A stretch of DNA of 30,422 nt from a virus, in IMG/VR virus record IMGVR_UViG_3300035181_000624, positions 1 to 30,422 of that record. One strand, 5' to 3'. The notes under the pieces are model-generated. The model did no database searches. It was not told where the DNA came from and saw nothing but the letters and a program-made list of their open reading frames with translations. Positions 1 through 30,422 of the stretch are shown one piece after another (within the stretch, counting starts at the first letter, position 1; every line of letters starts with the position of its first letter). The translations under genes were made by a program, and so were the position numbers.

Positions 1-120
1 AACTGAAGTGACCGAACCCACACCTGGAGTAAATCCTAAAGCAGTTGTAACATCGCTTGAAGTAAGTGTAACTGCGCCTGTTCTTGTATTAAAACTACTT
101 ACGCCACTTGTACTACCGTT
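1..120. repeat. Terminal direct repeat, left copy (circular overlap)
   Basis: Bases 1-120 are identical to 30303-30422. The repeat lies in the middle of an uninterrupted fibre gene, so it most likely marks assembly overlap of a circular or permuted genome, not a biological end. Confidence 0.9.
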
Positions 121-504
121 AGATGCTAGTGTAATTCTACCATCTGCTCCCACTGTAATGTTTGCATTAGTATAAGAACCTGGAGTGACTGCTGTATTTG
201 AAATGGTCGTTGCAAAACTTCCTGTTCCACTACCGGTTACATCACCTGTTAAAGTAATTGTTTGATCACCTGTATTCGTACCACTCAAGTTCGTGCCGGC
301 GATTGTTCCTGTTGAATTGATTTGAGTAGGTGTAATCGCACCTAACCCAATAGAAAGTACACCACTTGTTGTGATGGGTGATCCTGAAACTGTAACACCT
401 TGGTTGCCTGTTGCCGCGATTGCTGTTACAGTACCGGAACCTCCACCACCTCCACCTGTTGGGAAATTAGGTGTAGCATTTAATATGCTTTGCCCATTAA
501 TCAT
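1..504 (-). CDS. Tail fibre protein, N-terminal part (gene continues across the circular join)
   Basis: This is the first 168 codons of a fibre gene. The start ATG overlaps the stop of the upstream 107-aa gene as TAATG, which suggests coupled translation. The protein opens with MINGQSILNATPNFPTG and a glycine run. Fibre-type low-complexity segments follow: SGSPITTSGVLSIGLG, GTNTGDQTITLTGDVTG and VSSFNTRTGAVTLTSSDV. The frame is still open at base 1. Base 1 equals base 30303, and the frame continues into 29805-30302 to give a 333-aa protein with no stop. These G/T/S-rich repeats are common in trimeric phage tail fibres; the fold is inferred, not shown. The neighbours (portal, Hint protein, further fibres) fit a host-attachment role. 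Confidence 0.85.
   Translation of the reverse strand, partial: MINGQSILNATPNFPTGGGGGGSGTVTAIAATGNQGVTVSGSPITTSGVLSIGLGAITPTQINSTGTIAGTNLSGTNTGDQTITLTGDVTGSGTGSFATTISNTAVTPGSYTNANITVGADGRITLASNGSTSGVSSFNTRTGAVTLTSSDVTTALGFTPGVGSVTSV
209..291. repeat. 83-bp direct repeat in the fibre gene, copy 1
   Basis: Matches 30094-30176 at 78 of 83 positions. It encodes the repeated TNTGDQTITLTGDVTG segment. On the circle the copies are 417 bases apart, a multiple of three, so recombination would shorten the fibre in frame. Confidence 0.85.
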
Positions 505-827
505 TATTGAAGCCCATAAAATGCTACTGAAATTGTTATTGCTGCTGGTGCAAAAATTGTAAATAATGTCATTTCTTCTACCAAGTATCTGGTAGTGGGA
601 TTTAATTCGTCGCCACTACCGTCTGCCACGGGAGAGCCATTGGCCACTCCACCATTAAAATTGACAAAGAAGTGACCAGTCGATGAAAATGCAACTATAT
701 TTGCGCCGACTGGAACTGATACTATTTTTACATCTGTTGGGTTGAAAGTATACACATTTACATACTTCGATGGGTTTAATTGCATCGATCTCTGTGTTTG
801 TACATCATATTGGGTAATTGGTACCAT
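504..827 (-). CDS. Small virion-associated protein, beta-rich, unknown
   Basis: A 107-aa protein starting MVPITQYDVQTQRSM. It is rich in V, T, F, N and G with alternating hydrophobic residues, so probably a small beta-sandwich. No catalytic motif or membrane segment is visible. A strong AAGGAG sits four bases before the ATG, and a GATAAATA box lies about 20 bases upstream at 847-854. Its stop overlaps the fibre start as TAATG, so it is probably made together with the fibre. It could be a fibre adaptor or capsid decoration protein. The role is inferred only from position between the Hint protein and the fibre. Confidence 0.6.
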   Translation of the reverse strand: MVPITQYDVQTQRSMQLNPSKYVNVYTFNPTDVKIVSVPVGANIVAFSSTGHFFVNFNGGVANGSPVADGSGDELNPTTRYLVEEMTLFTIFAPAAITISVAFYGLQ

Positions 828-846
828 ATAACTCCTTATAGAGTAT

Positions 847-854
847 TATTTATC
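847..854 (-). promoter_or_regulatory. GATAAATA box (candidate late promoter), upstream of the 107-aa gene
   Basis: GATAAATA on the minus strand. It includes the stop codon of the Hint-domain gene and lies 19 bases before the 107-aa gene, followed by an AAGGAG site. It is one of seven exact copies I found, all between genes and all on the coding strand. No TTGACA-like -35 sits upstream, which resembles T4-type late promoters. Promoter function is inferred. Confidence 0.45.
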
Positions 855-2685
855 TATGTTTTGCTTTGATCATCTTTTCGAAGTAGTCCCGGCCCAATGC
901 CCGAACTATAGCTGCTGGAATAACAAATTCACCATTTGATAATTTTGCTGGAATAGAATCACTTGTTCCTGTGCCGGGGCCACTTATATACCCACCTTTA
1001 GCATCTTCCTCTACGCGACCTATGTCGAAAGGAGTTCCACCGCCACCGCCACCGCCACCACCTTCTCCCTCGGCCATTTTCATGTTGTGGTGCAAAATAA
1101 ATCCATCGGCAGTTTCACCGGCCCAAAAACATTTATTACCTACTGTAATGTGCTGAACTTGAATAAATCCGATACTTATGACTTCTACAATCTTAGACCA
1201 TCTATTTCGTATTTTACCGTTAGTAGTTTTGCGTGTTGCTACTTTTTCACCCATAAGTTCGTGGGGATTTTTTAATCCATTCTTTGTTGGAATAGGAGCA
1301 CTTCCGGAACAAATAAGTGATACTCCATTCTTTGTTACAATTCTAAAGCCTGGTTGTGTTTTCTCTTGTGAATAACTTACAATACCTGTTCCTGGTTTAA
1401 GTGTTCTTTCATCCGCAAGTATCATAGAATTACCTACTTCTATACTGCCTGCTAAATTACCTTCTGGTAAGAAAGATGCTATATGAACACACCCTGCACC
1501 ACCACCACCTGTGTCCCATTCTGATGGTGCTTCTGCTGTGGAAGGATCACCATTGTCATTACCGCCATTATAACCATCACTACGACCACCTTGACCATCT
1601 CCACCCTGGTCAGTTGTTGTTGGAAAGTAACTATTAGGTTGAGATGGGCCGTTAAAGTTTGCTTCACCTTCTTGTGGAATATTAGTATTTGCTCTGTTCC
1701 ATGTCTTATATGCATTGTTACCAGCGTTGATAAGATTATACGGATTAGGATTGCCTAAAGCGGATAGAATACTTAATCCAGTTCTTGTATAATCCCACAC
1801 AGAATTTGTATCTGTAGTGTATGGATTTAGGTTACCTGCTGTTACACTTCCATTATTGTCGTTGCCGGGTGTTGGAACAAAATTAGTTGAAGTGTCTCCA
1901 TAACTACCGTTACCGAATGATCCGTTGTTATCACCATTTCCGGAGTTGCCAGAACCATTACCATTACCTGTATTACCTGTATTACCTGTATTTCCACCAT
2001 AGGTTCCACTAGGGATCCATGTACTTCCAGTGTTTCCGTTACCATTTCCCGGGCCAGTATAAACACCACCTCCTCCACCTCCAGTAGTTACATGCCCGGG
2101 GCCTACTACACCTGTATTAGGGTTAGTCGTACCAGTTCCTTGACCTGGAGTCAATGCTGAAAACGGTTGCTGTGTTGATAACCACGATTGATACTGTGGA
2201 GCCAATGTATTGAAACCCGGGATATTCTGAGGTGTCGGTGTAATATTAAATAATCCTTTAGGAGGATTATAAACACCCGGTTGACCTTGTGGAGTGTTTT
2301 GAAAACCGTTGTTTTGTGCGTTCTGGAACGCCGGTGTATTATAACCCGAATTACCTCCGATGTTCTGTCCAATCGGTTGTGTATTATTAGGATTCATCAT
2401 CCCACCAATGTTTGGATTACTCCCAGGATTTTGTGCGTAGTTTTGATTATTACCACCCGAAGTTCCGCTATACATTATAGGATTACCGTTCTGGTCTACA
2501 TATGTTTCTCTAGGAACTTGTGGGTCGCCAGTTTGGTGATACGGTGCTGGGCGCTGTATCTGTTCTTGTGACAGGATCGGCGCATCCGATCCTGTATTAG
2601 ATACTTGAACTGTATCCGGATTTATTACACCGGTTGGTTGTGGAACACCATAATTCAGCCCCAAAATTGTTTTTAACATATCCAT
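850..2685 (-). CDS. Gly/Asn-rich virion protein with a Hint (intein-like) domain
   Basis: A 611-aa protein just after the portal (TAATATG junction). Residues 1-398 are low complexity: Pro/Gln/Asn early, then a Gly/Asn/Thr stretch at about 200-262 encoded by 9-bp tandem repeats. Residues 399-534 look like a Hint domain: Cys399 opens it after GGGGAG, LICSGSAPIPT (457-467) matches the block-B region, VQHITVGNKCFWAG follows, and it closes with LHHN (531-534). No homing endonuclease is inserted. Residue 535 is Met, not the Cys/Ser/Thr needed for normal splicing, so cleavage or an inactive relic is more likely. After a nine-glycine run the C-terminus reads GPGTGTSDSIPAKLSNGEFV, a segment I recall from many phage structural proteins. 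It is probably a large virion component; its function is unknown. Confidence 0.7.
   Translation of the reverse strand: MDMLKTILGLNYGVPQPTGVINPDTVQVSNTGSDAPILSQEQIQRPAPYHQTGDPQVPRETYVDQNGNPIMYSGTSGGNNQNYAQNPGSNPNIGGMMNPNNTQPIGQNIGGNSGYNTPAFQNAQNNGFQNTPQGQPGVYNPPKGLFNITPTPQNIPGFNTLAPQYQSWLSTQQPFSALTPGQGTGTTNPNTGVVGPGHVTTGGGGGGVYTGPGNGNGNTGSTWIPSGTYGGNTGNTGNTGNGNGSGNSGNGDNNGSFGNGSYGDTSTNFVPTPGNDNNGSVTAGNLNPYTTDTNSVWDYTRTGLSILSALGNPNPYNLINAGNNAYKTWNRANTNIPQEGEANFNGPSQPNSYFPTTTDQGGDGQGGRSDGYNGGNDNGDPSTAEAPSEWDTGGGGAGCVHIASFLPEGNLAGSIEVGNSMILADERTLKPGTGIVSYSQEKTQPGFRIVTKNGVSLICSGSAPIPTKNGLKNPHELMGEKVATRKTTNGKIRNRWSKIVEVISIGFIQVQHITVGNKCFWAGETADGFILHHNMKMAEGEGGGGGGGGGTPFDIGRVEEDAKGGYISGPGTGTSDSIPAKLSNGEFVIPAAIVRALGRDYFEKMIKAKHR
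1966..1992. repeat. 9-bp tandem repeat within the Hint-protein gene
   Basis: ACCTGTATT is repeated three times in a row on the plus strand and encodes the GNTGNTGNTG stretch on the minus strand. A multiple of three preserves frame, so copy number could vary by slippage without breaking the protein. Confidence 0.85.
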
Positions 2686-2686
2686 A

Positions 2687-4957
2687 TTATTGTCCTTGTG
2701 ATCCGTTAGTTATATCACCCAAATGACCTTCTTTAGCTGCTTGTAATGTCACATCAATCATGTGTTGTTGATGGTTCATTTTTGTTTTTACCATATCTGC
2801 ATCTATCTTATCGCGAGTATCATTCATTGCGTGATAGGCTCTAGCACTAGCAACTCTAATATCACCTTCAGTCTTAGCATGAATAACAGCAATTTGGCCT
2901 TCGTGGTCAATTTGTTTTGTCACTTTTTCAATAGTTAACTGATGATTCTGCGCTTGTAATGCTTGTAACTCTTGAGTCATTTGTTGAATTAGTTGTGACT
3001 GTTGTTGAATTGCTGCTTGTGCTTGTGGTGGTAAAGGGTCTGTTTCATTCTTATCGTCAATCAATCCTGGAGACTTCATCATCAATACTTTCTTCAACCT
3101 ATCTTGAATAACTCCTGCCTTGTCGAAATCCATTTCACCCACTAAAATATCTTGGATGAAAGGCATCACTGCTGGATCACTTCCAACTAATTTGATAATT
3201 TGTTCTAATGCTTGTGATTTACGAGTAGCATAGGCTGGGCCCGCCGAAACTGCAACACCATATTCACCCATATCCATTTGATGAATCTTTTGTTGGCCAT
3301 TCTCGACAAATATTTGGTTGATCTTAACAATTTCTTCCTCTGAATCTGCACCTATAATTCGTACTGTTCGTGGTGTATCATATATTTTAGGGATCAATTT
3401 GATGCATAGATATCCTAATCGTTGAATTGCTCGCTGTAAAGCATCACTAAAGTGGTAGTTACTATTTTGCCCTTGTTGTGCAAGTGTCTTAATAGCTATC
3501 CCACTCTGATCATTCGCGGTTGCACCTAAACCTGCATCATAAACACCTATCGTTGCTTTAAGATCATTCTCAAATTTTACAGCAGCCTGTAACAAATCAC
3601 CAATCTGTCCTGTTTGATCCGCTCTTGTTGGTGGTGCTAACGGTCTTTGTGGATTGTCTGGATCGACAGAATTATATGGGAGCATAGACCAGTTCTCTGT
3701 ATTGGCAGTCTTCCATTGATTCTCGTAGCCCTTAACACTCTTGATGTCAACTATCCACGGAGATTTATTTGATGAACCTATTCGTCGTACAGTTGAACTT
3801 GCCATATAATTAAGCATCTTTTGGCTATCTTTCGCATTATGGATTAATCCACGAATATCTCTTTCACCGTCTACTATCAAAGTAGGGCCATAGATAGAAA
3901 CGAAAGGGAAATCTTCCGAAGCCCAATCACCCATATCTAAGATTTCTACTCCATTGAATATCGCCCATTTAATTTTTGTGGAGATAATATTTCTTTTTCT
4001 CAGTACTGCCTTCTGTGCTAGAGTGCCGTCAGGTAATGTCTTACTAGGAAATGGTGACCTAGCATCATCACTTTCGGCTTCACTTTCGTTAGGATCATAC
4101 CATCCCATGTTGTCTACTGTCGTACCATCTTCTAACAGATACTCTATAGATTCTATTTCTTCCTTGTACCAATATTTAACTACACGAATACCGTCACCAC
4201 CTACCCACTTAGAAACGGTTGCGCCCGTCACTTCTAAATCAATAGAAGCCATTTCACTATTTGGAAATAATCTTTTATATGCATCTACTGAGTAATCATC
4301 GAACTCGAACCAGCAACTTGCATCGCTACTATCGGGTTCTGTTGCATCGCCATCGGGTATAATCTTGAAAGGATCATGTGGGCTTGTAATTAGGATTTCT
4401 TGGTTGTGCCCTATACCATTTACATATTTTGTTTCTAATTTGAGAAATCCAAAGCCGGGAACCATTGCACCACTTTCTCCAGCAGCATGGATATATGCAG
4501 TCTGTGCATAAGATTTTCTTTCTATGTCTCGAATTAGTCCAGCAAAAATCTGTGCAGTTTCATCACTACCAACTTCGTCTGTGGGATATACATTGATAGA
4601 AATTTGTTGTTGGCGAAGTTCATTTTCGACCTGTTTAACAAACTGTGGTAACCTATTAACAGTAATATTAGGCTCTTTACGAATACTGCCAACTCGTTGT
4701 AGGTCTGTCGTCCACTGGTCTCCACGGTAGAAACGCAAGTCGTCCATCGCATTCTTTCGAATCTTGCTCCACGAGTCCATAGATTTATTGAAACGCTCTT
4801 TACCTGTTTCTAGAATATCTTCTAGTTGGTCCTTAAGAGTATCTTCATCTGGCTCTGTAGTTTTACTACTTGTTTTGATTGATTGGGAGTTTGACATCTT
4901 CATATCACTAGATTTTCTAGCCTTAACAGAAGATGTTGGGAATTTTGTGGGTTTCAT
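2687..4957 (-). CDS. Portal protein, P22 family
   Basis: A 756-aa portal (P22 gp1 is 725 aa). Portals form the dodecameric ring at the capsid vertex through which DNA is packed and ejected. Family-like features include FYRGDQW at 76-82, NRLPQFVKQVENELRQQ at 101-117, and a glutamine-rich coiled coil at about 646-690. A long helical tail follows, like the C-terminal barrel of P22-type portals. The first 40 residues are Ser/Lys-rich and probably disordered. The gene lies 75 bases after the large terminase and has only a weak AGG ribosome site. It ends one base before the Hint-protein gene. Assignment is from sequence pattern and gene order. Confidence 0.9.
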   Translation of the reverse strand: MKPTKFPTSSVKARKSSDMKMSNSQSIKTSSKTTEPDEDTLKDQLEDILETGKERFNKSMDSWSKIRKNAMDDLRFYRGDQWTTDLQRVGSIRKEPNITVNRLPQFVKQVENELRQQQISINVYPTDEVGSDETAQIFAGLIRDIERKSYAQTAYIHAAGESGAMVPGFGFLKLETKYVNGIGHNQEILITSPHDPFKIIPDGDATEPDSSDASCWFEFDDYSVDAYKRLFPNSEMASIDLEVTGATVSKWVGGDGIRVVKYWYKEEIESIEYLLEDGTTVDNMGWYDPNESEAESDDARSPFPSKTLPDGTLAQKAVLRKRNIISTKIKWAIFNGVEILDMGDWASEDFPFVSIYGPTLIVDGERDIRGLIHNAKDSQKMLNYMASSTVRRIGSSNKSPWIVDIKSVKGYENQWKTANTENWSMLPYNSVDPDNPQRPLAPPTRADQTGQIGDLLQAAVKFENDLKATIGVYDAGLGATANDQSGIAIKTLAQQGQNSNYHFSDALQRAIQRLGYLCIKLIPKIYDTPRTVRIIGADSEEEIVKINQIFVENGQQKIHQMDMGEYGVAVSAGPAYATRKSQALEQIIKLVGSDPAVMPFIQDILVGEMDFDKAGVIQDRLKKVLMMKSPGLIDDKNETDPLPPQAQAAIQQQSQLIQQMTQELQALQAQNHQLTIEKVTKQIDHEGQIAVIHAKTEGDIRVASARAYHAMNDTRDKIDADMVKTKMNHQQHMIDVTLQAAKEGHLGDITNGSQGQ

Positions 4958-5015
4958 TTCGTTAGCCTATAATAGAAAGAGTCCTAAGATACTCTATACT
5001 TGTTAGTTTAACGTT

Positions 5016-5023
5016 TATTTATC
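5016..5023 (-). promoter_or_regulatory. GATAAATA box, upstream of the portal gene
   Basis: GATAAATA on the minus strand in the 75-bp gap between the large terminase and portal, 58 bases before the portal ATG. A short hairpin (AGAGT/ACTCT) lies between box and gene. Candidate late promoter. Confidence 0.4.
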
Positions 5024-5032
5024 TCTGGTATA

Positions 5033-6556
5033 TTATGTAAACATCCAGCTATCAGGTCCACGAAAGTCATGTACATTTAGATCCAATGGTTGTTCTTTAG
5101 CAATACACTCGGCTTCTGTTTGAAGGATCTTATCGCGTGTGTGAATACCATATCTCCAAGCATCCATTATGTGATCATTCTTTTTAACAATTGTTCCTTT
5201 CTTATCTCTACGATAACCTCGAAACTCTTTTAGAAGCGATTGACAAGTGCTGAATACCTTTAGTCTACCTGCACACAATAATTCTAGAACTTCATAAAGG
5301 CCACTTTCTACAGCCTTATCGGCATTCTGTATGTGTAATCCTAAATCATTATATGTTGCATATAAGTTTTCACCATCATTAGCTGAACGGCCACGAGCCG
5401 CAGTATCGATTGCTCCTCTAATCCACTTACCACGAGCGTGAATGCCTTGTGCGTGACTGGATGGTAGGCCTTCTATTTGGAATAATTCACTGTAAGTATA
5501 GAGAGTGCCACTGTCTCTATCATAGGCTAACCATACTGCTGCGGTGTTTCTGCCCACGTCGAAACCGTAACAACGAGGCCAATGTTTTGGAATCTCGAAA
5601 GGTTCTACTACGAAAGTTGATTCTTCTACAGGATAGATAGCGCCTTCCTCTAAGGTAGGTAGACCATATCTTCGTGCTGTTCTTTGATAGGGTGGATAGG
5701 CTGCTAAGATTTGATTGATACGCTCTTGTGATAGATGTTTTACATCATCCATACCCGCACCAGTAACCCACTTACCATCACCCATCTCACCTGTTTGTGT
5801 TACATCACCTCCTGGAAACCAATTATTGATAACATCACTTGCGCCTTTTAGGGGTGTAAAAGTGAGTATCAATATGTTGTTACCTGTTGTTGTTCGCATT
5901 AGGCATTCACGATAGACTTCTACAGGCGGCTCTTCATCTAGGAAGACTGAAACAGCAGTACCTTGAAAGGTCTCCCATCCTTGCTCATAAGATTTGAAAG
6001 TGATAGAACTATATGTTCCATTTACATGTTTAATACGCACAGAACCGATACTCGTCCTTTCTTTCTTTGCGTCTTTAAGTGATCCGAAATCTATACAGTC
6101 TCTAGGAATCAATCCTGTTCCGAATTGACCTACCTTGCCTAATAAGAGTGGTTGAAGGATATCGATGACTGTATCTCCCGAAACCCCAACACACCACCAG
6201 TCATTACATGTAGTAAACCTTTTACCGCTCCAAAACTCCGGATATAATCCTGTTACGTGATACATTACCTCTAAAGCACCCGCTAAAGTCTTACCAATAC
6301 GATTACCAGCGCGGAACATTCTTTGGATATGATCCTTACCTTTCTCCCAAAACTCGCAGTGTTGTGGATAGTTATGGTAGGAATAGATAGTATCTACACC
6401 CTCGAATATCTTGTGAGTTGCTGGAAATTCTCCATCGACAAGTTTAATATCTTTTTCAGGATATAGATACTTGTATAAATTACCACTGTTTATATATTCT
6501 AACTGGCTTTCTATTTGTGATAGAAACTGTAATTCATCATCTGTGACTGTTAGCAT
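5033..6556 (-). CDS. Terminase large subunit
   Basis: A 507-aa packaging motor with an N-terminal ATPase that pumps DNA and a C-terminal nuclease that cuts the concatemer. Walker A is RAGNRIGKT at 82-90. Walker B is SVFLDEE at 203-209, with the catalytic Glu after Asp207. The RNase H-like nuclease acids are Asp333 (YGFDVG), Asp384 (GAIDTA) and Asp461/Asp465 (NDHIMDAWRY). All key residues are present, and the length is close to P22 gp2. The start is supported by AAGGTAG just upstream. It follows the small terminase and an 82-aa gene and precedes the portal, the normal packaging order. P22-like relatives package by headful, which would fit the circular map. Confidence 0.95.
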   Translation of the reverse strand: MLTVTDDELQFLSQIESQLEYINSGNLYKYLYPEKDIKLVDGEFPATHKIFEGVDTIYSYHNYPQHCEFWEKGKDHIQRMFRAGNRIGKTLAGALEVMYHVTGLYPEFWSGKRFTTCNDWWCVGVSGDTVIDILQPLLLGKVGQFGTGLIPRDCIDFGSLKDAKKERTSIGSVRIKHVNGTYSSITFKSYEQGWETFQGTAVSVFLDEEPPVEVYRECLMRTTTGNNILILTFTPLKGASDVINNWFPGGDVTQTGEMGDGKWVTGAGMDDVKHLSQERINQILAAYPPYQRTARRYGLPTLEEGAIYPVEESTFVVEPFEIPKHWPRCYGFDVGRNTAAVWLAYDRDSGTLYTYSELFQIEGLPSSHAQGIHARGKWIRGAIDTAARGRSANDGENLYATYNDLGLHIQNADKAVESGLYEVLELLCAGRLKVFSTCQSLLKEFRGYRRDKKGTIVKKNDHIMDAWRYGIHTRDKILQTEAECIAKEQPLDLNVHDFRGPDSWMFT

Positions 6557-6626
6557 CTACTACCTTTTTATTTTTATTATAACGATTTCTCTATCGAAAG
6601 TCAAATAGGTAAAATCTATTATCCCA

Positions 6627-6875
6627 TCATTGTCTGTCGTTGTGACGAATCATCGTTAGATATTCGTTAAAAAATCGTGTTGTCTGCCAATAATCACTGA
6701 TACTCAAACCATATTGTTCACACACGATTTTTATTAAAACATTATCATTAACTTTTGAGTGATACTCTGCTGCGAAAAAGTGGGCTTCTTTTAATGTTAA
6801 ACGCACTTCTTTGAAACATTCTACTTGATTTTGCACTAATTTAAACTCATGTTTTGAGTCGAATAAGTTATCCAT
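6627..6875 (-). CDS. Unknown 82-aa protein between the terminase genes
   Basis: A small, probably all-helical, charged protein (starts MDNLFDSKHEFKLVQ). No recognised domain or membrane segment is visible. It sits between the putative small terminase and the large terminase on the same strand, with about 80-bp gaps on both sides. The ribosome site is weak (GGGA). The position allows a packaging accessory role, or it could itself be the DNA-recognition subunit, but nothing in the sequence decides this. Confidence 0.55.
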   Translation of the reverse strand: MDNLFDSKHEFKLVQNQVECFKEVRLTLKEAHFFAAEYHSKVNDNVLIKIVCEQYGLSISDYWQTTRFFNEYLTMIRHNDRQ

Positions 6876-6954
6876 AAAAATCCCAGGGTATACAAGTTAG
6901 CAGTGACATCACTTTAGGTTGCTAGATTCTACAAAAAACGGCGAATTTAGACGA

Positions 6955-7329
6955 TTACTCTTTGTCTTTTACATCGGGCTTAGATGATAGAACTAATCGA
7001 GTGAGTAAATTGTTTCGATAAGCCTCTAGTTCTTCCTTAGACAATTCAGATATGGTAGAAACTTCTATTTCTGCTCGTTGTTCTTGCAAAATTCTACGAG
7101 ACATATTTTCAGTGAATGTTAGAAATTCTTTCACATTTTTATCCATTTTCGAATCGTTGAAAAGCTTAACCTGGGTTTCTGCAAGCATTTCGACATAAGG
7201 CATACCTAACTTAGCTTCTAAGGCCTTTCGTAATTCTCCACAAGCAATTCTATGCTGATCTTTTTTGGCACCGGCGTTTAATCTAGCACCACCATTATTA
7301 CTATGTGGGCCATTTGGTGTTATAGCCAT
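6955..7329 (-). CDS. Putative terminase small subunit
   Basis: A 124-aa protein, first gene of the virion operon and two genes before the large terminase. The N-terminus has GGARLNAGAKK, a Gly/Lys segment typical of many phage small terminases. The rest is predicted helical and charged (TFTENMSRRILQEQ, ELSKEELEAYRNN), fitting an oligomerising helical core. Small terminases bind the pac site and recruit the large subunit. The start is supported by AAGGAG seven bases upstream. A terminator hairpin and a GATAAATA box precede the gene. The call rests on position and the N-terminal motif, because this family diverges strongly. Confidence 0.6.
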   Translation of the reverse strand: MAITPNGPHSNNGGARLNAGAKKDQHRIACGELRKALEAKLGMPYVEMLAETQVKLFNDSKMDKNVKEFLTFTENMSRRILQEQRAEIEVSTISELSKEELEAYRNNLLTRLVLSSKPDVKDKE

Positions 7330-7356
7330 AATACTACTCCTTTTTAAATAATATAA

Positions 7357-7364
7357 TATTTATC
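7357..7364 (-). promoter_or_regulatory. GATAAATA box, upstream of the terminase operon
   Basis: GATAAATA on the minus strand, 27 bases before the small-terminase ATG and just downstream of the terminator hairpin at 7369-7403. A terminator followed immediately by this box also occurs between the coat and connector genes, which supports a promoter function. Confidence 0.5.
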
Positions 7365-7368
7365 TCGT

Positions 7369-7403
7369 AAAAAAGCCTATCGTACAGTTAAGTAAAATAG
7401 GCT
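7369..7403 (-). terminator. Rho-independent terminator upstream of the virion operon
   Basis: On the minus strand the stem AGCCTAT / ATAGGCT (7397-7403 with 7374-7380) is followed directly by a run of T. It would stop transcripts coming from the replication side before the virion operon. A second inverted repeat (TTGATT/AATCAA, 7407-7424) lies just upstream. Confidence 0.7.
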
Positions 7404-7454
7404 CGTTTGATTGGGAGAAATCAAGCAACAAAAGTAATGTACCCTCGTTATATC

Positions 7455-7462
7455 TATTTATC
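7455..7462 (-). promoter_or_regulatory. GATAAATA box behind the 48-aa gene
   Basis: GATAAATA on the minus strand at the stop of the 48-aa gene, 125 bases before the small terminase and upstream of the 7369-7403 terminator. A transcript from here would have to pass that hairpin. A weak sigma70-like pair (TTGATA, 17 nt, TACATT) overlaps it. Confidence 0.35.
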
Positions 7463-7607
7463 AATCATAAATTGTATCACTCTCGAGGCCTGGGTCTCTA
7501 CCTTCCTCTTTACATTTTGTGAGGTAGGCTTCTATTTGGGCTGCTAAGATTTGTTTCTCTATATCAGCCCGTTTCAATAATTCTAAAATATCATCTGTTG
7601 TCATCAT
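7461..7607 (-). CDS. Small helical protein, unknown (48 aa)
   Basis: A 48-aa frame starting MMTTDDILELLKRADIEKQI. It is acidic and amphipathic, and reads like one long helix with a charged tail (CKEEGRDPG). No Shine-Dalgarno is obvious: the ATG follows a CTAATAAATAAA stretch, a variant of the GATAAATA box. It lies between the large hairpin region and the terminase operon, on the same strand as both. The coding-like composition supports a gene, but the short length keeps this tentative. Confidence 0.45.
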   Translation of the reverse strand: MMTTDDILELLKRADIEKQILAAQIEAYLTKCKEEGRDPGLESDTIYD

Positions 7608-7971
7608 TTTATTTATTAGTTTTCTGTTTTGAAACTGTTGTTGAATATACTTTTGTATTAAGACTTCTAGTGTGTACTATAGCAAAACAAAGCAAATCAG
7701 TTAAGTTGTGGTAGAGGAGACTATCTCTTTCAATTAGTTACTATCTCGAGAAAGAGATAGTCTCCCAAAAACCGGTGTTTTTGATATCAGCAAGTGCTAA
7801 GGTATACTATGTTACTAACTATACTATCTTTTTTAATTAAACATAATATAGTAATATAGTAATATATAGTGCTATACAACCTACCTACTAAGTTAGTCAC
7901 TTAGTAACTTATCCCCTTAACACTACCTACACGCCCACTTTTCAGGTAGACTATACTTTTTAATTTCTGTC
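7608..7971. other. Non-coding AT-rich region with strong inverted repeats
   Basis: This is the largest gap in the map. It holds a perfect 16-bp inverted repeat (7716-7731 with 7750-7765), an adjacent 7-bp hairpin with CGGT loop (7766-7783), an 8-bp hairpin (7886-7893 with 7899-7906) and AT-rich repeats built on ATAGTA / TACTAT (7803-7880). Apart from a possible 18-aa frame at its right edge I see no gene. It lies between the replication module and the packaging genes, a plausible place for a replication origin, a pac site or a structured RNA. No function is shown. Confidence 0.6.
7716..7765. repeat. Perfect 16-bp inverted repeat, 18-nt spacer
   Basis: The left arm GGAGACTATCTCTTTC at 7716-7731 is exactly complementary to 7750-7765. 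The spacer contains a second CTATCTC (7741-7747) that can pair with GAGATAG in the right arm, so two alternative stems are possible. There is no T-run on either side, so it is not a standard terminator. Confidence 0.9.
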
Positions 7972-7979
7972 TTAGACAT
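7923..7979 (-). CDS. Possible 18-aa peptide overlapping the end of the helicase gene
   Basis: The frame reads MSKTEIKKYSLPEKWACR and stops. Its ATG overlaps the helicase stop and is preceded by a very strong GAGGGG site, better than those of many real genes here. It could be a short peptide, or the surviving N-terminus of a gene lost into the non-coding region that follows. Other frames close within about 15 codons, so a single frameshift does not restore a long protein. Confidence 0.3.
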   Translation of the reverse strand: MSKTEIKKYSLPEKWACR

Positions 7980-9375
7980 ATTTCCCCCTCTTTTTCACCG
8001 CATTTTCTATGTCTTTTTTGATGTCCTCTATGCCCTTGCAGTAGTCTATAAGCCCACCAGACTCAACTTTTTCTACCTCATTATACTTGAAATTTACCCC
8101 AAACCGCTTTAATTTCTTGTTATATAAGTATCCTTTTGCCTTCAACCATGCTGCTGCTTCATTAGCATTTGCCTTATTTGGGTTCAATATTCCCGCTCTA
8201 TTACAAATAATAGTAGCACCCAACCACTCAACATCACTATCTTTATCATTACACAACTCAGATTCTACTAAAACATATTCTAATTTTTGTATTATTGGAC
8301 TAATTGTCATAATATCTTCCTGTTCTTTAGTTAAATCAACTCGTTCAGATGGGCTTAAATACCAACCCCACTCCCCACTCTTCACACTATCTGCCCTTGT
8401 ATCCATTAAAGGAAGCAATCTATTATACATATCTAACATTTCAGCCCAAAATTGCTCAAGATCTATTTTAACATTCGGAAAACTAACATCTGTTAATGGC
8501 CAGTATCTTCTATTTTCATCATCATCTAAGATAGCAAATTTATTACTTGTTCCAAAAAATACTGTTCGACGAGAATACACATTAGCTTTTTTAGCATACG
8601 GTGGTCGCAGTGTATCTTTCTTTTCAGTTAAAAAAGCCTTTAGTGCTTCTTGGTCTGCCTTTCTAAAAGTAGTTCCCATTTCACCTAACTCACTCACTAC
8701 TCCACCCAATGCTTTTAATAGAGTATCTTTATTATGTGGGTCTATAGAGCAACCTGTAATCACCCAACTATGATACTTTCGTGGAAATAAATTTTCTGCA
8801 AATGAAGTTTTCGCCGCACCTTGCCCACCCAATAAAGTTAAAACTCCTTCAGCACCAAAACGATAATCTTCTCTAAATGCGGCAGCGACAATACTCAAAG
8901 CCCACTTTCGCATATATAATTCTTTTTTATCTGTATCTGTAGTAGTTTCTATCAAATTATAATAATTCTGTAATCGACTTATTCCATCCCATTTTATTTT
9001 AGTAATCCACTCACAAAAAGGATGATATGTATTCTCATTCGCGACCATATCAATTTGCTGGGCAACTCGCGAATATGGTAATGAGGCTTGGATTGCTAAA
9101 TCCTCCAAATAAGTTAATTGTGCATTCGCAGCAGTATCACAGTGAAACTTTTTCTGAGGGATTATTATTTCTTGTTCTTTTGACATTTCGTTATATCGAA
9201 TACTAATGTTATAATAATCCAACATTGCTTTAAAATTCTCATTTGTACCTAACGGAACTCCTTTATCATTTTTATCCGGGAAATCAATAAAATATTTAAT
9301 TTCTCTATTAACACTATCGATTTGTGCTTGTAATTTCGCTATCTCTTGTTGTTTTGTCAATTTAATCTTGGTCAT
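7972..9375 (-). CDS. VirE/VapE-type P-loop helicase-like ATPase
   Basis: A 467-aa protein of the virulence-associated E family, which phages use as a replicative helicase beside an AEP primase. Walker A is GGQGAAKT at 183-190. SELGE near 228-232 takes the Walker B position. FFGTSN at 273-278 is the sensor-like motif, followed by DENRRYWPL with the probable arginine finger. An N-terminal helical segment contains LTKQQEIAKLQAQID. The gene overlaps the primase by 14 bases, with AAAGGA seven bases before its ATG. The pair probably unwinds and primes phage DNA while a host polymerase extends it, since no polymerase gene is seen. Confidence 0.85.
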   Translation of the reverse strand: MTKIKLTKQQEIAKLQAQIDSVNREIKYFIDFPDKNDKGVPLGTNENFKAMLDYYNISIRYNEMSKEQEIIIPQKKFHCDTAANAQLTYLEDLAIQASLPYSRVAQQIDMVANENTYHPFCEWITKIKWDGISRLQNYYNLIETTTDTDKKELYMRKWALSIVAAAFREDYRFGAEGVLTLLGGQGAAKTSFAENLFPRKYHSWVITGCSIDPHNKDTLLKALGGVVSELGEMGTTFRKADQEALKAFLTEKKDTLRPPYAKKANVYSRRTVFFGTSNKFAILDDDENRRYWPLTDVSFPNVKIDLEQFWAEMLDMYNRLLPLMDTRADSVKSGEWGWYLSPSERVDLTKEQEDIMTISPIIQKLEYVLVESELCNDKDSDVEWLGATIICNRAGILNPNKANANEAAAWLKAKGYLYNKKLKRFGVNFKYNEVEKVESGGLIDYCKGIEDIKKDIENAVKKRGKYV

Positions 9376-10489
9376 GTAAATCCTTTATTGCTTTCACTAA
9401 TTGTTTTTGTAAATATTCTTTTTTATTCTTTAATTTTTCTAAGGCCGGTAATGCATTTAATTGTGCGATCCACTCATTATATGGTAAGTGATTATTTGGC
9501 GAGTGGTTAATTCGTTGTGCCCAACCAATCAAACTATCGATTTCTTCATTGACTACTGTAAATTGTGCCCTAGGATGTGCTACACTAATATATTTTTCTA
9601 AAATAATTCTTTTAAAATAAACCCAATCACAATTTATTCCAAATTTACTATAATAACTCGCAACAGCTGATTTAACATTTTCATGCGCACCTGCAGCAGT
9701 AATTCCATCTACAAATTTCATAAATGGTTCATCCTTATGTGATTCATTACCATTAATATTATAGTTTTTCGTAATTGGATTTATAGCACTAATAGCCGGC
9801 ACATTAATTTTAATTGTACGAAACTCTTTTTTATATAACCTAACACGCTCTTTAACAACTTCTAAATCTGCCAATAACCCGATTTGTTTTGGTTTGCTAG
9901 TATAGATTGGTTGCACGGTTTTAAAAACACTTGGATCGAATTGTAAATTATGAGTCTGCCATAATTTTAATTCATCATTTGTTACTCCTTCTTCTAGTAA
10001 TATCCAAAAATGCAACTTAGCAGTTTTCCAACCTTCTAATCCTGCTCTATTACTAAATTGCGCAACATAATCTACATTGTGAAATTCTACCGGGAATTTG
10101 CTAAACATTACAAATTCAGCTATTTCGTCTTCTAAAATATCATCTGGTAAAGGGCAATCATCAATATCCAAACATACCCAATTAATTGCACCATCACTAA
10201 ACGGTGCATCATCACCCAGCGCCCGTCGCGTAACCTGTTCCATATAATCTTTTGCAGCAATTGCCCTCATTATTGCCCTCGTATCACATTCATTTAACAC
10301 TTGCAATAATCTGTGAAACTCTTCTATTTTTTCGAAACTGTAATTCACACAATTTATATGGAAGTTCTTTTGGTAACTACTAACCCATAGACCACCAGCA
10401 GGCCAATAAATTGCATCTTCGAATTCTTCGTCGCTTATTTTCTTATATAATCCATTCTTGCTTTCTATAATAGGTACTATATATGTCAT
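9362..10489 (-). CDS. AEP-type DNA primase (primase-polymerase-like)
   Basis: A 375-aa protein with archaeo-eukaryotic primase hallmarks. CLDIDD at 106-111 supplies the metal-binding Asp108/Asp110. KLHFWILLE with His160 fits the sxH motif. FDPSVFKTVQPIYTSKP at about 184-200 matches the third catalytic region seen in phage AEP primases. The C-terminal part is helical and may be the helicase-contact region. It overlaps the HNH gene (ATGA) upstream and the helicase gene downstream, so the three are translated together. It probably lays primers at the phage origin; polymerase activity is possible in this superfamily but not shown. Confidence 0.8.
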   Translation of the reverse strand: MTYIVPIIESKNGLYKKISDEEFEDAIYWPAGGLWVSSYQKNFHINCVNYSFEKIEEFHRLLQVLNECDTRAIMRAIAAKDYMEQVTRRALGDDAPFSDGAINWVCLDIDDCPLPDDILEDEIAEFVMFSKFPVEFHNVDYVAQFSNRAGLEGWKTAKLHFWILLEEGVTNDELKLWQTHNLQFDPSVFKTVQPIYTSKPKQIGLLADLEVVKERVRLYKKEFRTIKINVPAISAINPITKNYNINGNESHKDEPFMKFVDGITAAGAHENVKSAVASYYSKFGINCDWVYFKRIILEKYISVAHPRAQFTVVNEEIDSLIGWAQRINHSPNNHLPYNEWIAQLNALPALEKLKNKKEYLQKQLVKAIKDLHDQD

Positions 10490-11139
10490 AATTTCGATTT
10501 CCTTAAATTACATCCAATACATGTCAATTGATACCTTGCTATCTCATCATGAAACTCTATCCATTCATTTTTTAAAATAGTATCGAATCCATCACCTCCT
10601 CCACGAACAGGATAAAATATTATTTTATTAAGATAGTCATCGGTTAGCCAAAATGCAGCAATGTGCCGAAATTCAAATTCACCACAGTGATCTAAGTGAC
10701 ATGATTTTACAGTTATTTCACACCCACATATTTTGCAGCAATTATCATCACTTAATAATATATCTTTAAGGTTATCTTGTTTAAAATCATCTTTCAAGCA
10801 TCTTCTCATATATTTTATACATTTAGCCCTTTTTATCTCGTTGATATCTCTGTCCGGCACCGCTTTTAATGTACTACCTATTCCAACAATATCGGTTTCT
10901 ATATTTCCATTTCTAATATATTTGCAAACGAAATTATTATGTGTAAAAATAGGATTTTTCTTTATAGTCACTTCAGTAAAAATTGTTGAACTGTGACTGC
11001 GGTGATGTGCATTAATTACTTTCTCAAAATAAGAAAGATTTTCAGCAGATAAGGTATTATTCTCATGTTTTGAGTTTAATAATAATTTTAATTCTGAGCA
11101 TCTGCGTGTAAAATTATGCGTATTAAATAATTCTATCAT
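10486..11139 (-). CDS. HNH-like nuclease / zinc-binding protein
   Basis: I choose the ATG at 11139 (217 aa) because GAAGAAGGA lies right upstream, embedded in the end of the previous gene; a longer frame begins at 11187 without such a site. Counting from the longer frame, CKIC at 151-154 and CIGCN at 223-227 give a four-cysteine zinc site. LDH at 165-167 and FHDEIARY at 212-219 supply the Asp-His and His of an HNH (treble-clef) fold. The final N-L-R-K fits the HNH Asn. It probably cuts or nicks DNA, perhaps in replication or concatemer handling. The N-terminal 140 residues are unrecognised. It overlaps the primase start by four bases. Confidence 0.6.
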   Translation of the reverse strand: MIELFNTHNFTRRCSELKLLLNSKHENNTLSAENLSYFEKVINAHHRSHSSTIFTEVTIKKNPIFTHNNFVCKYIRNGNIETDIVGIGSTLKAVPDRDINEIKRAKCIKYMRRCLKDDFKQDNLKDILLSDDNCCKICGCEITVKSCHLDHCGEFEFRHIAAFWLTDDYLNKIIFYPVRGGGDGFDTILKNEWIEFHDEIARYQLTCIGCNLRKSKL

Positions 11140-11140
11140 T

Positions 11141-11389
11141 TCATCCTTCTTCGTAATATGCTTTTCTAGCATAATATGCTTCATCATATATTATTTTATT
11201 ATTAATATCGTTCTCAAAAAAATCAAAATATGTTTCAAATATTCTATTAAGTTTTTTCATCTCCCAACCTCTACTTTTGCAGTAAATATTCATCTCTTCG
11301 TCTGTTATATCCCAATAGCTTTCTTTTAATAATTTTCTTTCTAATATCATTTGGTTATAAGTAACCCAAATAAGTTTTGTAATAATCAC
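11141..11389 (-). CDS. Unknown 82-aa protein with GTG start
   Basis: Starts at GTG (11389), which overlaps the previous gene's TGA as GTGA and has AGGAG six bases upstream, a near-ideal site. The protein is charged and aromatic (ESYWDITDEEMNIYCKSRGW, YYARKAYYEEG) and probably helical. No known domain is visible. It sits in the replication operon just before the HNH gene, whose ribosome site lies in its last codons. Its role is unknown. Confidence 0.6.
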   Translation of the reverse strand: MIITKLIWVTYNQMILERKLLKESYWDITDEEMNIYCKSRGWEMKKLNRIFETYFDFFENDINNKIIYDEAYYARKAYYEEG

Positions 11390-11565
11390 TTAAAACTCCT
11401 GTGTGTTAAACTGTTAATTGATTTTGTTATTTCTTCTACTTTTTTACGATAGATAATTGCGTTTATATTATTATTTTGTTGTATTGCTAAACTTCTTAAT
11501 GCTATATAAGCATCTTTTCGTCCTTCCAATAAACAAATTTTATGTTGTGCTTCGTCTCTTGTCAT
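11386..11565 (-). CDS. Unknown 59-aa helical protein, first gene of the replication operon
   Basis: The start is set at 11565 (MTRDEAQHKICLLEGRKDAY) because AAGGAGA lies five bases upstream; a longer frame to 11604 would read through the terminator hairpin. The protein is basic and helical, ends ITKSINSLTHRSFK, and shows no known domain. It is the first gene after the promoter-terminator leader at 11578-11686, so its expression depends on read-through of that hairpin. Confidence 0.6.
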   Translation of the reverse strand: MTRDEAQHKICLLEGRKDAYIALRSLAIQQNNNINAIIYRKKVEEITKSINSLTHRSFK

Positions 11566-11577
11566 TTCTTTCTCCTT

Positions 11578-11633
11578 AAAAAAACAAAAACCCCCAAACT
11601 GCAACTCCGGTCAAGGAACAGTAAGGGGGTTTT
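11578..11633 (-). terminator. Leader terminator / attenuator of the replication operon
   Basis: On the minus strand AAAACCCCC (from 11633) pairs with GGGGGTTTT (to 11587). An inner ACTG/CAGT stem adds support, and a TTTTTGTTTTTTT run follows. The run ends at the ribosome site of the 59-aa gene. A sigma70-type promoter lies only about 20 bases upstream of the hairpin, so it sits in the 5' leader. That arrangement fits attenuation or antitermination, though it would also stop the GIY-YIG transcript. Confidence 0.75.
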
Positions 11634-11657
11634 GCCGAGTTATTAAACTCTAAAATC

Positions 11658-11686
11658 TTTATAAACAACTTTGACCGGTTTGTCTA
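11658..11686 (-). promoter_or_regulatory. Sigma70-type promoter of the replication operon
   Basis: TAGACA (-35, 11681-11686), an exact 17-nt spacer, TATAAA (-10, 11658-11663); five of six matches in each box. The spacer contains CCGGTCAA, repeated in the loop of the leader hairpin at 11607-11614, which could be an operator pair. Confidence 0.65.
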
Positions 11687-11755
11687 TATTTCTATGTTAC
11701 ACTACTACTTATCGAATAGCAAGTATTTCACCGATGAAACACACCAAAAAAAGAG

Positions 11756-12289
11756 TCACTTTATTCTATTTCTTCTTGCTAACATTTCTTTCATTGCCGG
11801 TGATATAAATTTCTCATGCGGTTTCTCGAAACTGTATAACACTCGCTCACTAAGTGGGTCGTTATCGACTTTAATTCGCATCTTTTCGGCTAATTTAGCA
11901 GCCTCCTTGAGTTTCGTAGTAGTAAGTATAGCTTTCGTTCTAGCCTCGATAAATTCGCCAGGATTTGCATAATTTCTTCCATTCCACGCTTCATCATCAC
12001 CCGCTCGCATATTTTGTAAAGGGTGACCTTCCATGCGAAATTTATTGATCCAGTAATCTTCGAAGTTCTCTGTGCCTTCACCACACTCTTGCACGATTTG
12101 CATAGACCACTCACGGCAGAGTTTATCTAAGGCGGATGCATAATAATATTTGTCCTCATCGAAAGGTTTATAGTGTTTCGCACCTAATCTATGTTCTAGC
12201 ATTCGTCTGTGAGGATCGATCGTGCGCCCAACATAAAAAATTGTATTATCAGCAACTTCCTTTAAACAGTAAATAAAATCACTCATCAT
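11756..12289 (-). CDS. GIY-YIG family endonuclease
   Basis: A 177-aa protein. The GIY-YIG core is FIYCLKE (5-11) and IFYVGRTIDPHRRMLEHR (17-34), with the conserved Arg22. EDYWINKF at 77-84 supplies the catalytic Glu77, and GHPLQNMRAGDD follows as usual. The last 70 residues are helical and charged and show no clear DNA-binding module. Free-standing GIY-YIG genes in phages are often homing endonucleases, but others act in DNA breakdown or repair. The gene overlaps the 228-aa gene by 11 bases and reads toward the leader terminator at 11578-11633. Confidence 0.85.
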   Translation of the reverse strand: MMSDFIYCLKEVADNTIFYVGRTIDPHRRMLEHRLGAKHYKPFDEDKYYYASALDKLCREWSMQIVQECGEGTENFEDYWINKFRMEGHPLQNMRAGDDEAWNGRNYANPGEFIEARTKAILTTTKLKEAAKLAEKMRIKVDNDPLSERVLYSFEKPHEKFISPAMKEMLARRNRIK

Positions 12290-12965
12290 CTATCCCTAAA
12301 ACTTTAAAAAATTTACCGTGTGATTGACACTGTAAAAATAAAGGGTGCCAATAAACTTCTAAGGTAGTTAATCCTTCTAGTTCTGGGTGGTTTTGCTTCA
12401 TCTGACATATTTTGTTTCGATACTTTTTAACTGCTTCTTCATCTGACATTTCAAGGTCGCGTACGATTTTGTTTCTAGATACATAAAGATCCCCTGCTGT
12501 GCTGCATTTTAAATAAAGTGGGCTTGTGAAGACCTCCATCATCGTTTGGCCTTCAGTCGCTTCACGATTTTTTCTAATAACTGCGCGTACTTTAAGGTAT
12601 TCATAATTGGTAAATTTGTTATTATTATTGAGAAGACAGGTCACTCTTTCGTTATGTTCTGCTAAAATCTCTAAATCTTGCTTTTCTTTTGCTTTTCTAT
12701 TAAGCAATATTGCTGCATTTTCAGTTTCTCTCCTTGCAGCCCTTTCAGACTTAGTTAAAGTAAACGGATTAGCGGGTACATAAGCAACGACAGGATAGAC
12801 AAAATCTTTAGGAAATCTCTTTACTATAGAGTCCACATCTACCATTTCTATATATTTTTTAAATTCGTCGATAGGTAATTGCTCTATATCTAAAGCTTTC
12901 ATCATCATAACAGCTTCCGACCAAATTTCGTAAGTTTGTATCTCAGTGAGTGGGTTATTTGACAT
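12279..12965 (-). CDS. Unknown 228-aa protein with an internal duplication
   Basis: No known family recognised. The N-terminal 120 residues are helical and charged (TKSERAARRETENAAILLN). The C-terminal half holds two related units 59 residues apart. One has TEGQTMMEVFTSPLYLKC (about 137-154) and the other LEGLTTLEVYWHPLFLQC (about 196-213). Matching Pro149/Pro208, Cys154/Cys213 and Gly158/Gly217 support a duplication. Each unit is preceded by a basic helix, so a tandem nucleic-acid-binding module is conceivable; this is inference. A GATAAATA box lies 24 bases upstream. It is co-transcribed with the GIY-YIG gene. Confidence 0.65.
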   Translation of the reverse strand: MSNNPLTEIQTYEIWSEAVMMMKALDIEQLPIDEFKKYIEMVDVDSIVKRFPKDFVYPVVAYVPANPFTLTKSERAARRETENAAILLNRKAKEKQDLEILAEHNERVTCLLNNNNKFTNYEYLKVRAVIRKNREATEGQTMMEVFTSPLYLKCSTAGDLYVSRNKIVRDLEMSDEEAVKKYRNKICQMKQNHPELEGLTTLEVYWHPLFLQCQSHGKFFKVLGIDDE

Positions 12966-12989
12966 TCTTTTACCTTTATTGTATAGTAG

Positions 12990-12997
12990 TATTTATC
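12990..12997 (-). promoter_or_regulatory. GATAAATA box, upstream of the 228-aa gene
   Basis: GATAAATA on the minus strand in the divergent gap, 24 bases before the 228-aa gene start, with AAAGG further down as ribosome site. It is the only exact copy outside the virion operon and its leader. Confidence 0.4.
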
Positions 12998-13003
12998 AGT
13001 TTC

Positions 13004-13038
13004 GACGCCTTTTGGTGTGTTTGACCCCGAAAAGCGTC
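13004..13038. promoter_or_regulatory. Imperfect palindrome in the divergent promoter region
   Basis: GACGCCTTTTGG (13004-13015) faces CCGAAAAGCGTC (13027-13038), pairing with one bulged base on each side. The -35 of the plus promoter falls in its centre and right arm, so it could be an operator controlling both directions. As RNA it could also form a terminator-like hairpin followed by TTTT on the plus strand. Confidence 0.45.
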
Positions 13039-13050
13039 TTTTGTGATAAG
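13021..13050 (+). promoter_or_regulatory. Promoter of the plus-strand operon
   Basis: TTGACC (13021-13026), an 18-nt spacer and GATAAG (13045-13050) preceded by TGT (extended -10). The -10 region also reads GATAAGTA, one base from the GATAAATA box, so it may belong to that class instead. The ATG follows at 13074. Confidence 0.5.
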
Positions 13051-13073
13051 TATAGTATATAGGAGAAATTTAT

Positions 13074-13259
13074 ATGGTTCAAGTAATTTTAGCAACGGAA
13101 GAAGATTTAGTAGTGGCAAGATTGAAAGGCAATAGATTAGCACTCGGTGACCCAGCACTATGGTTTTTGGTGACAAATGCAGTATTAAAGCAAGCTAACT
13201 ACCCGAAACCATCAGATGCTATGATAGAAGAATTAAAACGACAATTTAGGATGAAATAA
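13074..13259 (+). CDS. Unknown 61-aa protein, first gene of the plus operon
   Basis: A small soluble-looking protein, MVQVILATEEDLVVARLKGN at the start and a basic C-terminal helix (IEELKRQFRMK). The ribosome site is AGGAGA seven bases before the ATG. Its TAA overlaps the next ATG as TAATG, so it is coupled to the membrane protein. No domain recognised. If the operon is for lysis it could be a regulator of the holin candidate, but this is speculation. Confidence 0.6.
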   Translation: MVQVILATEEDLVVARLKGNRLALGDPALWFLVTNAVLKQANYPKPSDAMIEELKRQFRMK

Positions 13260-13501
13260 TGAAAAAAATACTTAATGATTTATTTACTGGAATAGATGGT
13301 AAAACCCACGATATTTCTCGGTGGTTGTGGATTTTAGGTATTTTAGCATTCATATCTTTCGCAGGTTTTGAAGTGTACAAGAGCGGTCATTTCGATTTAG
13401 TAAATTTTGGGATGGCTTATAGCACTTTATTAGCCGGTGGCGCATTTGGTGTTAAAGTGAAAGAATCACAAGAACCACCAAAGGAAGACTCGAATAGCTA
13501 A
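13259..13501 (+). CDS. Small membrane protein, possible holin
   Basis: An 80-aa protein with a hydrophobic segment at about 22-38 (WLWILGILAFISFAGF), a polar loop, a second weaker one at about 50-66, and a charged tail (KESQEPPKEDSNS). Two membrane segments, small size and a charged C-terminus fit holins or small phage inner-membrane proteins. No signal cleavage site is apparent. It is coupled to the 61-aa gene and precedes a coiled-coil protein. No endolysin is next to it, so the holin label is tentative. Confidence 0.55.
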   Translation: MKKILNDLFTGIDGKTHDISRWLWILGILAFISFAGFEVYKSGHFDLVNFGMAYSTLLAGGAFGVKVKESQEPPKEDSNS

Positions 13502-13545
13502 TACAAACCAATCTATACTACCTTCGTACCGTGTGAGGGTGATGT

Positions 13546-13578
13546 ATGAAAAAGATTAAAATAAAGGAAACAGAATGA
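13546..13578 (+). CDS. Possible 10-aa leader peptide (MKKIKIKETE)
   Basis: A GAGGGTG site is followed by ATG and ten codons, and the TGA overlaps the ATG of the 155-aa gene (ATGA). The ribosome site of the large gene lies inside this frame. It could couple or tune translation of the downstream gene. Confidence 0.3.
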   Translation: MKKIKIKETE

Positions 13579-14042
13579 CCAAAGATGAATTATACGAAGA
13601 ATTAAAGAATAGAATAAACGATATTTCGGCAGAAGAAGCAGTTTATCGTAAAGAATTAGAAACCCCTTACTTGGAATTTATAAAACCATTCGAGGATGCG
13701 TTTGATGAAGCTACTGCACCGCAAAGAGAAGTAGCTATAGAACAACTACAACCGATGAAAGACGCTATTGATAAAAGAATCAATGAGTGGAAAGCGCAAA
13801 TGGGTCGTAAAATAGATACTTCAATGAGGAAATTTTCAAAAGTGCAGAAAGTGGCTCAAGCAAGATTCGATAGAGATACTATAGAGGCTTCAGCCATTAT
13901 GGAAGCAGCTATTAAAGAAGAGAAAGATAAACTCGAAGCAGCGTGGAAAGTAGTTGCTGATAAGAATGATCTTATTATTAAGGAATTACAAGCAGAATAT
14001 GAAGCAAAATGTTTAGAATTAGATAATGAAGAAGATAACTAA
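13575..14042 (+). CDS. Coiled-coil protein, unknown function (155 aa)
   Basis: A very acidic and helical protein with heptad-like spacing over most of its length (MTKDELYEELKNRINDISAE at the start; AIKEEKDKLEAAWKVVADKN near the end). No enzymatic motif, signal peptide or membrane segment is visible. The ribosome site AAAGGA is present. It is the last gene of the plus operon before a strong terminator. It could be a structural or host-takeover protein; nothing in the sequence decides. Confidence 0.65.
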   Translation: MTKDELYEELKNRINDISAEEAVYRKELETPYLEFIKPFEDAFDEATAPQREVAIEQLQPMKDAIDKRINEWKAQMGRKIDTSMRKFSKVQKVAQARFDRDTIEASAIMEAAIKEEKDKLEAAWKVVADKNDLIIKELQAEYEAKCLELDNEEDN

Positions 14043-14173
14043 TTAGAAGACATTTACTTTGGCTTCAAATTTTCCTATCGCATACGACGGTGTTGCAATG
14101 ATCGTAACCACATTGTGGAAGAATGGTTACACTGATTACCTCCTTAGGTACCGTTGTTGGCGGCAACAACATT

Positions 14174-14214
14174 AAGCCTTATTACTTAATTGTAGTAGGG
14201 CTTTTTATTTTGTT
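14174..14214 (+). terminator. Rho-independent terminator of the plus operon
   Basis: AAGCCTTATTAC (14174-14185) pairs with GTAGTAGGGCTT (14192-14203) over 12 bp with two G-T pairs, a six-base loop and then TTTATTTTG. A separate perfect hairpin, GTTGTTG/CAACAAC with GCGG loop, lies just upstream at 14153-14170. Confidence 0.85.
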
Positions 14215-14410
14215 ATTTGATATAGTTAAATGCTTTAACAAATACTTTTATTGCAACAAGTTCAGTCAATATAGCAAACCCATAATACCCTACAGCACCC
14301 ATAAAAGGGCCATAATATAAAGGTCCAAATATTATACTACAGTTAGCAATTGTATAGAGTACGGCCAATAACATTAAGATGTAGGCAAATACTATTTTGG
14401 CAATTTTCAT
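14213..14410 (-). CDS. Small membrane protein, unknown (65 aa)
   Basis: Two hydrophobic segments (about 4-25, FAYILMLLAVLYTIANCSII, and about 36-55) and a short basic tail. A strong GGAAGGAAG site precedes the ATG. It is the last gene of the minus operon driven by the perfect promoter at 14994-15022 and ends at the convergent terminator. Function unknown; superinfection exclusion or lysis control are possible guesses. Confidence 0.6.
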   Translation of the reverse strand: MKIAKIVFAYILMLLAVLYTIANCSIIFGPLYYGPFMGAVGYYGFAILTELVAIKVFVKAFNYIK

Positions 14411-14429
14411 TTCATCTTCCTTCCAATTA

Positions 14430-14573
14430 CTACCATAGTTTATATAGTAACCACAAACAAAAGATTGTTGGTAAGTGAATTAAAACTATGTAGGCTAAAA
14501 AGATAGCAGCAATACATGCTACTGGTACAAATAATAATATTCCTAAAGTTGCTAACATTTCATTATCGCCCAT
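14430..14573 (-). CDS. Very small membrane protein (47 aa)
   Basis: I choose the ATG at 14573 (MGDNEMLATLG), which follows the upstream stop as TAATATG, the same junction used by other genes in this genome. A longer frame to 14615 would overlap the 123-aa gene by 41 bases. Nearly all residues from 7 to 46 are hydrophobic (LLFVPVACIAAIFLAYIVLI), enough for one long or two short membrane spans. Function unknown. Confidence 0.5.
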   Translation of the reverse strand: MGDNEMLATLGILLFVPVACIAAIFLAYIVLIHLPTIFCLWLLYKLW

Positions 14574-14574
14574 A

Positions 14575-14946
14575 TTAAACACCATGTGACATACGATTAT
14601 AAATCTCATCAACAATATGATTTGATTTGACTTTTACACTTTCGACTCCGGCTAATATTCCGGCAATCATATCGATAACACCATCCTCGTAAGTATATGA
14701 ATCTTTACTGCCAAGTGGGAATGATGCGACAAAACCTGCGTGGGTCACAGACCCCTTAGTTAGTGCAACCATGTTACGCAAGGCGTCAGCACACTCATCA
14801 GGACAATTATAGCCTGAGTTCCAACCTAAACCTTTACATATTGTAATTGCACCAGCAAGGTAGAGTTTGTATGCTTGCAGTGTTGAAACTTTGGGATTGA
14901 CTTTTAATAAATCAATTTCCACTTTACGATTTTTTGCTTGGCCCAT
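14575..14946 (-). CDS. Unknown 123-aa soluble protein
   Basis: Starts MGQAKNRKVEIDLLK, a basic opening I recall from various small hypothetical proteins. The middle is helical (STLQAYKLYLAGAITICKGL) with two nearby cysteines around NCPDECADALRNM. No recognised catalytic motif. It is the first gene behind the perfect sigma70 promoter, with AAAGAAG as ribosome site, so it is probably made early and strongly. An early host-directed role is inferred from that alone. Confidence 0.6.
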   Translation of the reverse strand: MGQAKNRKVEIDLLKVNPKVSTLQAYKLYLAGAITICKGLGWNSGYNCPDECADALRNMVALTKGSVTHAGFVASFPLGSKDSYTYEDGVIDMIAGILAGVESVKVKSNHIVDEIYNRMSHGV

Positions 14947-14993
14947 TTTCTTCTTTCATTTATGACTTAGCGTGTTGCTTTGTCTATGTAGTA

Positions 14994-15022
14994 ATTATAC
15001 TGCTATTATTGGATCCTGTCAA
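14994..15022 (-). promoter_or_regulatory. Perfect consensus sigma70 promoter
   Basis: TTGACA (15017-15022), exactly 17 nt, TATAAT (14994-14999) on the minus strand. It drives the 123-aa, 47-aa and 65-aa genes, with about a 40-nt leader. It should be recognised by host RNA polymerase on entry. Confidence 0.9.
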
Positions 15023-15036
15023 TAGGTTTAATAAAC

Positions 15037-15057
15037 TCTAGCCTCTAGCCTCTAGCA
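15037..15057. repeat. Tandem heptamer at the end of the 156-aa gene
   Basis: CTCTAGC is repeated three times in a row and a degenerate fourth unit follows (ATCTAGT). It covers the stop codon of the 156-aa gene. Because seven is not a multiple of three, slippage would alter the protein's C-terminus. Confidence 0.8.
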
Positions 15058-15515
15058 TCTAGTCTATAATTAAACCCTAGTATGCTATCAGCATATGCAC
15101 GAGCCCCGAAATACATGCGTAAGTTTTTATTTAACTTGTATTGCACATTATGCTTAATACAATATGCAGTTATATCCGCGTCATCCATATAATTTTTCTG
15201 TTCCACTTTATCTAGTTTGTAAAAAGTACCTTTTACTAAAGCCCACTCTAGATAACGAATGCCTTCCGCATCCATTGTTGTATTATGTGCATTAACCCAA
15301 AACTCAATTTTGCCTGAGTGGTAAGTGTATGTATTATAATCGCTTACACCTGTACTACCATATGCTTTTACTTGCCGGCCAAAACGCAAGTGGGTGTGGG
15401 GTAAATTATGTTTCTCCACAAGTTCTGTTATACGCACAATCATCGTATCTAGAAAGTTTTGTTCTATTGCATCGTGTGGTTTAAATTTAGCATGACATAC
15501 TGTAAGTGTTTTCAT
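15045..15515 (-). CDS. Unknown 156-aa protein (parent of a duplicated fragment)
   Basis: The start is set at 15515 (MKTLTVCHAKFKPHDAIEQN), inside a frame that stays open to 15599 but would cover the promoter. No family recognised. It has several His and aromatic residues (KHNLPHTHLRFGRQ, DYNTYTYHSGKIEFW) and looks alpha/beta. A strong promoter (TTGACA-17-TATAGT) lies 40 bases upstream. Part of this gene (15289-15355) recurs as a decayed copy at 16600-16666 beyond the methyltransferase. It is divergent from that methyltransferase and might be functionally linked, but there is no direct evidence. Confidence 0.6.
   Translation of the reverse strand: MKTLTVCHAKFKPHDAIEQNFLDTMIVRITELVEKHNLPHTHLRFGRQVKAYGSTGVSDYNTYTYHSGKIEFWVNAHNTTMDAEGIRYLEWALVKGTFYKLDKVEQKNYMDDADITAYCIKHNVQYKLNKNLRMYFGARAYADSILGFNYRLDARG
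15289..15355. repeat. 67-bp direct repeat, copy 1 (in the 156-aa gene)
   Basis: Matches 16600-16666 at 61 of 67 positions in the same orientation, 1311 bases apart. The copies flank the 5' part of the 156-aa gene and the whole methyltransferase. Confidence 0.9.
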
Positions 15516-15554
15516 TCTATTCTTTCTTTGTCTATGCGTTAGTGCATGTATATA

Positions 15555-15583
15555 ACTATAAAGCACTCTTAGAGATGTGTCAA
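15555..15583 (-). promoter_or_regulatory. Sigma70 promoter of the 156-aa gene
   Basis: TTGACA (15578-15583), exactly 17 nt, TATAGT (15555-15560) on the minus strand. Its -35 lies only 18 bases from that of the divergent methyltransferase promoter, so both could share control. Confidence 0.8.
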
Positions 15584-15601
15584 ACGGATTTAACATCAAA
15601 T

Positions 15602-15630
15602 TTGACTTTTGTAGTGCGAGATTTTATCAT
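15602..15630 (+). promoter_or_regulatory. Sigma70 promoter of the methyltransferase
   Basis: TTGACT (15602-15607), exactly 17 nt, TATCAT (15625-15630) on the plus strand; the ATG follows 25 bases later. Confidence 0.75.
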
Positions 15631-15655
15631 TGAAACGACTTACAGGAAATTAAGA

Positions 15656-16606
15656 ATGATTACAATAATAAACGGTGACATGATAGAACAAGAAAGTCTT
15701 ATAAAGGATGATAGTATAGATTTAATATTAACTGACCCACCATATAATATATCCGAAAACGGCGCAAAACCCGTGTGGATTAATAAGGAAACCGGTAAAG
15801 ACAAAAATTCTATACATAGTCAAAAATTTTCGGAATCATTTTCCGAAAACTGGGATGCCATAACACACGACGAATTTTTGTCTCAGATGGATCAATGGGC
15901 TAATATTTGGTTTAATAAGTTGAAAAAGGGCGGAAGTTTTGCAGTTTTTATTTCAGATCAATATATAAGTTATCTTTGGAAGATTATGGAAAATGCAGGA
16001 TTTGAACCAAAAAGAATATGGACTTGGAAAAAACCGGCCGCAGTACCGTTTAATAGAAGCGTAAATCCGGTTAGCGGGTGTGAATATATATTATGGGGTA
16101 TAAAACCGGGAGGAAAAAGAACATTTAATAGTGACACATCGTTAAATTCTCGAATAGATAAGTTTAGTATGGCCGATAAAATTTCAAGTATTATATATAA
16201 ACATACACGGGAGGATTTAGGAGTTAAAACTTTAGAAACTATTTTCGAAGAGGCGTTAACAGAAGCCAAGGAAGTGTATGCTTCACGAAAAACTACAGGT
16301 GATATTATTCATGCTGTAGTACCTAATACAATAACATATAGTGGCGGGCTGGGTAATAGAATCCACCCAACAGAAAAACCTGTAGTAGTTTTAGAATATT
16401 TTATAGAATTACTCAGTAATAAAGGTGATATTGTATTAGATACTTTTGCCGGTAGTGGATCGTGTGGTGTTGCGTGTAATACTTTAGATAGAAATTGTGT
16501 ATTGATAGAACGGGATAAGAAAATGTTTACTTCGATGGAAGAAAGATTATTTCCAGAAAATTTACAATTATTCAATATTAACTCGGAAATAATCTCACAG
16601 CATTAA
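15656..16606 (+). CDS. Beta-class adenine-N6/cytosine-N4 DNA methyltransferase
   Basis: The start is set at 15656 (316 aa) because AGGAA precedes it and the promoter ends just before; the frame is open further upstream without a site. DPPYNI at 27-32 is the catalytic motif and stands N-terminal. HPTEKP at 237-242 and DTFAGSGSCG at 262-271 (SAM-binding FxGxG) are C-terminal, which is the beta-class order. The middle (about 150-230) is the likely target-recognition region. No restriction partner is seen, so it is an orphan enzyme, probably protecting phage DNA from host cleavage. The last codons and stop lie in a duplicated piece of the 156-aa gene, suggesting acquisition or rearrangement. Confidence 0.92.
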   Translation: MITIINGDMIEQESLIKDDSIDLILTDPPYNISENGAKPVWINKETGKDKNSIHSQKFSESFSENWDAITHDEFLSQMDQWANIWFNKLKKGGSFAVFISDQYISYLWKIMENAGFEPKRIWTWKKPAAVPFNRSVNPVSGCEYILWGIKPGGKRTFNSDTSLNSRIDKFSMADKISSIIYKHTREDLGVKTLETIFEEALTEAKEVYASRKTTGDIIHAVVPNTITYSGGLGNRIHPTEKPVVVLEYFIELLSNKGDIVLDTFAGSGSCGVACNTLDRNCVLIERDKKMFTSMEERLFPENLQLFNINSEIISQH

Positions 16607-16666
16607 CCTAAAACTCAATTTTACCTGATTTGTAAGTGTATGTATTATAATCGCTTACACTTATAC
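16600..16666 (-). pseudogene. Decayed fragment of the 156-aa gene (direct repeat copy 2)
   Basis: On the minus strand this encodes VSDYNTYTY-K-SGKIEF, then a stop where the parent has Trp (TGG to TAG). One change (GGC to GGT) is silent and one codon (CAC to AAA) is replaced. The fragment is internal to the parent gene and has no start. It supplies the stop codon of the methyltransferase on the other strand. It looks like the footprint of a duplication or of a lost paralogue. Confidence 0.8.
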
Positions 16667-16668
16667 AC

Positions 16669-16697
16669 ATAATACTATAAGAGCATTTTGTTGTCAA
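16669..16697 (-). promoter_or_regulatory. Sigma70-type promoter pointing antisense into the methyltransferase
   Basis: TTGACA (16692-16697), exactly 17 nt, TATTAT (16669-16674) on the minus strand. The first sequence transcribed is the pseudogene fragment, then the antisense strand of the methyltransferase. No intact gene lies within reach in its direction before the 156-aa gene. Confidence 0.7.
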
Positions 16698-16712
16698 CAG
16701 ATTTTATGGATT

Positions 16713-17024
16713 TTATGGATTTGTTGGTAGCGTGGCGTGGTTATATGTTACTACTAAATTTCCATCTTTGTCGAATACTTGTACGAAATAAGCACCTTCA
16801 CCGTATATAATTGCTCTTCCTGAACTATCTAAAGTAATAATAGACTCTCTTACTACAGATAGACTAAAATCACTGAAAGAATCTTTAAACACTGAAGTAT
16901 CAGCGGCACTAAACATCTTAATAGTGCCGCCTGCATATGGATTATTATCAACATCTACCCATTGAGATTGTAGTGCTGGGGTCATTATGAAAGGATCTAA
17001 GTAAGGGGTTACTATAGTGACCAT
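16713..17024 (-). CDS. Tailspike-stem-like protein 2 (last gene of the virion operon)
   Basis: A 103-aa beta-rich protein. The core SQWVDVDNNPYAGGTIKMFS through DSSGRAIIYGEGAYFVQVFD resembles the N-terminal head-binding domain type of P22-like tailspikes, where the protein attaches to the virion. It is a paralogue of the 99-aa gene just upstream and is joined to it by TAATG. No receptor-binding or glycan-cleaving part follows, so it is either a stand-alone adaptor or the stem of a split spike. No terminator is seen after it; a tandem 9-mer (TTTTATGGA) follows. Confidence 0.6.
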   Translation of the reverse strand: MVTIVTPYLDPFIMTPALQSQWVDVDNNPYAGGTIKMFSAADTSVFKDSFSDFSLSVVRESIITLDSSGRAIIYGEGAYFVQVFDKDGNLVVTYNHATLPTNP

Positions 17025-17323
17025 TACACGACTCCCACGATAACAACATTACCGCTCGCCCACCCAACATTATCAATAACCGAAACAATAGTGCCCGCAC
17101 TATCCTTCACAACAAGTCTATAAAATCCCACGCCATAAAAATCTTGTTTACCATTTTCATCTAAAGAAATAGGGTTTGTTAAAGCTACATGCATGGCTGC
17201 AGAAGTCCATACAGTCTTTGGAATAGAAGTCCCGGCAAGACATGTGTCAATGTAGCCAAAAGCTAAAGGTTTGCCGTTATTATCTAGCCAGGCAGTTTGT
17301 TGTGAAGGTAAAATTGCTGACAT
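17024..17323 (-). CDS. Tailspike-stem-like protein 1
   Basis: A 99-aa protein with the ATG at 17323, joined to the upstream gene by TAATATG (a longer frame to 17383 would overlap it). TAWLDNNGKPLAFGYIDTC, then ISLDENGKQDFYGVGFYRLV and KDSAGTIVSVIDN, line up with the next gene's TLDSSGRAIIYGEGAYFVQV and FDKDGNLV. This fits the fold of P22 tailspike head-binding domains, although the identity is inferred from pattern only. It probably docks a receptor-binding protein or caps the tail. Confidence 0.6.
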   Translation of the reverse strand: MSAILPSQQTAWLDNNGKPLAFGYIDTCLAGTSIPKTVWTSAAMHVALTNPISLDENGKQDFYGVGFYRLVVKDSAGTIVSVIDNVGWASGNVVIVGVV

Positions 17324-17324
17324 A

Positions 17325-19106
17325 TTATTCGGATCCTTTTTTAAATTTCTTAAGTTTAGGTATATTTTGCATAGTATTTGCAATATTATTTTGTAAATTC
17401 TGTTTGACAGGTCTACTAATTTGTTTTAATAATGCAGCCTTCTGTTCGGGTGCCAGTGTAGCTACCTGTTGAGTTATATCCTTAAATTGTGCAATTATCG
17501 GCGAATTTACGGGCGAAGAAGACATTATTTTAGTCATCCCTGTAAGTGCTTCACTTAATTGTGGAGTTGTTTTCGCAGCAGATAGGTTAATAAGTGCATC
17601 TCTAGCAACTGGAGAGTTAAGTGCCCACTTAGAAAATCTTGTAAGAGCGATTTCAGTGCCTAGGTTTCCGACAGCAGTTAAAGGGCTTGCAATAGCGTGA
17701 GGAACTGCATGTAATAATACAGAAAGACCTAGTAAGTTTTGGAAATCTGAGCCACCGGCCTTTTGTGCAATAGTTTGTAAATTACTTGTTGCATCCAGTA
17801 GACTACTTAATCCTTGTAAAGACCAAGCTTGCGGCCCTTTTAGAGAGGTTCCTTCTAAACCAAGAGTGGAACTCATATCTTTTATGTGGCTAGCAACTTG
17901 CCCCAAATTGATAACACCATCTTTAGTTGCTTCAGCAGCACCCTTACCGATTAGGGCAGATAGAGTTGCATACTTTCCTTCCGTAGATAGAGTATTAAAT
18001 ACTGGGGATATATCCTTTAAAGGCTGGGCTAGTAACGCTTCAGGATTTGGATGTTCCTTCGATAGAATACTAAGCGCATCACCACCAGCCGAAGAATTAA
18101 GTGATTCTCTAGCGGCATTAGGGATACCTTGGGCAATTGCCGCTTTTTCTCCTGCCGCTTTTTCTAATCCACCCAAAGGCCCTTTTAAGAAAGGTGTTTT
18201 AGCGCCGAATTGTTGTATTGCTTGTAGGGTTGTATTTCCGGTTGCTTCCGGTATACCTACAGCCTTGCCTACATTTAACGCATTTGCTGTATCTACAATT
18301 TCGTTTGCTAAAGCATCACCGTTAGAATTTAACATTCTAGCACCACCTTTTGCAGTAGCACTCGCTGCCATACCAGTACCTTTTAGCACACCACCGACTA
18401 CTGCTCCTTCGGTAGCACCTGTAATTGGATGCTCTGGATCACTTAAAGCACCATAAATAGCACCTTCGGTAGGTAAGGCTAACGCACCTAATCCACCTTC
18501 TACTAAAGCACCTCGTGCTGCACCAGCAATTGGCCCACCTAGTAATGCAGGCCCAACAACCTCCCCTACAGAATTCATTATAGGTTTAGAGTAAAGTCCG
18601 CTATGTGTATCCACATTTGTACCTTGTTTTACTCGTTGCGCATAGTTTGATTGATTGATAGCATTATCTAGTTTCGATAATTCTATTTCTGCAGGTGTTC
18701 TAACCAGTGAAAGAGCAGCACGACCAATCTTACGAATACCTTCTTCAAGGCCTTGTTCGGTGTTTGATAAACCTTTAGTAAACCAGTTAGTATCTGGTGT
18801 TGCATTCGACATCGGGCCAAATCCATAAGCAGAAGAACCGTTACCTGTTGCATTCGCTTTTACTAAATCGTTAAAGCCTGGAGCTTTGGCGGCCAAGTCA
18901 CCCACAATTCCAACCGCGTTTGCGAACTTCTTTATATCCTCGCCTGTAGCATTTGGCGATAGATAAATCTCTTGTGGCTGATATTGTGCTTTAGGTATTG
19001 CACTCGAAATAGAATCGAATGAGTTACTTGCTTGCTTAATAGGAACAGCACTCGAAATAGAATCGAATGAGTTATTATCAGTTGATGATGAAAAACTATC
19101 AGCCAT
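17325..19106 (-). CDS. Candidate DNA-ejection (internal virion) protein, 593 aa
   Basis: It occupies the place of the last P22 ejection proteins (gp20/gp16). The N-terminus has a tandem 16-residue repeat with NSFDSISSA at 12-20 and 28-36. The middle is rich in Gly/Ala helices (GPALLGGPIAGAARGALVEG, EGAVVGGVLKGTGMAASATA) that could insert in membranes. The C-terminal third is helical with a basic end (NIPKLKKFKKGSE). No lytic transglycosylase motif was seen. Such proteins leave the capsid ahead of DNA and help it cross the envelope. The role is inferred from gene order and composition. Confidence 0.6.
   Translation of the reverse strand: MADSFSSSTDNNSFDSISSAVPIKQASNSFDSISSAIPKAQYQPQEIYLSPNATGEDIKKFANAVGIVGDLAAKAPGFNDLVKANATGNGSSAYGFGPMSNATPDTNWFTKGLSNTEQGLEEGIRKIGRAALSLVRTPAEIELSKLDNAINQSNYAQRVKQGTNVDTHSGLYSKPIMNSVGEVVGPALLGGPIAGAARGALVEGGLGALALPTEGAIYGALSDPEHPITGATEGAVVGGVLKGTGMAASATAKGGARMLNSNGDALANEIVDTANALNVGKAVGIPEATGNTTLQAIQQFGAKTPFLKGPLGGLEKAAGEKAAIAQGIPNAARESLNSSAGGDALSILSKEHPNPEALLAQPLKDISPVFNTLSTEGKYATLSALIGKGAAEATKDGVINLGQVASHIKDMSSTLGLEGTSLKGPQAWSLQGLSSLLDATSNLQTIAQKAGGSDFQNLLGLSVLLHAVPHAIASPLTAVGNLGTEIALTRFSKWALNSPVARDALINLSAAKTTPQLSEALTGMTKIMSSSPVNSPIIAQFKDITQQVATLAPEQKAALLKQISRPVKQNLQNNIANTMQNIPKLKKFKKGSE
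19000..19074. repeat. 27-bp direct repeat, 48-bp period, in the 593-aa gene
   Basis: Two identical 27-base copies (19000-19026 and 19048-19074) encode the duplicated NSFDSISSA. The high DNA identity points to a recent tandem duplication of 16 codons. Confidence 0.9.
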
Positions 19107-19108
19107 TC

Positions 19109-20926
19109 TTAATGCCTTATTCTTAATACGCCGTCCGGGTCAATAAATTGTGTGCCGGGTTTAAGTAATGCTGCCTCTTGTGCTGTTTTAACAATAGGTG
19201 TGCTTGGTTGAGCACCGCGTTGTCCTAACGACTCATTTGCCGACGGAGAACTACCTAGTTTACCAATAACTGCTGCTGCGCGGCCACCATTCGGTGTTTG
19301 TACTGCGGTATCGGAGGCAATTTCACCACTTGTTTTCGGCTTATATGATGGTGCAATAGGTTGTGCGCCTGGAACAATTTTTGTAAGAAACGCATTATTA
19401 CTTGCTAATCGTTGCTGGTTGATTGCTAAACTACTATTTAGATACTCATTAGCATAGGTTAAAGAATTTAAGACTTGTTCTTTATTATCTAGAATACTTA
19501 ATTTACCACCCACAGCATCGTGTGCAAGTTTCATCCTTTCATCAGACGATCCTGACCCTTTCACTCCCGCTGAAGATAAATCTTGCATTTCTACTTCAGT
19601 TAAAGATGATCCCAAACGACTCATTAATGTACTACTTAAAGGTAGTTTACCATCGATGATATCTGTACCCAAATACTTTGCTAAGTTTTGTTTCGTGCCA
19701 GGATCCATACCAGCAGCACTCACATAGTAAGCACCGCCAGCACCTGCTTGCAACGAGCCATTTTTGATAACAGTTGATAAGAAATTTATATCATCTTTTG
19801 TTTGATTAATCCTATCAATCTGTTTAGAAGCGGTAGCAGTCTTTTCAGTTAAAGTTACACCTTCTTTTGCCTGTGCAAGTGATAAGTTTCCTTGATTTAC
19901 ACCCGAATTTATTCTCGCAGTATTAGCATTTTGTTGGTCAGTCGTATTTTGAATAGATCTACGGATAACTTCTGACTGAGTATCTTGGTTCTTTCGAGCT
20001 TGTTCTGCAATAGCTAACCCTTTTGAAGAAGCGCCTGCCATTTGTGCTAAATGTGCAGCACCTTCTGGAGTAGTCGCATCAATACCTAGTAATTGTGCTG
20101 CGTTCTGATAAGTATTCGCCAAAGCTGTTGCGGTCGGCTTCCCACCGTTTGCCGCAGATGAGCGATTCATCTCGTCGATAATAGCAAACGCTTGGTTGTT
20201 TTTGTTATCTAAAATAATGCCTTGCGCTTCAGCACCAGTCTTATTACCACTAGCAATCTTATCTGCAATTTCAGCAGTTGTTTTTGCAAGTTCTAATCTA
20301 TTCTTCGAAGTATTGTAGCGATAAGCTGCAACATCTTGTGGATTTACATTTGGATTTTGCATCATTTGTCGTGTTGCAGCATCCATAAAATCTTCACTTA
20401 GTGGATTTATTGCACCCGTCGGTAAATGCGATTCTGTTGATAAGTGGCTATGTACATCATCCACTGTCGGCACTTTCATTGGTGCTGGTTGCGTTGGAAT
20501 CATACTTTCTTGAGACGGAGCACCAGCACCACTTCTTTGCATTAAATTATCGCCGACTGGAGTTGCCGACTGTTGTGCAGTAGTATTTTCCGAAACAGGT
20601 GCTTGACTTTGTTGTGGTTGTGGTTGCTGTTGAACTTGATTTGATTGATTTGCTTGTGATTGCATCTCCGAAATTGTTTTTCGTTGTGCATCCATCATAC
20701 CTTTCTTACTAGCCAAGTCAATTGCAGCACTTTGGTTCTGCATATCTCTACCAGCCGCTTCAGAATTAACATTCCCCACTTGTGCTCTTGTTAAGTCAGC
20801 ATTCGCTTGAGGCGCACCAGCTGCCAAATTGGCTTGTTGAATTGCTGCTGCTGCATTCGACTGTGCTGCTGCTGCTTGTTGTTGATTTACCTCGGAAGGT
20901 AGCATCCAGTTTAGTGCTGATACCAT
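19109..20926 (-). CDS. Candidate DNA-ejection (internal virion) protein, 605 aa
   Basis: Strongly biased composition: Q/A/N-rich helices in the first 120 residues (VNQQQAAAAQSNAAAAIQQA, QVQQQPQPQQSQAPV), then long helical segments with little hydrophobicity, and a disordered-looking Ser/Pro tail. There are no transmembrane spans or enzyme motifs. It follows the S74-containing gene by TAATATG and precedes the 593-aa gene by two bases, so the three form a tight unit. The order matches the P22 ejection-protein block (gp7, gp20, gp16). Function is inferred from position. Confidence 0.6.
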   Translation of the reverse strand: MVSALNWMLPSEVNQQQAAAAQSNAAAAIQQANLAAGAPQANADLTRAQVGNVNSEAAGRDMQNQSAAIDLASKKGMMDAQRKTISEMQSQANQSNQVQQQPQPQQSQAPVSENTTAQQSATPVGDNLMQRSGAGAPSQESMIPTQPAPMKVPTVDDVHSHLSTESHLPTGAINPLSEDFMDAATRQMMQNPNVNPQDVAAYRYNTSKNRLELAKTTAEIADKIASGNKTGAEAQGIILDNKNNQAFAIIDEMNRSSAANGGKPTATALANTYQNAAQLLGIDATTPEGAAHLAQMAGASSKGLAIAEQARKNQDTQSEVIRRSIQNTTDQQNANTARINSGVNQGNLSLAQAKEGVTLTEKTATASKQIDRINQTKDDINFLSTVIKNGSLQAGAGGAYYVSAAGMDPGTKQNLAKYLGTDIIDGKLPLSSTLMSRLGSSLTEVEMQDLSSAGVKGSGSSDERMKLAHDAVGGKLSILDNKEQVLNSLTYANEYLNSSLAINQQRLASNNAFLTKIVPGAQPIAPSYKPKTSGEIASDTAVQTPNGGRAAAVIGKLGSSPSANESLGQRGAQPSTPIVKTAQEAALLKPGTQFIDPDGVLRIRH

Positions 20927-20927
20927 A

Positions 20928-22118
20928 TTAGCCTCTTGATTTTTCTAAAGCATTCATTCTTTTATTTAATTCAGCAACTGCCGCTAATGCAAAACTACCT
21001 GCTTTCGCCCCATTTATAGTCATTGGAGATGTATTATTTACCATATCTTTTGCAGGTGTTTTCATAACATCTTGGGCAATAATACCACTTTGTCTACCGC
21101 TTGGTGCGCCCATTGCTTGTGCTTGTTCGTTGTATTCGTAAGTCTTGGCGTGCATTCCGTTTAAGGAGTCGTTTACATCTTTTGAAGACATTGGTTTAAT
21201 ATCTTCTTTAGTATTCATATCACTAAACCAATCACTTATTGTTGAACCTAAATCACTCAGATTCGAACCTAAACTACCCGATCCACCGCTAAAAGCATTC
21301 CAAACACCGTTTGCAGCATTTGCAGCACCCAAATAATTATTAACATTATTACCAGCACCAGCAGCATTACCCTGAGTGATAGCATTAGCATTTGTTTGTC
21401 CAATATTTTGGTTAAGTTGTGCTAATTGACCTCCAGTAGCGATGCCGTTATTTGTTTGATCACCTAAAGCATTCGAGCCTGCCTGAATAATAGGGGCTAA
21501 CTGATTATTTGCACTTAAACCACCCTGATACAAAGTATTACCAATACCGATATCTTGGCCACGCGCTGCTAAAGCATTTTGAGTTGCATTTTGATAGTTC
21601 TGAGAAGCTAATCCTGAAGCATAAGATGCAATATCTTTTAATCCCGCACCCGATAAAACACCTCCACGTGCTGCGGCCGAACCTTGAATAGCATTCATAC
21701 CTTGTTTCATTGTAAATGCCATAGAAGGGTCTAAATATTTATTTACATCTAGTCCGCCCGACTGAATACCTTGCAAGGTACCTATTTGACTATGCCCAGC
21801 ATTCACATACGGGGCAGTATTCGCCATCATTTGATTACTTGCACCTGCACCGGCTTGAATAGTCGGAACTGTTAGACCGCTTGTTTGTCCATAAATATTA
21901 TTTACAGCATTTATACCGTTGTTTAATCCAGCAACTGCTGCACTTCCTGCTTGTCCCGGAGATTTTTGATTATTTTGATTTTGTTGGTACTGGCCGTATG
22001 CACCAATTCCGTTAACAATCGCATCACCCCACCCACCCGTAGATTGTTGTGCCTGTGTTTGTGGGACTTGCCCACCAGAATTCATGCTGTTCACTGTACC
22101 TAATATTGAAAGTGCCAT
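20928..22118 (-). CDS. Virion protein with C-terminal S74 chaperone (self-cleaving) domain
   Basis: A 396-aa protein. Residues 1-290 are Gly/Ala/Asn/Gln-rich and mostly helical, like ejection or needle proteins. Residues 296-396 match the intramolecular chaperone of endosialidases and many fibres. Ser299-Asp300 and Lys304 give the S-D-x-x-x-K catalytic pair with the usual five-residue spacing. SGIIAQDV at 344-351 and a closing coiled coil (ALAAVAELNKRMNALEKS) follow. In known members it trimerises the protein and then cuts itself off before the Ser. Its presence in the first gene of the ejection block, not in a fibre, is unusual. The gene starts with TTAAGGA upstream. Confidence 0.75.
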   Translation of the reverse strand: MALSILGTVNSMNSGGQVPQTQAQQSTGGWGDAIVNGIGAYGQYQQNQNNQKSPGQAGSAAVAGLNNGINAVNNIYGQTSGLTVPTIQAGAGASNQMMANTAPYVNAGHSQIGTLQGIQSGGLDVNKYLDPSMAFTMKQGMNAIQGSAAARGGVLSGAGLKDIASYASGLASQNYQNATQNALAARGQDIGIGNTLYQGGLSANNQLAPIIQAGSNALGDQTNNGIATGGQLAQLNQNIGQTNANAITQGNAAGAGNNVNNYLGAANAANGVWNAFSGGSGSLGSNLSDLGSTISDWFSDMNTKEDIKPMSSKDVNDSLNGMHAKTYEYNEQAQAMGAPSGRQSGIIAQDVMKTPAKDMVNNTSPMTINGAKAGSFALAAVAELNKRMNALEKSRG

Positions 22119-22127
22119 AATCTGTCC

Positions 22128-22466
22128 TTAAGAAATTTCTACACCAGATGCTTTAGCTACTACTACACCAGCCACATCGGCGATTAATTGAATTGATCCG
22201 TTTGATGCCATTGTGACACCTAGAGCGGGATACGGAACCCACGTTTCATTGACAGCAATTGTTTTTTCTTTCACTATTAAATCTACAGTTCCCGGTGTTG
22301 ACGGGGATGCTGAAATATATACCGAAACAGTTCTATTCACTGTATCCGTATTTGTTAACGAGAATTGTGTGATCCTTGTTGTTGTTCCTGATGGTGCCGT
22401 GTAATAGGAAGCAACTGTTGCACCTATAGTAGCGCCTTGAATTAAAGGTTTTGCAGTAAATGCCAT
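22128..22466 (-). CDS. Small beta-sandwich virion protein (112 aa)
   Basis: Alternating Thr/Val/Ser strands (TTTRITQFSLTNTDTVNRTV, VSVYISASP, SIQLIADVAGVVVAKASG), no cysteines and no membrane segment. It is likely a compact beta domain used in phage tails or as capsid decoration. It resembles in style the 140-aa protein of the fibre cluster (LTNTDTVNRTV compared with FHSTDTAAMNM). AAGGAAG precedes the ATG. It lies between the 212-aa tail protein and the S74 protein. Its exact role is unknown. Confidence 0.6.
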   Translation of the reverse strand: MAFTAKPLIQGATIGATVASYYTAPSGTTTRITQFSLTNTDTVNRTVSVYISASPSTPGTVDLIVKEKTIAVNETWVPYPALGVTMASNGSIQLIADVAGVVVAKASGVEIS

Positions 22467-22479
22467 TTTATCTTCCTTG

Positions 22480-23118
22480 TTATATTGATGTTACAGTTTC
22501 CCAAGCGGTTGCACCGCCGATTCGTAGCTTATTTAGCGTTGTATCGAAATACATTCCGCCCAGCACATATGCTGGTGCTCCTACAGTAGTTGCTTGTGGT
22601 AAATTTATAATAGTTCCAACAGTTAGTACAGGAACAGTGCTACTATTCACCCATCCTGAACCGTTATAAGTAAGTAACTGGTTGGCGGTAGGAGTAGTTA
22701 TAGTCATATCGCTTAATAAATCGAGGCTGTAATCACCTTCGACTGCAATAATATTTCCTGTTCTACCAAAAACACTTTTCACTACAGAATTATCTATAGC
22801 CGCCTGTAATATACCGCTCCAGTTAAAGTCTTCGGGAAATAATTCCTCGATAGGATAATTAGTTGGTGTGAAATTCACTAGCACGTCGTCTAATTGATCC
22901 TGCAAATTTTGTTGTATTGCAAACAGTTGTGGCTCGCTCGCCGCTAAAGTATTCGATAATACTAAAGGCAAATAAATATCACTACCCGAAGAGCCACCGG
23001 CTCTTTGCCACAATAGTTGAAACCACTTATACCACTCGGTAGCCATATTACCTTGTTGATCGAAAGGTTTTACCCGCTGTGGTGGTGGTGGTAAATTAGC
23101 AACAATTGGTGTAGTCAT
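22480..23118 (-). CDS. Tail/fibre-like structural protein (212 aa)
   Basis: The N-terminus is proline-rich (ANLPPPPQRVKPFDQQGN), followed by WYKWFQLLWQRAG. The central VKSVFGRTGNIIAVEGDY is a widespread tail-fibre motif, also echoed in the 333-aa fibre (VSSFNTRTGAVTLTSSDV). The C-terminus has YVLGGMYFDTTLNKLRIGG, typical of fibre ends. It starts at TAATG behind the stabilisation protein, the slot where P22 has its tail needle gp26. It may be the plug or a short fibre; sequence favours a fibre-like protein. Confidence 0.6.
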   Translation of the reverse strand: MTTPIVANLPPPPQRVKPFDQQGNMATEWYKWFQLLWQRAGGSSGSDIYLPLVLSNTLAASEPQLFAIQQNLQDQLDDVLVNFTPTNYPIEELFPEDFNWSGILQAAIDNSVVKSVFGRTGNIIAVEGDYSLDLLSDMTITTPTANQLLTYNGSGWVNSSTVPVLTVGTIINLPQATTVGAPAYVLGGMYFDTTLNKLRIGGATAWETVTSI

Positions 23119-24611
23119 TAGTAACTTCCCGGAGATAAATCAATTGCTGCGCCTGATACAGCCCAGTCAATTGGATCTGTCATAGTCAATTTAAATACAC
23201 GGTCCCTGCCTTGCCCTAATTGGTTGTAAACCACCCTAGCATTATAATTACCTTGTGCGCCGACTGAGCGATAAACAGGATTACTCCATGTATTGCCGCC
23301 ATCATTACTCCACTCAAGCATAACTTGTGGTTGTAGAAAATCGGGGTTACCCATACCTGTCTTAAAATCGAATTGTAACCGATTATAGATTATACGCTTA
23401 CCATCATTTGAAATATGTGGTGCAATTCTTTGCCTAGTGATCGGATCTGCGTTTTCACCATCTGTAAAACTATTCTGGTCTAAGTATAAAATATCCCCGT
23501 TAAGGTAATCTGTAATAATATGTTTGTTAAGATAGAATGCATGACTATTTGCACGATTACGGCTAAATTGGCCCGTAATCGTATCAGTCCATACACGTTC
23601 GTGCCATGTCGGGGTTTGTAGCATATCGCTTGTAGTGACATCATAAACCCAGGTTGAGTTTACACCTGGGACATTTAATGCATAAAACATATGCCCATCC
23701 TGCATATAGGAGTATGCAGTCGATTTATAAATGTCTTCCGCCTTTAGATTACTCCAAGTCTGCTCAATTGCAAAAGTGCTTGCTCGTTGTGCACCATACC
23801 CGTTCGAGACTGCAATATAAGGTCCGCCACGATCATCTTGCGCCATCCACATTAGTCTATTCGAATTAATTTTTACTAAACTACTAGGAGAAGCACAACC
23901 TGTTTCTACTAGAACACCTGGGCGTCTTGCAAAAACAGTAGTTCCTTGTCCTGCATCATACCATAACTCGGTAGTCTTCTCACCGAATAACCATAAATCT
24001 TCGTTATTATTGATAAGAGCAATTAGTTTATCGGGATTCGATTCTGCGGATGCAAAATTTAATCCGTCCACATTAGTCGAGTATAAATCTGTCCAATAGA
24101 ATTGATTTGTATTGAAGTTTGGAAATACTACATATCCGTCAAAAAAGGTACACCCGCTCGGAGAAACCCCTGCGATAGCCGTAAAAGCTGCTGTATCGAA
24201 ATTGTAAGTCCATCCTTGTCCCGCTGTAGTAGTGATAAACAAATCAATACCGTTATCGCACATAAAAACTTCTTCATTATAAGCATCCACATCCCCTAAA
24301 GAACCCGACATACTCCACCCTGCGTCTGAGCCGTCCACACCTTCTATACTTCTAAGAGTGCTTTCAGCGACATAAAATAGAGTACCATTCGATGCCAAAT
24401 ATAAAGCTTTACCTGGTTCTGCCCCACCTTCACCCGAAGTTCCGGCCAACAACCAAGTAGTTCCTGCCGTTCTGGTCAATTGTGCTATTTCTGCATTTTT
24501 ACCCAAATGTGATTCGTCCACTTCAGGATACATGTTAATAGTGCGTTGGCTATCATACCTATTATTTCGTAATAAGTAGCTACCACCCACGAATCCTTTA
24601 AATCTTGCCAT
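23118..24611 (-). CDS. Packaged DNA stabilisation protein, P22 gp10-like
   Basis: A 497-aa protein (P22 gp10 is about 472). The opening GFVGGSYLLRNNRYDSQRTI and NMYPE, then repeated beta-propeller-like blades (GTLFYVAES, DGYVVFPNFNTNQFYWTDL, LWLFGEKTTELWYDAG) fit the hexameric tail factor that seals the connector after packaging. It is placed right after the gp4-like connector, as in P22. The start is supported by AGGTAAG in the end of the previous gene. No oddities are visible. Confidence 0.85.
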   Translation of the reverse strand: MARFKGFVGGSYLLRNNRYDSQRTINMYPEVDESHLGKNAEIAQLTRTAGTTWLLAGTSGEGGAEPGKALYLASNGTLFYVAESTLRSIEGVDGSDAGWSMSGSLGDVDAYNEEVFMCDNGIDLFITTTAGQGWTYNFDTAAFTAIAGVSPSGCTFFDGYVVFPNFNTNQFYWTDLYSTNVDGLNFASAESNPDKLIALINNNEDLWLFGEKTTELWYDAGQGTTVFARRPGVLVETGCASPSSLVKINSNRLMWMAQDDRGGPYIAVSNGYGAQRASTFAIEQTWSNLKAEDIYKSTAYSYMQDGHMFYALNVPGVNSTWVYDVTTSDMLQTPTWHERVWTDTITGQFSRNRANSHAFYLNKHIITDYLNGDILYLDQNSFTDGENADPITRQRIAPHISNDGKRIIYNRLQFDFKTGMGNPDFLQPQVMLEWSNDGGNTWSNPVYRSVGAQGNYNARVVYNQLGQGRDRVFKLTMTDPIDWAVSGAAIDLSPGSY

Positions 24612-24613
24612 AA

Positions 24614-25345
24614 TTATCTTACCTGGTCATCACCGACCCAATACTTACCACCCTGTGTACCTTGGATGGCTGAATCGTAATCGAGTCTATCAATACTTTG
24701 ATTGTTTTGTGCTATAATATTCTTTGATTTGTATGCTTGCATAGATACTGCTTGACTTGCTTCTAAACCGTATTCAGGTGCTAATAAACAAGCCAAATTG
24801 AATCGTAAAGCTTGTCTATATGCTGGAGGTAAATTCTCCGGAGTATCTAAAGTGATGCCGGGGTCAAGAGTTTGATTAAATAATAGATGTAATTCAGCAT
24901 CAGCAACTTGTGGGAAAGGCCACAAATATAAAGTTGCTACCGGCCAATCACCATTCATATAGATAAATCTTGGGTAGTTTGATGCACTTGATTTTGAGCG
25001 CACATCGGCCCACTCAGTAGGTGATAGAATAGCCATCGGTAAGTCTACCGGTTGTGCTGTTGAGGCATTTTGACGAAGAAATGCAGTATCTATTTCGGAA
25101 GGCCTAACAGGAACATCTATATCACCACCAGGCCCTATCGTCCAAGTTTGTTGGGGTAGAGTAATCGGTAGTTCGTGAAAACTTGTTGTGTAAATCATTA
25201 AATCATCTGCATTCCAACTATCTATCATTTCTTGTAGTGTGAAAAGTGCATTTGAGGATTGATACGATGAAGGTGGTTCGCCATCACCGATGATACCGAT
25301 AAGTCGTAAAGCACCAGCAATTAAATCTCGGTACGTCGTAGCCAT
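24614..25345 (-). CDS. Head-tail connector / tail accessory factor, P22 gp4-like
   Basis: A 243-aa protein, longer than P22 gp4 (166 aa). The helical N-terminus (YRDLIAGALRLIGIIGDGEP and LFTLQEMIDSWNADDLMIYT) is typical of phage connector proteins, followed by a beta region (WPVATLYLWPFPQVADAELH) and PPAYRQALRFNLACLLAPEYG, a common adaptor motif. It lies between coat and gp10-like genes, the gp4 slot. A GATAAATA box and a terminator precede it. It should bind under the portal ring to start tail assembly. Confidence 0.8.
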   Translation of the reverse strand: MATTYRDLIAGALRLIGIIGDGEPPSSYQSSNALFTLQEMIDSWNADDLMIYTTSFHELPITLPQQTWTIGPGGDIDVPVRPSEIDTAFLRQNASTAQPVDLPMAILSPTEWADVRSKSSASNYPRFIYMNGDWPVATLYLWPFPQVADAELHLLFNQTLDPGITLDTPENLPPAYRQALRFNLACLLAPEYGLEASQAVSMQAYKSKNIIAQNNQSIDRLDYDSAIQGTQGGKYWVGDDQVR

Positions 25346-25367
25346 AAGTTGACTCCTTTTGATAATG

Positions 25368-25375
25368 TATTTATC
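25368..25375 (-). promoter_or_regulatory. GATAAATA box between coat and connector genes
   Basis: GATAAATA on the minus strand, 22 bases before the connector ATG and a few bases after the coat-gene terminator, with AAAAGGAG next. A promoter directly after a terminator is a natural way to restart transcription. Confidence 0.5.
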
Positions 25376-25381
25376 TCATAA

Positions 25382-25400
25382 GAAAAGGGACCTAAGTCCC
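25382..25400 (-). terminator. Terminator after the coat gene
   Basis: On the minus strand GGGAC-TTAG-GTCCC is followed by TTTTCTT. The stem is short but perfect. It would cap the scaffold-coat transcript and give more coat than tail mRNA. Confidence 0.75.
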
Positions 25401-25422
25401 CATTCCTACTATTGATTACTTC

Positions 25423-26664
25423 TTAGCCTTGTACGCGCACAACCAAAGTTGGGCGAACAATTTGCCAACCGTACAATACGTCTAAACGAGTTACTTGTTC
25501 ATCTGTTTCAGCATTGTATTGCTTAACTAAACGCACAGAAATACCACTTTCTGGATCTGTTGCTACAGAAGCATCAGCACCTGACAAATCACTTGTCAAC
25601 TGACAGAAAGCAACCATATAAGCATTTTTGTGCCAAGCATAGTTCACGTCTGTAGTAACATTTGCACCACCGATCCATGTAACAGTAGCGCCATCAGCAG
25701 CAACGGCAGAAACTGTTTGATTTGGAGCAGTAACATTGATTGCTGGGCTAACTGTAACAGTCATTGCACCACCGGCTGCGCCAGTTGCTAATGCTTGAAC
25801 AGTGAATACTTGCAATTTGTTAGTTTTAGTACGAGTCAATGGATTGATAGAAAATACACCACCAATTGTGAATTGATCGCCTTGAGTTGCTGTTACCGAA
25901 GCGCCTGTACCTTTTAACAAAAGTGACGAACCAGATTGTGCACCGTCTATCAAAGGTGTAATATTAGTACGAGTACCAGTTGTGAAACTAGCCATACATT
26001 GTGATACACACCATTGGAAACCTGAAGCGATACCCATTAAACCACGCTTGTATTGATCAGCGATCTGTGTTGAATCTTGGAACAGACCTTTCAAACCGTC
26101 AACAACACCGGCATTAGCAGATGGTGACAACGAAACATAACGCTGGTCATCTCTAGGTGCTGCTTGCTCATCTAAACGAGCGCCTGCATCTAAGAATGGT
26201 CGAAGTGTTGCCAAATCAGCACCAGTAAATGCTGCTGGTGTACCTGATGTGTAAGCACCTGGAGTTACTAAGTTATTTGATTTATAAAACAATGCAAAAC
26301 CGTCTTGGTCGATATCTGAAGCCAATTGTGCCATCGCTGGAGCAATAAAGCGGCTTGAGAAATCATCAATAGACAAAGTACGATCTTTAGAACTAAAGCC
26401 CATACCGATGTTACGCTGAATCAATTGGATGTTTGTGTTTGTCTCTGCAGAGTTCTGTTTATTCACTGCTGCGCCTGTTGCTGATACATATCGAACTGGG
26501 ATACGAACGCGGATAGTATCACCTGCTTTCATACCTGTCTGACCGAAAAGGTCATCGACTGGGCGAAGCGAACGCGATGCTAAGATAAAGTTGTTGCGTA
26601 ATACTGCCAATGCTTCATTTGTGATGATGTCATCGGTTAAAAGTGTGTTTGATGCAATTGCCAT
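25423..26664 (-). CDS. Major capsid (coat) protein, P22 gp5-like
   Basis: A 413-aa protein (P22 coat is 430). The N-terminal MAIASNTLLTDDIITNEALA and later SLRPVDDLFGQTGMKAGDTI and RVRIPVRY match the P22-type coat arm and domain. GDQFTIGGVFSINPLTRTKT at about 265-284 lies in the region of the inserted I-domain of P22-like coats. The C-terminus (RLDVLYGWQIVRPTLVVRVQ) is the usual last strand. It forms the HK97-fold shell with the scaffold upstream. GGAG precedes the ATG. Coat is followed at once by a terminator. Confidence 0.9.
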   Translation of the reverse strand: MAIASNTLLTDDIITNEALAVLRNNFILASRSLRPVDDLFGQTGMKAGDTIRVRIPVRYVSATGAAVNKQNSAETNTNIQLIQRNIGMGFSSKDRTLSIDDFSSRFIAPAMAQLASDIDQDGFALFYKSNNLVTPGAYTSGTPAAFTGADLATLRPFLDAGARLDEQAAPRDDQRYVSLSPSANAGVVDGLKGLFQDSTQIADQYKRGLMGIASGFQWCVSQCMASFTTGTRTNITPLIDGAQSGSSLLLKGTGASVTATQGDQFTIGGVFSINPLTRTKTNKLQVFTVQALATGAAGGAMTVTVSPAINVTAPNQTVSAVAADGATVTWIGGANVTTDVNYAWHKNAYMVAFCQLTSDLSGADASVATDPESGISVRLVKQYNAETDEQVTRLDVLYGWQIVRPTLVVRVQG

Positions 26665-26690
26665 AATGTCAATCTCCGTGATGGATTAAT

Positions 26691-27653
26691 TTATTTTTTC
26701 TTTCTATTTTGCTCACGCCATATTTGGTAATCTCCAAACGAAGTCACTCCTTGTGACATATCTTTCGGGGTTACTGTCTTACCTTTCGGTAAAGACTTAG
26801 ATGGTGCGGGCGCCTTTGTTATTGTGGGCTTAGTAGATGTGCTAGACTCGTCGTCAGTTTCATATTTAGAATCTAATCTAGATAGGTACGCAACTTGTTT
26901 AACAGTAGTCATTGATTTGAAACGCGACAATTTATCGTCATCTTCCGCTAGTTCGAATAGTAAATCTGGGCCGTTATCACTTTCTAATAAGTATTGTAAT
27001 GCTTCTTTCGAAGCAGCCTTATTAATAAAACCTTTCATGAAATCTGCATCAACCAATTGATCGTATCCTTCGACACGGTCTTTCGTTGCTTTCTCTTTAG
27101 TATCCCAAGAATCCACAACTACTTTTTGTTTCGATGTTGCTTCACTGATCCGTTTAACTTGATCACGATCGAATTCTTTCTTCTCTAACTTCCAATCTAC
27201 AAGTGCTTCCTGATAGTCACCATATGTATTGAAATTATCAACACTAGGTTTCTGCACAGGGAATGTATCACCTGTAAAGCCTTGTTCAGGCTCTGTGTTT
27301 CGTGTAGTGCCTTTATCAGCTTCAAGTGCTGCTAAACGACTTTCTAGTTCACTTGCTTTACGACGGGCTTCATCTCGCTCGCCAGTAAGTTCACTAAACC
27401 TTCGTTCTAACCCACTCTTTGAAGACTTCTTCTGGTCACCTTCATCTGTTTCTACTGTAGCATCATTTGATTTAGAGTTATCTCTCTTTGCTTGGGATGC
27501 CGGGGCCTGAGCGTTATTTTCTGTTAGTTTAGTAACAGCAGCGTTGTATTCATCACTACCTGGAGATAGTTTTCTGATTTCTGGATCCTTAACCATAGCA
27601 TTTGCCACATCTATACTATTATTCGAATCTGAATCAATCACGTTTTCTGACAT
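26691..27653 (-). CDS. Scaffolding protein
   Basis: A 320-aa, very charged and helical protein directly before coat, as P22 gp8 (303 aa). Coiled-coil segments include GLERRFSELTGERDEARRKA and SELESRLAALEADKG. The C-terminus is basic (IWREQNRKKK), like the coat-binding helix-turn-helix of P22 scaffold. The N-terminus is acidic and disordered. It should guide procapsid assembly and leave before maturation. AAGGAAA precedes the ATG. A GATAAATA box lies 55 bases upstream. Confidence 0.85.
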   Translation of the reverse strand: MSENVIDSDSNNSIDVANAMVKDPEIRKLSPGSDEYNAAVTKLTENNAQAPASQAKRDNSKSNDATVETDEGDQKKSSKSGLERRFSELTGERDEARRKASELESRLAALEADKGTTRNTEPEQGFTGDTFPVQKPSVDNFNTYGDYQEALVDWKLEKKEFDRDQVKRISEATSKQKVVVDSWDTKEKATKDRVEGYDQLVDADFMKGFINKAASKEALQYLLESDNGPDLLFELAEDDDKLSRFKSMTTVKQVAYLSRLDSKYETDDESSTSTKPTITKAPAPSKSLPKGKTVTPKDMSQGVTSFGDYQIWREQNRKKK

Positions 27654-27707
27654 AAGTTTCCTTAAGGATTTAACCCGCTCATTGTAACGAACGGTAGTTT
27701 TATAGAC

Positions 27708-27911
27708 TTATTTATCTTCTTGAATATTGTCTCTATGTTCTATATATTCTTTACGCCATTTCCATATAGTATAACCAATACTAACGACTACTGAAACGAA
27801 TGTTAAAACTAAAATTACGGTAGGTAATGCAGCAATAAATGCATTCCAAATTACTATTGCTGTTGGTACAGTTGCAAATTTGAGGGTCGATAGTATTGTG
27901 CTTTTATCCAT
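27708..27911 (-). CDS. Putative holin (67 aa)
   Basis: The start is set at 27911 (MDKSTILSTLKFATVP); a longer frame to 27983 would overlap the previous gene. A hydrophobic stretch at about 15-48 (VILVLTFVSVVVSIGYTIW) can make one or two spans, and the C-terminus is strongly charged (KWRKEYIEHRDNIQEDK). Small size, membrane span and charged tail fit holins. No Shine-Dalgarno is clear; TTAATAAATA, a variant of the GATAAATA box, lies about 40 bases upstream. No endolysin neighbours it, so another membrane role remains possible. Confidence 0.55.
   Translation of the reverse strand: MDKSTILSTLKFATVPTAIVIWNAFIAALPTVILVLTFVSVVVSIGYTIWKWRKEYIEHRDNIQEDK
27709..27716 (-). promoter_or_regulatory. GATAAATA box before the scaffold gene
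   Basis: GATAAATA on the minus strand. It includes the stop of the putative holin and lies 55 bases before the scaffold ATG. Confidence 0.4.
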
Positions 27912-27960
27912 GATATTTAAGAAGTGACATAAGTTTCTATTATTAATTATTCTATATTTA

Positions 27961-28221
27961 TTAAGCGTCGACCGCACCTTCAAATTCGGGTAGTTGTTTT
28001 AGTGCATCATACATTTCTTGCATTGATCCACCGCCAGTTTTTGCAATACTAATTGATAAAGCCCCGATTGGCGATAATCCGTCTATCCGTGCTTGTGTAT
28101 TATTATAAACAGATAAATTCATCCGAATAAGATTTTTATTTCCAGTAAATTCAGTAATGTGTGTATAAGCTTCAGTTGCAGTAAAGCCGAAGTTTGTTTC
28201 ATAATTAAATTGAAGTGCCAT
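27961..28221 (-). CDS. Unknown 86-aa protein after the fibre genes
   Basis: MALQFNYETNFGFTATEAYT and then strand-like segments (NLIRMNLSVYNNTQARIDG) suggest a small beta protein ending in a helix (MQEMYDALKQLPEFEGAVDA). AAAGGA precedes the ATG. It lies between the YadA-like fibre and the putative holin, so it may be a fibre chaperone or minor virion protein. No family recognised. Confidence 0.6.
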   Translation of the reverse strand: MALQFNYETNFGFTATEAYTHITEFTGNKNLIRMNLSVYNNTQARIDGLSPIGALSISIAKTGGGSMQEMYDALKQLPEFEGAVDA

Positions 28222-28230
28222 AATAATCCT

Positions 28231-29370
28231 TTAATATCCTACTTTTGTCATTCTTACATTAGCAACCCAACTAATATTAGTAGCTGCTACTCCAGTCACT
28301 TTAATTGCTGGTCGACCATTTGTTGTATCTGCTGTTACTGCAACAGCCCACCCACCGGATGTTGCACCGGATGTTGCAAACATAGGAACAGTTAATCCAG
28401 TTGGTGTTCCAACTAACGCAGTATTTGCCGCTGCTGCACCACGCTGAATTAAGAATTGTGTCGACCACATTGCACAATCCACAGCACCGTTCTTAGTTTG
28501 TGCAACAATATCTACCGTAAACGCATACGATGCATTATTTGCTAACGCCATATATACGCCTGGATTTGTAGCAATTATACCTTGACTTGACTGTAATTCG
28601 GATGGTGTTGCATTAGTTGTATAAGAATGTAAAGGAACAGTTGATGTGTGAATATCACCTGCTGCTGCAAAACCAGCATTACATAAATTAATTTCACCAT
28701 TAAAATCTATAGTCGAATAACTTCCGATGGCGATAGCACCATTTTGTGAATTATCATTCGATTGTGAACCGATTACAACTGTTCTATTTGCGGCAGCTTG
28801 AGTCGAATAGCCCATACCAATCGATTGTAAACCGCCCGTAGAACAATTATATCCAACGGCGACGGTGTTTGAATTAGTACACGAACTTGCACCGCCAATA
28901 CATACTGCATTTAATCCAACACCAACTCCGGCACCGATTGTAACCGAATTATTACCGGGTGGCGCACTAGACGCGAAGTTTCCTAAAACCACTGCACCGA
29001 GAGCTGGCGTACCACCTATAGCCCATGATGTTGTTGCCCCAATCCCTGCAGCATATCCTTGTCCACTTGGCATCATTATTAAATTATAACTTCCCGAGAT
29101 ATTTAATAATCCGGTCGATACTGAATTACCACCATCAGCGCTGACACCAATAATAATATTATTATAACAATCAATATTCGAACTAGGTGTATTTAAGGTA
29201 ATTCCACTTCCTAAAACCATATTATTTGCAGCACCAAGCGTATTACCTTTCTTACTTGTTATTTGTGTTGGCGCCCATCCAACATAAGGTGCAGTACCGA
29301 AATTAAGAACATAATTCGGCCCCGAATAAGAGTTTATCCCATCTAATTGTGATCGAAATCCCGGAAACAT
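28231..29370 (-). CDS. Tail fibre with YadA-like head repeats (379 aa)
   Basis: The start is set at 29370 because the ATG overlaps the previous stop as TAATG with GGAG just before; a longer frame to 29451 has no site. Residues about 139-218 hold six units of the type S-V-x-I-G: NSVTIGAGV, NAVCIGGAS, NTVAVGYNC, QSIGMGYST, RTVVIGSQS, GAIAIGSYS. This is the left-handed beta-roll repeat of trimeric adhesin heads (YadA type). The C-terminal 130 residues look like a separate beta knob, probably the receptor-binding part. It is likely a trimeric host-recognition fibre; trimerisation is inferred from the repeat family. Confidence 0.75.
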   Translation of the reverse strand: MFPGFRSQLDGINSYSGPNYVLNFGTAPYVGWAPTQITSKKGNTLGAANNMVLGSGITLNTPSSNIDCYNNIIIGVSADGGNSVSTGLLNISGSYNLIMMPSGQGYAAGIGATTSWAIGGTPALGAVVLGNFASSAPPGNNSVTIGAGVGVGLNAVCIGGASSCTNSNTVAVGYNCSTGGLQSIGMGYSTQAAANRTVVIGSQSNDNSQNGAIAIGSYSTIDFNGEINLCNAGFAAAGDIHTSTVPLHSYTTNATPSELQSSQGIIATNPGVYMALANNASYAFTVDIVAQTKNGAVDCAMWSTQFLIQRGAAAANTALVGTPTGLTVPMFATSGATSGGWAVAVTADTTNGRPAIKVTGVAATNISWVANVRMTKVGY

Positions 29371-29792
29371 TAATAATCTCCGCCCTGTGCTAATGCATTT
29401 ACTACTTTTGCAGTGGTAATAGTTACTAACATTGCACCAACTAAAGACCATCCACTAGGAACATTTAACACTTTATTTCCAAAAGGATCAAATTGTAGAC
29501 CCACAAAATATGGATTTCTAAAAGCATCGATTGGCGGGGTCGCTAGTGATGCATTACCTGATGCTGCTGGAATATTAATAACACACAATTGATAATATGT
29601 TGTTCCGTCATATAAAGATAATGCCATATTCATCGCAGCAGTATCAGTTGAATGAAAAGTTAAAGATGTAACTTGTGAGCCGTTCGCACCACCTGCAACA
29701 ATTACAGTTTTCGTTGTAGTAGTAGCTGGTAAGAACTGATATGCCCATGATTGTATTTTTTGTGCATAGATTGGTGTTGATGTAGTTGCCAT
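29370..29792 (-). CDS. Fibre-cluster beta protein (140 aa)
   Basis: A beta-rich protein with TTTTKTVIVAGGANGSQVTS, LTFHSTDTAAMNMALSLYDG and SGWSLVGAMLVTITTAKVVN. There are no membrane spans or catalytic motifs. AAGGAA precedes the ATG. It lies between the 333-aa fibre and the YadA-like fibre and is coupled to the latter by TAATG. It may be an adaptor joining the two fibres or a chaperone. Related in style to the 112-aa protein at 22128. Confidence 0.6.
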   Translation of the reverse strand: MATTSTPIYAQKIQSWAYQFLPATTTTKTVIVAGGANGSQVTSLTFHSTDTAAMNMALSLYDGTTYYQLCVINIPAASGNASLATPPIDAFRNPYFVGLQFDPFGNKVLNVPSGWSLVGAMLVTITTAKVVNALAQGGDY

Positions 29793-29804
29793 AAAATTCC
29801 TTAA

Positions 29805-30422
29805 TTAAAATGCAAATAATGCTGCTGTAAATGTATCAACCGATGACCCACCTGCGGAAGGTGTAGACCAAGTAGGTACACCACCGGTAACTGTTAAAAC
29901 TTGACCAGTTGTTCCAATTGATCTTTTTGATAATGTATTCGATGCTGAAGAATATAATATATCACCGGTTGTATAAGTTGTTTGATTTGTTCCACCGTGT
30001 GTTTCATTGCATGTTGCGCCAGCGGTTACTCTACCTTTCGCATCAGTTGTTACTTGGCCGTATGTTCCTGCTGTTCCAACACTTGTTAATGTGGTTGCAA
30101 AACTTCCTGTTCCTGTTCCTGTAACATCACCTGTTAAAGTAATTGTTTGATCACCTGTATTCGTACCACTCAAGTTTGATCCAGTTACTGTACCAGTAGA
30201 AGCGACTGAAGAAGGAGTAATTGCTCCTAGAGTTAAAGTAATTGCTGGTGTCGTTGTTGCTGTCGCAACAGAACCGCTCACACCATTTGCTGTTACTACT
30301 GTAACTGAAGTGACCGAACCCACACCTGGAGTAAATCCTAAAGCAGTTGTAACATCGCTTGAAGTAAGTGTAACTGCGCCTGTTCTTGTATTAAAACTAC
30401 TTACGCCACTTGTACTACCGTT
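29805..30422 (-). CDS. Tail fibre protein, C-terminal part (same gene as at 1-504)
   Basis: This is the continuation of the fibre gene that starts at base 504. The frame is open to the right edge, and the last 120 bases repeat bases 1-120. A GTG at 30323 could look like a start but is internal: the true product is 333 aa. This half carries a second GTNTGDQTITLTGDVTG segment and then GGTNQTTYTTGDILYSS and SIGTTGQVLTVTGGVP. The last two are motifs widespread in phage fibre C-terminal regions. The next gene follows after 12 bases with its own AAGGAA ribosome binding site. The protein is probably a virion surface fibre; the receptor cannot be told. Confidence 0.85.
   Translation of the reverse strand, partial: NGSTSGVSSFNTRTGAVTLTSSDVTTALGFTPGVGSVTSVTVVTANGVSGSVATATTTPAITLTLGAITPSSVASTGTVTGSNLSGTNTGDQTITLTGDVTGTGTGSFATTLTSVGTAGTYGQVTTDAKGRVTAGATCNETHGGTNQTTYTTGDILYSSASNTLSKRSIGTTGQVLTVTGGVPTWSTPSAGGSSVDTFTAALFAF
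30094..30176. repeat. 83-bp direct repeat in the fibre gene, copy 2
   Basis: Partner of 209-291, same gene and frame across the join. Confidence 0.85.
30303..30422. repeat. Terminal direct repeat, right copy (circular overlap)
   Basis: Identical to 1-120. Removing one copy leaves a 30,302-bp circle. Confidence 0.9.

Follow-up and report, generated by a model that had tools for sequence, protein, structure and literature searches.

The window, itself a virus record of 30,422 bases, is a fragment of a P22-like phage with genes for terminase, scaffold, coat, connector, and DNA ejection. Between the portal ORF and a 107-aa ORF lies the gene for a 611-aa protein that carries a Hint domain (Table 1), and the position of this gene suggests that its product is a virion protein. 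The base composition of the gene is unremarkable, with a GC3 of 0.26 compared with 0.24-0.30 in its neighbors. In the nearest relative phage (L083, 6253-6583), which has a portal 71% identical to that of the window, the portal is followed directly by a homologue of the 107-aa ORF. That phage has no 611-aa gene, and the Hint profile finds no match in its record, which may be a fragment. Because the carrier gene is absent from the nearest relative, it is accessory. Elsewhere in the window, positions 11756-12289 (minus strand) give a weak PHROGs match to the GIY-YIG homing endonuclease family (E=0.0067).

Table 1. The Hint-domain protein of the window, its parts, and the flanking genes.
Feature	Position	Strand	Basis or remark
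107-aa ORF	504-827		On the other flank of the 611-aa carrier ORF from the portal
611-aa carrier ORF	850-2685	minus	Gly/Asn/Thr-rich N-terminal ~390 aa, Hint domain, poly-Gly, C-terminal module
P22-like portal ORF	2687-4957		Pfam P22_portal, E=1.2e-139; the 611-aa ORF begins 1 bp downstream
Gly-rich linker GGGGAG, aa 393-398	1492-1509	minus	Abuts Cys1; Gly398-Cys399 would be the scissile bond if N-cleavage occurs
Hint domain Cys399-Asn534, 136 aa	1084-1491	minus	AlphaFold2 model and Foldseek PDB matches
Cys399, block A Cys1	1489-1491	minus	Kept in 55/55 family members
Block B equivalent Ser460-Gly-Ser-Ala463	1297-1308	minus	Ala replaces the TxxH histidine; profile alignment to inteins
Block F equivalent VQHITVGNKCFWAGE, aa 510-524	1114-1158	minus	FWAGE conserved, intein Asp/His positions not
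Block G His533-Asn534	1084-1089 (Asn534, 1084-1086)	minus	Kept in all complete members
Met535, +1 residue, no nucleophile	1081-1083	minus
Poly-Gly linker after the domain, nine glycines, aa 542-550	1036-1062	minus
C-terminal GPGTGTSDSIPAKLSNGEFV module, aa 560-605, tape-measure-type	871-1008	minus	PHROGs tape-measure profiles, best E=2.7e-10

A preliminary description, made from the letters of the window, had proposed a Hint domain from Cys399 to Asn534, and structure prediction bears this out. The AlphaFold2 model of the domain, computed with an alignment of 31 relatives as input, has a pLDDT of 93.5 and a pTM of 0.89, and every one of the 50 PDB matches listed by Foldseek is an intein, a BIL domain, or Hedgehog. 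The best match is the NpuDnaB intein (E=1.8e-7, TM 0.75), and further matches include Ssp DnaB, Tetrahymena BUBL BIL2, the Clostridium thermocellum BIL domain 2lwy, gp41-1, and Hedgehog 1at0. A T4-like member that is 36% identical to the window domain was modeled on its own, and its top 50 PDB matches likewise comprise only inteins, BIL domains, and Hedgehog; the C-terminal tail in this model is predicted to be poorly ordered (pLDDT ~62). Profile and fold searches were needed for these assignments because single-sequence searches of the PDB and of plasmids gave no match to the domain. No Pfam or PHROGs model matches it, with no Hint family at E<=1 in Pfam, and NCBIfam gives no match to the whole 611-aa protein. 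When the family profile is compared with PDB sequences, inteins come out on top (Pho CDC21, E=0.0098; gp41-1, E=0.041). The Hint assignment is far beyond chance, and the fold has all the certainty that a prediction can give.

The Hint landmarks noted in the preliminary description are incomplete. Cys1 and the terminal His-Asn pair are present; at block B, Ser460-Gly-Ser-Ala463 stands in place of TxxH and the histidine is missing. Its other structural observations stand. The 136-aa domain leaves no room for an endonuclease, Met535 supplies no +1 nucleophile, and Gly-rich linkers are found on both sides, GGGGAG before the domain and nine glycines after it. In the window protein, the domain looks like a module inserted between these two linkers.

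The window domain belongs to a previously unnamed, mainly phage family of Hint domains, of which we found no description in the open-access literature. Alignment-based scans of IMG/VR, which overlap, returned 60 loci and then 15, and tblastn located the domain in Xanthomonas, Erwinia, and Stenotrophomonas phages. With near-identical copies removed and the window included, the family set comprises 55 sequences. The usual architecture is a poly-Gly or Gly-rich stretch, Cys-Val, ~135-145 residues, [I/L]-L-H-H-N, another 5-26 residues, and the stop codon, such that in phage relatives the domain nearly always sits at the extreme C terminus of the protein. One member (L021), for example, ends in ILHHNM with a tail of 10 aa. 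A lambda-J-like central tail tip protein of 1,428 aa (L101, 2146-6432) closes with GGGGAC, the Hint domain, HHN, and again a 10-aa tail. This end of a lambda-J-like tail tip is the normal seat of host specificity. Other carriers are DLP_6 gp267, hypothetical tail genes of jumbo phages, and T4-like tail proteins of ~1,500 aa of the DUF4815/VlrC type; VlrC is described as integral to two-layered baseplates (PMC7029224). Among the phages with the domain that have been cultured are Stenotrophomonas phage DLP_6 and the Xanthomonas phages XacN1, LucasX, and PhiXhv-12. One 350-kb jumbo-phage contig (IMGVR 3300048854_000081) has three copies (L104, L107, and L109), each ending a different ORF, and two of these ORFs are neighbors. 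Outside phages, the domain turned up in 6 of the 394 Oxalobacteraceae genomes searched, and 368 other genomes of the same class, Duganella's own aside, gave no copy. The Oxalobacteraceae relatives lie within a Peptidase_M91-like protein and an RHS-repeat protein (L077 and L079), among others. Three of the Oxalobacteraceae copies have longer C-terminal extensions of 58-72 aa, and the Duganella aceris copy (L006, ~7960-8320) is split by a frameshift, being either a pseudogene or an assembly error.

Across the family, pairwise identities fall as low as 20-35%, and both ends of the domain are fixed: Cys1 is present in all 55 members, and the terminal His-Asn is present in all complete ones. The codons for these residues are mixed (TGC 29 and TGT 26 for Cys1; AAT 28 and AAC 26 for Asn), indicating that it is the residues and not the DNA that are held, a pattern expected of purifying selection on the residue. 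Nor is this conservation circular, because Cys1 is part of no search pattern used in the productive scans of viral contigs, and 35 of the non-redundant members fit neither of the counted patterns that contain His-Asn. The interior of the active site is different. In a profile alignment whose block B register is set by Pho CDC21 (TPTHP), gp41-1 (SEEHL), and NrdJ-1 (TPDHP), the Thr position of block B is Ser in every member, and the His position is Ala in 50 and Thr in 5, never His. The Asp and His positions of block F are variable. The residue at -1 is Gly in 42 of the 55. At +1, the counts are Val 17, Ile 10, Leu 9, Met 9, Ala 7, Asn 1-2, Ser 1, and Thr 1; Cys never occurs, which extends to the whole family the absence of a +1 nucleophile first noted for the window protein. 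Because 51-52 of the 55 members have Val, Ile, Leu, Met, or Ala at this position, almost none has a nucleophile for transesterification.

Among the known systems nearest to the family are the A-type BIL domains (Amitai 2003; Dassa 2004, reviewed in PMC7765530). Both have the Hint fold, Cys1, a terminal His-Asn, and a +1 position without a conserved nucleophile; in both, cleavage would be expected instead of ligation, and the carriers are variable proteins that are host-facing or secreted. A terminal His-Asn followed by a non-nucleophilic +1 residue is one mark of an A-type BIL domain, and the family has both. It differs from those domains in that all of its members lack the block B His, in its position at the extreme C termini of phage tail proteins after poly-Gly, and in having no detectable match to the Pfam or NCBIfam Hint models. 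For the Hint superfamily as a whole, the fold is present in the predicted models and Cys1 in 55 of 55 sequences, and the TxxH histidine is missing from all 55; this histidine does not strictly define the superfamily, and rare exceptions to it have been described (PMC7765530). Class 1 mini-inteins (NpuDnaB, Ssp DnaB, and gp41-1) are the best structural matches and among the best sequence-profile matches. Class 1 inteins, however, combine a +1 nucleophile with a terminal Asn or Gln, and the window protein has the Asn followed by Met. Nearly all members of the family lack a +1 Cys, Ser, or Thr, and all lack the block B His; the family does not conserve the block F Asp and His, and it caps unrelated proteins instead of interrupting an essential protein at a conserved site. 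Class 3 inteins, which have a WCT motif and no Cys1, are set apart by the Cys1 of all 55 members. Hedgehog Hog also has a C-terminal Hint domain that works on an upstream Gly-Cys bond, and 1at0 is a fold match, but the family has no sterol-recognition region (only 5-26 residues follow in phage relatives), and it keeps the terminal His-Asn and has lost the block B His. In common with the processing domains of polymorphic toxins (PT-HINT), some Oxalobacteraceae relatives sit in RHS or M91-peptidase proteins, whereas no PT-HINT Pfam profile matches and no toxin domain follows in the phage members.

With somewhat better than even confidence, we infer that the Hint cap cuts its own polypeptide once, in a single turnover and with no splicing. 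Our best guess for the site is the Gly-Cys junction, the Asn, or both. We favor cleavage because Cys1 and the His-Asn pair have been kept while identities fell to 20-35%, and because the domain is a C-terminal cap with tails of 5-26 aa and a Gly before Cys1 in most members. The preliminary description had likewise suggested that the domain may cleave instead of splicing, and the non-nucleophilic +1 residue seen family-wide makes this the better reading. In the window protein, Cys399 would attack the Gly398-Cys399 bond in an N-S acyl shift, the resulting thioester would be hydrolyzed or captured by another nucleophile, and Asn534, aided by His533, would cyclize to cut the chain before Met535. 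Three products would result: a Gly-rich protein of 398 aa, the Hint domain on its own, and a 77-aa peptide that includes the tape-measure-type module. In the relatives, the Hint cap and short tail would be trimmed from a tail protein, possibly once it has folded or been assembled. We found no sign of cleavage by mass spectrometry or on gels; ORF231 goes unmentioned in the text of the XacN1 virion-proteome paper (PMC5852040).

What argues against cleavage is the active site itself, with the block B His absent throughout and the block F Asp and His not kept. The block B His is the most conserved residue of inteins and is essential in many of them (PMC6333167, PMC7765530), so N-cleavage without it would require compensation. 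Some inteins do manage in this way (PMC7765530, PMC7664689). Tko CDC21-1 and the M86 variant H73A/G-1F (PDB 6fre) show that an N-S acyl shift is possible without the block B His (PMC7765530, PMC6333167), with a Lys having a role in Tko; in M86 the reported rescue depends on a bulky side chain at -1 (PMC6333167). Because the -1 residue in the family is mostly Gly, its compensation would have to be of another kind than that of M86.

The conserved Cys and His-Asn could instead have a structural role, and the strongest competitor to cleavage, although clearly the less probable reading, is that the fold is catalytically dead. It would then be a compact knob or cap recruited to the C terminus and displayed on a poly-Gly linker, aiding folding or trimerization or forming a receptor-binding tip. 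The loss of the block B His and of block F conservation is consistent with such a role, as is the location of the domain at the tip of proteins that face the host, among them the lambda-J-like protein and the DUF4815 tail proteins; poly-Gly followed by a terminal domain is a common layout of phage adhesins. A dead knob, however, would not need Cys1 and His-Asn to be fixed at its two ends while the rest drifts, and tip domains normally diversify fast.

A thioester at the Gly-Cys junction might also react with an amine or hydroxyl group on the host surface or on a second protein of the virion, in a transacylation like that of Hedgehog or BUBL, linking the tail protein covalently through its poly-Gly C terminus. 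The conserved Gly-Cys junction, Cys1, and the C-terminal position would suit this chemistry, as would the fold match to Tetrahymena BUBL BIL2 and Hedgehog, the aliphatic +1 residue that disfavors splicing, and the fact that a single genome can carry several capped tail proteins. On the other hand, we see no acceptor or recognition region, and the conserved Asn would be superfluous for thioester chemistry. We regard such attachment as improbable. We are equally doubtful of its fullest form, in which the active site of a phage-centered Hint clade would have been rebuilt without the block B His and the cap, upon assembly or contact with the host, would form a Gly-Cys thioester and pass the poly-Gly ends of several different tail proteins to a virion or host-surface acceptor. 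To our knowledge, a covalent attachment step of that kind is known in no phage.

It is very unlikely that the domain is a decaying intein remnant with no present function. The lost block B and F residues, the frameshifted Duganella copy, and the fact that the nearest phage relative does not have the gene would fit decay, but the frames are open, Cys1 and His-Asn are invariant in 55 diverse members, and multiple copies are retained in one genome. Least probable, to the point that we rejected it, is a true intein that splices its carrier: the fold and the block A and G residues agree with this, but the +1 residue is not Cys, Ser, or Thr in nearly all members, the domain is C-terminal with almost no partner beyond it (mostly a "C-extein" of only 5-26 aa), and there is neither a conserved host site nor an endonuclease. 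Homing of an intein into the portal-adjacent gene was likewise rejected, as we found no allele of the carrier that is free of the intein; the sole close relative phage does not have the gene.

Phage inteins are usually viewed as parasites of terminases and replication proteins. The family considered here occurs instead on host-facing tail proteins, in several phage lineages and sometimes in multiple copies, with its two terminal catalytic residues fixed and the block B histidine, supposedly essential, missing. Should the domain be active, it would provide a natural test of Hint function without that histidine, and it would imply that a self-processing or attachment step of phage tails has been overlooked.

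The window protein is the sole phage member with a long region past the Hint domain, 77 aa that include a tape-measure-type GPGTGTSDSIPA module. The preliminary description had proposed that cleavage frees this part of the protein, which it called the GTGTSDSIP module. As a general role this does not survive, because nearly all phage relatives end 5-26 residues past the Asn and have no such module; we therefore rejected liberation of the module as the main function of the domain. The proposal is weakened further by gp81 of the Pelagibacter podovirus HTVC104P, which has the same module (63% identical over 43 aa) without a Hint domain. The gp81 gene directly follows the portal gene, the same place as the carrier gene in the window. 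More broadly, a module of ~45 aa with the pattern GPGTGTSDSIPA..LS.GEFV is common to many tape-measure proteins and HTVC104P gp81, an unnamed mobile peptide module of phages.

A subclade of the family (L070, L071, L072, L074, and L091) starts with Cys-Cys-Val and has a Cys-rich tail of 22-26 aa past the Asn, for example IKCCYCGDNPNSVWTPPNCCID. These features suggest a disulphide or a metal site.
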